Assembly: GCF_001886955.1 (NCBI RefSeq)
Contig: NZ_CP016804.1
Coordinates: forward strand, 1,488,001 to 1,552,000
Length of the DNA stretch: 64,000 bases
From: Halodesulfurarchaeum formicicum
Lineage (GTDB): Archaea; Halobacteriota; Halobacteria; Halobacteriales; Halobacteriaceae
Reading direction: 5' to 3'
Position 1 is the stretch's first letter, and each line of letters begins with the position of its first letter. The notes under the pieces were generated by a model. It ran no database searches, had not been told where the DNA came from, and was given only the letters and a program-made list of their open reading frames with translations. The position numbers and the translations under genes are program-made. Shown piece by piece: positions 1-64,000 of the stretch.

Positions 1-855
1 CTGGGCTCGACCGAGATCACCACGCCGAAGATCGTCGCCACCGGGACCGAGGGCGGGACCGAACTCTTCCCGATCACGTACTTCGGCGAGGAGGCCTTCA
101 TGAACCAGTCCCCTCAGCTGTTCAAACAGCTCCTGGCGGCCTCCGGGCTGGAGCGGGTCTTCGAGATCGGCCCGATCTTCCGGGCGGAGGAACACAACAC
201 GCCCCGGCACCTGAACGAGGCGACGAGCATCGACTTCGAGAGTGCCTTCATCGACGCCGATGAGGCCATGGACGTGGCCGAGACCTTCGTGCGTTCGGTC
301 TACGAGGCCGTCCAGGAGAACTGCCAGGACGAACTCGAAACCCTGGGCCTGGCCGACTCCTTTACGGTGCCCGAGGCCGGCTTCCCCCGGATCACCTACG
401 AGGAGGCGATCCAGCGAGCCAACGCCGCCGGCGTCGTCGACGAACAACTCACCTGGGGCGATGACCTCCCGACCGAGGCCGAGAAAGCCCTCGGTGAGGA
501 GATGGACCAGCACTACTTCATCACGAACTGGCCCGCCTCGGTCAAGCCCTTCTACATCAAAGACGAGGACGACGATCCGGAGGTCTCGACCGGCTTCGAC
601 CTGAATCACCCCCGGATGGAACTGGTCTCGGGCGGGCAGCGCGAACACCGCTACGAGGAACTCGTCGAGGGCTTCGAGGCCCAGGGCCTGGACCCGGCGG
701 CCTTCGAGTACTACACCAAGATGTTCAAGTACGGCATGCCGCCCCACGCGGGCTGGGGGATGGGTGCCGAGCGGCTGCTCGTGACGATGCTCGATCTGGA
801 CAACATCCGCGAGGCCGTCATCTTCCCGCGGGACCGCTCGCGGCTCTCGCCGTAG
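1..855 (+). CDS. aspS: Aspartyl-tRNA synthetase, C-terminal 284 residues (5' end outside window)
   Basis: This reading frame is open from base 1, so the gene starts upstream of the window. It is the catalytic part of a class II aminoacyl-tRNA synthetase that charges tRNA with aspartate in the cytoplasm. Motif 2 is visible as [18 protein letters not shown], and motif 3 as [12 protein letters not shown] followed by the RDRSRLSP tail typical of archaeal and eukaryotic-type AspRS. Archaeal enzymes of this family may be discriminating or non-discriminating (also charging tRNA-Asn); the N-terminal anticodon-binding domain that would help decide is not in the window. It ends 3 nt before the pantoate kinase gene. 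Confidence 0.96.
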
Positions 856-858
856 TGG

Positions 859-1692
859 ATGCCCGACCGGGCTGCGGCCACCGCGTTCGTCCCCGGCCAC
901 GTCACCGGCCTGTTCACGGTCGATCGGCGAGAAGCACCGGCTGAAACCGGGTCCCGCGGCGCAGGCCTGACCCTCGAAGCCGGCGTCGAGGTGACCTGCC
1001 AGCCGGCCGACCGGACGACCATCACGCTCGACGGAGCGCCGACCAGCGTCGAATCCGTCTCCCGGGTGCTCGACGCGCTAGGGGTCGAGGCAACCGTCGA
1101 AGTCAGTACGGACCTCCCCATCGGACGAGGCTTTGGGCTCTCCGGCGGGATGGCTCTGGGAACCGCACTCGCGGCGAACGAGGCGGCCGGGCTGGCCCAC
1201 ACGATGAACGAACTGGTCTCCGTCGCCCACGTGGCCGACGTCGAGGCGGGCACCGGACTGGGCGACGTCGTCGCGCAGGCCCGGGGTGGCATCGTCATCC
1301 GCGAGTCCCCAGGAGCGCCGCCCCACGGGGCCCTGGACGGAATTCCCGGCGGCGGCCGCGTGGAGTACCTCGCGCTCGGTGAACTCTCCACACCCGATGT
1401 CCTCACCGAGCACCCGGACGTGCTTACCCGGGCCGGAACCGCAGCCCTGGAGCGCCTCCAGGAACGGCCCACTCGATCGCAGTTCATGCAGTCCGCCCGC
1501 CAGTTCACCGCCGACGTGGGACTCGCCACGGCGCGGGTCGAGTCGATCCTCGCGGCCGTCGAGGAGACCGGCGGCGTGGGTTCGATGGCGATGCTCGGCG
1601 AGACCGTCTTCGGGTTTGGCACGGCACTCAGCGACGCCGGCTACGAGCCCCAGGTGACACGTGTCGATCCGGCCGGGGCCCGAATCGAGTAG
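859..1692 (+). CDS. Pantoate kinase (GHMP kinase family)
   Basis: A 277-residue GHMP-type kinase that phosphorylates pantoate to 4-phosphopantoate, the first step of the archaeal route to CoA that replaces bacterial PanC/PanK chemistry. The N-terminal AFVPGHVTGLF and the glycine-rich phosphate loop GRGFGLSGGMAL (around residues 90-101) are characteristic. The assignment is strengthened by the next gene, phosphopantothenate synthetase, which uses the product. The ATG at 859 lies directly after the aspS stop, suggesting co-transcription. Confidence 0.93.
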   Translation: MPDRAAATAFVPGHVTGLFTVDRREAPAETGSRGAGLTLEAGVEVTCQPADRTTITLDGAPTSVESVSRVLDALGVEATVEVSTDLPIGRGFGLSGGMALGTALAANEAAGLAHTMNELVSVAHVADVEAGTGLGDVVAQARGGIVIRESPGAPPHGALDGIPGGGRVEYLALGELSTPDVLTEHPDVLTRAGTAALERLQERPTRSQFMQSARQFTADVGLATARVESILAAVEETGGVGSMAMLGETVFGFGTALSDAGYEPQVTRVDPAGARIE

Positions 1693-1727
1693 CGGGGTTT
1701 TTGGCGGCGCGTGAACTAGGCCACTCG

Positions 1728-2474
1728 ATGACCGACTGCGATGAGATCCCGGCCGATCACCCCCGGCACGACTCGCTCGTGACCCGCCACCGGATCGAGG
1801 CGGGCGTGGACGCCGGTATCACCAGTCGACAGGGACTCATCGCCCAGGGACGCGGCGAGGCCTTCGATTACCTGCTCGGCGAGGAGACGATCCCGAGTGC
1901 CGACCGGGCCGCTCGCGCGGCGGCAGCGACCCTGCTGGCCGCCGAGCACCCGGTGTTGAGCGTCAACGGGAACGTCGCCGCGCTCGTTCCCGAGGCGATG
2001 GTGCAACTGGCCGAAACAGTGGACGCCGACCTCGAAGTCAACCTCTTCAACCGGACCGAAAAGCGAATGGCGGCGATCGAGTCCCACTTAGAAGACCACG
2101 GGGCGAGGGAGGTCAAGGGCCGAAACGCCGACGCCCGCATCCCGGGCCTCTCCCACGAGCGGGCGAAAGTCGACGCCGACGGCATCAAAGCGGCTGACGT
2201 AGTGCTCGTTCCGCTGGAGGACGGCGATCGCGCCCAGGCGCTGTCCGAGATGGGCAAGACCGAGATCGTGATCGATCTGAATCCGCTCTCCCGCTCGGCC
2301 CAGGTCGCGGCCATCCCGATCATCGACAACATTCTCAGAGCGGTCCCGCGGATCACCGACCACGCGAGGGACCTCGCAAAAGCGGGCCCGGAAGCGATCG
2401 AACAGGCTCGAACGGACTTCGACGCCGCTGAGGCACTCGACGCCGCAGAAGCGCGGATTCGCGACGGCCTTTGA
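1728..2474 (+). CDS. 4-phosphopantoate--beta-alanine ligase (phosphopantothenate synthetase)
   Basis: A 248-residue cytoplasmic enzyme that condenses 4-phosphopantoate with beta-alanine using ATP, the second step of archaeal CoA precursor synthesis. Family features include an N-terminal HPR-type segment (DHPRHDSLVTRHRI), GLIAQGRGEAFDYLLGE, and NVAALVPEAMV in the nucleotide-binding region. The ATG at 1728 is preferred over the in-frame TTG at 1701 because family members begin close to the DHPRHDSL segment. It lies 35 nt after the pantoate kinase stop and probably forms an operon with it. Confidence 0.93.
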   Translation: MTDCDEIPADHPRHDSLVTRHRIEAGVDAGITSRQGLIAQGRGEAFDYLLGEETIPSADRAARAAAATLLAAEHPVLSVNGNVAALVPEAMVQLAETVDADLEVNLFNRTEKRMAAIESHLEDHGAREVKGRNADARIPGLSHERAKVDADGIKAADVVLVPLEDGDRAQALSEMGKTEIVIDLNPLSRSAQVAAIPIIDNILRAVPRITDHARDLAKAGPEAIEQARTDFDAAEALDAAEARIRDGL

Positions 2475-2478
2475 TCGA

Positions 2479-3399
2479 TCAGGATTCGGTCAGTTCGGTC
2501 GCGACCCGCCGAACCGTGCGTGCAAGGCCGTCCGCAGCCGGGCCGAGCAGATAGACGATCGGCTCGATGCCGACCGCGCCCTGATGGTAGAGCACCGTGG
2601 CCTCCGGGTGGGCGTCGATGGCTGTAGTCACGGCCGATTCGAGATCGGCCGCCCCGATGTCGAGTTCGACGCTCTGGTGGCCCGCATCTTCGAGCGCCGC
2701 GAGCGTGGCGTCGCTGTAGGCGAGGTTCAGGCCGGCTCTGGCCGAACTCCCCGCCTCACGCGCGCTGATCAGAACCCCACCGACGTACTCGCTGACGCCA
2801 AAGTCGGGGTCCGCGGGGACGTCCACCCGACCCCCCACGTCCCGAATCCGGCCCGGAATGCCGATCACGTCCTCGCGGCTCGCGGCCCCCGGCAGACACT
2901 CGACCAGGTTCGAGCCGACGTGTGGCACGAGGGTGGCAACGCCCGGCGTCTGTGAGAGGACACGCAATCCCCGACGAACCGAGGAGCGGGCGCGCTCACG
3001 TTCGATAGCTGCCTGATCGGGGCCCGGCTCGCTGAAGTCATAGGACAGGTCCTGCAGTTCCGGGACCGCCGCCTCGTGGAGGTCGGCGACGATGTCGCCC
3101 GGGCCGGAGAGCCGACGGAGCAGGGCCTCGATCTCGACGAGCGCGTGAACCGGCCGCATGTCACCAGTCGCGAGCCCCGTAGCTAGCTCGGAGACGAGTG
3201 CCTGAACGCGCTCGTCCTGTGCGACTGTGTCCCTGGTCTCGACCTGTCCCTGGGCGTACTTCGAGACGGCGCTCTGGCTCAGGCCCAGTTTGGCCGCGAC
3301 GGCCTGCTGGGTGAGTCCCCGCTCGCGCAACTCCGTGGCGAGCAGGACCCTGATCGTGGGCAGTACCTCCTCGACAACGATCTCCGCGCGGAACTTCAC
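2479..3399 (-). CDS. HTH / ThiN-domain transcriptional regulator (ThiR-like)
   Basis: A 306-residue protein with an N-terminal XRE-type helix-turn-helix (about residues 25-55, with [20 protein letters not shown]) and a C-terminal ThiN-like domain (about residues 130-300), the fold that in ThiD-ThiN enzymes handles hydroxymethylpyrimidine and thiazole phosphates. ThiN fused to an HTH is known in archaea as a thiamine-responsive repressor, so the likely role is control of thiamine genes with ThiN as ligand sensor. The first 20 residues resemble the start of other archaeal HTH-ThiN regulators. Its start overlaps the dCTP deaminase stop by 4 nt, indicating translational coupling. Confidence 0.82.
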
Positions 3400-3986
3400 T
3401 CCTGGGTCCCCTCGAATTCGGCGTCCGAGCCGATCCGCGAGGCGGCCGGCCCGGACTGGTCCTGGTACTTCGAGCCGCGCTCCGAGCCGTATGGCTCACG
3501 GGCCGGGCTAGTGAGTTCGGTGAACACTAGCTGTGCGATCCGCATCCCGGGGGAGAGCGCGACCGGCGCGGTCCCGAGATTCGACAGTTCGAGCGTGATT
3601 CGGCCGCGAAACCCCGGATCGACGAACCCTGCAGTGGCATGTGTTATCACGGCAAGCCGTCCCAGCGAGGATCGGCCCTCGACCTGCGCGACGAGATCCG
3701 AGGGGATCTCGACGCGCTCTTTGGTGGTCGCGAGCACGAAGTCCCCGGGGTGGAGGATGAACTCCTCGCCCTCGGCGACGTTGGTCTCCGAGACGTAGTC
3801 ACTCACCTGGTTCTCCCGCTGGGGGTGGATGCTCGGGATGTTGGTCCGCTGGAACTCCAGAAACTCCTCGCCCAGTCGCACGTCCACGCTCGCGGGCTGA
3901 ATCTGCAGCGCCGGGTCATCGAGTGGCTCGATGACCAGAGTCCCCGATTCGAGTCGATCGAGGATGTCGCCGTCCGAGAGGATCAT
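3396..3986 (-). CDS. dcd: dCTP deaminase
   Basis: A 196-residue trimeric-dUTPase-fold enzyme that deaminates dCTP to dUTP for dTMP synthesis. The substrate motif EGRSSLGR is at residues 103-110, and TLELSN carries the predicted catalytic glutamate (E133). The ATG at 3986 starts MILSDGDIL, the conserved N-terminus; the extra 11 codons of the longer open frame are not family-like. Some archaeal members are bifunctional deaminase/dUTPases; that cannot be excluded by eye. The downstream ThiN-type regulator overlaps by 4 nt. Confidence 0.93.
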
Positions 3987-4075
3987 GCCGGAGTTCGGGA
4001 GCCAAAGTGCCTTAAGCAATCCGACGTCGACTGCGGAGGGTCACGCCTAAGAGGGTCCGCCCAGTCAGTCGGGGC

Positions 4076-4414
4076 ATGAAACAGGCCATCGTCGTCCGGT
4101 CGGACCTCGATATGGGCACCGGGAAACTCGCGGCCCAGGTCGCCCACGCCGCGCTTTCGGGCTACGAGGACGCCCCCGCCGACGCGCAAAAAGAGTGGAA
4201 GAACCAGGGCCAGCGCAAGGTCGTCCTGGAGATCACCGGCGAGCGGGCGCTCTTCGAGGTCCACGAGAACGCCAAAGCCGCCGGCCTCCCCACGGCGCTG
4301 ATCCGGGACGCCGGGCGAACCCAGCTAGACCCCGACACCCCGACCACCGTGTCCGTCGGCCCCGCAGGCAACGACGCGGTCGACCGGATCACGGGCTCGC
4401 TCTCCCTGTTCTGA
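4076..4414 (+). CDS. pth2: Peptidyl-tRNA hydrolase, archaeal type (Pth2)
   Basis: A 112-residue protein matching the full length of the Pth2 family, which releases peptidyl-tRNA that drops off ribosomes. Diagnostic features are the start [10 protein letters not shown], the [12 protein letters not shown] helix holding the catalytic lysine, and the C-terminal [13 protein letters not shown] segment. Divergent from dcd; followed by truD with 36 nt between stop and ATG. Confidence 0.95.
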
Positions 4415-4450
4415 AAACCGAGCCTTTTGAGCGCGGGGGGCCAACTCCGG

Positions 4451-5761
4451 ATGATGCGACCGGCCCACGAGGAAGAACGCCCCTACGGGATCGAGTGGTA
4501 CGCGAGCGACAGCGACGGCGTCGGCGGCCGGCTCCGGGATCGACCCGCTGACTTCCGGGTTCGCGAGCGAGAGCGCTTCGATTTTCACCCCATCGAAACC
4601 GACACCGGCGATTACCCCTGGCTCGTCTGTCGGGTCACGCTGCGGAATACGGACACGAACGACTTCGCCAGAGAGCTCTCGAACCGGCTCTCGATGAGCC
4701 GCGAGCGAGTTCGCTGGGCCGGCACCAAGGACAAGCGGGCGATCTCGACCCAGCTGTTTACCCTCAAAGGCGTCGACCCGGCCGAAGTCCCTGCCATCGA
4801 TGGGGCGGAGATCGAGATCCTCGGGCGGGCCGGTCGCGGGCTGGCCTTCGGTGACCTGCTGGGCAACGACTTTACGGTCGTGGTCCGGGACCCGGACGCC
4901 CCGAACCGGGCCGAGACGATCACGACCGAACTCGAATCGCGGTTCGGCGGCCGGCCCGGGGTCCCGAACTACTTCGGCCACCAGCGGTTTGGCAGCTATC
5001 GCTCGATCACTCACGAGGTCGGGCTCGCCGTCCTCCGGGGGGACTGGGAGGGCGCGGTGATGGCGTACCTGGGGAATCCGAGCCCGCACGAGCCAGCGAG
5101 CACCCGGGAGGCCAGGGAGTTCGTCGCCGAAACGCGGGACTGGGAAACGGCCCTGGATCGCTTTCCGAACCGTCTGCGCTACGAGCGGTCGATGCTTCAC
5201 ACGCTAGTCGACTCGCCGGCAGATTTCCAGGGGGCGCTTGGAACCTTCCCCGAGAACCTGCAGCGACTCTTCGTCAACGCCGCCCAGTCGGCCGTTTTCA
5301 ACCGGATTCTGAGTCAGCGACTCGACGCCGGGCTCCCGTTCCACGAACCAGTCGCCGGCGACGTGGTCGCCTTCGCCGACACCGACGCGCCGGCGGACTT
5401 CCCGATTCCGGATATGGACCGTCTGCAGCGGGTGTCCGAGGGTCGGACCGAGGTGATGGCCCGTCATTGCAAGCGCGACCGGGCGTTCGTCACGGCCCCC
5501 CTCGTCGGGACCGAGACCGAGTTCGCCGCGGGCGAGCCGGGCGAAATCGAGCGGAAGGCGATGGCCGACCTGGGGCTGGAGCCGGCGGATTTCGAGCTCC
5601 CAGAGCCGTATCACTCCACCGGGACCAGACGGGCGATTTTGCTTCGCGTGGACCCGACGATCCAGCACGATCCGCTCACCTTCGAGTTCGGGCTCCCCAA
5701 GGGGAGTTACGCCACTGTCCTCCTCCGGGAGTACCTCAAGGTCTCGCCCCGGGCGCTCTGA
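4451..5761 (+). CDS. truD: tRNA pseudouridine synthase D
   Basis: A 436-residue TruD-family enzyme that makes pseudouridine in tRNA (position 13 in the bacterial family; archaeal relatives can act on other tRNA sites). The [11 protein letters not shown] motif contains the catalytic aspartate, and [12 protein letters not shown] is the second hallmark. A TRUD insertion domain follows, and the C-terminus [10 protein letters not shown] matches the family. The open frame extends to a TTG at 4427, but the ATG pair at 4451/4454 gives a normal N-terminus. Confidence 0.94.
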
Positions 5762-5762
5762 G

Positions 5763-6818
5763 CTACCGGTCCCGGACGTCGATCGGGTCTTCGATATCGC
5801 CCATGATTGATTCGAGCAGGTCGGTCACGGTCACCATCCCGACGACCGCACCGTCCTCGAACACCAGCGCGAGTTCCTGGTGTTCGGCCTGGAACTGGTC
5901 GATCGCGTCGCTCACGTCGACGTCCGGCGAGAGTGTCATCGGCGGGGCCGCGATCGCCTCGAAGTCGATATCGTCGGCCGTGACGCTCCCGTCCTCGAAC
6001 AGCGCCGGGACGTAGACGATCCCCCGGAAGTCGGTGAGCGAGTCACCGACGAGTGGATATCGCGTGTGGGGAGTGGCGGCGATGCGATCGAGGTTTCGGT
6101 CGGCGGTGTCCGTGGTCCGGAGCGCGACGATCCGATCGCGTGGGACCATCACCTCACGAACCGGCTGTTCGCCGACATCCAGTGCGTTCAACACCTCCTC
6201 GCGACGGTCCGCGGCGATGTCACTCTGGGCGAGGATCGAGTCCATCTCCGAACGAAGATCGGCCCGACTCTCGATCTCCCGGCCCTCCAACCAGGCCCCG
6301 GTCATCTCGATGCCGAAGAGCCGCAGGGTCAGTTTGGCGATGCCATCGCCCAGCGTGATGACCGGCGACATGAGCCAGTGGAACCAGTAGAGCGGAATCG
6401 CCCCGTACCGGGCGACAAAGCGCGAGCGCTCGACCCCCAGGTAGGTGGGTGTCTGCTCGCCGTGAGTCAGGTGAACCAGGTTGATGATGAGAAAGGCCAG
6501 AATGCCGCCGGAACCGACCGACGCCAACAGCGTGTTCCGGAAGAACGGCTCGAAGAGGGCCGCCAGCGCCGGTTCGGCCACGATCCCCACCGCGATACTC
6601 GACGCGGTAATCCCGACCTGACAGGTCGTAAGGTAGAGTTCGAGGTCCTGGGTCATCTCCCAGGCCCGTTCGAGTCCACGACTCCCTGTTCCCAGGAACT
6701 CCGCCTTCGAGAACTGTCTCGCGCGGGTCAGAGCGAACTCGATCGCGACGAAAAAGCCGTTCGCGAGGATGAGCGCGATCCCGGCCAGGATCCGCAGCGT
6801 GATCTCGACAGCCTCCAT
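5763..6818 (-). CDS. CNNM/HlyC-CorC family membrane protein with CBS domains
   Basis: A 351-residue integral membrane protein. The first ~190 residues form a DUF21/CNNM membrane domain with hydrophobic helices (about residues 5-27, 60-85, 95-120 and 130-155); a pair of CBS domains occupies about residues 205-335, beginning near VREVMVPRDRIVAL. Bacterial and archaeal relatives are Mg2+ or Co2+ efflux-linked transporters whose CBS pair binds adenine nucleotides. No C-terminal CorC-HlyC domain is present. Convergent with truD (one base between stops). Confidence 0.85.
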   Translation of the reverse strand: MEAVEITLRILAGIALILANGFFVAIEFALTRARQFSKAEFLGTGSRGLERAWEMTQDLELYLTTCQVGITASSIAVGIVAEPALAALFEPFFRNTLLASVGSGGILAFLIINLVHLTHGEQTPTYLGVERSRFVARYGAIPLYWFHWLMSPVITLGDGIAKLTLRLFGIEMTGAWLEGREIESRADLRSEMDSILAQSDIAADRREEVLNALDVGEQPVREVMVPRDRIVALRTTDTADRNLDRIAATPHTRYPLVGDSLTDFRGIVYVPALFEDGSVTADDIDFEAIAAPPMTLSPDVDVSDAIDQFQAEHQELALVFEDGAVVGMVTVTDLLESIMGDIEDPIDVRDR

Positions 6819-6906
6819 CGTCTCGACCGACGGGTGACACCACCTTGAAACGGACGGCAGCGACCCGGATCAGCAGTCCTTTACTCGGCCGGCAGGAACA
6901 GCCCCC

Positions 6907-7632
6907 ATGGCGTGTCGCCGGTGTGGACGACCGCTCGACCGGCCCGGAGACTACTGTCTCTCCTGTGACACCGCAAACGCCGACGCCGTCGTCCTCGCCG
7001 TCGAACCCGACCGGGCCACCCTGACGATGCTCTACGAGGAGCGTGTGCTGGGGGTAACCGAGATCCCGACCACGCCGGAGACCGAATCCACGCTCTCGAC
7101 CGTGCAAGTCCGGAACTTCGCGGGTCGGATCGCCGATGAGATCCGGCGCAAACGCCCCGATTCGGTGTACGTGACCGGCGACCGGACGGTCATCCAGGCG
7201 CTGCGGAAACAGATCCACTATCCCGTCTACCGGGTTCCCGAATCCGAACCGGTCGAAACAGTTCTGCAACGGCGTGGCGAGGCCGAACTGGACGTGATCG
7301 ACGCCCCACCGCGGGAGAAGATCGGCGGGTCACACTCGACCGTTATCGGGGGTCGGGACGGCCAGCGGGCGATCGAGACGATCGCCGGCCACCCCAACGT
7401 GAAGAAGGTCGTCCCGGGCCCGATCGACGCGGGCGGGAGTGGCTCCCGGACGGGAACCCGGGCGAAGGTGAGCCGCTCGGACGAGAACGGCAACCTCAGG
7501 CTCGTACTGCGGGACGGCTCGAGCGTCCAGGAGAACCGGGTCGTGACCACGGCCCGGGATCGGGAGACCGGCGAGCGAGTGCGGGAGGATCTGAACGAGG
7601 CCCTCATCGATGCGGACCTGCGGGAATCCTGA
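6907..7632 (+). CDS. DUF2103 family protein with N-terminal zinc-ribbon-like motif
   Basis: A 241-residue soluble protein. Cysteines CRRCG near the start and CLSC at about residues 17-20 form a probable zinc site. The C-terminal half (from SHSTVIGGRDGQRAIETI) matches the archaeal DUF2103 family, described as predicted metal-binding but without a known reaction. The middle segment resembles a small alpha/beta domain. Its position next to L37Ae and RpoP hints at an information-processing role, but this is inference from context only. Confidence 0.7.
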   Translation: MACRRCGRPLDRPGDYCLSCDTANADAVVLAVEPDRATLTMLYEERVLGVTEIPTTPETESTLSTVQVRNFAGRIADEIRRKRPDSVYVTGDRTVIQALRKQIHYPVYRVPESEPVETVLQRRGEAELDVIDAPPREKIGGSHSTVIGGRDGQRAIETIAGHPNVKKVVPGPIDAGGSGSRTGTRAKVSRSDENGNLRLVLRDGSSVQENRVVTTARDRETGERVREDLNEALIDADLRES

Positions 7633-7647
7633 GTCGGACACAACACG

Positions 7648-7655
7648 TTTTTAAC
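7648..7655 (+). promoter_or_regulatory. TATA box for the rpl37ae operon
   Basis: The T-rich element TTTTTAAC is centred about 27 nt upstream of the L37Ae ATG at 7678, the usual geometry of a leaderless haloarchaeal transcript. Confidence 0.7.
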
Positions 7656-7677
7656 CGCGCTTTGACTAACCGAGTCC

Positions 7678-7983
7678 ATGAGCGAATCCGATCGACGTCG
7701 ACGGACCGGCAGTGCGGGTCGTTTCGGTGCCCGCTACGGGCGGCTGGCCCGGCGACGCGTCGCCGAGATCGAGGCGGACATGCACGCGGACCACGTCTGC
7801 CCCGAGTGTGGTTCCCCGTCAGTCGACCGCCAGGGCAGTGGCATCTGGGAATGTGGCTCCTGTGGGTACACCTTCACCGGCGGCGCGTACCGCCCCGAGA
7901 CACCGGGTGGACGGGCAGTCATTCGTTCGATCCGCACCGCACTGTCCGAAGACGACACGACCGAGGAAGCGACGGAGGAATAG
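7678..7983 (+). CDS. rpl37ae: 50S ribosomal protein L37Ae
   Basis: A 101-residue ribosomal protein with the C4 zinc ribbon CPECG...CGSCG (about residues 41-61) and the basic N-terminal segment of the L37Ae/eL43 family, acting in the large subunit. The acidic C-terminal tail ([10 protein letters not shown]) is a common haloarchaeal addition. First gene of an operon with rpoP and pcc1; the rpoP ATG directly follows its stop codon. Confidence 0.96.
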
Positions 7984-8118
7984 ATGTCCTACAAGTGCTC
8001 CCGCTGCAAGCGCGACGTGGAACTCGACGAGTACGGTGGCGTTCGCTGTCCCTACTGCGGTCATCGCGTGCTGCTGAAGGAGCGCAGCCGGGACATCAAG
8101 GAAGTCCAGGTCGAGTAG
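7984..8118 (+). CDS. rpoP: DNA-directed RNA polymerase subunit P (Rpo12)
   Basis: A 44-residue zinc-ribbon subunit of archaeal RNA polymerase, homologous to eukaryotic Rpb12. It starts [12 protein letters not shown] and continues with [16 protein letters not shown]; the two CxxC pairs bind zinc and the basic C-terminus is family-typical. It begins immediately after the L37Ae stop, and its TAG overlaps by one base the GTG start of the next gene, an arrangement seen across haloarchaea. Confidence 0.95.
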
Positions 8119-8357
8119 TGCACGAGACGACTGTCGAACTCTCCTATCGATCGAGTGATCGCGCGGCCACGATCGAGGCGGCCCTCCGCCCGGAAGTCGG
8201 GGCGATCGCCGGTGACCGAACCACTGTCAGTCTCGACCGAGCGGGGGCGGAGTTAGAACTGACAGTTCGAGCCAGCGACCCAGTCGCGCTTCGGGCCGGC
8301 CAGAACACCTGGCTTGGCCTGCTCGAAGTCGCGGAAACAGTTCAGACGATCAGGTAG
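8118..8357 (+). CDS. pcc1: KEOPS complex subunit Pcc1
   Basis: A 79-residue protein of the CTAG/Pcc1 family, the dimerisation subunit of KEOPS, which makes the universal t6A modification on ANN-decoding tRNAs. The start is a GTG whose first base is the last base of the rpoP stop. Typical elements are the strand HETTVELSY and the C-terminal helix with NTWLGLLEVAETV. The last 8 nt overlap the convergent HtrA gene. Assignment rests on size, pattern and the conserved L37Ae-RpoP-Pcc1 order. Confidence 0.86.
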   Translation: MHETTVELSYRSSDRAATIEAALRPEVGAIAGDRTTVSLDRAGAELELTVRASDPVALRAGQNTWLGLLEVAETVQTIR

Positions 8358-9423
8358 GCGACGGTCGCTCCCCGAGTGTCACGTCGACGGTGAGCCGCTG
8401 GCCCCCGCGATAGACCGTGAGCGAAACCGTCTCGCCGGGGCGAGTGTGTAGCATGAGATACCGGCTGAGATCCTCCTGGCTGTGAACCGGCTGGCCGTCG
8501 ATCGCCACGATCACGTCCGCGTCGCTTGGCACACCGCCGGCCGAGGTCCCAGTCCAGTTGCCGGCCTGGAGCACGCCATCGGCAGGCCCGTCGGCCGTGG
8601 TCTCGACGACCGCGATGCCGGTCGCCCGTTCGAGATCGTTTTCGGCCGCGACGCTGGGTGTCACGGGAACCGTCCGAATTCCCACGAACGAGTGGGTGAT
8701 CGAGCCGTCCGCGATAAGCTCGGGCACGACCCGCTCCACGAGCCGCGCGGAGATGGCGAACCCGATGTTGTCACCCTCTTTGGCCCGGTTCACGCCGACG
8801 ACAGTCCCGTCCATCGACACCAGCGGGCCGCCGCTGTTTCCGGGGTTGACTGGCGCGTCGGTCTGGACGGTGTCGGGGACCGAGAAGCCGCCGTTTACTC
8901 GCATCGAGCGGTTGACCCCGCTCACGATGCCGTGGGTGATCGTCCCCTGCAAGCCGAAGGGACTGCCAAAGGCGGCGACTGGCTGGCCGGGTCGGGGGAC
9001 TGACTCCGCAAGCGGGAGTGGCTCCACTCCGTTGGGTACCGAATCGACGCGGACGACCGCCAGGTCCGTGTAGGGATCGGTGCCGACGACCGTTCCGGTG
9101 CGCCAGGCACCGTCCGAGAACTGGACGGTGAGGTCGGTGGCGCCCTGGACGACGTGGGCGTTCGTAACCACGTGGCGTCGATCGTAGAGGAATCCCGATC
9201 CCTGAGAGGTGCCGGCGTCGGTCTCGACGCGGAGTTTCGCCACCGAATCGGCGGTCTGCTCGTAGAGTTCGGTCAGGTTCCCATCGGTGGCCCCCGTCTC
9301 GGCGGGTGCCGGGGGGTCGACAGACGGGCCAGCATCGGCGCCGAACACCACGATACCGGCTCCGGCACCCAGGAGGGCCCCGAGAAACACCGCGATTACA
9401 AATGCAGAGAGGAGGGGTCGCAT
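8350..9423 (-). CDS. Membrane-anchored or secreted HtrA-type serine protease with PDZ domain
   Basis: A 357-residue S1C-family protease. An N-terminal hydrophobic segment (residues 4-27) is a signal or anchor, so the enzyme acts outside the membrane. The catalytic triad is visible: H90 in VVTNAHVV, D120 in YTDLAVVRV and S197 in NPGNSGGP. One PDZ domain occupies about residues 250-350. Relatives act in envelope protein quality control. The end overlaps pcc1 by 8 nt in convergent orientation. Confidence 0.92.
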   Translation of the reverse strand: MRPLLSAFVIAVFLGALLGAGAGIVVFGADAGPSVDPPAPAETGATDGNLTELYEQTADSVAKLRVETDAGTSQGSGFLYDRRHVVTNAHVVQGATDLTVQFSDGAWRTGTVVGTDPYTDLAVVRVDSVPNGVEPLPLAESVPRPGQPVAAFGSPFGLQGTITHGIVSGVNRSMRVNGGFSVPDTVQTDAPVNPGNSGGPLVSMDGTVVGVNRAKEGDNIGFAISARLVERVVPELIADGSITHSFVGIRTVPVTPSVAAENDLERATGIAVVETTADGPADGVLQAGNWTGTSAGGVPSDADVIVAIDGQPVHSQEDLSRYLMLHTRPGETVSLTVYRGGQRLTVDVTLGERPSPT

Positions 9424-9537
9424 TGACGGGGGGTACTCGGGCCGTCCCTACAAGTGTGCCGACCGGCGGTCGGGGGCGATTCTCATGGGGAGGTACACAA
9501 CAGGGGACTTTTCAGTCGGCCCCTCTTCCGGACGAGC

Positions 9538-9927
9538 ATGCAGGGCAACCTTCCGCCGGAAGCACAGGAGAAAGTCGAAGAACTCGAAGACCTTCAGGAG
9601 ACTGCCCAGAAGGTCTCGATGCAGAAACAGCAGGCCGAAACACAGCTCACCGAGACCGAGACGGCCCTCGAAGAACTCGAAAACATCGAGCCCGGCACGA
9701 CGATGTACCGGGAGGTCGGCGAGCTGCTCGTCGAGACCGAGTACGACGAGGCCCAGACCGAACTCGAGGACAAGGCCGATACGCTCGAAGTTCGCGTACA
9801 GACCCTGGAGAAACAGGAGAACCGCGTGCGCGAGCAGTTCGAGGAACTCCAGCAGGAACTGCAGGAGCTCCTCTCCGGCGGTGCCGGCGGCATGGGTGGC
9901 GGCCCGCCGTCCCCCGACGGCGTCTGA
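9538..9927 (+). CDS. pfdB: Prefoldin subunit beta
   Basis: A 129-residue coiled-coil protein of the beta-type prefoldin family, which with alpha subunits forms a hexameric chaperone delivering unfolded proteins to the thermosome. Two long helices (about residues 8-45 and 75-112) flank the hairpin segment with the conserved [14 protein letters not shown]. The C-terminus ends in a Gly/Pro-rich tail. The ATG at 9538 starts [13 protein letters not shown], the normal N-terminus. Confidence 0.95.
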
Positions 9928-10164
9928 ATGGTCGATTCGGACACGGTCGTGGAGACGGCCAGCGAGGCCGCCCACGGGTACGTGTTCTCACGCCTCAAGA
10001 AGTCTGACGTCGAGGACATCGACGTCACCGTCTCCTTCGAAGACCAGGTCCTGGAAGTCGACGTCTCGATACTCGCACCCGAGGTCGAGGCCGACCTGGA
10101 ACGGATTGCGGACGACGCGGCGCGGGCGGCTGGGAACGCAGTCGACGACCTCTTCGAGCAGTAG
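9928..10164 (+). CDS. DUF3194 family protein
   Basis: A 78-residue acidic protein whose ATG directly follows the prefoldin beta stop, so it is almost certainly co-translated. It matches the archaeal DUF3194 family, found beside prefoldin beta in many archaeal genomes; its function is unknown. No metal-binding or catalytic motif is visible. A chaperone-linked role is only inferred from context. Confidence 0.75.
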   Translation: MVDSDTVVETASEAAHGYVFSRLKKSDVEDIDVTVSFEDQVLEVDVSILAPEVEADLERIADDAARAAGNAVDDLFEQ

Positions 10165-10177
10165 GCCCCCGCGGTTT

Positions 10178-12040
10178 TCAGGTGAGGAAGAAGATGAGCA
10201 GTGTCACGGCTGCCGTCGCGACGATGACCGCAGCCGCCAGGCCCCCACCCATCGAAATGACGGCGTTTGCCTGACTGGCCAGGCTCTCGGTCCGGTCGTT
10301 GCCGAAGACCGTGACACTCGCCATCTCCGTGGCCATCCCGGCCTCGACGGGTTCGCGGTCCTCGCGGGCGCGATCGACCAGTTCGACCACGCGGTCGATC
10401 AGCTGGTCCTGATCCAGCGCGCCGCCGACTTGATTCGAGGACCGAACCGTGTTCACGATGTGCGTGTCCGTCGTCATGACCTCCACGGCGTCGACGCCGT
10501 CGATCGCCGCGATGATGCGGTCCCGGAGCCCCGGTTCCATGTTGTTCCCGTCGATCAGCACGTAGGCGACCTGTTCGCCATCGACCGACAGGACGGCCAC
10601 CCGGATCCCCAGCGGGCCGATCCCCTCCTCCGGCCGCCAGTTCGTGGGGTCCCAGGCCGTGCCGAGCTCCATCGGGCCGGTCGATTCCGCCTGGAGGGAG
10701 GCGGCCGTGTCGCTGACCGCCTGTATCAACTCGAAGGAGCGGCGACTCCCCGGCACGACGTGGCCCAGATCCTCGCCCTGCAGGCCGTTGTTGCTGTTGT
10801 GTGCGTCCGCGACGAGCACGTCGTCCATTCCCTCGACCCGGGCCTCGGCCCCCGCCGCGAGGCCAACGGCGTAGGCGATGTCGTCAGCGAAGCCGGGCGC
10901 GAAGGTGCTCACGAAGAGCGCGTCGTCCCCGAAGCGCTGGCCGAGAACCGAGGCCTCACCGACGTCCACCCGAACTGGACGAGTCCCGCTGTCGCCGTAC
11001 TCGATCTGCTCGGCCGCCCGATCCGCCGCGTCGATCAGGGTCTCGACCTCGCGTTCGGTCACGAGGTTGAAGTCGTGCCCGGCGGTGGCGTGGGGCGGGA
11101 AAGCCAACCCCGTGGTCGATTCAGCCACCCGCTGGGGCAGGTTCCCACCCCCAATGTCTCCCATCGGGCCGGGGTGGATCATCGGGAGGACAAAGCGGGC
11201 CTTCTCCTCGCCGTCCGGCTGCCGGAAGGAGAGGACCGTCACGGGAACGACCGCCTCCTCACCGATCTCCTCGAAGAAGTCCTCGAGTTCGCGAGAGCCC
11301 TCCGCGATGTGGCCGATGAACCCACGGAGGAAGTCAAGCGAACTCACGTCGAGGCTGCGTCGCCACGGGCGATCCAGAATGCGCAGGAAGGCGTAGGCCA
11401 CCCCCGTGTAGAGTGCCGACATCCCGATCAGGAGCGTGAAATCGCCCGGGACGAACGCGTACGTTATCTCCGGCGGTGCGTGGCTGGGCCGAGACAGGAG
11501 GGCCTGGAAGTACGGGCCACCACCCAGTGTCAGGTAGTTCATCGTGCCGCTGTACACGAACAGGAAGAGCCCGGCAAAGCCAGTCTGCACGCTCGCGGGG
11601 AGGATCGCGGACAGCGGATGGGTCCGGGAGACCGCATGCACCACCAGGAACCGGAACGCGAAGATGAGCGCCAGCGCCCCGATGAGCGCGTCGTAGACGA
11701 AGTTCTGCCCGAGGCTCGTAACCGCCGCGAGCAGGCCGGCGGCCGTGAGCACCGACACGGCGATCAGCAGACTCACCGTCGCGAGCAGCGTCGAACGGTT
11801 GAACGTGAACTGCCCGCCCAGCGCCCGATCGATCGGGGCCGTCAGCACGCTCGCGACGACCGTCGGCACGCCCAGATAGAAGACCCCCAGCCAGGCGTCC
11901 TCGAAGATATACCGGGAGTCGAAGGCCGCGACGCCGACCAGGGCGGCGACCAGCAGGCCGACGGCCATCGTGGAGTACCAGCGCGGCGTCCGGAAGATGT
12001 ACCGGGAGAGGCCGGCCAGTTCGCCCTGGTTCGTGGTCAT
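10178..12040 (-). CDS. DUF2070 family membrane protein
   Basis: A 620-residue protein of the archaeal DUF2070 family. The first ~290 residues contain about seven hydrophobic helices; the remainder is a large soluble domain rich in Asp and His, with the stretches HPGPMGDIGGGNLP, ADAHNSNNG and TTDTHIVNTVR, which suggests metal binding. A final hydrophobic segment (about residues 595-618) ends the protein. No activity is known. The ATG at 12040 is chosen because upstream codons in the longer frame overlap guaAa and are not family-like. Its start lies one base from the guaAa stop. Confidence 0.82.
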   Translation of the reverse strand: MTTNQGELAGLSRYIFRTPRWYSTMAVGLLVAALVGVAAFDSRYIFEDAWLGVFYLGVPTVVASVLTAPIDRALGGQFTFNRSTLLATVSLLIAVSVLTAAGLLAAVTSLGQNFVYDALIGALALIFAFRFLVVHAVSRTHPLSAILPASVQTGFAGLFLFVYSGTMNYLTLGGGPYFQALLSRPSHAPPEITYAFVPGDFTLLIGMSALYTGVAYAFLRILDRPWRRSLDVSSLDFLRGFIGHIAEGSRELEDFFEEIGEEAVVPVTVLSFRQPDGEEKARFVLPMIHPGPMGDIGGGNLPQRVAESTTGLAFPPHATAGHDFNLVTEREVETLIDAADRAAEQIEYGDSGTRPVRVDVGEASVLGQRFGDDALFVSTFAPGFADDIAYAVGLAAGAEARVEGMDDVLVADAHNSNNGLQGEDLGHVVPGSRRSFELIQAVSDTAASLQAESTGPMELGTAWDPTNWRPEEGIGPLGIRVAVLSVDGEQVAYVLIDGNNMEPGLRDRIIAAIDGVDAVEVMTTDTHIVNTVRSSNQVGGALDQDQLIDRVVELVDRAREDREPVEAGMATEMASVTVFGNDRTESLASQANAVISMGGGLAAAVIVATAAVTLLIFFLT

Positions 12041-12041
12041 G

Positions 12042-12593
12042 TTACTGACAGATGTCGCGGAAGTTCGCGAACAGCTCTTCGCCCCGTTCGGTGTGGGCGA
12101 CCTCGGGGTGCCACTGCACGCCGTAGATATCCCGGTCCGTATCCGACATCGCCTCGACGCCACAGACGTCGCTTTCGGCGGTGCGCTCGAAGCCCGGGGG
12201 CACCGTCAGGACTTCGTCGGCGTGGCTCGCCCAGGTTCGAATCGAGGGCGCGAGCGACCCGACAAGTGGATCCGACTCGGAAAGGATCCGGACCTCGACG
12301 TCGGCATACCCGCCGTAATCGCCCTCGCCGACCTCGCCGCCGAGTTCCTGAGCGATGAGCTGATGGCCCAGACAGATACCGAGCACGGGGATGTCCAGAT
12401 CGAGGTACGCCGCCGAGTTTCCCGTCTCCTCGATCGAGGGGCCACCGGAGAGCACCAGCCCGTCGGCGTCGATCTCCTCGGGCGGTGTTTCGTTGTCGAT
12501 CAGTTCCGTCGAGACCCCATCGAGATCCCGGAGCATCCGGTGCTCCAGATGGGTGAACTGGCCGTGATTGTCGATGACGTGGATATCGATCAT
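12042..12593 (-). CDS. guaAa: GMP synthase glutamine amidotransferase subunit
   Basis: A 183-residue class I glutamine amidotransferase that supplies ammonia to the separate archaeal GMP synthetase (GuaAb), converting XMP to GMP. The nucleophile cysteine is in LGICLGHQL, and the catalytic His/Glu pair is in VQWHPEVAHTE. Archaea split GuaA into two polypeptides, which explains the short length; the partner gene is not in this window. The ATG at 12593 gives the usual MIDIHVIDNHGQF start. Confidence 0.94.
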   Translation of the reverse strand: MIDIHVIDNHGQFTHLEHRMLRDLDGVSTELIDNETPPEEIDADGLVLSGGPSIEETGNSAAYLDLDIPVLGICLGHQLIAQELGGEVGEGDYGGYADVEVRILSESDPLVGSLAPSIRTWASHADEVLTVPPGFERTAESDVCGVEAMSDTDRDIYGVQWHPEVAHTERGEELFANFRDICQ

Positions 12594-12634
12594 TGACGGA
12601 CTTACCCGGGACGGACTCAAAAACCCATTCGTTC

Positions 12635-13153
12635 TCAGGGCTCCCGATCGAACCGGTCCGCGGCCGACTCGAAGGACAGCTCCGAGAGTTCCTCGCTCCG
12701 ACGGGCCTCCGCGGCGGCCAGGGCCTCGGGGGCCGGGTTCGCGTCGTCGTCGATTCGTCCCCAGGAGTCGTGCACGGCGGCGTGACACCAGCGACAGAGC
12801 GTGACCGTGATCTCGTGGGAGACCGCTTTTTCGTCGGGATACACGAGGTGGTGGGCTTCGAGCAGGGGCCGGGAGTCCTCGTGGGCCTGGCGACGCTCTT
12901 CGAGCCCACAGCGGGCACATTTCTCGGCGGTGCTCGTGTCCCGGTAGTGCGGACAGTCCTGCCAGTCACGCTCGGCCGCACCGACCAGACACTCGAAGTC
13001 GGCCGCGCGCCGTCGATCGGCGAACGTGGGGTCCGCTCCGGGGTGGTCCAGCGGGAATCGACACCGCCCCTCGCTCGTGACGTGATCGCAGGGCCCCGCG
13101 TGGGCGTAGGGGTCATCGACTCCAACGCTGGTTCCCGTTGGCGTCCGCTTCAC
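12635..13153 (-). CDS. HNH-like zinc-binding protein, haloarchaeal
   Basis: A 172-residue protein starting at GTG 13153. The C-terminal half has the pattern KCARCG...LEAHHLVY...TLCRWCHAAVHD, i.e. two CxxC zinc knuckles around a His-His pair, like HNH/treble-clef endonuclease domains. The N-terminal half carries further Cys/His (PCDH, GRCRFPLDH, DCPHY), possibly a second zinc site. No recognised family name can be given; nuclease activity is inferred from the HNH-like core only. Divergent from the DUF192 gene. Confidence 0.62.
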   Translation of the reverse strand: MKRTPTGTSVGVDDPYAHAGPCDHVTSEGRCRFPLDHPGADPTFADRRRAADFECLVGAAERDWQDCPHYRDTSTAEKCARCGLEERRQAHEDSRPLLEAHHLVYPDEKAVSHEITVTLCRWCHAAVHDSWGRIDDDANPAPEALAAAEARRSEELSELSFESAADRFDREP

Positions 13154-13211
13154 GGTCGAAAATCGAACGGCAGAGAGGAATTCTTTTCGCCCCGCCGGTC
13201 CGAGCGCCCTT

Positions 13212-13559
13212 GTGCCCCTCGTACACGTCGCGGACGGCGAGACACGCACGCTCGCGACGGACGTCTCGGTCGCGGACTCGTTCAGACAGAAACTCCAGGG
13301 CGTGATGTTCCGCTCGTCGCTCCCAGCGTCCTATGGGCTGGTCTTTCCCTTCGAGACAGCCAAGACACGCGGCGTCCACATGCTCTTCGTCCGCGTCCCG
13401 ATCGACGTGCTCTGGCTCGTCGACGGGACGGTGACAGCCGTTTCGCGACTCCAGCCCTGGACCGGGTTCGAGCGCCATCGCGCGGACAGCATCGTCGAAC
13501 TGCCCGCGGGCACGGCCGACGCGATATCGCCCGGTGATCGCGTGGAACTGCGGGAGTAA
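13212..13559 (+). CDS. DUF192 family protein
   Basis: A 115-residue protein with a GTG start. It matches the DUF192 beta-barrel family through SFRQKLQGVMFRSSL, YGLVFPFE, HMLFVRVPIDVLWL and the closing VELPAGTADAI. The function is unknown; many members are secreted but this one has no clear signal peptide. The stop at 13559 lies two bases before the dyad and promoter of the next gene. Confidence 0.82.
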   Translation: MPLVHVADGETRTLATDVSVADSFRQKLQGVMFRSSLPASYGLVFPFETAKTRGVHMLFVRVPIDVLWLVDGTVTAVSRLQPWTGFERHRADSIVELPAGTADAISPGDRVELRE

Positions 13560-13560
13560 C

Positions 13561-13571
13561 GCAAATATTGC
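13561..13571. promoter_or_regulatory. Dyad GCAA-ATA-TTGC upstream of leuA/cimA
   Basis: A short perfect inverted repeat about 20 nt upstream of the TATA element at 13591-13600. Its half-site recurs, reversed, in the dyad at the gene start (13651-13664), suggesting an operator pair. Confidence 0.4.
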
Positions 13572-13590
13572 ATCCCGGGTTCGACTGGTG

Positions 13591-13600
13591 TAATTTAAGT
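13591..13600 (+). promoter_or_regulatory. TATA-like element TAATTTAAGT for leuA/cimA
   Basis: An AT-rich element in an otherwise GC-rich stretch. A start of transcription 25-28 nt downstream would fall near 13621, about 12 nt before the first ATG (13633, mini-ORF) and 30-37 nt before the synthase start. Confidence 0.6.
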
Positions 13601-13632
13601 AGCCAGGTCGCATTCGAGGACGTGTGGCAGCG

Positions 13633-13668
13633 ATGACCACGGATCGATTTATTGCGGGTGCAATCTAA
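13633..13668 (+). CDS. Upstream mini-ORF (11 codons), possible leader peptide
   Basis: The first ATG after the TATA element opens the short frame MTTDRFIAGAI, ending in an Ile codon and TAA at 13666-13668. Two of its last five codons are Ile, and it overlaps the synthase start in another frame. Because the downstream enzyme feeds branched-chain amino acid synthesis, a leader-peptide role is conceivable, but nothing here proves translation. Confidence 0.3.
   Translation: MTTDRFIAGAI
13651..13664. promoter_or_regulatory. Perfect dyad ATTGC-GGGT-GCAAT over the leuA/cimA start
   Basis: A 5-bp inverted repeat with a 4-nt spacer that contains the candidate TTG (13652) and GTG (13658) start codons. 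It could act as an operator or an RNA hairpin masking the start. Confidence 0.45.
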
Positions 13669-15169
13669 CGCACCCCCCGACAGCGACGTACAGCTCCTCG
13701 ATACCACGCTCAGGGACGGCGAGCAAGCCCCAGGTGTGTCCCTCACGGCGGCCGAGAAGGTCGAAATCGCCCGCGCACTGGACGACGCGGGCGTCTCGGT
13801 CATCGAGGCGGGCAGTGCCTGTACCGGCCCGGGCGAGCAGCGGGCCATCGAGCAGGTCACCAGCCAGCACCTCGACGCGACGGTGACCAGCTTCGCGCGC
13901 GGGGTCCAACACGACGTCGACCTCGCGCTCGATGCCGACGTGGACGGCATCAACCTGGTCGTGCCGGCCAGCGACCGCCACGTCGAGACGAAGGTGGGAA
14001 CCACGAAGACCGGGGTCCAGGAGACCACGGCCGAACTCGTCGAGTACGCCACCGACCACGGTCTCTGGGTCGAGGTGATCGGCGAGGACGGGAGCCGGGC
14101 GGACCCCGACTTTCTCCAGGAACTCGCGGCGGTCTCCCACGACGCGGGGGCCGACCGGTTCGCCTACGCCGACACGGTCGGCCACGCGAGCCCGGACCAG
14201 GTCGCCGAGGCAGTGGCCGGCCTGGCCGACCTGGGCCCGGTAAGTGTCCACACTCACGACGACCTGGGCCTCGCACTCATGAACGCGCTCGCGGGCGTGG
14301 GCGAGGGCGCGGACCTCGTTCACGCGACCGTCAACGGCATCGGCGAGCGGGCGGGGAACGTAGCCCTCGAAGAGGTCGTCGTGTCCCTGTGGCACGGCTA
14401 CGACATCGAGACGGTCGAGACCGAGTCCCTCTACGGCCTCTCCAGCCTGGTCGCGGACGCGATGGGGATGGAGCTCCCGCCGAACAAAGCCGTGAGCGGG
14501 CAGAACGCCTTCGCCCACGAGAGCGGGATCCACACCGACGGCACGCTCAAGGACGAGCGCATGTACGAGCCCTACCCACCGGAGGCGGTCGGGCGGGAGC
14601 GACGACTCGTCCTGGGCAAACACGCCGGCCGGGCCGGGGTGCGCGCCGCGCTCGACGAGCAAGGCGTCTCGGTGACCGAGGACCAGCTCGAAGCGATCGT
14701 CTCGCGGGTGAAGGCCCTCGGCGAGCGCGGCAAGCGTGTGACGGACACGGACCTGCTCGCCATCGCCGAGGACGTGACCGACGTGGACCGCGAGCGCCAG
14801 GTCGAACTGCTCGATCTCACCGCGACCAGCGGGTCGAGCACCCCGACCGCGGGCGTCCGGTTGCGCGTGGGCGACGCCGAGCGGGTCGCGAGCGGCACCG
14901 GGAGCGGGCCGGTCGACGCCGCGATGAAGGCGGTGAAGAAGGCCCTGGGGAATCTGACCTTCCACCTCCAGGAGTATCACGTCGACGCGATCACCGGCGG
15001 CACCGACGCCGTCGTCACCGTCGAGGTGACCCTCTCGCGGGGTGATCGCTCGGTCGCCGCGACGGGCAGCGAGGCGGACATCACCCTGGGCAGCGTCCAT
15101 GCGATCGTCGACGGGCTCGATCGCCTGCTGGCCACCGAGGACGACCCAGCGCTCCCGGCCGACGACTGA
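13658..15169 (+). CDS. 2-isopropylmalate synthase / (R)-citramalate synthase family
   Basis: A ~503-residue acetyl-CoA-dependent aldol-type synthase: TIM barrel with LLDTTLRDGEQAPGVSL at the start, the metal-binding SVHTHDDLGLA, and NGIGERAGNVALEE, followed by a C-terminal allosteric LeuA dimer domain (about residues 380-495). It makes either 2-isopropylmalate (leucine) or citramalate (isoleucine); sequence by eye does not settle which, and haloarchaea carry several paralogues. Upstream in-frame stops leave only TTG 13652 or GTG 13658 as starts. It is not linked to ilvBNC or leuCDB here. Confidence 0.88.
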   Translation: MQSNAPPDSDVQLLDTTLRDGEQAPGVSLTAAEKVEIARALDDAGVSVIEAGSACTGPGEQRAIEQVTSQHLDATVTSFARGVQHDVDLALDADVDGINLVVPASDRHVETKVGTTKTGVQETTAELVEYATDHGLWVEVIGEDGSRADPDFLQELAAVSHDAGADRFAYADTVGHASPDQVAEAVAGLADLGPVSVHTHDDLGLALMNALAGVGEGADLVHATVNGIGERAGNVALEEVVVSLWHGYDIETVETESLYGLSSLVADAMGMELPPNKAVSGQNAFAHESGIHTDGTLKDERMYEPYPPEAVGRERRLVLGKHAGRAGVRAALDEQGVSVTEDQLEAIVSRVKALGERGKRVTDTDLLAIAEDVTDVDRERQVELLDLTATSGSSTPTAGVRLRVGDAERVASGTGSGPVDAAMKAVKKALGNLTFHLQEYHVDAITGGTDAVVTVEVTLSRGDRSVAATGSEADITLGSVHAIVDGLDRLLATEDDPALPADD

Positions 15170-15208
15170 CACGTTCGGGTGGCCCCCGACACTATTGGGA
15201 CGCGGGGA

Positions 15209-15222
15209 CCTATCGTGATAGG
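15209..15222. promoter_or_regulatory. Perfect dyad CCTATC-GT-GATAGG abutting the ALDH start codon
   Basis: A 6-bp inverted repeat with a 2-nt centre ending exactly one base before the ATG at 15223. Its position over the likely transcription start fits a repressor site for the aldehyde dehydrogenase gene. Confidence 0.45.
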
Positions 15223-16788
15223 ATGACAGTCGCCCAGTTCCCGCCACGCGTCTCCGAGAGCGAGCTCTCCCGACTCGCTGACACGGTTCGGACGGCCGGC
15301 GAGCGGGAATCCATTTCGGTCCGGGCCCCCGGGATGGATGCCGAAATCGGGTCGGTTCCGTCCGGAACCGAAACCGACGTGGCCGAAGCAGTGACCCGGG
15401 CCCGTGCTGCCCAGCAGTCCTGGGCGAATCTCCCGGTCGAATCCCGCGCCCGGATCCTCCGCCGGTTTCATGAAACGATCCTCGACGATCGAGCCACCGT
15501 ACTCGACCTGATTCAACTGGAGACCGGGAAGTCCCGCCTCGACGCCCTCAACGAGTTGCTGGACGTCGCGAACACCGCCCGATACTACGGGCACCGACCG
15601 GCCCTGCTCGAACCTGAACCCCGACGGGGTGCGATCCCATTCCTGACCCGGACGACCGTCGAGCACCCGCCGGTGGGGGTGGTCGGCGTCATTTCGCCGT
15701 GGAACTATCCGTTGACCCTGTCGATCGCTGATGCGATTCCAGCGCTACTCGCGGGCAACGCCGTCGTGTTGACTCCGGCGAGTGCGACCCCGTTTACCGC
15801 CCTGCTGGTGTGGACCCTCCTCAGACGGGCTGGCCTCCCGGAGGACGTCTTCCAGGTGGTGACGGGGCCGGGTGGGACAGTGGGCCCGGCACTCGTCGAT
15901 CGGGTCGATTTCGTTGTCTTCACCGGGAGTACGGGGACCGGGCGAAGGGTCGCCAGTCGCGCCGGGGAGAACCTGATCGACGCGACACTCGAACTCGGTG
16001 GCAAGAACCCCATGATCGTCCTCGCCGACGCGGATCTGGATCGGGCTGTCGCGGCGGTGATCCACGGCTCGTTCGGGAACGCCGGCCAGCTCTGTCTCGC
16101 CCTCGAACGACTCTATGTGAGCCGAGAGGTGTTCGACCCGTTCGTGGAGCGGCTGGTCGAACGGATCGACACACTCGAACTGGGGCTCAGGTACGACTAC
16201 GGGCCGGACGTCGGCTCGCTGATCGGCCCAGCGCAGCTGGCCACGGTAAAAGCTCACGTCGAAGACGCGACCGAATCCGGGGCGACAGTCGAGGTCGGCG
16301 GCCGACATCGTCCGGCTGTCGGTCCGTACGTGTACGAACCGACCGTTCTGACGAACGTGGACTCCTCGATGACTATCACCCGCGAGGAAACGTTCGGCCC
16401 CGTGGTGACTGTCGAGCCGTTTGACGCCACGAGCGAGGCCGTCGAAATGGCCAACGAGACCGACTACGGGCTCAACGCGAGCATCTTTACGGACACGCCT
16501 GAACGAGGACGAGAACTCGCCAGCCGGATCGAGTGTGGGACCGTCAACGTCAACGGGGCCTACGCTCCCGCGTGGGGGTCGATCGACGCACCCATGGGCG
16601 GCATGCGGGACTCGGGAATTGGGCGGCGCCACGGCCCGGAAGGTGTGCTGAAATACACCGAAGCCCGAACGGTCTCCGAACAACGGGGGCCGTCGATTCA
16701 CCCCCCGCGCTGGCTCCCGAATGGGTGGTACGAATCGGGAATGGTGTGGTTGCTTCGGCTCCTCGATCGGCTACCTGGACTGCGGTGA
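15223..16788 (+). CDS. Aldehyde dehydrogenase, succinate-semialdehyde dehydrogenase-like
   Basis: A 521-residue NAD(P)-dependent aldehyde dehydrogenase. Catalytic elements are present: SPWNYPL (Asn), LELGGKNP (Glu), GQLCLALER (nucleophile Cys) and the EETFGPVV motif. The GQLCLALER form resembles the GabD2 type of succinate-semialdehyde dehydrogenase. Unusually, the cofactor-binding Lys of the canonical KPxxxTP motif is Thr here (VVLTPASATP). The last ~35 residues are a hydrophobic/basic extension (VWLLRLLDRL) that may be amphipathic. Substrate is not certain. Confidence 0.85.
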   Translation: MTVAQFPPRVSESELSRLADTVRTAGERESISVRAPGMDAEIGSVPSGTETDVAEAVTRARAAQQSWANLPVESRARILRRFHETILDDRATVLDLIQLETGKSRLDALNELLDVANTARYYGHRPALLEPEPRRGAIPFLTRTTVEHPPVGVVGVISPWNYPLTLSIADAIPALLAGNAVVLTPASATPFTALLVWTLLRRAGLPEDVFQVVTGPGGTVGPALVDRVDFVVFTGSTGTGRRVASRAGENLIDATLELGGKNPMIVLADADLDRAVAAVIHGSFGNAGQLCLALERLYVSREVFDPFVERLVERIDTLELGLRYDYGPDVGSLIGPAQLATVKAHVEDATESGATVEVGGRHRPAVGPYVYEPTVLTNVDSSMTITREETFGPVVTVEPFDATSEAVEMANETDYGLNASIFTDTPERGRELASRIECGTVNVNGAYAPAWGSIDAPMGGMRDSGIGRRHGPEGVLKYTEARTVSEQRGPSIHPPRWLPNGWYESGMVWLLRLLDRLPGLR

Positions 16789-16791
16789 ACC

Positions 16792-16869
16792 GCCTCGGGG
16801 TCAAGTGGTTCGAGAGACCGAAGGTCTCTCGTCATCCCGAAAGACTCCGTCTTCCGGCGACCCCGAGGC
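16792..16869. repeat. Compact three-way-junction palindrome between ALDH and tRNA-Ser
   Basis: An 11-bp outer stem (GCCTCGGGGTC at 16792-16802 with its complement at 16859-16869) encloses two hairpins: 16811-16831 (9-bp perfect stem, GAA loop) and 16837-16857 (9-bp stem with one mismatch, TCC loop). It starts 3 nt after the ALDH stop. It could be a 3'-UTR RNA structure or a small mobile palindromic element. Confidence 0.65.
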
Positions 16870-16896
16870 ACTCGGCCTGCTCAGCCTGTAGAAAAG

Positions 16897-16981
16897 CGCC
16901 GAGGGTGCGATTTGAACGCACGAGTCCTGACGGACAGTTGCTCTCGAAGCAACCGCCTTGGCCGGGCTAGGCTACCTCGGC
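16897..16981 (-). tRNA. tRNA-Ser(CGA)
   Basis: An 85-nt class II tRNA on the minus strand. The acceptor stem GCCGAGG pairs with CCTCGGC and the discriminator is G. The anticodon stem-loop is GTTGC-TTCGAGA-GCAAC, giving anticodon CGA (reads UCG). The variable arm forms GTCC-GTCA-GGAC, and the T arm is GTGCG-TTCAAAT-CGCAC. No encoded CCA and no intron. Nearest plus-strand neighbour is the secretion-type ATPase gene. Confidence 0.95.
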
Positions 16982-17074
16982 GCAGCTAATCGTTACCTGC
17001 AGGCCCCTTTGTCCGTTTCGGTTCCGAATCGGGAGCAACCCGGCAGCGCCACACATCGACACCACTATTGGATT

Positions 17075-17090
17075 CCCGATAGGTATCGGG
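17075..17090. promoter_or_regulatory. Perfect dyad CCCGATA-GG-TATCGGG
   Basis: A 7-bp inverted repeat with a GG centre, followed by GGATTTTTAT at 17096-17105, located 120 nt upstream of the pilus-type ATPase gene. An almost identical dyad occurs at 46442-46455. It may be an operator; the T-run also allows a terminator reading. Confidence 0.45.
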
Positions 17091-17209
17091 GACGGGGATT
17101 TTTATGCCGCTACAATCGTCTATCGATTCCAGATTTTGGCACATCAATTTTCATATACTATTGCCCCGATGGGGGAGCGTTTACAAACCGGGGCGGGGCA
17201 AAGGGGCCC

Positions 17210-19258
17210 ATGAGCGAGGAGTTGCCGGCATCCGTTCCGGGGCCGGTTCCACCCGACGAGCGGACGGCCTGGTACGCCCCAGGGGTCCGCTCGCAGTACG
17301 CCGTCTCGAACGGGATCGTCGCGACCGTCAGCGAACAGGGCGAGGGATATCGGTATCACACCCGGACACCGTCATTGAGCGAACGGGAAAAAGCGGCCCA
17401 GGAACGGATCGAACGCCGATTCGAGGACGCCACGATCAGCCGGCCACGAACCCGGGCGGGAGCCGTCGAGCGGGTAAGCGACGGCCTGCCCAGTCGCCTC
17501 CGGGACCGGCTGCCGGAACTCGACGGTCGCCGACCGGCCAGCCGACGACGGCTCCAGTACCACCTGCTCGCGTCGTTGCGGGCCCTCGGAGATTTGACGC
17601 CGCTGGCGCTTGACGACCGGGTCCGAATCGCTGATACGAACGCGGATCGGCTCGCAGTTCACACCCGGGATTTCGCGCCCGCGATCACCGACCTGCCGGA
17701 CGACACGCCCTTCCTCGACCGGTTTCTCGGTGAGCGCCTGCGTCGGGAGACAGTCCCCTTCGCCGGGTTCGAGATCCCGGTCACGGTGGTCCGCGGACAC
17801 CTCCTGGGCGCGGACACCTTCGAGGTGAGCTACGTCGTCGAGGAGCCGGACCTGCTTCCCGGGGATCGAGCGCTGATCGAGACCGTCCTCGACCGCCTCC
17901 TCGAATCCCCGCCCGCCGGGATCCTGGACGACGAGGTCCACAGCGTGGCCGAACGCGCTCGGACGTTGCTCAACCGTCGCATCGGGACCCGGCCACTTGC
18001 CCGCCTGGCCGATCGACTTCCGCTCCCCCGTCGATCCCGTTCCGGATCGCTGACCCCCGCGTCCCGCAGCGAGCGCCTCGACGCCTTGACCTACTACGTG
18101 CTTCGAGACCTGCTCGGGGACGGGAAGCTGACGATTCCACTTCGTGATCCCGCAGTCCGGTCGGTGGAAGTCAACCGGGTCGGCGACCGCATCACGGTCG
18201 TCTCTCATCGGGGAACCACGGTCGGGGACACCCGGATGCCGACTACCCTCTCGATCGAAGATACGGCGGAGTTCGTCGCGCTGACCCGCTCGCTCGCAGC
18301 GGAGGGTGGCGTCGAGCTGAGCGTCCATCGACCGGCCACCACCGTGACACTCGAACGGGACACGAAGTCGGGTCGTCGGGAGATGCACTGCTCGGTGTCC
18401 CTGCCCGACAGAGCGGAGCGCGGGCACGTCTCGATCACGGCCGAGCGCGAGACGCCCCCGACCCCAATGGCGCTCGTCGAACGGAACCAACTTGATCCCG
18501 AGCTCGTCGCGGGAATCTGGACCGCGGCCGCGAATCGGGGCACGGTCGTGTTCGTGGGCCCGGTGGATGCCGAACCGACCGCCGCACTGGGCGCGCACAC
18601 GCCGTTTATCCCCGCCGCCGACCGCCCGGTCGAGATTGGGGCCGGGGGGTCGCAGGTCGACTTGCCACACGAAACGGCCATCACAGTCCCTCGGCAAAAC
18701 GGGGTGCGGGACCGGCGCATCGAGCGGGACGCGTTGCACCCCGATGTCGCCGTTTTGAGCGGGCTGAACACCCCCGAGGCCCTGGAACAACTCGGGAGTG
18801 TCGTCGCGAGCGGCCGGCCGGCCTTCGCGGCGGCGAGAGCTGCCGATCGGTCCCTGTTTGCCCACCTGGTGTCCCAGGCCGGGATCGTCCAGGAGTTCAC
18901 GGCCGGTGTGGATCTCGTAATCGAGCTGCCAGCGCCGGACGCGGACGAAACCGCGACGGGCTGGGTCCCAGTATCGCCCGATGACAAGGGTGCCAAACGA
19001 AACCCGGGCCTGGAGTTCGAGCGGCTCTTCGACACCGAGGGAGACGGGTCACTCTCCAGCCGGTTCGCTCGCACACTGGCCGCAAGTCCCGAGACCGGGG
19101 TGGGTCCACCGGCGGTCGCCTTCGAGCGACGCCGCCAGTACGTCGAGTACCTCCTGACCGAGGGCTCGACCGACCGGGAGCGCCTCATGGGCTTTCTCGC
19201 CGATCTGCGGACGGACGAGGCTGCGACCATCGAACGGATCCGAAATCGGGAGCAATGA
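17210..19258 (+). CDS. Type II/IV secretion (PilB/TadA-like) ATPase, nucleotide-binding motifs lost
   Basis: A 682-residue protein laid out like archaeal pilus/secretion ATPases: a long N-terminal domain (about 1-285), the linker AYY-like segment at DALTYYVLRDLLGDGK (291-306), and a C-terminal RecA-like domain. However, the P-loop position (449-459) reads VGPVDAEPTAA instead of GxxxxGKT, and the Walker B/GEVR region (512-520) reads DVAVLSGLN. ATP hydrolysis is therefore unlikely; a structural or regulatory role is inferred. The frame is intact over its full length. It overlaps the TadC/PilC-like gene by 4 nt. Confidence 0.82.
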   Translation: MSEELPASVPGPVPPDERTAWYAPGVRSQYAVSNGIVATVSEQGEGYRYHTRTPSLSEREKAAQERIERRFEDATISRPRTRAGAVERVSDGLPSRLRDRLPELDGRRPASRRRLQYHLLASLRALGDLTPLALDDRVRIADTNADRLAVHTRDFAPAITDLPDDTPFLDRFLGERLRRETVPFAGFEIPVTVVRGHLLGADTFEVSYVVEEPDLLPGDRALIETVLDRLLESPPAGILDDEVHSVAERARTLLNRRIGTRPLARLADRLPLPRRSRSGSLTPASRSERLDALTYYVLRDLLGDGKLTIPLRDPAVRSVEVNRVGDRITVVSHRGTTVGDTRMPTTLSIEDTAEFVALTRSLAAEGGVELSVHRPATTVTLERDTKSGRREMHCSVSLPDRAERGHVSITAERETPPTPMALVERNQLDPELVAGIWTAAANRGTVVFVGPVDAEPTAALGAHTPFIPAADRPVEIGAGGSQVDLPHETAITVPRQNGVRDRRIERDALHPDVAVLSGLNTPEALEQLGSVVASGRPAFAAARAADRSLFAHLVSQAGIVQEFTAGVDLVIELPAPDADETATGWVPVSPDDKGAKRNPGLEFERLFDTEGDGSLSSRFARTLAASPETGVGPPAVAFERRRQYVEYLLTEGSTDRERLMGFLADLRTDEAATIERIRNREQ

Positions 19259-21078
19259 GCCGGCGGGTTCGTAACCGACTCGGCCAGGTCGTCTTTCGGC
19301 TCTTCGGCCGACACGTCGATTCGGCTCGCCACGAACGGGACCGCACCCGCTTTGCGGCCCTCGGGCGGTCCCACTCCTTCGAGACCTATCTGCTCCGTCA
19401 GTACGCACTCTCCTGGCTCGTCGCCCTCGCTGCTGGAGCCACAGGAGCCATCGCCGCTCGTGGGTTCCTCCGATCGGCCCCGTTCACACTCCCCGCCATC
19501 GACGGATTCGGGGCCGTCCTGGCGGGCAGCCTGACTATCGGGCTGATCGCTGGGGGCCTCGCCAAGTACCTCTTCCGGCGGACAGCGAGTCTCGCTCTGG
19601 AGTATCTCGTCCGACGGCGCCGAACACAGATCGAGCACACGCTCCCGGGGGCGGTCAGGTATCTGCACGTGACGGCGGCTGGAACGGTCGATCCCGCCCG
19701 GCTCTTCGAGCGAATCGCCGACAACGAGCGCGTACACGGCGCGATGGCCCACAGCGCGAGACGGATCCGCCGTCGGCAGCAATTCACGGGGAGCGTGGAA
19801 TCAGCGATCAGGCGGGAGGCCCGTGACACACCCGCGACAGAGTCACTCGCGCCCTTTCTCCTGACGTTCATCGAACGGCGTCGCGAGGGAAACGCGGCAC
19901 TCAGAGAGTTTCTGGCCGACGAGAGTCGGCTGCTCGCCGTCGAGGACGAACAACGACACAGACGAGAGGCGTCGTACCTCCGGACGGTGGTGGGGCTGTT
20001 CGTGCTGCTACTGGTCGGGCCGCTGTTCCTTCTTCTCGGGTTGGCCGGCGTGTCGATCGTCTTCCCGGATGCACTTCCAACGGCACTCGAACTCGGCCGC
20101 CCACAGTTCGACGGGCTCCTGGCCGGGGTCGGCAGCGCCGGGATCGTCCTGCTCGGGGCCGTGGCAGCGCTGTTTGCCTTCCTGCTCCGACCGAGCGGTC
20201 ATCGCTGGGCTGCTCCGGCCCCAGCACAGAGCCCGATCGCGGTCCTGCAATCGAGCCCTCGCAACCCGACAAACGCCCTGCTCGTCCTGCTCCCGGTCGC
20301 CCTCGGCGCACTCGGCTGGGGACTCTTGTCTGGAGGGGCAGTATCCACCTTGCTCCTCGGGGCGTACGTGGCCGTCGCGGTCCCAACTGGGCTCGTCGAC
20401 GTGCGACGGGCCCGCCGACGTGCCCGTATCGATCGGGCGCTCCCCGGGTTCGTCCACAGCCTCTCCGAGCGACTCGAGAGCGGTCGCCCCCTCCGTCAGG
20501 CCGTCGCGGAGATCGCAACCGAGGAGTCCTACGGCCCGCTCCAGGAGCCGATCAGAAAGCTCGCCGTCGATCTGAAACTCGTCCACGGACCGACCGGCGG
20601 CCGGACGGAGGCCCTCGAACGGTTCGTCGGCCGAATCGGGACGCCCTTCGCGGGCCGGACGGTTGGGCTGGCCATCGGGGCCATCGAAGCCGGGGCCGAC
20701 GCCCGGACGGCCGTGGCCCACCTCCAGACCGAGACGGGGCGACTGGTTCACGCCGATCGGGCCCGCCGCTCCCGGTTTCCCGTGGTCATCCTGGTGGGCT
20801 GGACGGTTGCCCTGCTGATCGTGGCCATCGTCGTCGCGGTGAACCTGATGGTGCTCGATACGGCCAGTCCCACCGGCCCGGTCGCCGGCGTGACGGTGAC
20901 GGCTATGGAAGCGCCCGGCCAGAAGCGGCCGCTCTTCTATGTCCTCACGCAGGCGACGATGCTCGCCAGTGGCTGGTTCGCCGGGCTCACCGGACGTGGA
21001 GTTTACGAGGCCCTGTTGCACTCGGGCGTGCTCGTCGGGATCACCTGGGTGGGCTTCCGACTCGCTGGCCTCGTCTGA
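19255..21078 (+). CDS. TadC/PilC-like secretion system membrane protein
   Basis: A 607-residue polytopic protein with two type II secretion F-like domains, each a soluble helical bundle followed by membrane helices (helices near 50-72, 86-108, 243-268, 288-311, 340-378, 513-537, then two close to the C-terminus). It is the platform protein partner of the preceding ATPase-like protein, with which it overlaps by ATGA. No pilin or prepilin peptidase gene is adjacent, so the assembled structure is unknown. Confidence 0.85.
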   Translation: MSRRVRNRLGQVVFRLFGRHVDSARHERDRTRFAALGRSHSFETYLLRQYALSWLVALAAGATGAIAARGFLRSAPFTLPAIDGFGAVLAGSLTIGLIAGGLAKYLFRRTASLALEYLVRRRRTQIEHTLPGAVRYLHVTAAGTVDPARLFERIADNERVHGAMAHSARRIRRRQQFTGSVESAIRREARDTPATESLAPFLLTFIERRREGNAALREFLADESRLLAVEDEQRHRREASYLRTVVGLFVLLLVGPLFLLLGLAGVSIVFPDALPTALELGRPQFDGLLAGVGSAGIVLLGAVAALFAFLLRPSGHRWAAPAPAQSPIAVLQSSPRNPTNALLVLLPVALGALGWGLLSGGAVSTLLLGAYVAVAVPTGLVDVRRARRRARIDRALPGFVHSLSERLESGRPLRQAVAEIATEESYGPLQEPIRKLAVDLKLVHGPTGGRTEALERFVGRIGTPFAGRTVGLAIGAIEAGADARTAVAHLQTETGRLVHADRARRSRFPVVILVGWTVALLIVAIVVAVNLMVLDTASPTGPVAGVTVTAMEAPGQKRPLFYVLTQATMLASGWFAGLTGRGVYEALLHSGVLVGITWVGFRLAGLV

Positions 21079-21603
21079 TCACTCCTCGGCGACGTCGAAA
21101 CCCCACTCCTCGGCCCGCTTGCGGGCCTCCATCGCCGCCCGCTTCTGGATCGCCTCGATCTTCTCGTCGTCGGCGAGGAAGGCTTCGACGGCGTCGAGTT
21201 CGGCGTCCGGCTCCGCCGGTTCAGGGTCGTCGGCCGCCTCGCGGGTTCGATCGGCGAGGTCGGCGTCCCCGACGACCCGCTTGGCGGGGGCCGCCGGGGG
21301 AATCTCACCGTGCTGAACCGTCTCGACGTCGGCGGTCTCGACGAGTCGAACGCGGTAGGGACCGGTTTCGGCGATGTCGGCGAGGGCCTCGGAGCCACTC
21401 CGACCCGTCCCCGTGTGGCGCACGCTCACCGGGACACCCTCGTCGAACCATAGGACACACCGACCGGCCCCGTCCCCGAAGAGGCCGGCCTGGGGCTGGA
21501 TCTCACCGTACCCGACGAGTTCGGTTTCGAGTGCTTCCCAGAGCGGTTCGCCGACGTCCATCACGACGCGGTCGAAGCGCGCCTGTCCGTCCGGCCGGCT
21601 CAT
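21079..21603 (-). CDS. Conserved haloarchaeal protein of unknown function
   Basis: A 174-residue acidic soluble protein not assigned to a known family. The N-terminal ~90 residues look like a small alpha/beta domain (VVMDVGEPLWEALETEL, CVLWFDEGVPVSVRH), and the C-terminal third is a charged helix (AIQKRAAMEARKRAEEW). Its start overlaps the MinD-like gene stop by 4 nt, so the two are co-translated; it may be a partner of that ATPase. It is convergent with the TadC-like gene, with no bases between stops. Confidence 0.6.
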   Translation of the reverse strand: MSRPDGQARFDRVVMDVGEPLWEALETELVGYGEIQPQAGLFGDGAGRCVLWFDEGVPVSVRHTGTGRSGSEALADIAETGPYRVRLVETADVETVQHGEIPPAAPAKRVVGDADLADRTREAADDPEPAEPDAELDAVEAFLADDEKIEAIQKRAAMEARKRAEEWGFDVAEE

Positions 21604-22373
21604 GGGGCGTCCGGGATCACGGCGTTCCGGAACCGATCGGCCACGCGGTCCGGATCGGCGGCCTCGATGTCGAGTGCCGACGCGATCGAGGCGAAGGCCG
21701 ACCCGGCCGGGCTGTCGGGAGCGTGGGCCAGAAGTGGGGTGCCCGCCTTCCGTGCCTCCCGGGCCGCCTCGTCCATGGGGACCGCGCCCAGAACTGGTCC
21801 CGAGACGTACTCGCCCGCACGATCCGTGATGTGAGAGACCTCCTCGGGATCGTGGACCTTGTTGAAGACCAGGCCGGCCACGTCGGTCCCGTAGGCGGTC
21901 GCGTACTCCTGCACTTTCAGGCCGTCCGTGATCGCCGGGATCGTCGGCTGGACGACCAGGACGATCCGGTCGGCGATGACAATCGGCAGGACCGCATCCC
22001 GGCTTCCCAGTGTGGCCGGGGAATCGAGCAGCAGCACGTCGGTCCGTTCGGCCAGGGTCGCGATCACGTCCTGGAGTCGGGACGGATCCGCGTCCCGGAA
22101 GGCCTCCAGGCTCGTCCCACAGGGCACGATATCCATGCCAAAGCGGTGATAGACCGCCTCGGAGACTGGGTGGTCGCCCTCGCCGACGAGGAGGTCCTGC
22201 AGAGTCACCGGGACGTCAGCCAGGCCGGCGTGAAAGAGGAGATTCGCCATACCCGTGTCCGTGTCGACGACGGTCACGTCGTACTCCTCGGCCAGGCCCA
22301 TCCCGAGCGCGAGCGTCGCCGTCGTCTTTCCAGTGCCGCCCTTCCCAGAGGCCACCGCGAGGACCTCTACCAT
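21600..22373 (-). CDS. MinD/ParA family P-loop ATPase
   Basis: A 257-residue deviant Walker A ATPase: SGKGGTGKTT at residues 9-18 with the signature lysine, switch segment DTDTGMANLLFH and Walker B LLLDSPA. Relatives position proteins on the membrane or the nucleoid by ATP-dependent dimerisation. Haloarchaea have several MinD paralogues, including ones that place archaella and chemosensory arrays; which type this is cannot be told. No obvious amphipathic C-terminal membrane helix is seen. Followed by an overlapping gene of unknown function. Confidence 0.88.
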   Translation of the reverse strand: MVEVLAVASGKGGTGKTTATLALGMGLAEEYDVTVVDTDTGMANLLFHAGLADVPVTLQDLLVGEGDHPVSEAVYHRFGMDIVPCGTSLEAFRDADPSRLQDVIATLAERTDVLLLDSPATLGSRDAVLPIVIADRIVLVVQPTIPAITDGLKVQEYATAYGTDVAGLVFNKVHDPEEVSHITDRAGEYVSGPVLGAVPMDEAAREARKAGTPLLAHAPDSPAGSAFASIASALDIEAADPDRVADRFRNAVIPDAP

Positions 22374-22522
22374 CGCTCCCTCCGTGTTTCACCGTCCCGA
22401 ATTCGTCCGGGCGAACGCTGTCCGTGCACGGCACGTGCCAGGGCCCTCCCCCTCAACTAAGTTTCGAGGTGACGATCGAACCCATGGGAGTTGTTTTCAC
22501 ATAGGCGTACAAACATGTCTCC

Positions 22523-23293
22523 ATGGCCCCGACCCAGCGAGAGATCGACGACGCGGCGACCTTCGAACAGCACGACACCATCGAGGTTGCGGGGACGACC
22601 CTTATCGAGGGACTGCCCGGGCACGGGCTGGTGGCCTCGATCGCGGTCGACCAGATCACCGAACAGCTCGGTCTCGACCTCTATGGGACGCTGTACGACG
22701 AGACCTTCCCCCAGGTCGTCACCTTCCAGGAGGGTATGGCCCGGGATCCAGTCCGAGTCTATGCCGGCGCTGACCCGGCCATCCTCACGCTCCAGAGTGA
22801 CCTCGCACTGCCCTGGCAAGCTTTCCGACCGCTCTCCACGGCAACGTTCTCGAAGCTCGGGGAGATCGAGGAGGCCGTTTTCCTCGCGGGCGCGCCCGCT
22901 CAGTTCGAAGACGAGCGCGGCGCGGTCACGGCCGTCGCGACGACCCCCGACATGAAAAAGAAACTCCAGGCCGAGGACATCGAGTTGGCGGCCGATCCCG
23001 GCGTGATCGGTGGTGTGACCGGCGCGCTTGCCCAGGCCTGCCACCACGAGTCGATCCCCGCGGCGGTGTTGATCGTCAAGGCCCACCCCTACCTGCCCGA
23101 TCCCGGGGCGGCCCAGCACGTGATCGAGACGGCCCTCGAACCGCTCGTGGACTTCGACATCGACACCACCGAACTCGAACAGCAGGCAGCGGAGATCCAG
23201 GAGCGCATGCAGCAGATCGCCGAACAGTACGAACAGATGGTCGAGGGCCAGGGGCAGTACAAGGAGAGTCGCATGCCGGGGATGTACCAGTAG
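22523..23293 (+). CDS. PAC2 family protein (proteasome assembly chaperone-like)
   Basis: A 256-residue protein of the PAC2 family, homologous to archaeal PbaA/PbaB-type and eukaryotic proteasome-assembly chaperones. Diagnostic segments are TTLIEGLPGHGLVASIAV near the N-terminus, LAGAPAQFEDE and the ITGAL-like GVTGALAQACHHESI. A coiled-coil tail (about 215-245, rich in Glu/Gln) ends in a short tail, MYQ; C-terminal tails of this kind can dock on 20S alpha rings, though this is inference. The proteasome genes lie 25 kb away. Confidence 0.85.
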   Translation: MAPTQREIDDAATFEQHDTIEVAGTTLIEGLPGHGLVASIAVDQITEQLGLDLYGTLYDETFPQVVTFQEGMARDPVRVYAGADPAILTLQSDLALPWQAFRPLSTATFSKLGEIEEAVFLAGAPAQFEDERGAVTAVATTPDMKKKLQAEDIELAADPGVIGGVTGALAQACHHESIPAAVLIVKAHPYLPDPGAAQHVIETALEPLVDFDIDTTELEQQAAEIQERMQQIAEQYEQMVEGQGQYKESRMPGMYQ

Positions 23294-23348
23294 GCCTGCG
23301 CTGGGCAGAACCGTCACGGCTTTTGCCTAGGCCCGCAAACCGCGGCGT

Positions 23349-23537
23349 ATGGACACCGTCACTCCACCGACACCCACACACACCGCGCCGGAGATGTCGG
23401 TCCTCGGCTGGATCATCGCCGCCGGGATCGCACTGGTCCTGCTGCCGGTCTGGCCGCTGCTGGCGATCATGTGGATCATCGGCAAGCAGGGCAAGGACAA
23501 AGGCGAGAAGCACCCCGAGGACGAGATTCCGATCTGA
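23349..23537 (+). CDS. Small membrane protein, haloarchaeal
   Basis: A 62-residue protein with a hydrophobic stretch at about residues 18-45 (LGWIIAAGIALVLLPVWPLL), enough for one long or two short helices, and a charged lysine/glutamate C-terminus. Small proteins of this shape are common in haloarchaea, and no function is known. A run of nine T follows 11 nt after the stop and probably ends transcription. Confidence 0.68.
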   Translation: MDTVTPPTPTHTAPEMSVLGWIIAAGIALVLLPVWPLLAIMWIIGKQGKDKGEKHPEDEIPI

Positions 23538-23548
23538 GCGGCTCCCCG

Positions 23549-23557
23549 TTTTTTTTT
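23549..23557 (+). terminator. Oligo-T terminator after the small membrane protein gene
   Basis: Nine consecutive T in GC-rich surroundings just past the stop at 23537. Archaeal RNA polymerase terminates at such U-tracts without a required hairpin. Confidence 0.6.
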
Positions 23558-23631
23558 GAACTGCTAGTCAGGGTTTTCCCATTCGCTGCCCGCTAGCCAA
23601 CACCTATCAAGGGCTGGCACCTACTGCTGCT

Positions 23632-24051
23632 ATGCCAGTCAGAAACGCCACAGCGACGTGGGAAGGCACACTCAAGGAGGGAGCGGGTTCGATGGCGCTT
23701 GGAAGCGGCGCGTTCGAGGGGACCTACTCCTTCGATTCACGCTTCGCGGACGGGAACGGCACCAACCCGGAGGAGCTCATCGGCGCGGCCCACGCGGGCT
23801 GTTTCTCGATGGCGCTTGCAAACGCCCTCGCCGAAGACGGGTATGACCCCCAGCGTGTCCACACCGAGGCGGCGGTCTCGCTGAACGCGGACTCCCTGGA
23901 GATCGATCACATCGAACTCACGCTCGACGCGCAGGTTCCGGACATCGAGGTCGAGACGTTCGAGGAGTACGCTGCCGAGGCGAAGGCAAACTGCCCGGTT
24001 TCGAAGGCGCTTGCGGGCGTGGATATTACACTGTCAACGACCCTCGAGTAG
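23632..24051 (+). CDS. OsmC family peroxiredoxin-like protein
   Basis: A 139-residue OsmC-family protein that reduces organic hydroperoxides through two cysteines: C57 in AHAGCFSMAL and C121 in ANCPVSKAL, the family pattern and spacing. The length matches the OsmC (short) subgroup. It stands alone between a small membrane protein and the flank of tRNA-Tyr. Role in peroxide stress is family knowledge; nothing in the sequence shows regulation. Confidence 0.92.
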   Translation: MPVRNATATWEGTLKEGAGSMALGSGAFEGTYSFDSRFADGNGTNPEELIGAAHAGCFSMALANALAEDGYDPQRVHTEAAVSLNADSLEIDHIELTLDAQVPDIEVETFEEYAAEAKANCPVSKALAGVDITLSTTLE

Positions 24052-24058
24052 GGGTGGT

Positions 24059-24259
24059 CGATTTGGGTTCGCGTTGCGCCGCCCCGATTTGGACAGAGGA
24101 AGACGGTCGCTCACTTCGTTCGCGCTGCGCCTTCCAGGCTCAAATCGTGTCGGTGTGGATTTTTCACTGCTCACTTCGTTCGCAGGGACACAGCTCGCGG
24201 CTCACTCATTCCATTCGTTCACCGCTCGCCAAAATCGAGACCTCCCTTCGGTCGGTCTC
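24059..24259. repeat. Decayed palindromic copies of tRNA T-arm sequence, 3' flank of tRNA-Tyr
   Basis: Between osmC and tRNA-Tyr lie CGATTTGG at 24059, CCCCGATTTGGAC at 24082 (a near copy of the tRNA-Tyr T-arm on this strand), its inverse CAAATCG at 24141, then GGATTTTT at 24157 facing AAAATC at 24231. Each pair brackets CACTTCGTTCGC-like cores. A hairpin GAGACC/GGTCTC spans 24237-24259. The layout parallels that after tRNA-Asp. Confidence 0.5.
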
Positions 24260-24263
24260 GCAG

Positions 24264-24337
24264 TCCGCCCTCCCCGATTTGAACGGGGGACAAGCCGATC
24301 TACAGTCGGCTGCTCTACCAGTCTGAGCTAAGGGCGG
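24264..24337 (-). tRNA. tRNA-Tyr(GTA)
   Basis: A 74-nt tRNA on the minus strand. The acceptor stem CCGCCCT pairs with AGGGCGG, and the discriminator is A. The anticodon stem-loop GCCGA-CTGTAGA-TCGGC gives anticodon GTA. The T arm is CCCCG-TTCAAAT-CGGGG, and the C1-G72 first pair is the archaeal/eukaryotic tRNA-Tyr identity feature. No intron, no encoded CCA. A TATA element lies about 30 nt upstream (24364-24372). Confidence 0.95.
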
Positions 24338-24363
24338 GTGCACTCTCACGTAGCGCCCCGTCC

Positions 24364-24372
24364 GAATTTAAG
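24364..24372 (-). promoter_or_regulatory. TATA box for tRNA-Tyr
   Basis: Reading on the minus strand the element is TTAAATTCG, centred about 31 nt upstream of the tRNA 5' end at 24337. Confidence 0.55.
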
Positions 24373-24666
24373 GATTGTCATTCACCCGAACCAGCAGCCC
24401 CGAAGCATCGATCGCCGGTTTGGCCCACCAGGTCCGCAGTTCCGTTGTGCAAACGTGATAGGAACGGTCGAATTCTATCCTTTCCGAAAGGACGCTATTG
24501 GCACCTACCATTCCCATCCGAGGGTCCATTCCGAGCCTGTAATCCTATCAAAGTTTTGTTAATATTTGACCTCAATAGCCTTTAGAAGCGCTCTAAGTAG
24601 CATTTATGCAGGCCCTAACCAAGTGTTGGATTCACACACCACACCCGGGGTGTAATACGCTCGGAC

Positions 24667-24683
24667 GTAAACAAACCGTTTAC
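24667..24683. promoter_or_regulatory. Dyad GTAAAC-AAACC-GTTTAC upstream of the cdrS TATA box
   Basis: A perfect 6-bp inverted repeat ending 9 nt before the TATA element, where archaeal activators or BRE-interfering repressors often bind. Confidence 0.5.
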
Positions 24684-24691
24684 AATCGCCG

Positions 24692-24703
24692 TTAATTATA
24701 TAT
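24692..24703 (+). promoter_or_regulatory. TATA box of the cdrS-ftsZ2 operon
   Basis: TTAATTATATAT is the strongest TATA-like element in the window. It predicts a transcript starting near 24728 and a leader of about 100 nt before the cdrS ATG, unusual for a haloarchaeon. Confidence 0.65.
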
Positions 24704-24728
24704 GGCATGGGAGTGTCGGCTAAGCTAC

Positions 24729-24746
24729 GTAAGACACGGGTCTTAC
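24729..24746. promoter_or_regulatory. Candidate cdrS operator GTAAGAC-ACGG-GTCTTAC, with further half-sites downstream
   Basis: A perfect 7-bp inverted repeat sits at the predicted transcription start. A one-mismatch half-site GTGAGAC occurs at 24766-24772 and an exact half-site GTCTTAC at 24800-24806. Paired inverted half-sites suit a ribbon-helix-helix regulator such as the product of the next gene, suggesting autoregulation. Confidence 0.5.
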
Positions 24747-24827
24747 AGGTGGCGACTGTCACCACGTGAGACCTGCGCACCCACTCGATGGGTCGGCCGG
24801 TCTTACGGGAACGGGGATATACAAACC

Positions 24828-25001
24828 ATGGAGCGTGTGACACTCCGGATTCCGGAACAGCAGATCGAGGCCGTCGAACGGATGGTCGAGACGGGGAAGT
24901 ACCCCAATCGTAGCGAGGCCATTCGTGCAGCGGTTCGCGATATGCTCGAGGAGGATCGAGGGGAGCAAACGAACAGTCCGCGGACCTACGTGAAGGTGTA
25001 A
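24828..25001 (+). CDS. cdrS: Ribbon-helix-helix cell-division regulator CdrS
   Basis: A 57-residue RHH DNA-binding protein: the beta strand [12 protein letters not shown], the helix [11 protein letters not shown] and the conserved [14 protein letters not shown] second helix. In Halobacterium and Haloferax the short RHH protein CdrS is encoded directly upstream of ftsZ2 and controls cell-division genes; the same order is seen here, with only 2 nt before the ftsZ ATG. The ATG at 24828 is chosen because the longer frame would start inside the TATA box. Confidence 0.88.
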
Positions 25002-25003
25002 CA

Positions 25004-26164
25004 ATGCAAGACATCGTTCAAGACGCCCTTGACAACGCCGAAGAGGAGGCGAGGGAGACGCCGGATGCCGACGACGCGTCGGAATTCGGGGATCCGCGGA
25101 TCGTCATCGTCGGCTGTGGCGGCGCGGGGAACAACACGGTCAACCGACTCTACAACATCGGCGTGGAGGGCGCCGACACGGTCGCGATCAACACCGACAA
25201 GCAGCACCTCAAAATGGTCGAGGCCGACACGAAGATCCTGGTCGGGAAGTCCCTGACCAACGGCCTCGGAGCCGGTGGCGATCCTAGCATGGGCGAGCGC
25301 GCGACCGAGATGGCCCAGGGGACCATCAAGGAAGTGCTCGGAGACGCCGACCTGGTCTTCGTCACCGCCGGGATGGGCGGCGGCACCGGGACCGGAGCCG
25401 CACCGGTCGTCTCTCAGATCGCCAAAGAACAGGGCGCGATCGTCGTCGGGATGGTCTCGACGCCGTTCAACGTCGAGCGCGCACGGACCGTCAAGGCCGA
25501 GGAGGGCCTCGAAAAGCTCCGCAGCGAGGCCGACTCGATCATCGTCCTCGACAACAACCGACTGCTGGACTACGTTCCCAACCTCCCGATCGGCAAGGCC
25601 TTCTCGGTCATGGACCAGATCATCGCCGAGACGGTCAAGGGTATCTCGGAGACGATCACCCAGCCGTCCCTGATCAACCTCGACTACGCGGACATGACCG
25701 CCATCATGAACCAGGGCGGCGTGGCCGTGATGCTCGTCGGGGAGACCCAGGACAAGAACAAGACCCAGGAAGTGGTGAAAGACGCGATGAACCACCCGCT
25801 TTTGGACGTGGACTACCGTGGGGCCTCCGGCGGCCTCGTCCACATCACGGGTGGCCCCGACCTCACGCTCAAGGAGGCCGAGGGCATCGCGGACAACATC
25901 ACCGAGCGACTCGATGCCTCCGCGAACGTCATCTGGGGCGCGCGGATCCAGGAGAACTACAAGGGCAAGGTCCGGGTGATGGCCATCATGACCGGCGTGC
26001 AGAGCGCCCAGGTCCTCGGGCCATCCACTCAGGAGCAGGCCGACCGCTCCCGTGCAGAGATCGAGAATCCCGGTTCGACGGAGAGTTCCCCCTCCTTCGG
26101 GGCTCACTCCGACGGCGGCCAGGACGAACTCGAACAGGAGAACGGCCTGGACGTCATCCGATAG
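25004..26164 (+). CDS. ftsZ2: Cell division protein FtsZ2
   Basis: A 386-residue tubulin-family GTPase that assembles the division ring. The core has [17 protein letters not shown], the tubulin signature GGGTGTG (125-131) and the T7-loop NLDYAD (225-230) needed for GTP hydrolysis. The N-terminus is a ~28-residue acidic helix and the C-terminal ~45 residues are acidic and disordered, ending LDVIR, a likely docking tail for partners such as SepF. The cdrS linkage supports FtsZ2 rather than FtsZ1. Convergent with ncsA. Confidence 0.93.
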
Positions 26165-26193
26165 TCGTGGCCGGTGCGGCCGGTCTCGGCCGA

Positions 26194-27153
26194 CTATTCT
26201 AATGCGGCCTGCAATTCACACGCTCGACAGCGATCGCCATCGGTCGGCGCCCCACATTCCTCACAGACACCGGCGGGCCCATGCTCCCCGCGACGCTTCT
26301 GTGTGGCCGCGAGCTTGGCCAATTCCTCGTATCCCGACATGATCGAATGGCGGGTCCCCGGATGGTCCGCTTCGAGTTCGAGCAAGAGCTCCTGGACGGT
26401 CCCGCGGAAGGATTCGCTGCTGTGGGGGCACTCGGCGATGTGGGCCGGAATATCGCTGAGGCGAGCGTACAGCGCGATCTCGGACTCCGGAACGTCCCGA
26501 AGTGGCTTCGCCCGGGGGACGAACGGACTGTCCGCCTCGCGTGCTTCGAGGGGCGCCAGGCTCGCGTCGTAGTGCTGGGCCATCTGGGCGACGTCGCCCT
26601 CGAAGATGTTCATCAGGGCCGTCTCGGCCTCGTCGTCCAGGTTGTGCCCCGTCAGGAGCAGGTCGGCGTCGTACTCGGTTGCGACCGCCGAGAGGATGTC
26701 GCGGCGAAAGACCCCACAGTACGCACACGGGGCCATGTCCCAGGGGTCGGCTTCGGCGACCTCGTCCATCCGGAGGTCGAACTCCCGCTCGTAGGAGGTG
26801 CTCACGTATTCCACCGGACGGTCTTCGACGAGCGATTCGGCGGCCGAGAGGCTCTCGTCGCGGTAGCCCGCGATGCCCTCGTGAATCGAGAGGGCGATCA
26901 GTTCGACCCGGGGGTCGTCTCCAAAAGTATCGGCCAGAATATGGGTGAGAACGGCACTGTCCTTGCCGCCCGAGAGGCCGATCAGCCAGGTGACGGGATC
27001 CTCGGGGGTCGCAGTGTCCGGCAGCAGTCCATCGGAGCGAATGCGCCGGCGCACGCGCCGGTCGACCGACTGGCGGAGATGCGTTCCACAGAGGTGGGCC
27101 CCGGAGTAAGCCACGTGAATAACGGCCTCCCGACCACACCGATCACATTCCAT
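26194..27153 (-). CDS. ncsA: tRNA 2-thiolation enzyme, NcsA/TtuA/Ncs6 family
   Basis: A 319-residue PP-loop ATPase that adenylates and thiolates uridine in tRNA. An N-terminal zinc finger uses C3/C6 (CDRCG) and CGTH; the PP-loop SGGKDS is at 61-66; PCAYCG (C143, C146) with the later ECPHSS cysteine should hold an Fe-S cluster; GHNLDDEAET follows; and the C-terminus has a second zinc finger (CEECG...CRAC). In Haloferax, NcsA works with the ubiquitin-like SAMP2 in wobble-uridine thiolation; TtuA relatives act at U54, so the target base is inferred. Confidence 0.88.
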   Translation of the reverse strand: MECDRCGREAVIHVAYSGAHLCGTHLRQSVDRRVRRRIRSDGLLPDTATPEDPVTWLIGLSGGKDSAVLTHILADTFGDDPRVELIALSIHEGIAGYRDESLSAAESLVEDRPVEYVSTSYEREFDLRMDEVAEADPWDMAPCAYCGVFRRDILSAVATEYDADLLLTGHNLDDEAETALMNIFEGDVAQMAQHYDASLAPLEAREADSPFVPRAKPLRDVPESEIALYARLSDIPAHIAECPHSSESFRGTVQELLLELEADHPGTRHSIMSGYEELAKLAATQKRRGEHGPAGVCEECGAPTDGDRCRACELQAALE

Positions 27154-27199
27154 CGGGTGAGAGTTGCCGACTCGCCGGTTTCACCGTTTCGGCCCCAGT

Positions 27200-28294
27200 T
27201 CAGTTCGCTTCGAAGCCGTCCTCGAAGACGAAGGTCCCGTTTCGCTGGACGAGTTCGCCGTCGACCTCGATCAGGGAGTCCTCGCTCATGTCGACGATCA
27301 TGTCCATGTGGATGGCCGAGTCGTTGCGCTCCCGGTCCTCGCCGACAGTGTCCTCGTAGGCCCGACCCAGCGCCAGGTGGACGGTGTCGCCCATCTTCTC
27401 GTCGAAGAGCATGTTGTAGGTGAACTGGTCGATCGAGCGGTTCATGCCGATCCCGAGTTCGCCGATCCGGCGGGCCCCGTCGTCGGTCTCCAGGACCGCC
27501 GAGAGCACGTCCTCGTTTTTGGCCGCCGAGTGCTCGACGACACGGCCCCCTTCGAACTCCAGGTACACGTCGGTGATCTCCCGGCCCTGGGCCATGAGCG
27601 GCATGTCAAAGAGCACCGTTCCCTCGACCGAATCAGGGACCGGCGCGGTGAAGACCTCGCCGCCGGGCAGGTTGTGTTCGGCGTCGTCGTTCCGGGTCAG
27701 CATGCCGTCGATTCGCATCGTGAGGTCGGTCTCGGTCCCGCTCTTGAGGTGGACCTCGGTCCCGCTCTCCAAGATCTCGACCATCTGGGCCTGATGCTCG
27801 CGTTGGGCTTCCCAGTCCTTGTTGATCGCCTCGTACACGAAGTCCGCGTAGGCCTCCGTGCTCATCTCGGCGTCCTGTGCGTTTCCGGGGGCCGGGTGCT
27901 GGGTCAGCACCCAGCGAGTGTCCATCAACGCGTCCGAGATCGGCTGGCGGACCTTCTGGTAGGCGGTGTTCGTCTCGGGAGCCACATCACCCTGCTCGTT
28001 CGTATTCCGGTCGGCCCGAACGCGGATCGCGGCGTCGGCTTCCTCGACCGCGGCGAGCAGGTGTTCGGGCAATTCGAAGTCCTCGGGGTCCGCTGCGCGA
28101 AGATAGGCGCGGCTGGCTCTCGAACCGCCCCCCATACGCATCGGGTGGGCACCGCGCTTCCCGAGTTCCTCGTAGACGGCAACCGCCAGATCCTCGGCGA
28201 CGGGCGGGGCCGTGACGAGGACGTTGTCACCTGATTCGATCTCCGTGGAGTGGTCGACGATGATGCGTGCGTGCTCCCGAATGCGGGGATCCAT
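27200..28294 (-). CDS. M29 family aminopeptidase
   Basis: A 364-residue metallo-aminopeptidase of the AmpS/PepS (M29) family, which forms two-metal dimers and removes N-terminal residues. Conserved segments include LPGGEVFTAP, EFEGGRVV, GELGIGMNRSI and SAIHMDMIVDM with the metal-binding Glu, His and Asp residues. The ATG at 28294 fits homologues (MDPRIREHARI); the longer frame upstream overlaps the methyltransferase. The gene stands 41 nt from the methyltransferase stop on the same strand. Confidence 0.88.
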   Translation of the reverse strand: MDPRIREHARIIVDHSTEIESGDNVLVTAPPVAEDLAVAVYEELGKRGAHPMRMGGGSRASRAYLRAADPEDFELPEHLLAAVEEADAAIRVRADRNTNEQGDVAPETNTAYQKVRQPISDALMDTRWVLTQHPAPGNAQDAEMSTEAYADFVYEAINKDWEAQREHQAQMVEILESGTEVHLKSGTETDLTMRIDGMLTRNDDAEHNLPGGEVFTAPVPDSVEGTVLFDMPLMAQGREITDVYLEFEGGRVVEHSAAKNEDVLSAVLETDDGARRIGELGIGMNRSIDQFTYNMLFDEKMGDTVHLALGRAYEDTVGEDRERNDSAIHMDMIVDMSEDSLIEVDGELVQRNGTFVFEDGFEAN

Positions 28295-28335
28295 GCCCGG
28301 CGGTAGGCACCAGGGCGCCATAAACGCCCAGTGTC

Positions 28336-29130
28336 TCAGTGCTCGATCTGCCCGACGGCAACGTAAAACGGGATCCGCTCGATCCGACGGTAGGTGCCCG
28401 CCTGTACCTGTTCGGCGACCGCCCGCCCCATCGCCTGCCACTTGTCGCGTAATCGGTCGAAATCAGCCCGCTCCAGGTCGCCGGCGAGCATCGTCTCGCG
28501 GTGAGCGTCGATGCGAGTGGCAGTCACCTTCCGCCGAGCCGACTCCATGGCCGCCTCCGAATACGGCGGCTCGATGCGTCGCTCGTGGACGTGCTTGGTT
28601 ACCGCGACCTCTCGGAGCCCGGCCCGCTCGAATCGAACCCCCAGATCGGCCCCGAGACTGGCGTCGGTCTCCAGGCCGTCGAGATAGTGAGCCCGAGCCC
28701 GACTGGCCAGGGTAGCCTCGTTTTCGACGGTCGATTCGACGGTCACCGCGCTGTTGTCGGGTTCGACGGCGGCAACGCGGTCCGCAGAGACCCGCATCAA
28801 TTCCCGAATCGCGCGATCTGGATCTGGAAGATTCACAAGCAGGGCCTGGCAGGCCGCCAGGTCAAATGTCCGGTCGGGGATGGGGAGTCGCGTGGCATCC
28901 CCCTGGATCGGTGTCTCGACTGCCCCGGCACGGAGCAAGGAAGCGTCGGCGTCGAGTGAGACGACCCACCCCCCAGATTCCTCGCGCAAGACTCGCGTGA
29001 ACTCGCCCGTCCCGGCGCCCACATCGAGAATACGTTCGGGTTCTCCACGGAACAGCGGAGCCAGCGCCTCCCGATCCTCCCAGAGCCCACGGCGGGTATC
29101 GCGTAGATAGGCTTCCGTGAAACGGCGCAC
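28336..29130 (-). CDS. Class I SAM-dependent methyltransferase
   Basis: A 264-residue Rossmann-fold methyltransferase. The SAM motif I is ILDVGAGTGEFTRVL (about 34-48), followed by the acidic end of strand 2 (VVSLDADASLL) and the DRTFDLAACQALLVNLPDP segment typical of the Methyltransf_11 group. Substrate unknown. It lies between endonuclease IV and the M29 aminopeptidase on the same strand, which does not suggest a pathway. Confidence 0.85.
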   Translation of the reverse strand: MRRFTEAYLRDTRRGLWEDREALAPLFRGEPERILDVGAGTGEFTRVLREESGGWVVSLDADASLLRAGAVETPIQGDATRLPIPDRTFDLAACQALLVNLPDPDRAIRELMRVSADRVAAVEPDNSAVTVESTVENEATLASRARAHYLDGLETDASLGADLGVRFERAGLREVAVTKHVHERRIEPPYSEAAMESARRKVTATRIDAHRETMLAGDLERADFDRLRDKWQAMGRAVAEQVQAGTYRRIERIPFYVAVGQIEH

Positions 29131-29154
29131 AGCGGGAGTGGGTGAGGAAGTTGG

Positions 29155-29985
29155 TTAAGCCTCTCGGAGCTCCCTGGCCCGGTCGATGTTCCACTCGAAG
29201 CCCCGACCGTCCTCCGTGGGCGTCTCGAGGACGAAAGGAAGCTCCCGGAGGGCTTCGTGGTTCAAAATCGAGCGAATGCCGTCCACGCCGATCTCGCCCT
29301 CACCGAGATGGGCGTGTTCGTCCTTGTTCGTTCCCACCGCGTGTTTCGAATCGTTCAGGTGAATGCAGGCAAGTGAGTCCAACCCGATCACGTCATCGAA
29401 CGCCGCGACGGTCTCCTTGACTGCCGCGGGCGAAGAGAGGTCATAGCCCGCCGCGAAGGCATGGGCCGTGTCGAGACAGACCTCGAGGTCCTGGGAAGAT
29501 TGTTCCAGGACCGCGGCCAGGTGTTCGAAGTCACCGCCGAGTTTCGTCCCGCTGCCCGCATCGGATTCGACCAGGACGGTCACGTCCTCGGGAATATCGA
29601 GTTCGTCCAGTGCGGCGGCTGCGTTCTCGATGCCGCCCTCGACTCCCGCCCCCGTATGCGCGCCGAGATGGACGTTGACGTAAGGAATCTCGAGTGTGGC
29701 GGCGGCATCGACTTCGGCCTGCATCGAGTCGATCGATTTCCGTCGCAGGTCGTCTTTCGGGGTCGCGAGATTGACGAGATACGAGGCGTGAATCACCCAC
29801 GGGCCCGCGAGGTTGGCCGCCGTGCCCTCGACAAAGTCCGTAGCCTCCTCGGGATCGATGTCCGGGGTCTGCCAGACCTGCGGGGAGTGCGTGAAGATCT
29901 GGCCGCAGTTCCCGCCCACCGCGAGCTCTCGCTCGACGGCGTTGTCGACCCCACCGGCGATAGAGACGTGTGCTCCGATTCGCAT
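29155..29985 (-). CDS. nfo: Endonuclease IV (AP endonuclease)
   Basis: A 276-residue TIM-barrel nuclease that cuts DNA 5' of abasic sites in base excision repair. Recognisable features are [60 protein letters not shown] and [21 protein letters not shown], which supply the three-zinc ligands (His, Asp, Glu). Divergent from rio2, with a shared AT-rich control region. Confidence 0.95.
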
Positions 29986-30068
29986 ACACGGCGTTGAGGG
30001 GCCGATAGTAAGTCCCTTTCCCGAAACGGGACGGTCCTGCCCCCATCTTTTTGTCGGGCTATATCGGA

Positions 30069-30089
30069 CAAAATTGTTTCTGAATTTTG
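30069..30089. promoter_or_regulatory. Dyad CAAAATT-GTTTCTG-AATTTTG between nfo and rio2
   Basis: A perfect 7-bp inverted repeat in the AT-rich gap, 84 nt from the nfo ATG and 75 nt from the rio2 ATG, so a bound factor could serve both genes. Confidence 0.35.
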
Positions 30090-30131
30090 TATAGCGGTAT
30101 TTGATTTATTCGGCGATCGAAAGCGGACCGG

Positions 30132-30141
30132 ACTCTTATAG
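30132..30141 (+). promoter_or_regulatory. TATA box for rio2
   Basis: ACTCTTATAG is centred about 27 nt before the ATG at 30164, indicating a leaderless transcript and supporting that start. Confidence 0.6.
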
Positions 30142-30163
30142 GCACCGCCAGGCTAGACCGGCC

Positions 30164-31060
30164 ATGGCCGGAACTGTCGCCGACGCGATGGCCGACCTCG
30201 CACCCGAGGATTTCCATCTCCTCTCGGGCGTCGAGCAGGGGATGCGATTCTCCGAGTGGGTCAATCGCGAGAAACTGCCCGATTTTTCGGGTTTAACCAC
30301 GGAAAACGTCGATTTTCACCTGAATCGGATGCTCGATCTGGAGCTCATCGAGCGCAAAACCATCCAGTACGAGGGCATCAAGCTGACCCAGCGGGGATAC
30401 GACGCACTCGCGTTGCATACCTTCGCCGAGCGGGGGACAATCGAAGGATTTGGCGCGCCACTCGGGGTCGGCAAGGAATCAGACGTCTACGAGGTCGAGT
30501 CCTACAAGCCCCTCGCGCTGAAGTTCCACCGCGAGGGGTTCGCGAACTTCCGGGCCGTGCGGCGAGAGCGGGACTATACCGCGGATCGTGAACACGTCTC
30601 CTGGCTCTATACCGCCCGCAAAGCCGCCGAACGGGAGTATGAAGCCCTGGAGACGCTGTACCCGGCGGTGTCGGTCCCCCAGCCGATCGACCAGAACCGC
30701 CACGCCATCGTCATGGAGAAAGTCCCCGGCGTGGAACTGGCCAAAGCCAGACTCCCCGACGAGCAGGTCCGTGGCGTCTTGGAGCTGATCCTGCGGGAGC
30801 TTCAGACGGCCTATCAGGCCGGGTTCGTGCACGCAGACATCAGTGAGTACAACGTCTTCGTCGCGTCGGAAGGTATCACGCTGTTCGACTGGCCACAGGC
30901 CGTGCCCGTCGATCACGACAACGCCGAGGAGTTCCTCCGCCGGGACATCGAGAACATCACCAGCTACTTCGAGCGCAAGTATCCCGGACAAATCGGGGAA
31001 ATCGACACCGATTCCATCGCGACAGCCATCGAAGACGGCACGTTTGACCGGCTCGACTAG
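30164..31060 (+). CDS. rio2: RIO2 family atypical serine/threonine kinase
   Basis: A 298-residue RIO2 kinase, involved in late small-subunit ribosome maturation. The N-terminal winged helix (about 10-85) is specific to RIO2. The kinase domain shows the P-loop GVGKESDVYEV, ALKFHREG with the ATP-binding lysine, catalytic HADISEYNV and the metal-binding FDWPQAV. The start at 30164 is supported by the TATA spacing; the longer open frame begins upstream of the promoter. Confidence 0.94.
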   Translation: MAGTVADAMADLAPEDFHLLSGVEQGMRFSEWVNREKLPDFSGLTTENVDFHLNRMLDLELIERKTIQYEGIKLTQRGYDALALHTFAERGTIEGFGAPLGVGKESDVYEVESYKPLALKFHREGFANFRAVRRERDYTADREHVSWLYTARKAAEREYEALETLYPAVSVPQPIDQNRHAIVMEKVPGVELAKARLPDEQVRGVLELILRELQTAYQAGFVHADISEYNVFVASEGITLFDWPQAVPVDHDNAEEFLRRDIENITSYFERKYPGQIGEIDTDSIATAIEDGTFDRLD

Positions 31061-31160
31061 GAGAATCGGCGGCTCAAGCGACGCTGATAAACTGTTATTG
31101 ACTATATCAAATGGGGGTCGAACCGGCCGGCCTCCGTATCAGGGACGGACGAGCCAAAAC

Positions 31161-31415
31161 TCACAGCTCCAGAACGTCGTAGCGACGCGCTCGGCACCGG
31201 TGACACTCCCGAAGCCCACGCTCCTCGGCCAGTGAGCGGGCTAACACCTGATAGGCACCGGGCAATACCGGACACGCCGTCGAGGTGTGATAGACCTGTA
31301 GGTCAGTTCCCTCGGCCTGCGAGACGAAGACCTGCTGTGGGCGACCTGGCACGGATACCGGCTCTTCGACCGCCAGAAGGTAAGGTTGCTCCCGATCAGA
31401 GGCCAGCGACGGCAA
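31161..31415 (-). CDS. Small Cys-rich protein, Ada zinc-domain-like
   Basis: Up to 84 residues, starting with TTG at 31415 (a GTG further in is possible). The C-terminal half has the pattern VYHTSTACP...AYQVLARSLAEERGLRECHRC, resembling the H-C...A...G-x2-CxxC pattern of Ada-type metal-binding domains. It overlaps the end of the HerA-like gene by 20 nt, suggesting translational coupling. No database-level family is recognised, and function is unknown. Confidence 0.5.
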   Translation of the reverse strand: MPSLASDREQPYLLAVEEPVSVPGRPQQVFVSQAEGTDLQVYHTSTACPVLPGAYQVLARSLAEERGLRECHRCRARRYDVLEL

Positions 31416-32817
31416 AGACCACCAGCCCCCCGATGACCGCGAGCAGAACGATCAGGACGCGAATCGCGAACCGCGTGGACGCCGATCGGTCCGGATCGCC
31501 CCCGATCGAGAGCGGGGCGAGTCGATCGACCGGCTTCGACTGCCCAGTCACTTGCGCATACGCGAGTCGAACCCCATAGCGGAGTCCGCTGAACGCTCGA
31601 AGCAGGACGTAGGTGACCAGATGGCCGAGTTCCCAGAGTGTCTCTGCGGCCCCGGGATCCGCGTCCCGGGCATCCACCCGTGAGTCCTCCCGACGGGCCG
31701 GTTCGGCCAGCGGTTCCGGCACGGCCGTCGAGTCCGGCGTACTCGACGACGGCTCCGGGTCAGAGCGGTCGACGGGTTCCGGCGATCGCTCCACTGGGTC
31801 TGTCTCTTCCGCTTCGGCGCGGTCCACGAGGACCGTCGGCGGGTCGGCGTCGAGGGGCGTAACGCCCGCCTCAGCATCGGAGGTCGACGCCGCCGCGGAC
31901 GCGTCATCCGGCTCGGTGGCGGCCGTCTCAGCGTCCGATTCGGTCTCGGCAGCCTGCTCGGCCACCGATTCAGAATCGGTCTCGGGCGATTCCTCTGTGG
32001 GGGACGTCAGGTCACGGCGTTGTGATGGCGACAGCGAGGGGGTATCTCCCGCATCGTCCGTTCGCTTGCGCCGGAACGTGACCTGCCTGACGGCGTCCTC
32101 CCAGTCGGCCATGAGGAAGGCCGACCCCGTACGCAGTTCCTTGACGTCCGCGGCATAATCACTCCCGAGGATCGATTTCACGACCCGGGTATCGTTCTCC
32201 CAGGTCAGGCGATGGAAGACCAGCCAGTCACACTGTGTGATAAAGTTCTTGTCGACCGAGGCGGGTCGCTGGGACATCCCCAGGAGCCCGAGTCCACGCT
32301 TTCGGCCCCGCTTTGCGATCCGGATGAGCATCTCCCCCAGGTCATCGAGCCCACCCTGCTGGGGCAGAAACTCGTGGACCTCCTCGACCAGCACGAGGAA
32401 GGGCTTGTTCTCGTGTTTCTCGCGGGAGAAGAGCAACTGCAATGTGTCCCGGATCGTCACCTCGGCCCGTTCGATCTCCAGAATTTCGGAAATGTCGATG
32501 ACGACCGGCCGGTGCTGATCGAGACAGAAGTCGACGATCTTCCCCGGGTCGGTTTCGAACAGGCCGTAATCGTACTGGTCGCCGTCCCCGACGTGCACGA
32601 CATCGTAGCGATCCTTGAGTGTCGCATACTCCCCTTCGATGTCGATGATGAGGACGGGAAACCCGCGTTCGAGGAGCTCCTCGACGACGACACTCGCGGT
32701 GTTGCTCTTCCCGGAGCCACTCTTCCCGAAGATGGCGCCCCGTCCGGTCAACACCTCGATGACCGGCAGGGACAACCCATCCTCGGAGACGACGATCCGC
32801 TCCGTCTCGCGAGCCAT
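31396..32817 (-). CDS. HerA-like DUF87 ATPase with C-terminal membrane anchor
   Basis: A 473-residue P-loop ATPase of the HerA/DUF87 group (DNA-translocating ring ATPases). Walker A is FGKSGSGKSN (30-39), Walker B is LVLVEEVHEF (141-150), and AKRGRKRGLGLLGMSQRP matches the HerA arginine/sensor region. After the ATPase core comes a ~140-residue acidic, Ser/Thr/Pro-rich linker (about 255-395) and a final hydrophobic helix (about 453-473), which predicts attachment to the membrane. HerA partners NurA/Mre11/Rad50 are not adjacent. The ATG at 32817 gives a normal HerA N-terminus. Confidence 0.85.
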   Translation of the reverse strand: MARETERIVVSEDGLSLPVIEVLTGRGAIFGKSGSGKSNTASVVVEELLERGFPVLIIDIEGEYATLKDRYDVVHVGDGDQYDYGLFETDPGKIVDFCLDQHRPVVIDISEILEIERAEVTIRDTLQLLFSREKHENKPFLVLVEEVHEFLPQQGGLDDLGEMLIRIAKRGRKRGLGLLGMSQRPASVDKNFITQCDWLVFHRLTWENDTRVVKSILGSDYAADVKELRTGSAFLMADWEDAVRQVTFRRKRTDDAGDTPSLSPSQRRDLTSPTEESPETDSESVAEQAAETESDAETAATEPDDASAAASTSDAEAGVTPLDADPPTVLVDRAEAEETDPVERSPEPVDRSDPEPSSSTPDSTAVPEPLAEPARREDSRVDARDADPGAAETLWELGHLVTYVLLRAFSGLRYGVRLAYAQVTGQSKPVDRLAPLSIGGDPDRSASTRFAIRVLIVLLAVIGGLVVFAVAGL

Positions 32818-32911
32818 TCGCTCGGCCGTTCGATTCCCGGGGGTAAATAGTTGCCGCGGGCCGGCGATCGGTGTCAGTACACTTTTCCCGGGGCGCAAAG
32901 AGACTTCGAGC

Positions 32912-33337
32912 ATGCAACGGGGCCCCGACTGGCTATCCCGGCAGCCACTCCTGCGAGTGCTCGGGCCGATCCTCGGCTCGACACTTGTGCTTACCGCGTC
33001 GTTTCTGGGTGCACTCTCGCTCACGATGGGCGGCGTCGAGGGATTCAGCGCCCGGTTTCCCTACTACGTGGTCCTGATGGCCATCGGCTTCGTGAGTGCC
33101 CTGTTCGTCCTGGAGCGGCCCCGTATCGAGGGGAGCCAGGTGCTCATGGCGACGATCGGGGTGACCGTCACCGTGTTCGTCGTGGTCACGCTGACCGGCG
33201 AGGGCCTGGCGTATGCCGTCTCCAACCCGGGAGCGGTCTTCCAGCCGGATTTCATCCTGTATCTGCTCGCAGCGGGCCTGATCGGCAGCGGCCTGGCCTA
33301 CTGGACGATCACCCACTGGCGGGAGTTCACGGGCTAG
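32912..33337 (+). CDS. Four-helix membrane protein, function unknown
   Basis: A 141-residue integral membrane protein with about four hydrophobic segments (residues 15-40, 49-68, 78-98, 113-133) and short charged loops. No family or motif is recognised. The ATG at 32912 follows a promoter region shared divergently with the HerA-like gene, and the end overlaps the RmuC gene by 4 nt in convergent orientation. Confidence 0.65.
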   Translation: MQRGPDWLSRQPLLRVLGPILGSTLVLTASFLGALSLTMGGVEGFSARFPYYVVLMAIGFVSALFVLERPRIEGSQVLMATIGVTVTVFVVVTLTGEGLAYAVSNPGAVFQPDFILYLLAAGLIGSGLAYWTITHWREFTG

Positions 33338-34254
33338 TCCTCGGTCACGGAGAGGTTGCCCTCCGGCCGATCGATCCGGTCGAAGGCATCACGCACCTGG
33401 CCCAGCGCCCGGTCCACGTCGTCCGCTCGTTTGGCCGCGTTGTCCACGTGTCGTTTGTGGGTACTCCACTCGTCCTCGACGGACTCGAAGCGGTCCCCCA
33501 GCTGGGCCAGGTGATCGAGCACCGCCTCGGCCTCCTCGGAGAGCTTCTGGGCCTGCGCCCCGGTCTTGAGCAGTTCGAGTTTGTGCCCCAGGGTGAGCGG
33601 GGAGACGACCTGCACACCTCGTTTGGTGTACTCCCGCAACAGGTCGTACTCCTCGGTAATCAGATGGTAGTAGACACTCTCCGAAGGAATGTAGGCAAAG
33701 GCAAAGTCCGTGGTGCCCGCACTGGGGTCGACGTAATCCCGTTCGATCTTCGCGAGTTGAGATTCCACGGCGTCTCGGAAGGCCCGCTTGTGCGCCCGTT
33801 TTTGCTCGGGATCGTCGGCCTGGAGGAACTGCTCGTAGCGATCCAGCGGGAACTTCGAGTCGATCGCCACGATCCCCTCCGGGGTCTCGACGTGTGCGTC
33901 GGGGGTCTTCGAACCGACGACCTGCTCTCTGATCCCGTACATCCCCGGGTGGAGGTGATCGGAGAGCATGACCTCCAGTTGGACCTCGCCGAACTCCCCG
34001 CGTTCGCGAGGGGCCCGCAACAGCCGGTCGAAGTCATCATGGAGGGACTCGATCTTCCCCGCCCGGTCCTCGATCCGCGAGACCGTCTCACCGAACTCCA
34101 TCGAGGAGAGGCTCTGAGAGAGTGCGGCGGTTAGCTGGTCGGTCTCGACGCCGGCGTCGGACTCGGCGACAGTCCGCCGGACCTGGAAGAGGAGTCCGAT
34201 CACGAAGAGCAAGCCGAGCAACACGGCCCCGAGAAGCAGGTCGGTGATAGCCAT
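33334..34254 (-). CDS. rmuC: RmuC family DNA recombination protein, membrane-anchored
   Basis: A 306-residue RmuC-domain protein. Residues 4-24 form an N-terminal membrane helix, followed by a short coil, then GEFGEVQLEVMLSDHL, GIVAIDSKFPLDRYEQFL and TDFAFAYIPSESVYYHL, which match the RmuC nuclease-like core (PD-(D/E)xK-related). RmuC limits rearrangements at inverted repeats in bacteria. The ATG at 34254 is chosen because it restores the anchor. Divergent from DNA ligase; convergent with the 4-TM protein. Confidence 0.85.
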   Translation of the reverse strand: MAITDLLLGAVLLGLLFVIGLLFQVRRTVAESDAGVETDQLTAALSQSLSSMEFGETVSRIEDRAGKIESLHDDFDRLLRAPRERGEFGEVQLEVMLSDHLHPGMYGIREQVVGSKTPDAHVETPEGIVAIDSKFPLDRYEQFLQADDPEQKRAHKRAFRDAVESQLAKIERDYVDPSAGTTDFAFAYIPSESVYYHLITEEYDLLREYTKRGVQVVSPLTLGHKLELLKTGAQAQKLSEEAEAVLDHLAQLGDRFESVEDEWSTHKRHVDNAAKRADDVDRALGQVRDAFDRIDRPEGNLSVTED

Positions 34255-34339
34255 TGCCCTGCCTTCGGCGGGCCCGACAAAGAAAGTGTCTGCCGGGCTT
34301 TTCGAAGGCTTATCCCCCACGCCCTCCAACGGCCGACCA

Positions 34340-36010
34340 ATGGAGTACGGCCGCCTGGTGGAGTTGTACGCGGAGCTCTCGGCGACAGAAGCGAACACGG
34401 AACAGACGGCGCTGATCGCACGCACGCTGACAGCGCGGCCCGAGACAGTCGAACTGCTCGTCACCCTCCTGCAGGGCCGGCCGTTCGTGGCCTGGGACGA
34501 TCGGGATCTGGGCGTCTCCTCGAGTCTGACCAGAACGGCCATCGCGAAAGCGACCGGCCACAGCGAGGCACAGATCGAGGAGTGGTGGCGCGAGACGGGC
34601 GACCTGGGGAGCGCGGCCGCGAGAGCGATCGAAAACGACCGGCAACAGACCCTCTTCGGCCAGTCCCTGACCGTCGAGGGAGTCCAGGACACCCTCGAAG
34701 CCATCGCGGCCTACGATGGGGCGGGAAGCCAGGAACGGAAAGTCGATGCGATCGCCGGGCTGCTCTCCGACGCCGAGCCCGAGACGGCCCAGTACCTCGT
34801 CCGGACCGTCCTCGAAAACCTCCGCATCGGCGTCGGTGAGGGGACGATCAGGGACGCGATCGCCCAGGCCTTCCTCGGGGGGAGCGAGGCCGACATCGCG
34901 GCTGTCGAGCGGGCCTATCAGGTCACGAACGATTACCGGACGGTCGCAGCAGTCGCCCGTGGTTCAGGTGTGGAAGGATTGGCGGAACTCGAAATCCAGG
35001 TCGGCCGGCCGATCGCCGTGATGCTCGCTGAGAAGGCCGAATCGGTGCGCACGGGAATGGACCGTGTCGCTCCCGACGGGCCCGTCCTCGCGGAGTACAA
35101 GTACGACGGGATGCGAGCCCAGGTCCACGTCGACGGAGCGGACGTCACGGTCTTTACCCGCCGGCTGGCCGACGTCACGGCACAGTTCCCGGACGTGGTC
35201 GCGGCCGTCCAGGAGCACGTCGACGCCGAACAGGCAATTCTGGAGGGCGAGATCGTGGGGTACGATCCCGAAACGGGCGGGACCCTTCCGTTCCAGACCC
35301 TCTCGAAGCGCATCAAGCGCAAGTACGACCTGCAGGCCACGAAAACGGAGATCCCAGTAACCCTGCTGCTCTTCGACGCGATGTACGTCGAGGAGTCGCT
35401 ACTTGAGGCCCCGCTCACGCAACGGCTCGACCGGCTCGAATCGGTTCTCACGGAGTCCACCCAGGAGATCGAACGGGCCCGAAACTGCATGAGCGAGGAC
35501 CCGGCGGCCATCGAAGCCCTCTACGAGGACGCGTTAGCGGCGGGCCAGGAGGGCATCATGGTGAAGAACCCGGCGGCGACCTACCAGCCCGGGAACCGGG
35601 TGGGCTACATGATGAAGGTAAAGCCCACACTGGAGACCCTCGATCTGGTGGTCACCCGGGCGACCTACAGCGAGGGGCGGCGGTCGAACCAGCTCGGGCG
35701 GCTCTACCTGGGCTGTCGAGACGCGAGCGGCGAATTCAAGGAAGTCGGCCGGCTCTCGACGGGTTTCACCGACGAGGAACTCGCCACCGTCACCGAGCGA
35801 CTGGAGCCACTGATCGTCGAGACCGAGGGCCGGGACGTGGTCCTCGACCCGGAACTCGTCCTGGAGGTCGAGTTCGAGGAGATCCAGGCCTCCCCCGAGT
35901 ACGACTCGAGCTATGCGCTTCGCTTCCCGCGGTTCGTCGGGTTCCGGGACGACCTCGCCGTGAGCGACGTGGACACGCTCGACCGGGTCGAACGGCTCTA
36001 CGACCAGTAG
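34340..36010 (+). CDS. lig: ATP-dependent DNA ligase
   Basis: A 556-residue archaeal replicative/repair DNA ligase joining nicks with ATP. The active-site motif KYDGMR puts the adenylated lysine at K254; LEGEIVGYD, GQEGIMVKNP and MMKVKP are later nucleotidyltransferase motifs. An N-terminal DNA-binding domain (about 1-215) and a C-terminal OB fold (about 430-550) give the usual length. Start at ATG 34340; divergent from rmuC. Confidence 0.95.
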   Translation: MEYGRLVELYAELSATEANTEQTALIARTLTARPETVELLVTLLQGRPFVAWDDRDLGVSSSLTRTAIAKATGHSEAQIEEWWRETGDLGSAAARAIENDRQQTLFGQSLTVEGVQDTLEAIAAYDGAGSQERKVDAIAGLLSDAEPETAQYLVRTVLENLRIGVGEGTIRDAIAQAFLGGSEADIAAVERAYQVTNDYRTVAAVARGSGVEGLAELEIQVGRPIAVMLAEKAESVRTGMDRVAPDGPVLAEYKYDGMRAQVHVDGADVTVFTRRLADVTAQFPDVVAAVQEHVDAEQAILEGEIVGYDPETGGTLPFQTLSKRIKRKYDLQATKTEIPVTLLLFDAMYVEESLLEAPLTQRLDRLESVLTESTQEIERARNCMSEDPAAIEALYEDALAAGQEGIMVKNPAATYQPGNRVGYMMKVKPTLETLDLVVTRATYSEGRRSNQLGRLYLGCRDASGEFKEVGRLSTGFTDEELATVTERLEPLIVETEGRDVVLDPELVLEVEFEEIQASPEYDSSYALRFPRFVGFRDDLAVSDVDTLDRVERLYDQ

Positions 36011-36110
36011 CATGGCCGACAAGCGAGCCGATCGGTGAGACATGTTTTATTACCCGCGCGGGTGCAGTCCCACGGGATGGCAGCCTGTCCCCGGGAGGCG
36101 GTGACCTGAG

Positions 36111-37115
36111 ATGGTCGAGGAGCTTTCGGGTCACGAGTTCGCACAGTTCCTCGCGACCATCTGGGAACGCCGGGACTGGCAAACCGAGGTCACCGAGCGC
36201 GGCGAGCAGTTCCTGGTCGCGGGTGATCAGCCGGATGGCACCCGCGGTCTCATTCTGGTGTTTCCCGGCCAGGAGCCAGTCGACGCCGAAGCAGTCCGGG
36301 CGCTGGTGACCCTCCAGGAGCAGAAATCCCTCGACGTGCCGGTCGCGGCGACCCAGGGCACGTTCACCGATGCGGCCCACCAGGTTGCCAGGGACAACGG
36401 CCTGCACCTGGTCGATCCGAGCGTCGTCGAGGAGACCGCCTCGGCCGAGGGCTTCGAGGACTTGCTCGCGGAGTACACGTCACGGGGCCTGTCGAGTCGG
36501 TTGCTCGGCCTGCTTCCGGCCGTCGGCCGCCCCTCGCTCCCCACGGTCGATCTGCCGACCCCGAGCCTGGGCGGTGGGCGACGGCTCCTCGGTCTCGGGG
36601 CGCTCTTCCTGATCGTCCTGCTGGCAGGGGGCCTCCTGACGGGCGCCCTGGGAGGAGTTCCGGGGCTGGACCTCGGCCTCGGTGGCGGTGGGTTCAGCAT
36701 GACGGCGGTCTCGTTTACGCAGGCCGAGAACGCCTCGGTCGGGGTCCAGTGGGACGCCAGAACCCAGCAGGCAGTCGTGGGCCCGAACGGGACCCGATTC
36801 GAGCCGGGCAACGACACGACCTTTCTAATCGTCCAGTTCAACGCGACGAACCCGACCGAAGCGACACAGGTCCTCCGGGAACGGGACTTCGCGGTTGCCA
36901 CCGGCGAGAAGCGATACGGCCCGCAGTATCTCCAGGGGGCGGTCGGACAGCCACCGGTCGTCCTCGATGCCGGGGAGACAGCCCGGGGATACGTCGTCTT
37001 TGCCGTTCCAGCGGGGACCGAGTCGGCGACACTGCTCTCCCGGCCCGGGGCCGAAGCCACGCCGATCACCTTCGAGCGGGATCGCTCGATCGAGTTTCAG
37101 GTCAGTCGCGGCTAA
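36111..37115 (+). CDS. Membrane protein with cytoplasmic Mrr-like domain and exported C-terminal domain
   Basis: A 334-residue protein. Residues 1-125 resemble the Mrr/restriction-endonuclease-like fold (GHEFAQFLATIWERRDWQTEV and VPVAATQGTFTDAAHQVARDNGLHLVD), but the catalytic QxK strand appears as LILVFPGQEP, so cleavage activity is doubtful. One membrane helix lies at about 163-185 after a Gly/Pro linker. The C-terminal ~140 residues form a DUF4352-like extracytoplasmic beta domain (DTTFLIVQFNATNPTEATQVL). A Shine-Dalgarno-like GGAGG precedes the ATG by 12 nt. Role unknown. Confidence 0.68.
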   Translation: MVEELSGHEFAQFLATIWERRDWQTEVTERGEQFLVAGDQPDGTRGLILVFPGQEPVDAEAVRALVTLQEQKSLDVPVAATQGTFTDAAHQVARDNGLHLVDPSVVEETASAEGFEDLLAEYTSRGLSSRLLGLLPAVGRPSLPTVDLPTPSLGGGRRLLGLGALFLIVLLAGGLLTGALGGVPGLDLGLGGGGFSMTAVSFTQAENASVGVQWDARTQQAVVGPNGTRFEPGNDTTFLIVQFNATNPTEATQVLRERDFAVATGEKRYGPQYLQGAVGQPPVVLDAGETARGYVVFAVPAGTESATLLSRPGAEATPITFERDRSIEFQVSRG

Positions 37116-37252
37116 CCGGGGTTTCGAAGTCCTTTTGGGGGTACACGGCGGAGTATCGATAACTCGCTGGACGGCGGGCACCAGTGGGCGCCCGAGATAT
37201 CGGGACGGGATGTGACCCGAGAGGGTTGAACCACCAACGCCCGCGGGTAACA

Positions 37253-37831
37253 ATGACACGAAGCGCCTACTCGTACATCAAGGAGGCCTGGCGGGACCCC
37301 GACGACGGGAAACTCGCCGAGCTACAGTGGCAGCGCAAACAGGACTGGCGATCGCAGGGCGCCATCGAGCGCATCGAGCGCCCGACCCGGCTCGACAAGG
37401 CCCGGGACCTGGGATATAAGGCAAAGCAGGGAGTCGTCCTGGCACGCGTTAGCGTGCGCAAGGGCGGCGCTCGGAAGTCCCGGTTCACGGCCGGCCGGCG
37501 CTCGAAGCGCACCGGCGTCAACCGACTGGGTCGCAAGAAGAATCTCAAGCGCATCGCCGAGGAGCGGGCGACGCGGAAGTTCATCAATCTCCGAGTCCTC
37601 AACTCCTACTGGGTCGGCGAAGACGGCAGCCAGAAGTGGTTCGAAGTGATCCTCCTGGATCCGAACCACCCCGCAATCGAGAACGACGACGACCTGAACT
37701 GGATCTGTGACGACGCCCACGAGAACCGTGCCCTCCGCGGGCTGACCACGGCCGGCGACCGGGGGCGCGGCATGCTCAAGCGCGGGACGGGCTCCGAGCA
37801 CACGCGCCCGAGTGTGGGTTCCCGCGACTAA
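37253..37831 (+). CDS. rpl15e: 50S ribosomal protein L15e
   Basis: A 192-residue basic protein of the eL15 family, a large-subunit component. Family signature segments include SAYSYIKEAWRDP, KQGVVLARVSVRKGGARKS, NRLGRKKNLKRIAEERA and VLNSYWVGEDGSQKWFEVIL. Full length. The ATG at 37253 is preceded by AACA. It is monocistronic here. Confidence 0.97.
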   Translation: MTRSAYSYIKEAWRDPDDGKLAELQWQRKQDWRSQGAIERIERPTRLDKARDLGYKAKQGVVLARVSVRKGGARKSRFTAGRRSKRTGVNRLGRKKNLKRIAEERATRKFINLRVLNSYWVGEDGSQKWFEVILLDPNHPAIENDDDLNWICDDAHENRALRGLTTAGDRGRGMLKRGTGSEHTRPSVGSRD

Positions 37832-37898
37832 CTCCGGTTCCGTTTTCTCGGTTGCCAGCGCCGAACAGCCTCGGCTCGAAACGTGCCCCTACGTGGAC

Positions 37899-37906
37899 GT
37901 TTATCC
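37899..37906 (+). promoter_or_regulatory. TATA box for the RnfC-like gene
   Basis: GTTTATCC is centred 27-28 nt before the ATG at 37930, the geometry of a leaderless transcript. Confidence 0.55.
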
Positions 37907-37929
37907 CTGACTAGTTCGTATCTTAACAT

Positions 37930-39027
37930 ATGACAGACGTGGACGAACCACTCGCGGACGTTACCCCGGACGATCTCGTGCCACGGATCCGGTCGGCAGG
38001 GGTCGCCGGCGCCGGTGGGGCCGGCTTTCCCGCCTACGCGAAGTGGGACCGATTCGACGAGGTCGACGCGGTGATGATCAACCACCAGGAGAGCGAACCG
38101 AACTTCCTCAAGGACAGGCATCTCGGCCGGGAGCACGCCGACGAACTCGCCGCGTTGATCGGCTGGCTGCTCGAATCGGGGGTCTCGACGGTCGTCATCG
38201 GGACGAAAGAAGCCTACCGGGGCGTCTGGCTGGGAGCCCTCGAAGAACAACTCGACGCCGCCGTCCTGTCACCGGAGGAACTCCCCATCGACGTCGAAAC
38301 GGCCCCATCGGTCGTCATCGCTTGCACGCCGGATCGGTACGAGTACGGGATGGAGAGTGTCCTCCTGCGGGAGGTCACGGGAGTCACCATCGGGTCGGAC
38401 CTGCCCCTGGATCACGGCTGGCTCGTCCAGAACACCGAATCGATGTACAACATTTACCGGGCCCTCGCGGCGGAACGACCCGTGACCCGCAAACTGGTCC
38501 ACGTAGATGGTGACACCCCGCGACACCGGTTTCTCGACGTGCCGATCGGGACGCCGGCGACCGATCTGCTGGCCCAGGCGGGCCGGCCAGGCGGCCCCGG
38601 CGAGAGCGAAATCCTCGCGGATGGGGGCCCGGGCTGGAGCTTCGAGATCGAGGCGCGCCCGGCGGAGTTCGGCGTCCGCAAGCGGACGAACTGCCTGCTA
38701 ATCGTCGACGAGAACCTGGCCGCGGAGAACACGCTTGGCGGCGGCCGGATCAACATTCTCGGCCCCCAGGCCTGGAAGAGTCGCACCTTCGAAACCGAGC
38801 CGGAGCAAATCGTTCCAGACACCGTCCGGATTCCCCTGCTCACGAACGAACGCCTCGAGGGCCTGGTCACGCGGAGTCGGCCTGTCGTGGTCCCTGGCGA
38901 GCGGGTCGAGCAGGGGGACCTGATCGCCGAGCCGGCCCAGGAGGGCATCAGCAACCCACAGCACGCCTCGATCGACGGGGAAGTCGCGGCGGTCACGCGG
39001 AGCCATGTAACCATCGAGCGGGTCTGA
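37930..39027 (+). CDS. RnfC/PduS-like flavoprotein without Fe-S cysteines
   Basis: A 365-residue protein related to the NADH/FMN-binding core of RnfC, PduS and NuoF. It has the glycine-rich GVAGAGGAGFPAYAKW (24-39), INHQESEPNFLKD in place of the usual NxxECEP motif, an SLBB-like segment around VHVDGDTPRHRFLDVPIGTP, and a C-terminal barrel-sandwich (VVPGERVEQGDLIA). The 4Fe-4S cysteine clusters that PduS and RnfC carry are absent. NADH or electron transfer is inferred from family. It sits 10 kb-scale close to the respiratory operon but on the opposite strand. Confidence 0.72.
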   Translation: MTDVDEPLADVTPDDLVPRIRSAGVAGAGGAGFPAYAKWDRFDEVDAVMINHQESEPNFLKDRHLGREHADELAALIGWLLESGVSTVVIGTKEAYRGVWLGALEEQLDAAVLSPEELPIDVETAPSVVIACTPDRYEYGMESVLLREVTGVTIGSDLPLDHGWLVQNTESMYNIYRALAAERPVTRKLVHVDGDTPRHRFLDVPIGTPATDLLAQAGRPGGPGESEILADGGPGWSFEIEARPAEFGVRKRTNCLLIVDENLAAENTLGGGRINILGPQAWKSRTFETEPEQIVPDTVRIPLLTNERLEGLVTRSRPVVVPGERVEQGDLIAEPAQEGISNPQHASIDGEVAAVTRSHVTIERV

Positions 39028-39070
39028 CACATCCACGCATCTTTGAGGCCGGCCGGCCAACCCACCAGTA

Positions 39071-39961
39071 ATGGCCGCCGATCCACTTGCCGTGGCCGTG
39101 TTCACCGTCCTCCCCCTCACGGTGCTCGCGGGCGGGTTCGTCCTGACAGTCTGGGGCGCGGTCGTCCGTGAACGGCGGCTCCTGATCGGCTCGCTTTTGC
39201 TCGGACTCATGGGCGCCCACCAGGTGACCGAAGTCTGGCTGCTGCTCACCGGGGCGAACCCGCTCGGGAACGTCCTGGGCGAGGTCTTCGAGACGAGTGT
39301 GAACCTGCTCGCGGTGCTCACGGTGGGGGTCCTGGGCCGGCGGCTCCAGGTCGAACAGCGAAAACGCGAGCAGCAGGCCGTCGTGACCCGTGAACTTGGC
39401 GCGGGCCCGATTCCGGGAGCGGCGGACCAAGACACCGACAGAAAACACCGCAGCCTGCTGGGGCCGGCGACGTTCCAGCTGCCGGTAGTCGGCCGCCTCG
39501 CCTCGTGGGCCTTTGTGAGCCTGCCGCTGGGCACGACAGCGACGCTCAACACGGTCATCGAGACGGCCACGCGGAATCTGCAAGTGACCTATCCGGCGAT
39601 GAAAGTCGACCGGGAGGCGGTCCCCGAACGTACCGTGTTTGCGGAGGCGACGACCCTCGTGGACATCACCGAGACGATTCTGAAACAACTCGTCCTGTAC
39701 AACGATTCGAGCGAGCCCGAGATCCGGATCCGTGTGAGGACCGAGGGGTCACGGGCGATCGTCGAGATTAGCGACAACGGGCCGGCGCTCCCGGCAGCGG
39801 TCAGCGAGCAGTTGACCGGGCGGGCGACCGAGGCTGCGCGGCCGGACCTCGAACTCGGTCCGGTCCACGCGTTGCTCGAACAGTGGGGCGGCTCCATCGA
39901 CGTCACGGACTCGACCGTGGAACTCACGCTGCTCCGTCCCTATCCACGTGACAGAAAGTAG
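39071..39961 (+). CDS. Membrane histidine-kinase-like protein, apparently without phospho-acceptor His
   Basis: A 296-residue protein with three N-terminal hydrophobic helices (about 8-28, 36-56, 72-93), a linker, and a C-terminal HATPase-like domain (about 195-290) with TILKQLVLYND and DNGPALP. No histidine of an H-box is seen where the DHp helix should be, and the GLG loop is degenerate (LGPVHALL). The three-helix module closely resembles that of the HTH_10 regulator at 46508. It ends 33 nt from the torD-like gene and may sense the same signal. Confidence 0.7.
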   Translation: MAADPLAVAVFTVLPLTVLAGGFVLTVWGAVVRERRLLIGSLLLGLMGAHQVTEVWLLLTGANPLGNVLGEVFETSVNLLAVLTVGVLGRRLQVEQRKREQQAVVTRELGAGPIPGAADQDTDRKHRSLLGPATFQLPVVGRLASWAFVSLPLGTTATLNTVIETATRNLQVTYPAMKVDREAVPERTVFAEATTLVDITETILKQLVLYNDSSEPEIRIRVRTEGSRAIVEISDNGPALPAAVSEQLTGRATEAARPDLELGPVHALLEQWGGSIDVTDSTVELTLLRPYPRDRK

Positions 39962-39994
39962 CGCGGCGACGCGCGCTGTCTAGCCCCGATCGTC

Positions 39995-40660
39995 TCAGCG
40001 TTCCGTCGCGTCGAACTGTTCACGATCCCAGGCGACGAAGGCTCTCGCGAACGAGCAGACAGCCGCGTACACTCCTTCAGCATCGTCGGCCGAGCCGACC
40101 GCCTCGGAGAAGTCCGCGAGCCACGCGAGGTGATCGATCATCTCCCCCTGAACCGCGAGCAGTTCCTCGCTCGGCTGGGAGTCACCGGTAGCCTGCCGCG
40201 CAGCGAGGCGGGCCATGAACTCGAACTCCGCGGCGACGTGGTCGGGGATTCCCTCACCGCGTTCTGGGGTGAAGTTCGCGCGATCGTAGAGCGCGGCGAC
40301 GGATTCGGCCGGGTCGCCGAAGAGTTCCCCGGCGGTCCCGACCTCGTGATACGCCGCGTCCGAGTCGTAGGCCTCACTCGGCTCTGTCGCGTGGCCAGAG
40401 GCAAACGGCGGCACGTAGTAGGGACCCGGCACGACAAAGAGGTTGTCGTAGCCGACCTGAAGGGCGTCCTGATCGAGGTCGGTCCGTGTCAGCACCGCCG
40501 TGTCAGGAGCTCCCGGCAAGACGCCGGCGAAATCCGCGAAGACCCCTGTCTCCAGGGCCTCCGCAAGCGCCTCGGTGTCCCCGTCGAAGGCCCGTGAGAG
40601 CAGATCGTAGAGGTCCGCGCGGGCCCGAGCGAACTCGGCGGCGACAGTCCCCTCACTCAT
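39995..40660 (-). CDS. TorD/DmsD-like chaperone for the molybdoenzyme
   Basis: A 221-residue all-helical protein of the TorD redox enzyme maturation family, which binds the Tat leader of molybdoenzymes and assists cofactor insertion. Family-like segments are ADLYDLLSRAF near the start, YDNLFVVPGPYYVPPFAS, and GIPDHVAAEFEFMARL. The ATG at 40660 overlaps the stop of the catalytic subunit gene by 4 nt, so it is the last gene of the operon and almost surely specific for that enzyme. Confidence 0.88.
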   Translation of the reverse strand: MSEGTVAAEFARARADLYDLLSRAFDGDTEALAEALETGVFADFAGVLPGAPDTAVLTRTDLDQDALQVGYDNLFVVPGPYYVPPFASGHATEPSEAYDSDAAYHEVGTAGELFGDPAESVAALYDRANFTPERGEGIPDHVAAEFEFMARLAARQATGDSQPSEELLAVQGEMIDHLAWLADFSEAVGSADDAEGVYAAVCSFARAFVAWDREQFDATER

Positions 40661-43600
40661 TGTTCACGTCGGGTGATCTCCACGTGGGTGTCATATTGTG
40701 ACTGTGCGCCACCGATCGGGTCAGACGGTCCAACGTCGCCAGTTGTCGTGTCGACCGGCGCGAGGTGGTTGACGGCGAAGCCGGCGTCCCGTCCCTTCGC
40801 GTACCCGGCCTCCTCAGTCATCGGCGTGTCGAACTCGTAAGGGGAGTGGCCGTAGCGGTCGTTGGCCGGGGCAATCGCTTCGTCGTCGACGGTTCGTTCC
40901 ACTGCACCGTCGCCGTGTCGACCCCAGCCCCACATGGTGCCGACGACGCCTGGCCGGATGCCCTCGGTGACCATCGCGATCCCTTCGACTGTCTTCCGTC
41001 CGGCGTCGATTTCGATTGTATCGCCGTTCTCGATGCCCCTGGGGTCGGCGTCGTCTGGGTTCATCCAGACCGGGTTTTCGGGGCGTGTCTCCCGGAGCCA
41101 GGGGGCGTTCTGGGTCCGTGTCATCCCCTGGGTTCGTGGCTTCCAGTTGATGAGATGAAGCGGACGCTCTGGCTCGGTGTCACTCGTGACTGGCGTGAGG
41201 ACATCACCGTTGAAGTGTGTCACGTCGGTAACCTTCGGGAGTGGGTCGAAGTGGGTGCCGTCGTAGGCGTCTTTCCCCACTGGCATGATCTCGTTGAAGA
41301 AGGTCACCTCGCCGTCGAGGCGGTACCGCATCTTGTCCCCGACGTAGGCGTTCGAAGGGTCGTACCGCTCGGCATAATCGTAATCGAAGCCGTGCTTCTC
41401 GAAGGCCTCGGCGTAGTTCGGGATCGGCTCCTCGAAGCGGCCACCACGGTTGAGGACGGTGACGACCTTCCGCCACTCCTCGGGTTTGACCTTCCCCTTC
41501 CACGCCTCGTAATCGAAGAACTCGCCGAGGCCCGTCTCGTGGGCCTCCCGGAAGGCCTGCAGTTCGTCGTCGTCGGCGTCCGGCACGGGACCTTCCTCGT
41601 AGGGGAAACTCTCGCGGTCCAGTCCCGGCGGGAGTGAGTTGCTCTGCTCGAGGGCGGCGCGATCCGGATCCAGGGTCTTGGTCTGGAAAGCCAGGTTCGC
41701 GGTCATCTTGAGGTAGAAGTCCTCCGGATCGTGAAGTGGCCAGGTGTCCCCGTTCTGGTCGATGATCGCGTCCTCGCCGACGCCCGGCATCGATTCGCCG
41801 GTCGTCGTCTCCAACTCCTTCAGCAGGTCGATGAGGACCTGCTCGGAGAGTTTCGTGTCGGGCAACACCCTCACGGCCGGGTGGCTGATCTTGTCGTCCG
41901 CCAGGCGCTTGTTCGGGTAGGTGCCGAAGTTCTCCCACCGCTCCAGGTAGGTCGGCTCGGGCAGGATGTAATCGGCGTTCTCGCTCATCTCGCCGATGAC
42001 GGTGTCGAAGGCCACCAGGAGTTCGATAGCGTCCTCGTCGCGCAGCGCGTCGGTAATGTTGTCCCCACCAGCCGCCGCCATGACGTGGTTCTCGGAGTAG
42101 GTCCGCAGGAACAGCGCGTTGATGGAGTAGGGATACTCGTCCTGAGCGCTGTGATAGATCTCCTGAACCTGATGCTGGGGGGCGAGGCGGAACCAGGGAC
42201 GTTCCGCGGGGTAGGGATCACCGTCCTCGTCCGGGAACAGTCGGGTGCCCTCGAAGTCCTCGGCGTTGTGGAGCGCCCGGGTGATCGGCAGCCCCCATGG
42301 CGTGCGGCCGTCGGGGACGTTTCCGAGCTGATAGCGGCCGCCCATGGTGCCATAGCTCGCGTACGGTGTAATCTGGCCCCCTTTCCAGTCGAAATTGCCG
42401 ATGAGGTGCTGCAGCGTCGCGATGGCTCGGGTGTTGTAGAAGCCGTTCGTGTGCATCGACGGCCCGCGATACTGCATGATCGCGGCCCGCTTGCCGTGGC
42501 TCGTGAACTCGTCGGCGATGGTCTCGATCTGGGATGCCGGGACCCCGGCCATCTCGGCGTACTCCTCGAGGCTGTGTTCGAAGACCCGCTCCCGGTAGAG
42601 CGTGAAGACACTCTTGACCGACGTTCCCTCGATGGTCGTATCGACCGCCAGTGTGCCCGTCTCGGCCTCACCAGCCGGGACAGCCTCGCCGGTCTTCGCG
42701 TCCAGGACGGCCCGGTCGCCTTCGACGCCCAGCGCCTCGGCCGCTTTGGTCTTTGCCTTCGGCGTGGTGGTCGGATCCCCGTCGGCGATCACGAGGTGGG
42801 TGGCGTCGCTGAAGGTGGTCTCGCCGTCCGCTCCCGCGGGACCGTCGGCGGGATTGGTCAGGTAGCCCTCGTCGTACCGCTCGTGTTCGAGTATCCACCG
42901 GGCCATCCCCATCGCCAGCGCGCCGTCAGCCCCCGGCTTGACCGGGACCCAGGTGTCCGCCTTCTCCGCGGTCTTGGACATCCGGGGATCGACCACGTCC
43001 ATCCGCATGCCGGATTCGATCGCGTTGGTGAGTTTCGGGGCCAGCCAGGTCGGACCCTTGTTCGAGACCATCGGGTTGGTCCCCCAGACCAGCAGGTACT
43101 CCGTGTTCTCGATGTCCGGGTACTGGCGCTTTTTCGTGTTCGCGTGGGACCGGACGTTCCCGAGGACCGAGGAGAATCCACAGACACCGGCGTGATGGTG
43201 GCTGTTGATCGAGCCCAGCGAGCCCTGGAACATCCGCGCCCGGATCAGGAACCGTCGGAACCCACCGACGTCGACGATCTGGTTGGCCGTGGGTCCGAGT
43301 TCCGGGATGTCCGTATCGATCAGTTTGTCCTCGTACTTGGCCTCGAATTCGGCGTCGCTGAGTTGTTCCCTGTCGGCCATGACCTGCTCCTCGGGGACGT
43401 AATCCCACATCTCAGCGAGGCCGCGATGGCCGAGGTCCTCGTCGCCGTGGACGATCTCCTGGATCGCCTGGTCCCACGAGATGGTCTTCCAGGTGTCACT
43501 ACCCCGTTCGCCGACGCGTTTCATCGGTTTCCGGACCCGATAGGAATCGAAGGCCGTCTGGATGCCAGCCTGCCCCTTCAGGCACATGCGACCCGCGTTG

Positions 43601-44022
43601 AGCGACCAGCGGTCCGTCGAGATGTCGCCGGTCCCCTCCAGGTCGCCAGTGGCGACGGAGGTGAAGTCGCTGTCGTAGGGCACCTGCGCGAAGGGCTGGG
43701 TGTTCAAAAACGAGTAGGGGTTGCCGGCGAGTTTCCGAACCAGCGAGGTGTACGTCGAGTTCTCGGATCCGCCGTCGTCCAGTCGGACCTTGATCGGGCA
43801 GAACGTATTGCACTGCCCACAGGTCGTGTGAATGACGTCACTCGCGTCGTACTCGTCGTAGTCGGTACCCACGTAGTGCTGGGTCTCGTCCTCGAACAGC
43901 GACGAGAAGTCCAGTTCGCCGGCCGCGCCACCGGCGGACAGCGCGGTGAAGCCGCCAGCCGCCTTCACGAATTCGCGCCGTGACACGTTCGGTTCGTCAT
44001 CGGGTCGGTCGTCTGTGCTCAT
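40657..44022 (-). CDS. Tat-exported molybdopterin oxidoreductase, catalytic subunit (PsrA/TtrA/DMSO reductase superfamily)
   Basis: A 1121-residue Mo-bisMGD enzyme. The Tat motif SRREFVK (14-20) and following hydrophobic stretch direct folded export. A proximal 4Fe-4S site is formed by C68, C71, C75 and C147. In SINSHHHAGVCGFSS, C281 is the candidate Mo ligand, pointing to the cysteine-ligated PsrA/PhsA/TtrA/ArrA branch rather than serine-ligated DmsA. The large size is closer to tetrathionate/arsenate-type enzymes than to compact PsrA (~760). The acceptor is not determined. It overlaps the NrfD gene by 4 nt. Confidence 0.9.
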   Translation of the reverse strand: MSTDDRPDDEPNVSRREFVKAAGGFTALSAGGAAGELDFSSLFEDETQHYVGTDYDEYDASDVIHTTCGQCNTFCPIKVRLDDGGSENSTYTSLVRKLAGNPYSFLNTQPFAQVPYDSDFTSVATGDLEGTGDISTDRWSLNAGRMCLKGQAGIQTAFDSYRVRKPMKRVGERGSDTWKTISWDQAIQEIVHGDEDLGHRGLAEMWDYVPEEQVMADREQLSDAEFEAKYEDKLIDTDIPELGPTANQIVDVGGFRRFLIRARMFQGSLGSINSHHHAGVCGFSSVLGNVRSHANTKKRQYPDIENTEYLLVWGTNPMVSNKGPTWLAPKLTNAIESGMRMDVVDPRMSKTAEKADTWVPVKPGADGALAMGMARWILEHERYDEGYLTNPADGPAGADGETTFSDATHLVIADGDPTTTPKAKTKAAEALGVEGDRAVLDAKTGEAVPAGEAETGTLAVDTTIEGTSVKSVFTLYRERVFEHSLEEYAEMAGVPASQIETIADEFTSHGKRAAIMQYRGPSMHTNGFYNTRAIATLQHLIGNFDWKGGQITPYASYGTMGGRYQLGNVPDGRTPWGLPITRALHNAEDFEGTRLFPDEDGDPYPAERPWFRLAPQHQVQEIYHSAQDEYPYSINALFLRTYSENHVMAAAGGDNITDALRDEDAIELLVAFDTVIGEMSENADYILPEPTYLERWENFGTYPNKRLADDKISHPAVRVLPDTKLSEQVLIDLLKELETTTGESMPGVGEDAIIDQNGDTWPLHDPEDFYLKMTANLAFQTKTLDPDRAALEQSNSLPPGLDRESFPYEEGPVPDADDDELQAFREAHETGLGEFFDYEAWKGKVKPEEWRKVVTVLNRGGRFEEPIPNYAEAFEKHGFDYDYAERYDPSNAYVGDKMRYRLDGEVTFFNEIMPVGKDAYDGTHFDPLPKVTDVTHFNGDVLTPVTSDTEPERPLHLINWKPRTQGMTRTQNAPWLRETRPENPVWMNPDDADPRGIENGDTIEIDAGRKTVEGIAMVTEGIRPGVVGTMWGWGRHGDGAVERTVDDEAIAPANDRYGHSPYEFDTPMTEEAGYAKGRDAGFAVNHLAPVDTTTGDVGPSDPIGGAQSQYDTHVEITRREQ

Positions 44023-45290
44023 GAGTTATCCTCCTCAGTTAGCGGGGTCAACGGCAGTACTTCAGCGCCGAGCGTATAGATCAGGAGCCCGACGGCGACG
44101 ATTCCGAAGCTCGTGGCCCACTCGGTGAGCGACGGCAGATAATCACCGGCTGGGAGTCCCTCCATGACCGGGTTCACCAGCGGTGGGACGACGATGTTGA
44201 ACCGGACACCGACGATCCCGATGACGACCGAGAGTCCGGCGATCACCATCAACATCGGCCGGCGCCGCCAGGACCGACGGCTCGTCAGGATGAGGGGTAC
44301 CACCCACCCCAGTCCGACCATCACGATCCAGAACGACCAGGCCATCTTGCCCAGGGCGATCGTGAGCCACGCGCTCAAGTGGGCGCCTTCCAGCGACATC
44401 ACGCCGATCAGGGCCTCGATCGCGGTGAAGGCCGCATCGATCAGCACGAAGCCGAGCAACAACTGGCCCAGCCGGTCGAGGAGGTCCAAATCGACCGGTT
44501 TTCCCTCGAAGAGCTTTCGACGCAACACATAGACGGCCATGACCAGTGCGGTCCCGGAGAGCAGGGCCGAAACGACGAAGATGACCGGGAAGAGGCCACT
44601 GTTCCAGTAGGCCCGGGCTTTCACGCCGGCGAAGAGAATCCCCGTCCCGCCGTGGACGAAGAAGATGGCCAGCGGAATCCCGAGGATACCGATGCGTTTG
44701 AGCCACGAGCGGTCGGTCTGGATGGCACTCTCACTCAGGCTGGTGCGGCCCAGCGTGAGCAGCCCGGCGATTCGGGCCCGCAGTCCGGACGCGTGATTCG
44801 AGACCCGGACCAGATCGGCCCGCATCGAGAAGTATAGTTCGGCAGTCAACACGCCGATGTAGGCCACGTAGGCGTGCACTTCCCAGGACAGTGCCGAGGT
44901 GAGCTGCCGCCAGATGAAGGGGAAGTACATCCGCTCCATCCGGCCGAGGTCGATCCAGACGAACAACATCGCGACGACCATGGCGATGATCGCCGCGAAC
45001 AGCGCGTCGCGATCGATCTTCTCCATCCCCTCCATCTCGAAGACGTTCGCGAGGGTACTCACGAGGAAAGCGCCCGCCGAAAGCCCGATGAAGTAGATGT
45101 AGAAGGCCACCCAGGCCCCCCACGGGGTGATCGAGGTGAGATTCGTGGTCGCCATGCCCCCGACGATGCGCTGGTAAGTCGCGTATGCACCGACCAGGAG
45201 CGTGAGGACCAGCAGTCCGTACCACGCGATCCGGATCCGATTGTCTTCGAAACCCGGATTGAAGTTCGGAAGTGAGCTTGCAGTCGCCAT
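44019..45290 (-). CDS. NrfD/PsrC-like membrane subunit
   Basis: A 423-residue polytopic protein (about ten hydrophobic helices) of the NrfD/PsrC/HybB-like family, which exchanges quinols with the outward-facing Fe-S/Mo subunits. Recognisable are WYGLLVLTLLVGAYATYQRI, FYIYFIGLSAGAFLVSTL and HGGTGILFAGVKARAYWNSGLFP. The ATG at 45290 is preferred; a GTG at 45296 would overlap the preceding stop by 4 nt. Second gene of the reductase operon. Confidence 0.88.
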   Translation of the reverse strand: MATASSLPNFNPGFEDNRIRIAWYGLLVLTLLVGAYATYQRIVGGMATTNLTSITPWGAWVAFYIYFIGLSAGAFLVSTLANVFEMEGMEKIDRDALFAAIIAMVVAMLFVWIDLGRMERMYFPFIWRQLTSALSWEVHAYVAYIGVLTAELYFSMRADLVRVSNHASGLRARIAGLLTLGRTSLSESAIQTDRSWLKRIGILGIPLAIFFVHGGTGILFAGVKARAYWNSGLFPVIFVVSALLSGTALVMAVYVLRRKLFEGKPVDLDLLDRLGQLLLGFVLIDAAFTAIEALIGVMSLEGAHLSAWLTIALGKMAWSFWIVMVGLGWVVPLILTSRRSWRRRPMLMVIAGLSVVIGIVGVRFNIVVPPLVNPVMEGLPAGDYLPSLTEWATSFGIVAVGLLIYTLGAEVLPLTPLTEEDNS

Positions 45291-45292
45291 TG

Positions 45293-46294
45293 TCACTTGA
45301 GGTAGTACACGTTCGGGTCGTTGCCCGTGTGCTCTTTCAGCTGTGTAGCCCGGGTGGAATCGGCCATCCTGGAGACCTCGCTGTCCGGATCGTTCAGGTC
45401 TCCGAAGTTCCGGGCGTCGCCGATGCAGGTCTCCACGCAGGCGGGTTCCTCGCCCCGTCCGAGCCGGTGATAGCAGAAGCTACACTTTCGGGCGTTGGCC
45501 ATCGGTGATTCGCCCTCCTCGCGGGCCCCTCGATCGACGCCGTACTCCGGACTGGTCACTTCGCCGGCGCCCATGACCTCGTCCTCGTAACTCCCACCGA
45601 AGTCGAGGTACCGAGCCCCGTACGGGCACGCGATCATACAGTACCGACAGCCGATACAGCGGTCGTAATCGATGTTGACGATCCCGTTCTCCATCTTGTA
45701 GGTCGCGCTGACCGGGCAGACCTGGACACAGGAGGGCTTCTCACACTGCATGCAGGGGCGGGGGATGTTCGTCCGGGTCGTGTTGGGAAACTCCCCGTGC
45801 TCCTCCTCCATGACGACGTTGTATGTGACCCCGGGCGGGGTGCGGTTCTCCGCCTTGCAGGCCACCGTACACGAATCACAGCCGACACACTTCTGCAGGT
45901 CGATCACCATGCCCCATCGAACGTCTCCCTCCTCCGGGGTCTCGATCTGTTCGGCGACTGCGTCCATCGAGTCCACCGAACAGGAGAGCTGGTCAGCCGC
46001 CGGCTCGTCGATGGTCTGGCAGCTTCCACCCTTGTCCACGGCCGGGTTCGGGGTCTCAGTATACTCCGCCCCGAACTCGGCTCTGGCCTGCTCGTCGTAC
46101 GTCGCCCAGAAGGACTCACTCGAAAGTGACCCACTGGAGACTCGTTTGGCGTCCTCGGCCATGGCGAGCCCGAGCTCCGTCGAGTACGCGACCTCGGCCA
46201 GTGTCTCCTCGGGGTCCGCCCGCTCGGCCTCTACCATTTCGTCCATCCGGGCCCGATCGAGGTCGGGTACGCCCGGAGCGCCGTCGACGCTCAT
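45293..46294 (-). CDS. Four-cluster ferredoxin-like electron-transfer subunit (PsrB/DmsB type) with long N-terminal extension
   Basis: A 333-residue protein. Sixteen cysteines in four groups (C136-C146, C181-C193, C213-C223, C271-C290) form four 4Fe-4S sites, the pattern of DmsB/PsrB/TtrB subunits linking the quinol site to the Mo subunit. The first ~125 residues are an acidic extension with two extra cysteines (C92, C105), which is unusual; typical relatives begin close to the first cluster. No Tat motif, so export presumably rides on the catalytic subunit. ATG 46294 is chosen; an upstream ATG at 46363 fits the TATA spacing but encodes an Arg-rich segment. Confidence 0.88.
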   Translation of the reverse strand: MSVDGAPGVPDLDRARMDEMVEAERADPEETLAEVAYSTELGLAMAEDAKRVSSGSLSSESFWATYDEQARAEFGAEYTETPNPAVDKGGSCQTIDEPAADQLSCSVDSMDAVAEQIETPEEGDVRWGMVIDLQKCVGCDSCTVACKAENRTPPGVTYNVVMEEEHGEFPNTTRTNIPRPCMQCEKPSCVQVCPVSATYKMENGIVNIDYDRCIGCRYCMIACPYGARYLDFGGSYEDEVMGAGEVTSPEYGVDRGAREEGESPMANARKCSFCYHRLGRGEEPACVETCIGDARNFGDLNDPDSEVSRMADSTRATQLKEHTGNDPNVYYLK

Positions 46295-46390
46295 CGCGAC
46301 CCTCCCGGCGGTCGCGTGTCGGTTCGACGTGGTTCGGTCAGTGAGTGCATACAGAGCAATCATCGGGATCCAGGCCCCTGAGCGGTCGAC

Positions 46391-46399
46391 CAATATAGA
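46391..46399 (-). promoter_or_regulatory. TATA box for the molybdoenzyme operon
   Basis: On the minus strand CTATATTGG lies about 30 nt upstream of the alternative ATG at 46363 and about 100 nt upstream of the chosen start, so the mRNA would have either almost no leader or a ~70-nt leader. Confidence 0.5.
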
Positions 46400-46441
46400 T
46401 AGGTTCAGCGTGAGGGGTTTCGCTGCCTTAAAAAGAACGGG

Positions 46442-46455
46442 CCAATAGGTATTGG
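46442..46455. promoter_or_regulatory. Perfect dyad CCAATA-GG-TATTGG between the operon and its regulator
   Basis: A 6-bp inverted repeat with a GG centre, upstream of both divergent promoters, so one bound dimer could affect both. It matches the dyad at 17075-17090 in all but one base pair of the central 14 bp. Confidence 0.5.
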
Positions 46456-46470
46456 ACCGGAGGCGACGAG

Positions 46471-46480
46471 CCTATACTCT
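46471..46480 (+). promoter_or_regulatory. TATA-like element for the HTH_10 regulator gene
   Basis: CCTATACTCT lies about 32 nt before the GTG at 46508. Confidence 0.45.
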
Positions 46481-46507
46481 CGGCGGCTCAAGTCGCGTGC
46501 AGTACAC

Positions 46508-48379
46508 GTGTTCCCGCTTGACGGCCTCGTCATCCTGACCTCGATCGGGCTCCGGCTTATCGGACTGGGGTACTCGGTCTACCTGTTGTATCAGGTCGAA
46601 GACCGCCGGTTCGGGTTCTTCACGTTAATGTTGGGGCTGATGGCATCACGACAGATCTTGAGCTATCAGACTGGTACCTCCGGCATCGACGAACTGCCAG
46701 GATTGGTCGTCAGCGTCCTCGCCGTGCTCACTGTCTACTACCTCTCGGAGTACGTCGAGCAGGAGCAAACGATCAGGGAGACGATCGAAGCGACCAACGA
46801 CCGCCTCCGGACCTTCGAGAAAGCCATCGAACACGCGGGCCACGCGATTTTCATCACCGAGCCCGACGGCACGGTCACCTACGCGAACCGCGCCGTCGAA
46901 TCGGTCACCGGGTACACCCGGGGCGAGGTCATCGGACGAGACCCCTCGATGTGGAAGTCGGGCTATCACGATCCAGCCTTCTACCGGGAGATGTGGGAGA
47001 CGATCGAGGCGGGGTCGATCTGGGAGGGACAGATCGTTAACGAGACCAAATCCGGTGCGGAGGTCTGGGTCGATATGACGATCGCACCCATCGTCGGTGA
47101 CTCGGGGGCCGTGGAGAAATACGTGGCCGTCGACACCGACATCACCGATCGGCGGGAACGCAAGGAGCAAATTACCGAGCAGAAAGAGCGCCTGGCGACC
47201 CTGAACCGGACAAACGAGGTCCTCAGAGACATCAATCGCGAACTGGTAGAGGCCGATAGCCGGGCGGACATCGAGACCGCCGTCGTCGAGCAGTTCGCCA
47301 ACTCGGACCAGTATGCCTTCGCTTGCCTCTCCGATCAGGCCGTCGACGCCGAGATGATCCGCCCCCGGGCGAAAGCCGGAATCGACGACACAGACATGGA
47401 GGAGCTCATCGCGGCCATCAACGACCTCGAGGGCGCTGACCCGCTTCGGACGGCGGCCCGGACCGGAACCGTCCAGATCAGCAGCTGTGCGGACCCCGAG
47501 GCCGAGTGGTGTGACCCGTGGCTCGATCGGGGGTACCGGGCGACCGTCGCCATCCCACTCACCTACGGCGACCGCCAGTACGGCGTGCTCTGTATCGGGA
47601 CCGAGGCGGGAGATGCGTTTGAGGACATCGAAACGGCCGTCTTCGCCGAACTGGGCGAGACGATCGGGTACGCGATCAACGCCGTCGAGAGCAAGGAGGC
47701 GCTCCTGACCGACAGTGTGACCGAGATCGAGTTCCAGGTGACCGACCCATCCTACTTCCCAGTGGCCCTGACAGCGGACGGCGGGTCGATGGAACTCACC
47801 TGGATGACCCCCGGGACTGGCGACACGCTCGTCCAGTACTTCACGGTCACGGGACTCCAACCCGAAGCGATACGGGAATACGTGGCTGGGACCCCCAGCC
47901 TAACGGCCGTCGACATCCTCACCGAGGACGATGCCGAGCTCCAGGTTCGCTTCGAGGTACAGGAGTCCACCCTCGCACGACCGATCGGTGAGGCGGGGGG
48001 CGACCTCCGACACATCGAGGCCGCCGACGGTCGCGCCCGGTTGACAGTTCACCTCTCGCCGAACGCGAACGTCCGGGCCGTGATCGAGGGACTCCAGACC
48101 GATCATCCGTCGATCGAACTGCGGGCCCGACGCGAGACCGAGCGTCCGGCGCCAACCGCCGAGGAAGTCCGGACGACCATCGAAGAGTCACTGACAGATC
48201 GACAGCGGGAGGCGTTGCATACGGCTTTCATCGCTGGGTTCTTCGACTGGCCGCGGGAGAACTCCGGCGAGGAGATCGCCGAGACGATGGCGATCTCCCA
48301 ATCTACCTTCCTCCAGCATCTGCGGACGGCCCAGAAGAAAGTGTTTGCAGTCCTCTTGCGGGACGAACCGGTCCGTTAG
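46508..48379 (+). CDS. Membrane PAS-GAF-HTH_10 regulator (Bat/DmsR-like)
   Basis: A 623-residue one-component regulator with a GTG start. It has three N-terminal membrane helices (about 6-28, 35-52, 64-82), a PAS domain (about 105-218, with AIFITEPDGTVTYANRAVE), a GAF-like domain (about 245-395), a Bat-type domain (about 405-560) and a C-terminal HTH_10 (about 565-615, LTDRQREALHTAFIAGFF). In Halobacterium, a Bat-like protein (DmsR) next to the dms operon activates it; divergent placement suggests the same here. CxxxxxxxxC residues in the GAF segment (SSCADPEAEWC) could be redox-sensitive. Confidence 0.88.
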   Translation: MFPLDGLVILTSIGLRLIGLGYSVYLLYQVEDRRFGFFTLMLGLMASRQILSYQTGTSGIDELPGLVVSVLAVLTVYYLSEYVEQEQTIRETIEATNDRLRTFEKAIEHAGHAIFITEPDGTVTYANRAVESVTGYTRGEVIGRDPSMWKSGYHDPAFYREMWETIEAGSIWEGQIVNETKSGAEVWVDMTIAPIVGDSGAVEKYVAVDTDITDRRERKEQITEQKERLATLNRTNEVLRDINRELVEADSRADIETAVVEQFANSDQYAFACLSDQAVDAEMIRPRAKAGIDDTDMEELIAAINDLEGADPLRTAARTGTVQISSCADPEAEWCDPWLDRGYRATVAIPLTYGDRQYGVLCIGTEAGDAFEDIETAVFAELGETIGYAINAVESKEALLTDSVTEIEFQVTDPSYFPVALTADGGSMELTWMTPGTGDTLVQYFTVTGLQPEAIREYVAGTPSLTAVDILTEDDAELQVRFEVQESTLARPIGEAGGDLRHIEAADGRARLTVHLSPNANVRAVIEGLQTDHPSIELRARRETERPAPTAEEVRTTIEESLTDRQREALHTAFIAGFFDWPRENSGEEIAETMAISQSTFLQHLRTAQKKVFAVLLRDEPVR

Positions 48380-49062
48380 GCCCCACCGAGGACGTCGTCG
48401 ATATCCTCGTGTTCGTGGATCTCAACGCCCTCGGTCGTGACCTCGGCGATGGTGATACCGTTGCCGCTGGCCGTATCCCGCTCGCTCGCGCTCTGGACGG
48501 CACGGGCCGCGATCTCGATACCTTCCTCGTGGGAGAGATCCTCGCGGTACTCCTGTTCGAGCACACCCATCGCGAACTGCATGCCGCTGCCGGTCACGAC
48601 GTACTCGTCCTCGCTGAGCCCGCCCGCCGGGTCGATGCTGTAGACGTGTGGCCCGGTGTCGTCCACGCCACCGAGGATGGGATTGATCATGAAGAAGGGG
48701 CCACCACGCAGGAAATTCGAGGCCAGCGTCGCCAGGGCGTCGATCTTCATCGGCTTGTCCCGGCGTGCCTCATAGAGGTTCGCCTCGGCCCGGATCGAGC
48801 GGATGAACGACTGAGCGCCCCCGACGGAGCCGACCATGGTCAGGGCCGCGGTGTCGTGAACCTGCTCGACTTTGGTCACGTTCTTGTTCGAGACGACCCG
48901 GCCACCGAGACTCGCCCGCCGGTCGGTCGCGATCACGACCGAATCGGCGGTAGTGACGCCGATCGAGGTCGTCCCGGTCTCGGTGTGTTTGGTGTCTCCA
49001 CCGGCCGACTCCCATTCGGGCAGCGACCCCAGTTCGGGCTCGTAGGGGTCCTCGACGTTCAT
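48376..49062 (-). CDS. psmB: 20S proteasome beta subunit
   Basis: A 228-residue Ntn hydrolase forming the catalytic inner rings of the proteasome. The propeptide should be cleaved at G30-T31 in TETG|TTSIGV, freeing the threonine nucleophile; DRRASLGG and the lysine in SNKNV-like segment complete the active site. The start overlaps the psmA stop by 4 nt. Unlike some haloarchaea, where the subunits are scattered, both lie in one operon here. Confidence 0.96.
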   Translation of the reverse strand: MNVEDPYEPELGSLPEWESAGGDTKHTETGTTSIGVTTADSVVIATDRRASLGGRVVSNKNVTKVEQVHDTAALTMVGSVGGAQSFIRSIRAEANLYEARRDKPMKIDALATLASNFLRGGPFFMINPILGGVDDTGPHVYSIDPAGGLSEDEYVVTGSGMQFAMGVLEQEYREDLSHEEGIEIAARAVQSASERDTASGNGITIAEVTTEGVEIHEHEDIDDVLGGA

Positions 49063-49787
49063 TCTTCCTCCGTGACGGCCTCCAGGTGATCGGCGATTTC
49101 AGCCTCCGTGAGTCGGCGATAGGCTTCGGTCTCGGTCTCGATAGCGGCCAGCGCCAGTTCGCCGGCCGAAAGCGATTCCTCACGGATGTGGGAGAGTGCG
49201 CCCAGGGCCAGTTCGATCCCCTCATCCAGGGTGAGTTCCGGTGTCCAGTGTTCCTCCAGATAGTCCTGGATGTCCGAGCGATCCGCGCCGATGGCGACGG
49301 CTTTCCACTCGTTCGGCGTGCCACTGGGATCGGTCTCGAAGAGCCGGGGTTCCCCGTCGGAGACCCCACCGATCAGCAGGGCGGCCCCGAACGGGCGCAC
49401 GCCGCCCATCTGGGTGTACTGCTGGATGTTGTCGGTCACGGCCTTGGTGAGGACTTCGACGCCGACTGGCTCCTCGTAGCGCAGTTCCTCGACCTGGGCC
49501 CGGCGACGGGCGAAGTCGATCAGTCGGCGCGCGTCGGCCACGTGGCCGGCGCTGGCGATGCCGACGTGATCGGCGACTTTGTGGAGTTTCTCGATGGAGT
49601 CCGGTTCCATGAGCTCCGAACGCGATCGTTTGTCGACCGCGAGGACCACGCCCTCCGCGGTTCGAACCCCGACAGAGGGAGTGCCCCGTTTGACTGCTTC
49701 GCGTGCGTACTCGACCTGGTAGAGCCGTCCGTCCGGGGAGAAGATGGTGATCCCGCGGTCGTAGGCCTGCTGCTGTTGACCCTGCAT
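49059..49787 (-). CDS. psmA: 20S proteasome alpha subunit
   Basis: A 242-residue alpha-ring subunit. The N-terminal helix and YDRGITIFSPDGRLYQVEYAREAVKRG are the alpha signature; GVRPFGAALLIGG is also conserved. It controls substrate entry and docks PAN or Cdc48 ATPases. The ATG at 49787 gives MQGQQQQAYDRG; 8 extra upstream codons in frame are not family-like. It lies 55 nt after the aEF-2 stop and is coupled to psmB. Confidence 0.96.
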   Translation of the reverse strand: MQGQQQQAYDRGITIFSPDGRLYQVEYAREAVKRGTPSVGVRTAEGVVLAVDKRSRSELMEPDSIEKLHKVADHVGIASAGHVADARRLIDFARRRAQVEELRYEEPVGVEVLTKAVTDNIQQYTQMGGVRPFGAALLIGGVSDGEPRLFETDPSGTPNEWKAVAIGADRSDIQDYLEEHWTPELTLDEGIELALGALSHIREESLSAGELALAAIETETEAYRRLTEAEIADHLEAVTEEE

Positions 49788-49842
49788 GTTCGTTCGCCCG
49801 AGTGTTACCACGGAGCGGGTAAAGGCCTGCCGGACCCGGAGC

Positions 49843-52029
49843 TTAGAAGTAGTTGATGCTCTCGGGCAGTTCGGTCTTCATGCCCTTGCGCTCGCGGATC
49901 TCGGTGATCTTCTCGGGCTGGAGGTTGTCGACCAGCACCCGGAAGCCGGCGTTCTCGGTGTTCCAGGAGGCACGGCCCTCGGTGGCCGAGCGAATGTCCG
50001 AGGAGAAGCCGATCATCTCTTCGACCGGGGCGATGCCCTCGACGACCATCAGGTCGCCTTCCTGATACATGTCATCCACCCGTCCCCGGCGACCCTGAAT
50101 CTCGCCGGAAGCCGCGCCCATGTGCTCGGAGGGAACGTCGATCCGGACGTCCTGGATCGGTTCGAGCAGGCGGATCTCGGCGTCGATGAGCGCCCGGTGG
50201 ACGGCCTCGCGCATGGCCGGAATGACCTGGGCGGGACCACGGTGAATGGCGTCCTCGTGGAGCCGCGCGTCGTGGAGTCGGATCAGCGCGCCCTCGACCG
50301 GTTCGGCCGCGAGCGGGCCGTCTTCGAGGGCTTCCTCCAGGCCCTCGATGATGAGCTCCATCGTCTCGTTGAGGTGCTGGATCCCCTTCGTGTCGTCGAT
50401 GAAGACGTTCGTGCCGACGATCTCCTCGACGTTCTGGGAGGTCTCCTTCTCCATGCCCGCCTCCTGGAGGGCCTCACGGCGCTCCTGTTCGGGCATGTCC
50501 ATCGAGGCCTCGCCGAGCTTGATCGTGTCGATCAGCTCGTCGCTGAGAGGTTCGACCGTGACGTAGAAGCGGTTGTGACGGTTCGGCGAGATGCCCTGGA
50601 CCTCTTCGGACTCCTGGGTGGGGGCCTCACGGTAGACGACGATCGGTTCGCCCGTGCGAACCGGAATGCCCTGGTTGCGCTCGATGCGCTGGGTGATGAC
50701 CTCCAGGTGGAGTTCGCCCTGCCCGGAGATCAGGTGCTCGCCGGTGTCCTCGTTGATCTCGACCCCGATGGTCGGGTCCTCCTTGGAGACCTGCTGGAGG
50801 ACCTTGATCAGCTTGGGGAGGTCGTCCATCTTCTGGGCCTCGATGGACTTCGTGATGACCGGCTCGGAGATGTGCTCGATGGACTCGAACGGCGTCATCT
50901 CCACCGAGGAGACCGTCGATCCGGCGATCGCGTCCTTCAGGCCGGTGACCGAAGCGACGTTCCCGGCCGGAACCGAATCGACTTCCTCGCGTTCGCCGCC
51001 CATGAAGACCCCGACAGACTGGAGCCGGTTCTTGCCGGCCGTCCCGGAGACGTACAGCTCCTGGCCCTCACGGAGCGTCCCGGAGAAGACCCGCCCCGTG
51101 GCGATCTCGCCCGCGTGGGGGTCCATCGAGATGTCCGTGACCATGAAGACGACCTCGCCGTCCTTGTTGACCATCTGCATGTCCTCGGCCAGCTGGGTAG
51201 AGTCGTCCCCACGCCAGACGGTCGGAATCCGGTCGGGCTGGGCGTCGACCGGGTTGGGGAAGTGTTCGGCGACCATGTCGAGCACGACGTCGGAGAGCGG
51301 GGACTGCTTGTGGAGTTCGGCCCGCTTGTCGTTGCGCTCCATCTCGATGACGTCCCCGAAGTCGATGCCCGTCTCGGCCATCGACGGCGCGCTGATCGCC
51401 CAGTTGTAGAGTGCCGAGCCGAAGGCCACGGTGCCGTCCTGGACGCTGACCTTCCAGTTGTCCTCCTCGTAGCGTTCTTCGGCCATCCCGCGGATGAGCT
51501 CGTTGACGTCCCGAATGACCTCCTGGAGCCGCTCCTGCATCTCCTCGGGCCCCTCCTGGAGCTCGTTGATCAGGCGGTCGACCTTGTTGATGAAGAGTGC
51601 CGGCTTGACGTTCTCCCGCAGGGCCTGGCGGACGACCGTCTCGGTCTGAGGCATGGTACCCTCGACCGCGTCGACCACCACGAGCGCCCCGTCGACCGCG
51701 CGCATGGCACGGGTGACGTCGCCCCCGAAGTCGACGTGGCCCGGCGTGTCGATGAGGTTGATCAGGTAGTCCTTGTCCTGGTAGTTGTGTGTCATCGACA
51801 CGTTCGCCGCGTCGATGGTGATGCCACGCTCCTGCTCGTCCTCCTCGGTGTCCATGGCGAGTTGCTCGCCGGCCAGGTCCTCGGAGATCATCCCGGCCCC
51901 AGCGAGGAGGTTGTCAGTCAGCGTGGTCTTTCCGTGATCGATGTGAGCGGCAATAGCGATGTTCCGGATCTGCTCCGGTTGGTCCATGAGCCGCTCACAC
52001 TGTTCGACGATTTTCTTGCGTCGGCCCAT
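49843..52029 (-). CDS. fusA: Translation elongation factor aEF-2
   Basis: A 728-residue GTPase that drives ribosomal translocation. G1 AHIDHGKT (28-35), [22 protein letters not shown] and NKVDRLI are the G-domain motifs. Domain IV carries the diphthamide acceptor H596 within DAIHRGPAQ, so a diphthamide pathway must exist elsewhere. It stands apart from S7 by ~150 nt with its own TATA element. Confidence 0.97.
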
Positions 52030-52055
52030 TATTAATCCGTAGTATCAAGAGCAGG

Positions 52056-52065
52056 TTCAAAAGGG
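52056..52065 (-). promoter_or_regulatory. TATA box for aEF-2
   Basis: On the minus strand CCCTTTTGAA is centred about 31 nt before the aEF-2 ATG at 52029. Confidence 0.5.
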
Positions 52066-52102
52066 TAGTGTTTCCGATTGCGCGGCGATTCCCGCACAGA
52101 TG

Positions 52103-52125
52103 GCATTGTGAGCCACTCACAATGC
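52103..52125. promoter_or_regulatory. Perfect 10-bp hairpin GCATTGTGAG-CCA-CTCACAATGC between rps7 and fusA
   Basis: The longest perfect short-loop palindrome of the core region, 56 nt past the rps7 stop and ~38 nt upstream of the fusA TATA. It may be a terminator hairpin for rps7 (no U-tract follows) or an operator for fusA. Confidence 0.5.
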
Positions 52126-52180
52126 GAAACGGAGTACAGCGCTGCCGCTCTGCAGCCGGGAGAGAGAAAAGACAGAGAGT

Positions 52181-52813
52181 CTAGCGGGCCGCCGCCGCGA
52201 CGCGCTCTTTCTCTTCTTTCTGGTTGACCGCGTAGGTCTGCACATCGCCTTCCGCAGCGCCGATGAGCTGCTGGGCGAGTGCCTCCTCGACGTCGGTCGG
52301 GGTCTTGAAGGACGCCCCATAGGTGCCCTCGGCGAGGAACTTCAGTGCCTGGTCGACCCGTCGCTGTGGACCCGTGTCCACGGCCTTGGGGACCGAGATG
52401 CCACCGTACTTCAGGCGGACGGTCTCCTCACGCGGGGCCGCGTTCTCGATGGCGCGGACCAGAATCTGCACCGGGCTTTCCTCGGTGCGCTCGTCGATCA
52501 GCTCGAAGGCCTCCTCGACGATCTTGAGGGTCTTCTGTTTCTTGCCGGTGTTCTCCTCGGTCTGCATCAGCCGGTTGGCCAGTCGCTCGACCACGGAGAT
52601 CTCCGACTTCTTGAACTGCTTGGCCGCGTGTCGGCCCATGGTGTGGGCCACAGGAGTCACGCTGATGTACCGGCGAGTGCTCGGGTCCGTGTACTGGATA
52701 CCGGTCACGTCCCACTTGCCGAAGAGCTCGGCAGAAACGGTCTCTTCTTCCTCCTCGACTTCCGGGTCCGTTTCGGCCTCGGTCTCGGCCTCGGGATCTG
52801 CTTCCTCGGACAT
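52181..52813 (-). CDS. rps7: 30S ribosomal protein S7
   Basis: A 210-residue small-subunit head protein. An acidic N-terminal extension (about 30 residues rich in Glu) precedes the uS7 core with [15 protein letters not shown], [26 protein letters not shown] and a basic C-terminus. The ATG at 52813 is one base from the rps12 stop, confirming the rps12-rps7 operon; the longer frame upstream runs inside rps12. Confidence 0.96.
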
Positions 52814-52814
52814 G

Positions 52815-53243
52815 TTATCGCACCGGCTTCTCCGCGTTTCCGCGCACCAGTTCGATGAGCGAGACGCCGTTGACTTTCTCGACCTTGTAGTTGACACCGG
52901 AGAGGTCGCCCATCGAGCCACCCTTGGCCCCACCGATGCCGGCGATGGTGACCTCGTCGTGCTCGTCGATGAAGGAGATCGCGCCGTCGCCGGGGGCGAA
53001 GGCGGTGACCTGCTTGCCGTTTTTGATCAGCTGGACTCGCACGCACTTCCGGATCGCGGAGTTTGGCTGCTTGGCTTCGATGCCGACTTTTTCGAGGACG
53101 ATGCCACGGGCCTGGGGTGCACCTTCCAGGGGGTCGGACTTGGTGCGAAGGCCTCGCTCCCGCCGCGCGTAATCGGAGTCGGACCACCGGTGGTTCTGGC
53201 GGTCCTTCTTGAGTTTGCGGGCGGCGTACTTGCCGTTCGACAT
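52815..53243 (-). CDS. rps12: 30S ribosomal protein S12
   Basis: A 142-residue uS12 of the decoding centre, with [15 protein letters not shown] and [18 protein letters not shown]. The ATG at 53243 ([16 protein letters not shown]) is the family start and lies about 28 nt downstream of a TATA element. First gene of the rps12-rps7 pair. Confidence 0.97.
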
Positions 53244-53265
53244 ACGCTCGGTTAACCCACCCATG

Positions 53266-53277
53266 TACTTAAACTCG
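53266..53277 (-). promoter_or_regulatory. TATA box for rps12
   Basis: On the minus strand GAGTTTAAGTAC is centred about 28 nt upstream of the rps12 ATG, so rps12-rps7 can be transcribed independently of the polymerase-nusA operon. Confidence 0.6.
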
Positions 53278-53282
53278 GCCTT

Positions 53283-53334
53283 TCACACCCACCTTTTTCG
53301 CGGGCCTGACGGCCCGCCAAAAAGCTGGACCAAA
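53283..53334. repeat. 52-bp hairpin repeat, copy 1 (nusA-rps12 gap)
   Basis: Identical over 52 bp to copy 2 (53375-53426). It contains GCGGGCC-TGAC-GGCCCGC flanked by TTTTT on the left and AAAAA on the right, so either strand reads T-run, stem, A-run. Confidence 0.85.
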
Positions 53335-53374
53335 AAGGAGCGAAACGACAACACAGATTAGTTACTTCAACCAG

Positions 53375-53426
53375 TCACACCCACCTTTTTCGCGGGCCTG
53401 ACGGCCCGCCAAAAAGCTGGACCAAA
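53375..53426. repeat. 52-bp hairpin repeat, copy 2 (nusA-rps12 gap)
   Basis: Second exact copy, 92 bp from the first; it ends 14 nt from the nusA stop. The 40 nt between copies are AT-rich with no signal seen. Confidence 0.85.
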
Positions 53427-53439
53427 CCAGAACCCAAAC

Positions 53440-53865
53440 TCAGGTCAACTGAATGTCGTCCACGTCGAAGTGCCGTTTTGCCAATCGCTTTGCGGCCTCG
53501 ATGTTGCGCCCCTTCTCGCCAATCGCGATGCCGTGGTCCTCGTGATCAACCTCGGCGTACGCGACCCGGTCGTCGTTCTCCGAAATCGTCACGTTGTACA
53601 CCGCCGCGGGCGCGAGCGCGTTCGCGACGAACCCCTCGGGGGTGGGGGCGTCCTCGATCAGTTCTACGTCCTCCCCGAGACGGGCCTCCAGTCGTTTGAC
53701 CCGTTTGCCGTCCGGCCCGATCGCCTGCCCCATCTCGCCGGCGGCCACGACGAAGAGGACCTGCTCGTGGTCCTCGTCGAGCACGCAATCGACGGCCGTC
53801 GCCCCGGTCACGTCCTCGAAGAGGACGAGGTACTGCCGTGCCGTATCGGAGAGGCTGACACGCAT
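53440..53865 (-). CDS. nusA: Archaeal NusA-like protein
   Basis: A 141-residue protein consisting only of two KH RNA-binding domains, as in archaeal NusA (no S1 or N-terminal polymerase-binding domain). GQAIGPDGKRVKRLEARLG and GIAIGEKGRNIEAAKRLAKRHF are the two GxxG loops. Last gene of the rpo operon; its start lies one base after the rpoA2 stop. Role in transcription elongation or termination is inferred from the bacterial family. Confidence 0.93.
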   Translation of the reverse strand: MRVSLSDTARQYLVLFEDVTGATAVDCVLDEDHEQVLFVVAAGEMGQAIGPDGKRVKRLEARLGEDVELIEDAPTPEGFVANALAPAAVYNVTISENDDRVAYAEVDHEDHGIAIGEKGRNIEAAKRLAKRHFDVDDIQLT

Positions 53866-53866
53866 C

Positions 53867-55051
53867 TCAGTCCGAGCGACTCGCCCGCATCCGCAGGTCG
53901 ACGTCGCCAGTCCCGAGTTTTACCGGCTTGCCGACGATGACGTTCTCGATCACGCCGTCCAGATCGTCGACCTCGCCGTGGATGGCCGCATCGAGAAGGT
54001 GGTTCACCGTCACCTCGAAGGCGGCCCGCGCAAGCACGCTCTTCTTGTTGCCCGAGATGCCGTGGCGGCCGATCGACTCGATCGTCCCCTCGTTGGTCAT
54101 GATGTCCGCGACCAGCATGAGGTGGCGGATGTTCACGTCGCCAAGGCCCTGTTCCTCGAGGGTGTCCCGGGTCTCCTCGATGATGGCCTCGCGGGCGGCC
54201 TCAACGCCAAGGACCTCGTAGATCTCGTGGATGTTGTTACACGTCGTCCGGGAGGCATCAACACCCTCGATGTCGAGGACGTCCTTGAACGCCGAGCCCT
54301 CGGTGTAGAGGACGAACTCCTCGCCCTTTTCGGTCTCCTCCTTCCGGATGACGACCCGGGAGACCTCCTCGATCCCCTTGAACACCACGTCCCGAAGCTG
54401 CTCGACGAGCTGGAGGAGTTCGCGGTAGCTCGGCCGCTCGGGACCGAACTCCAGGATCATGCCGTCGCGACGGACCTCCACGCCGAGTTCGCCCCGAATC
54501 ACGTCGGCGATCTCGGCGGCGACTTCAGCGGTGTCGGGCACCGTGGGCCAGCGCTCTTCGAGTGTGTCCTCGTTGAGGTCGATGCGGACGATCATGTCCG
54601 CGACGTTCGTCGAGATGTCCCCCAGCGCGAGGATCTTCGTCGCCTCGATCTGCCAGACCACCTCGTGGGCCCGGTCGCGGTCGGTCGCGTACTCCTCGTC
54701 CAGATGGACGGTCATCATCGGGGTATCCGGGGTCTTCCGGGCGTCCACGAGTTCGATCAGTCGTGGCAGGCCCTGCGTGACGTCGATCTCAGCCACGCCC
54801 GCGTAGTGGAAGGTGTTCATCGTCATCTGCGTTCCGGGTTCCCCGATCGACTGGGCGGAGACGGTGCCCACCGGATCGAGCGGGTCGACCCGGGTGTCGA
54901 CGTACTGGGCCTCGACCGCATCGACGATCTGTGCGGCCTCCTCCGTGGAGACGGAGCGTTCCTCGATCGTCTCGTAGACCTCGTCTTTGAGGCGGCGCGT
55001 GAGATCCGAATCCTCGACGAGGGCCTCGATGTCGTCTGTAATAGTCGTCAT
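53867..55051 (-). CDS. rpoA2: DNA-directed RNA polymerase subunit A'' (Rpo1C)
   Basis: A 394-residue subunit equal to the C-terminal third of the bacterial beta' / eukaryotic Rpb1 chain, split from A' in archaea. [24 protein letters not shown] is the bridge/trigger-helix region; [18 protein letters not shown] near the C-terminus is also conserved. It overlaps the rpoA1 stop by 4 nt. Confidence 0.97.
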
Positions 55052-57960
55052 TGTGTCACCTCCCAGCTCTCGCCGTGTTCGGAGAGATTGGTCGTCTCGT
55101 CGCGTTCGCCGAGGAAGGCCGCCCGTTCGGCCTCGTCGGCGAACTCGGCTTCGAGCACCTGATCGGCGATGTCGTCCACGTCGATCTCGTGATCGACCGA
55201 CGAGGAGACCTCGACCGGACTGGTGCCGTCCTCGCCGAACTCGAACTGCACGATCGTGTCACTCGTGTCCCGGACGGTCCCGTCGTACTGGGTCTCCAGT
55301 TCGGAGAGGGCGTTGATGAGCCGCCGCTGGAGGTACCCGGACTTCGAGGTCCGGACCGCCGTGTCCACCAGCCCCTCGCGGCCACCCATGGCGTGGAAGA
55401 AGAACTCCTTGGGCGTCAGTCCGCCCGTGTAGGAGTTTTCCACGAACCCGTGGGCTTCCGCGGAGAGGTCGTTTGGTTTGAAGTGCGAGAGGGTGCGGTC
55501 CTCGTACCCGCGGTTAATGCGCTCGCCCCGAACCGCCTGCTGGCCGACCGCGCCGGCCATCTGGGTCAGGTTGAGCATCGAGCCACGGGCCCCGGACCGG
55601 GCCATCACGACTGCCGGATTGACATCCGAGAAGTGCTCCTCGGCGATGTCACCTGCGGAGTCCCGGGCCTTGCCGAGTGTCTGCATGATCTTCATCTCCA
55701 GGGTCTCGTCGATGGTTCGACCCGGGAGGCTCTCGAGTTCCCCCCGCTCGTAGGTCTCGATGAGTTCCTGCACGCGGTCGTAGGCGTTCTCGATCGCCTC
55801 ATCGATCTGGTCCTGAGCGGCCGGCGGAATCGTCTCGTCGTCGATCCCGATGGAGAACCCGAAGTGCATGATCGACCGAACCGCGAGCGCGGAGATCTCG
55901 TTGATTAGCTCGCGTGCCCGGGTCTTCCCGTACTGCTTGGCGACGGTGTCGACGACCTCGCCGCCGAACGCACCGACCGCGTCCTCGTCGATCGTTCCGT
56001 CGACGAGTTGGCCGTCGTCGACGATAACGGTGTCCCCGGCGGAACTCGTGAACTCCAGGTTGAGCCCCTCCGGCAGCAGTTCGGAGAACAGCTGGCGGCC
56101 GGTCCACATGGGCTGACCGCTCTCGTCTTCGGTTGCCGGCTCGGGCAACTGGTCGATGCTGGTCTGGCGGAGCAGGTCCAGTGCCTGGGTCTCGTTGAAC
56201 GTCGGGTTGGAGTTCGTCAGCAGGTAGGTGCCCGTGATGTGGTCTTGGATGGAGCCGACGATGTTCTCCCCAAACCGCGGGCTGAGCATCTGCTCTTGCA
56301 CGCGCATGAGGACACGGGCCTCGGCCCGGGCCTCCTCGTTCTGCAGGGCGTGCATGTTCATCTCGTCGCCGTCGAAGTCAGCGTTGTACGGTGGACAGAC
56401 TGTGGTGTTCAGCCGGAAGGTCTTGTAGGGCATCACCACGACCTCGTGGGCCATGATCGACATCCGGTGCAGCGAGGGCTGCCGGTTGAAGATCACGATG
56501 TCGCCGTCCACGAGGTGTCGCTGGACCTCCCAGCCGGGTTCGACTCGCTCGGCGAGTTCCTCGGAGACCTTCTCGGTGACCCGAACGCGTCGCCCGTCCG
56601 GCCGGGTGACGTAATTCGCGCCGGGATGTTTATCGGGCCCGTTGGAGACGTACTTCCGGGCGCGTTCGAGGTTGTTCTCGTTGACGACCATCGTCTGGGT
56701 CATCTCCTTTGCGACCCGGTCGGGCACCCCGACCTCGTTCAGCGAGAGGGTCGGGTCCGGACTGATGACCGTCCGCGAGGAGAAGTTCACGCGCTTCCCG
56801 GAGAGAGACCCGCGGAACCGTCCCTCCTTGCCTTTGAGTCGCTGGGAGAGGGTCTTCAGCGGCCGACCCGAGCGGTGTCGGGCCGGCGGCGTCCCGCTGA
56901 TCTCGTTGTCCATGAACGTGGTGACGTGGTACTGCAGCAGTTCCCAGAGGTCCTCGATGATCAGCTGTGGCGCGCCGGCCTCACGATTCTCCATGAACCG
57001 CTGGTTGATCCGGATGATGTCCACGAGCTTGTGGGTCAGGTCGTCTTCGGAGCGCTGGCCGTTGTCGAGGGTGATCGACGGCCTGGCGGTGACCGGCGGC
57101 ACCGGCAGGACCGTGAGGATCATCCACTCGGGCCGGGAGTGCTCGGGGTCGATCCCCAGCACTTCCAGGTCCTCGTCGGGGATGTCCTCGAACCAGTCCC
57201 GGATGTCCGAGGGCATGAGTTTGTTCATGTCCTCGGTCGTCAGATCCGTCGAGAGCGCGCGTTCGAGGGCCTCTCGGTCCTCCTTGCGCGGTCGGAACTC
57301 CCCGGAAAGGATCTCGTTGATCCGATCGAGGGCGATGTCGGTCTGGTCAGCCAGGTCCTGCGGGGCGACCGGTTCGGACGCCTCGTCCTCGGGGTCGGGC
57401 TGCATCGCCTGAGCCATCCGCTCGGAGTAGTCCTCCGCGAGGACGTCCTGGACCTCATAATAGGTCGTTGGCTTCTCGTGTTTGATGTCGTACTGTTTCT
57501 CCCCGCAGTGGGGACAGACGTCGGTCTTCCGGGCCTCCCGGATCGCCGATTTCAGCACGTCTGAAACGTCCTGATCGAGGCTCCGCACCCGTTCGAGGTC
57601 GTCCTGGAACTCGGCCCGGGACTCCTCGTCGAGGAGCAGGCGGGAGCACTCCCGACAGGTCCCCCGCAGGAGCCGGCGGATGAGCTTCGCGAACCCGACG
57701 TGGATCACGGGGGCCGCAAGCTCGATATGACCGAAGTGGCCGTTGCAGGAGCCCGAACGCTGCCCGCAGGTCTTACACTCCAGCCCGGGGTCGATCACGC
57801 CAAGTCGGGGGTCCATCAGTCCCATGTCGATGGGGAACCCGTCGTCGTCGTAGGTGTCGGCCGTGATGACCTTCGTGGCGCTCATGTCGCGATACTCCTC
57901 GGGGTTCATCAGCCCGAAGCTGATCTTCCCGATCGACTTGGGGCTCTGTCCAGATGACAT
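55048..57960 (-). CDS. rpoA1: DNA-directed RNA polymerase subunit A' (Rpo1N)
   Basis: A 970-residue subunit holding the catalytic centre. N-terminal zinc sites use CKTCG...[10 protein letters not shown]; the active-site [10 protein letters not shown] lies at about residues 525-533 and binds Mg2+; [21 protein letters not shown] and the C-terminal [23 protein letters not shown] are conserved. No intein insertion was seen. It follows rpoB1 directly. Confidence 0.97.
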
Positions 57961-59787
57961 TTATACGGCGTCCTCCAGTTCGAGTCGGGGAGCGATTCCA
58001 AGGGCCTTCATCTCGTCGAGCAGGAGCTTGAAGGCGTAGCTCATCTCGATCTCGTGGACGTCGGTCTCCTCCCCACAGTTCGGGCAGTACACCCGTCGTT
58101 CGTTCGCGTTCTCCACTGCGGTCATGCCACAGTTGCCACAGACGTGGATGTACTCCTTGTCCGAGGAGTCCACCAGGCGCTCTTTGAGCACCATGGCCGC
58201 ACCGTGACCGATGACGGTGTCACGCTCCATCTCACCCAGGCGAAGGCCACCCTCGCGGGCACGCCCCTCCGTGGGCTGGCGAGTCAGGACCTGCACCGGT
58301 CCCTTCGACCGGGCGTGGATCTTGTTCGACACCATGTGGTAGAGTTTGTGATAGAAAATGGTGCCGACGAAGATCTCGGCCTCGATCTTCTCGCCGGTGA
58401 CACCGGAGTACATGACCTCCTTCCCGGAGGACTTGAATCCGTGTTCCACCAGGCTGTCGCGAAGTTCCTCCTCGTCCTCGCCCGTAAAGGGCGTTCCGTC
58501 GACGCTTCGGCCCTCGAGGGACCCGGCTTTCCCGCCGAGCATCTCCAGCACGTGGCCGACCGTCATCCGTGACGGCAGGGCGTGTGGGTTCAGGACCAGG
58601 TCGGGAACGACACCCTGTTCGGTGAAGGGCATGTCCTCCTGGGGCGCAAGGTGGCCCACCACGCCCTTCTGGCCGTGTCGCGACGCGAACTTGTCCCCAA
58701 GTTCGGGGATTCGCTCGTCACGCACGGAGACTTTCGCGAGCTTCGAGCCGTCTTCGCCCTCCATCAGCGTGACCGTGTCCACGACCCCGTCCTCCCCGGA
58801 CCGCATGGTGACCGAGGTCTCCCGGCGCTTCTGCGGGCTGAGTCCGCCCATGTCGTCCGGCTCTTCGAGGAAGCGTGGTGGAGAGGTCTTTCCAAGCAGC
58901 ACGGAACTCTCGTCGACGACGGTCTCGGGATTCACGAGACCGTCCTCGTCCAGATGCGTGTAGGCGTCCTCGCCGCGAGAGCCACGGACGTCCGTGTCCG
59001 GGATCTCGAAGCGGTCCTCCTGGCCGCCTGGGTAGCGCCGTTCCTCGCCCTCGTAGGTGCGGAAGAAATGAGAGCGGGCGAGGCCGCGCTCGACGGAGCC
59101 TTTGTTCATGACCAGGGCGTCCTCGATGTTGAACCCCTCGTAGGACATGACCGCGACGACGAAGTTCTGACCGGCCGGCCGTTCGTCGTACCCGATCTGC
59201 TCGGTGGTCTGAGTATTGACCATCGCCTTCTGGGGGTAGTGCATAAGGTGCTGGCGGGTGTCCGGGCGAATCCGGTAGTTCGCCGCCGGCAGCCCCAGGG
59301 ACTGTTTCATCATCCCTGCACCCATCGTAATGCGCGGCGAGGCGTTGTGCTCGGGGTACGGAACCATCCCGGCCCCGATACCGAAGATGAGCTGTGGGTC
59401 CAGTTCCAGATGTGTGTGATCCTCGGTGAGTTCGTCCTCGTCGACCGCGACGAGGATGTCTTCCTCCTCCTCGGCGTCGATGTACTCGATCTTGCCGGCC
59501 TCGACGAGGTCCTCGAACTCCAGGTCCCCGTTCTGCACGGCCTCGACGTCGGCTTCGGTCACCAGCGAGTCGCCGTCCTCGACGACCAGAAGCGGGCGAC
59601 GGGCCCGGCCGGCGTCGGCGTTGACGATGACCTCGTCGGTCCGTTCGCTAACCGAGACGTTGACCATCTCGCTTACGTCCCCGCGGCGTCGTGCCTCTCG
59701 AATCTGTGCTGCGAGCCCCTCGGGGTCCGGATGGGTCCCCACGAGGCTCCCGTTGACATAGACTTTCGCGTCTCGTCCCTGACTCAT
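57961..59787 (-). CDS. rpoB1: DNA-directed RNA polymerase subunit B' (Rpo2C)
   Basis: A 608-residue subunit corresponding to the C-terminal half of Rpb2. [32 protein letters not shown] and the zinc ribbon CGNCGM...CPNCG near the C-terminus are characteristic. The ATG is 1 nt after the rpoB2 stop; its TAA abuts the rpoA1 start. Confidence 0.97.
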
Positions 59788-59788
59788 A

Positions 59789-61351
59789 TTAATCGTCTGC
59801 CGGTGTGTGTTCGGTAGTGATCTCCGGGATGCCCTCGACGCCCATCGAGGCGAGTTCGGCCTTGAGTTCCCGTTCGTCCTCGACGTGCTGGGAGAGTTCC
59901 ATCGCCTGGGCGAAGTTCTTCACGAGCCCACAGTTCGGACCCTCCGGGGTCTCGGAGGGGCAGATCCGCCCCCACTGAGTGGCGTGCAGGTCACGGGCTT
60001 CGAAGTGCGGCTGGCTCCGGGAGAGCGGGCTCCGGAGCCGGCGAAGGTGTGAGAGAACCCCCATGTAGTCGGTGCGGTCGACCAGCTGGGAGACGCCGGA
60101 TCGGCCGCCGACCCAGTTCCCCGTCGCGATCGGGTGCTCGAGGCGTTCGGTGAGCACGTCGGATCGGACCACGGTGGTGACCGTGAGCTGTCGGTTGCGC
60201 ATGTTGGCCCGCTCGAGCTGGTATTTCACGTCGCGAGCGAGCTTGTTGAGCGCCGTCCGGAAGAGGTCGGTCATCAGATCGCCCGAGACCTTCAGGCGCT
60301 TGTTGGCGTAGTGGTCCTTGTCGTCGGACTGCCGGCGGTGTAAGGCCAGCTCGAAGGCCGCCTCGGCCATCCGGCAGAGATAGTAGGCCTTGTTGATCCG
60401 CACGTCCTCCTCCTCGACCTCGTCCTCGTGGAGATGTGGGAGCAGGTAGCGGTCGATCACGTAGTTCGCGCGTTTGAGCTGGTAGTTCTTCCCCTGGCCG
60501 GAGGCCACGCGCTTGCCCAGTTCCTCGATGGCTTCCTCCTGGGTCTGGACGCTGGCTTCCTCCAAATTCTCCAGCATGAACTTCACGATCTCCGGGTCGT
60601 CGGAGACCCGATGAACGATCTCCTCGTCGGACTCCAGGCCGAGGGCCCGGACCAGCGTGACGAAGTCGATCGAACCCGAGATGCTCGGGAAGGAGACCTC
60701 AAGCAGGCCCTCGCGATTCCGCTCGACGAGCACCAGCGCCCGATACCCGCGGCGCTGGGAGAAGGTCTTTGCGACCTGGATCTCGTCGCCGTACTTGGTG
60801 TCGTACTCCGCGAGGATCTTGTTCGGCGCGAGGTCCTCGCTTGTCATCAGGACTCGCTCGGAGCCGTTGATGATGAAGTACCCACCGGGGTCGGCGGGGT
60901 CCTCGCCGATCTCGATGAGTTCCTCGTCGTCGAAGCCGGCGATGTTGCACTTCTGGGAGCCGACCATGATCGGCATGCGGCCGACCTTGGTCTCGGTGGT
61001 GTCGAGCACTTCGATGGGTTCCTCCTCGCCACCGCGTTTGATCGTCATCTCCATGAAGACCGGCGCGGCGTAGGTGATGTTGCGCAGGCGGGCCTCCTGG
61101 GGGTAGAGGAGTTCTTCGGAGCCGTCGGCCTCGCGGACGCGGGGCGTGACCACGCGCACGTCGCCGAGTTCGACCCAGACCGGTTCTTCGTCTTCCTTGT
61201 CACCGATTTCGGTCTCGATGCGTTCTTTCTCGGTGACGACCTCCTGCATGCCGCGTTCGAGGAACGCGTTAAAGGAGCGGAAGTGGTGGTCGGCGAGTCG
61301 TTCCTTCGAGAAGTACGACCGGGACAGTTTGCGTCGTTGTTCCGTTTGCAT
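59789..61351 (-). CDS. rpoB2: DNA-directed RNA polymerase subunit B'' (Rpo2N)
   Basis: A 520-residue subunit corresponding to the N-terminal half of Rpb2, separate from B' as in halophiles and methanogens. [38 protein letters not shown] and [21 protein letters not shown]-like closing motif (here [17 protein letters not shown]) are conserved. Start overlaps the rpoH stop by one base. Confidence 0.97.
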
Positions 61352-61578
61352 TATTCGATTACCAGTCGATACACGGTGGCCGTGTCAGTCGTTCGGGATT
61401 CACGGGTGATCTGGATGACATCCCCCTCTTCGGCCGTCTCCGGCAGGGCCGGATCGCTGGCCTTGATCTTGGGGAGGTCGGTCCGCTTGATCCCGTACTC
61501 TTCGAGAACGCCCTCGAGGGCCGCATCGTCGAGGACGGTATGCTCCGGTACGAGTTCGTGTTGGCTTACATCTACCAT
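61351..61578 (-). CDS. rpoH: DNA-directed RNA polymerase subunit H (Rpo5)
   Basis: A 75-residue subunit homologous to the C-terminal domain of eukaryotic Rpb5; it forms part of the lower jaw. It starts [16 protein letters not shown], with [18 protein letters not shown] and a closing TVYRLVIE. First gene of the rpoH-B''-B'-A'-A''-nusA operon. Confidence 0.97.
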
Positions 61579-61623
61579 GGATGCACCTGGCTGTGGGGAG
61601 AACTGCTCACGAGATACTACAGA

Positions 61624-61634
61624 TTATTAAAGGA
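61624..61634 (-). promoter_or_regulatory. TATA box of the RNA polymerase operon
   Basis: On the minus strand CCTTTAATAAT lies about 50 nt upstream of the rpoH ATG, predicting a leader of roughly 20 nt. Confidence 0.6.
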
Positions 61635-61724
61635 AGCGAACGGATAAGTCTTGTCAACTCAACCGGCCTTGCTATTTCGGACCACGAGTTGGTACTTGTA
61701 ACCACAGGGCCTTCCTTTGGAAAG

Positions 61725-61734
61725 CCTTATACAC
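61725..61734 (+). promoter_or_regulatory. TATA box for tRNA-Asp
   Basis: CCTTATACAC is centred about 29 nt before the tRNA 5' end at 61759. Confidence 0.6.
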
Positions 61735-61758
61735 ATCACCCAGTTATCGAGGAGTGAA

Positions 61759-61831
61759 GCCCGGATGGTGTAGTGGCCCATCATACGACCCTGTCACGGT
61801 CGTGACGCGGGTTCAAATCCCGCTCCGGGCG
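61759..61831 (+). tRNA. tRNA-Asp(GTC)
   Basis: A 73-nt tRNA. The acceptor stem GCCCGGA pairs with TCCGGGC and the discriminator is G (Asp identity). The anticodon stem-loop CGACC-CTGTCAC-GGTCG gives anticodon GTC. The T arm is GCGGG-TTCAAAT-CCCGC. No intron and no encoded CCA. Its 3' 24 nt are repeated exactly 146 bp downstream. Confidence 0.96.
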
Positions 61832-62160
61832 CTTCTCTTCGACATTCACCGTCGAGCAACCAGCTTTGCTGTGTTGCGAGACGTGAATTCGCGGTGGTGA
61901 ACGACCGGCGGGATTTGAATCAAGCAAACGCGAACGGTAGTGAGCGTTTGCGTCGGGTTCAAATCCCGCTCCGGGCGTTCTCAGTAACTCACGCCGTTGA
62001 GCAACCAGCTTTGCTGTGTTGCGAAACGCGTGATTGCGGTTGTGAACCCCGTCGGGATTTGAACGAGAGAAACGCGAGCGCAGCGAGCGTTTCGCGTTGT
62101 TCAAGTCCCGCTCCATTTCTGCAGATGAGCACGGCGAGTGCCTTGGGGATGGTTCACGCG
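61832..62160. repeat. Tandem palindromic units carrying copies of the tRNA-Asp 3' end
   Basis: No gene was seen in these 329 bp. Two ~145-bp units follow the tRNA. Each holds a shared 26-bp core (61854-61879 and 61999-62024, starting GAGCAACCAGC), then an inverted T-arm (GGGATTTGAA), a short palindrome (GCAAACGC/GCGTTTGC in unit 1, GAAACGC/GCGTTTC in unit 2), then a direct T-arm. Unit 1 ends with a 24-bp exact copy of the tRNA 3' end (61954-61977); unit 2 ends with a decayed one near 62099-62115. Confidence 0.75.
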
Positions 62161-62784
62161 CTAATCCTCCGTGTGGTCCTGGTCAGTCAGGCCGTGGACT
62201 AACGAGTCGATCAACACGTTGCGGGCCGATTCGTACTCCTCGATGGAACTCAACGTCTCGAACTGCTCGCGGAGACGAACCGTCTGGGAGAGCAACCGCA
62301 AGAGGTCGACGACGGCCACCGGATCGTCGAGCTGGAATCGCGGGTTGCGCGTCCAGCGTTCGGCCAGGGTGACAAGCGTATCCCGCCCCTCCTTGAAGTT
62401 GCCCAGCTGTTGCTCCGGCGGGAGGTTCCGGAGTAGCTGTTGGCGCTCGTTCTCGACGACTGCCCGATAGAACAATGGATTGGTCTCCAGTTCCTCGAAC
62501 AGGGCTTCGAGACCCAGCCGGACCTCGGATCGAATATCCGGTGCAGAGTCGAGTTTTCCCTCGTAGGACTGGGCGATCCGCTCGACTTCGTGGTCCAGAA
62601 CGGTGAGATACAGGGTCCCCTTCGAATCGAAGAACTGATAGAACGTACTGGTCCCGATACCGACTTCGTCGGTCAAGTCCCGGACGCGGGTTCGCTCGAG
62701 GCCAATCGCCGTGAACAACTCTTTCCCCGCCTCGATGAGTTCAGCACGAATCCGCTCCCGCTCATCTTCGGAGAATCCCTTCAT
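62161..62784 (-). CDS. TetR/AcrR family transcriptional regulator
   Basis: A 207-residue regulator with an N-terminal TetR HTH (about residues 10-55: LIEAGKELFTAIGLERTRVRDLTDEVGIGTSTFYQFF) and an all-helical ligand-binding domain. It is divergent from a secreted COG1361-type protein, an order commonly followed by an MMPL/RND-type exporter in haloarchaea, which would be outside the window. Likely represses the divergent gene and itself. Confidence 0.88.
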   Translation of the reverse strand: MKGFSEDERERIRAELIEAGKELFTAIGLERTRVRDLTDEVGIGTSTFYQFFDSKGTLYLTVLDHEVERIAQSYEGKLDSAPDIRSEVRLGLEALFEELETNPLFYRAVVENERQQLLRNLPPEQQLGNFKEGRDTLVTLAERWTRNPRFQLDDPVAVVDLLRLLSQTVRLREQFETLSSIEEYESARNVLIDSLVHGLTDQDHTED

Positions 62785-62849
62785 CGTCGTTCACCCGGAG
62801 TGATTGCCACGTGTGTTTCGGTCATACTGGACTTGCTACGAACTTGTGA

Positions 62850-62862
62850 ACAAAAACATTTT
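62850..62862. promoter_or_regulatory. Dyad CAAAA-ACA-TTTTG in the TetR divergent promoter
   Basis: A 5-bp inverted repeat in an AT-rich stretch between the TetR gene and the secreted protein gene; candidate TetR operator. Confidence 0.4.
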
Positions 62863-62983
62863 GTATTTTTGAATTCCTATTTCGAGCCATGAACCGGCAA
62901 ACGACTGGTCGCACCCGCCTCGCAGTGCAGCGACGGTTGGATCGAGATAGATCAGGCGCCCCAATCGAGGTGACACCAGGCCG

Positions 62984-64000
62984 ATGAGTTCCCGCCAGTC
63001 GGGGCTCGCGTTGCTACTGTCGGTCCTGCTGATCGCCTCGGGAACGGTCGCGATGGCCGGGGTCGGCGCCGCTCAGACGGCAACGGCTGCCGGGACCGCC
63101 CAGGGGGAACCGGATCTCGACGTCCACCTGCCCCAGGACACCGTCATGCCCGGCGAGCGGTCCCAGATCGACCTCCAGATATCCAACGACGGAGAGATGG
63201 AATGGGGAACCGCGGAGTACCAGGAGATAGTAACCTCGGCCCGAAACGTTCGGGTCGACATGGAGGCCGAGGGCCCGCTCGAGGTGCAGGGCGGTGAAAT
63301 GGCCGTTGGAACGATTACGACGAACAAACCACGTGACGTGCCACTAACCCTCAAGGTGCCCGAAGGGACGGAGCCAGGAACCTACGAGATCGATGTCGAT
63401 CTCGAATACTCCTACACTGATATTGTCTGGATCGGCAGTACACGGGTCGATGAAGACACCGAACAGGTCACCCGAACCGTCGAAGTCGAGGTCGACGACG
63501 CGCCACGCTTCTCGATCGAGAACGCCACCACCGACGTTCGGATCGGCGACCGGGGGTCGATGGCCGTAACGCTTGCTAATACGGGATCACAGACGGCCGA
63601 GGACGTTCGGCTGGCACTGGAATCCGCAAGTGGGAAGTTCCTGTTCGGACAGGCCCAGGCCGACACGAGCCGTGTCGATACACTCAAGCCAGGCGAGAAC
63701 GCGACCCTCGAGTACGACGTGACCGTCCCGCCGGAGACGAGCCTTCGAGAGTTCTCGCTCGCTGGGACGGTCCAGTACACGGATCCGGACGGATTGCCCG
63801 GGGTCCACGAAGGATTATCCGTGGGTGTGAAACCGCTCCCCGAACAGACCTTCGATGTCGAAACCACCGAGTCGACACTTCGGATCGGTGAGGAGGGCGA
63901 ACTTCGAGGAACCGTGACCAACACGGGTCCGGAACCGGTCCAGGATGTCGTCGTCCAGTACGCCGAGGAGTCGACCACCTCGATCATCCCCGTCGAGACC
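62984..64000 (+). CDS. Secreted COG1361/CARDB-repeat protein, N-terminal 339 residues (continues past window)
   Basis: The frame stays open to the last base. Residues 9-32 form a signal peptide or anchor (LALLLSVLLIASGTVAMAG, then AQTATA). After it come beta-sandwich repeats of the NEW3/CARDB type: one around 40-165, a second beginning FSIENATTDVRIGDRGS and a third beginning FDVETTESTLRIGEEGE, each with the LxNTGxxxxxDV motif. Proteins of this kind are cell-surface or envelope components, often paired with RND-type transporters. Function is inferred from architecture only. Confidence 0.72.
   Translation, partial: MSSRQSGLALLLSVLLIASGTVAMAGVGAAQTATAAGTAQGEPDLDVHLPQDTVMPGERSQIDLQISNDGEMEWGTAEYQEIVTSARNVRVDMEAEGPLEVQGGEMAVGTITTNKPRDVPLTLKVPEGTEPGTYEIDVDLEYSYTDIVWIGSTRVDEDTEQVTRTVEVEVDDAPRFSIENATTDVRIGDRGSMAVTLANTGSQTAEDVRLALESASGKFLFGQAQADTSRVDTLKPGENATLEYDVTVPPETSLREFSLAGTVQYTDPDGLPGVHEGLSVGVKPLPEQTFDVETTESTLRIGEEGELRGTVTNTGPEPVQDVVVQYAEESTTSIIPVET

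Follow-up and report, generated by a model that had tools for sequence, protein, structure and literature searches.

An ATPase gene coupled to a platform gene

The window, that is the whole 64,000-nucleotide stretch of the Halodesulfurarchaeum formicicum genome (a single contig of 2.086 Mb) analysed here, carries a gene orthologous to PilB4-type secretion ATPases and, directly after it, a gene for a membrane platform. The features discussed below are the following:

17176..17209, + strand: upstream element, with a conserved GAGCGTTTACAAACC block and, some 30 nt before the ATPase start codon, a TATA-like TTTACAAA
17210..19258, + strand: putative pseudo-ATPase gene, orthologue of PilB4-type secretion ATPases, 682 aa, frame open
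17210..18064, + strand: haloarchaeal N-terminal extension of the ATPase, about residues 1–285, its best conserved part
18557..18583, + strand: degenerate P-loop GPVDAEPTA, residues 450–458, Walker Lys replaced by Pro
18638..18658, + strand: degenerate Asp box GAGGSQV in place of DEGSREV, about residues 477–483, Asp replaced by Gly
18737..18769, + strand: degenerate Walker-B region HPDVAVLSGLN, residues 510–520, with Gly518 at the position of the catalytic Glu
18830..18847, + strand: degenerate His box AARAAD in place of TTHAED, about residues 541–546, His replaced by Arg543
19255..21078, + strand: platform gene (TadC/PilC/ArlJ-like), 607 aa, T2SSF match in Pfam with E=1.3e-15
21078..21079, no strand: junction at the place of the pilin cassette of related genera, where the platform gene and the next, convergent gene abut without a gap

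The start codon of the platform gene lies inside an ATGA overlap with the end of the ATPase gene. A preliminary description of this DNA had reported the unbroken frame of 682 codons, the ATGA overlap with an intact TadC-like platform and the motif strings VGPVDAEPTAA and DVAVLSGLN, and all of these read the same here: the frame spans 17210–19258 (+), the platform has T2SSF domains and the Walker-B region reads PDVAVLSGLN. Upstream of the pair, the GAGCGTTTACAAACC block is kept in G000, G012 and G180, the three genomes from the window's genus, while the DNA further upstream is not, and this block is probably a promoter element.

The ATPase gave no match to Pfam at E≤1, T2SSE (PF00437) included; an intact orthologue scores 77 bits with the same T2SSE model. 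The NCBIfam FlaI model matches it with E=4.8e-11, far below the cut-off of the model, and among PDB sequences archaeal GspE (2OAP) matches it with E=5e-5. The AlphaFold2 model (mean pLDDT 78) has as its best Foldseek matches 2OAP (E=8e-24) and FlaI (E=9e-22), and the N-domain and the RecA fold are thus predicted to survive. The protein shares its predicted fold with the archaeal secretion ATPases GspE (2OAP) and ArlI/FlaI (4II7, 4IHQ), its best PDB matches; however, GspE and ArlI bind ATP or ADP via an intact P-loop, whereas in the window protein Pro stands in place of the Lys and the catalytic Glu is missing.

The Walker A consensus GxxxxGK[ST] is absent from the protein, and in the window's genus the catalytic Glu, the Asp of the Asp box and the His of the His box have become Gly, Gly and Arg. 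The preliminary description was right about Walker A and Walker B and incomplete beyond them, as the Asp box, the His box and the IRK arginine of the N-domain are lost as well. The protein presumably neither binds nor hydrolyses ATP, and these losses bear out its earlier naming as a pseudo-ATPase. Some positions are retained in all five proteins that share the degenerate motifs (see below), namely PHET, LxPD and the first P-loop glycine. Together with the predicted RecA fold they might speak for an unusual site that still binds nucleotide or even still drives a motor. We regard this as very improbable: the P-loop Lys has been replaced by Pro, and the residues that work with it (Thr, Glu, His, Asp and Arg) all went as well, in a different way in each of the two genera concerned, as released sites behave.

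Distribution of the motifs among haloarchaeal orthologues

Of the 392 haloarchaeal genomes searched, most have relatives of the pseudo-ATPase; in many cases these are full-length orthologues, in others distant paralogues only. Full-length matches have about 40% identity across the order, and the position of the protein inside its own family in the tree marks it as an orthologue of the extended haloarchaeal type. A search of plasmids with the pseudo-ATPase found no relatives, and one with an intact orthologue found only distant CpaF-like matches.

The census of motifs was made on an alignment of 61 sequences: five from the window's genus (g1: G000, G012, G180) and its sister genus (g5: G095, G151), which we take to be Halanaeroarchaeum, and 56 from outside these two genera. 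The P-loop Lys is present in 56/56 sequences outside and is Pro in 5/5 inside. At the Walker-B position Glu is found in 53 and Asp in 3 of the 56 outside sequences, and it is lost in all five inside; the same five genomes also lack the Asp of the Asp box, the His of the His box and the IRK arginine. Orthologues of other genera carry GPTGxGKTT, IDEGSREV, LNPDVEVIAEIN and GTTHAED. The preliminary description had raised the question of whether all orthologues share the loss, and had named intact P-loops among them as evidence against its reading. The loss is not shared, and the intact P-loops of all 56 orthologues compared outside the two genera show that it is lineage-specific, so that an ancestral or family-wide pseudo-ATPase is rejected. 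Sequencing or assembly error is rejected too, because the congeners G012 (96% identical) and G180 (61% identical) carry the same degenerate motif.

Intact orthologues surround the two genera in the tree, and the loss is therefore derived from an active ancestor. With the RecA columns removed, the ATPase tree unites the two genera within their family at support 100, and the platform tree likewise joins them in one clade with support 100. It should be noted that both trees are of a quick kind and that the two genera have long branches or stems, which is a caveat on their joint placement; the clade comprises five genomes, one of which (G180) is incomplete, with a contig that ends in the platform. 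Since the change from Lys to Pro is shared and both trees give one clade, a single loss in the common ancestor of the two genera seems the likeliest course, and two independent losses are not favoured.

Absence of the adjacent pilins

Elsewhere, the platform gene is followed by five small genes whose products have pilin-like N-termini (DUF7289, DUF7266, DUF7263, DUF7262 and DUF7261 in Pfam). This cassette occurs both in further genera of the family and outside the family; it is present in loci L095–L100, L104–L107 and L109–L111 and absent in the window and in L055, L093 and L094. No pilin-like ORF was found after the platform in G012, G095 or G151, none of the five genomes of the clade has DUF7263, and DUF7261 is represented there only by a distant paralogue common to the whole family.

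The cassette of genus g2 (L095) is followed by relatives of a 174-aa protein and a MinD-like protein that are also encoded in the window, where their genes (21079–22373, – strand) converge on the platform and the 174-aa gene meets it tail to tail. The order of these two genes resembles that of HVO_0596/MinD2 in H. volcanii, in which MinD2 affects shape and motility (PMC11588486).

The closest described counterpart is the HVO_1160 locus of Haloferax volcanii, which has an ATPase with N- and C-terminal extensions and its own pilin set (Makarova et al. 2016, PMC4858521); the link to it is made here through this published description of extensions and pilins. Like the haloarchaeal PilB4–PilC4 locus (clade 2; HVO_1160), the window locus has an ATPase with the haloarchaea-specific extensions at both ends and ATGA-type coupling to a TadC/PilC platform, and overlap, T2SSF domains and platform tree all identify the paired platform gene. 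It is orthologous to loci that bear their own pilin set, as the PilB4–PilC4 type does. Unlike these, its ATPase is without nucleotide-binding and catalytic motifs and its own pilin cassette is missing.

Among the genomes of the tree, motif loss was found in 0/43 pilin-bearing loci versus 11/17 pilin-less ones. Only about 3–4 independent events stand behind these counts, with motifs eroded three times and the cassette lost four times (sign test, median p 0.5), and because of this the association of motif loss with missing pilins is a trend of consistent direction that is suggestive only. In genus g11 (L108, L118–L122, L124–L127) ATPase and platform are intact with no detectable adjacent pilin cassette; pilin loss is therefore not sufficient for motif loss. 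Genus g11 may have its pilin genes at another site, or its pilins may have diverged beyond the reach of the profiles applied.

Other stages of erosion were observed as well. Three pilin-less genomes of genus g33 (G043, G051 and G067; L113, L114 and L115) keep the P-loop and have Arg, Asn or Asp for the His of the His box, and the motifs of their pilin-bearing congeners (L153–L155) are intact. Genus g64 (L101, L102, L103) and L156 have an orphan PilB4-like ATPase, with no platform found at the locus. Within g64, G332, G312 and G249 keep the P-loop, have Asp for the Walker-B Glu and have lost the His box; the ATPase of G186 is intact, likewise with no platform at the locus. Genes for an ABC-transporter ATPase and permease stand directly after the orphan ATPase in L102 and further downstream in L101 and L103. 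Split, truncated or stop-containing PilB4-type ATPases were found in G108, G118, G161, G336, G088, G131, G020, G229, G235 and G208, and the PilB4-type locus is often lost in haloarchaea.

Constraint on the two genes

Purifying selection acts on both genes after the loss of the active site. For the pair G000/G012 we obtained dN/dS of 0.111 (0.069–0.169) for the ATPase, 0.161 (0.053–0.346) for its RecA core and 0.102 for the platform; three active ATPases of the same two genomes gave 0.074–0.175. The pair G151/G095 of the sister genus has 0.223 for the ATPase and 0.261 for the platform, and G000/G180 has 0.230 with dS near saturation. Overall, dN/dS ranges over 0.11–0.23 for the ATPase, 0.16–0.23 for the RecA core and 0.10–0.26 for the platform. 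The ATPase frame is open in all five genomes of the two genera, one pair of which has dS above 1.

Constraint is unevenly distributed along the protein. In the N-terminal extension, 39/57 of the positions near-invariant in intact orthologues are kept by all five pseudo proteins; the figure is 26/63 for the N1 domain and 19/77 for the RecA core, and the extension is retained better than the core (p=6e-7). Four platforms retain 78/156 such positions. The ATPase gene is thus under constraint, which is strongest away from the former active site.

It might be argued that, with the pilins lost, the locus is on its way out and the open frame is a leftover of slow decay, the more so as other lineages frequently have this locus truncated, disrupted or missing and the RecA core has lost most of its near-invariant positions. 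We consider this very unlikely, though less so than a hidden nucleotide site. Decay is not supported, because dN/dS is low and does not differ from that of active paralogues for ATPase and platform alike, the frames are open in five genomes of two genera, even at dS above 1, and the upstream element is conserved. The preliminary description had the protein as maintained, and it stands: dN/dS is 0.11 for G000/G012 and 0.11–0.23 over the pairs of both genera, the promoter-like element is kept in the genus, and the relaxed selection or frameshifts in close relatives that it had set against its reading were not seen.

Discussion

It appears that the change of a PilB4-type pilus motor into a pseudo-ATPase dates from the common ancestor of Halodesulfurarchaeum and its sister genus, and that the five-gene pilin cassette was lost in the same lineage as the motor motifs. 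We think it probable, though by no means assured, that the former motor has been retained together with its platform as a non-motor module of structural or regulatory character. The pseudo-ATPase would still dock on its own platform through the conserved N-terminal part, and the two would now form a membrane module that serves as a static scaffold or regulator and does not build a pilus. A task shared with its own platform is what the operon overlap, the joint acceleration of the two proteins and the retained N-terminal domain suggest in the first place. What speaks against such retention is that conservation is lowest in the RecA core, a domain that may be undergoing slow loss. The old motor role appears excluded by the sequence, while the new role is what we infer.

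Another partner might also be considered. At least three further ATPase–platform pairs with intact motifs are encoded in the genome, as are PilA-type pilins elsewhere, so the pseudo-ATPase could scaffold or inhibit an active secretion ATPase, as the preliminary description had proposed, could mix with it, or could lend its platform to the active ATPases for the assembly of those pilins. Paralogous ATPase/TadC modules have been argued to be able to share pilins (Makarova et al. 2016, PMC4858521), and PilB1–C1 and PilB3–C3 partly cross-complement (PMC6491452). However, the closest tie of the pseudo-ATPase is to its own operon partner, both accelerate jointly in the clade, and no link to any particular other PilB was seen; action on another PilB is thus unlikely, although it deserves more credit than decay. 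About 8 kb before the window (G000:C1:1477761-1479870; L004, L012) lies a divergent secretion ATPase gene with P-loop GPRGAGKTT and a weak T2SSE match, which adjoins a platform gene.

Returning to the retained pair of pseudo-ATPase and platform, we can tentatively be more specific: the motor orthologue may have become a fixed structural protein that does not bind ATP and that has, with the platform, a pilus-free membrane function such as anchoring or positioning. Like maintained pseudoenzymes in general, it has fold and frame under purifying selection and a lost active site. It differs in being no additional copy alongside an active enzyme: the dead protein is the orthologue itself and stands in the operon where the working motor stood. 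The open-licence papers searched contained no account of such a pilus motor.

To our knowledge, type IV pilus motors have been thought useful only as ATPases. If the explanation given here is true, the motor–platform core of type IV pili has been re-used, and a dead motor orthologue under selection with its platform suggests that this core can have a role apart from ATP-driven assembly. The erosion stages in three pilin-less lineages offer a natural series for studying the dismantling or re-use of such a machine, and they come with a pointer to the haloarchaeal N-terminal domain as the portion that remains important.
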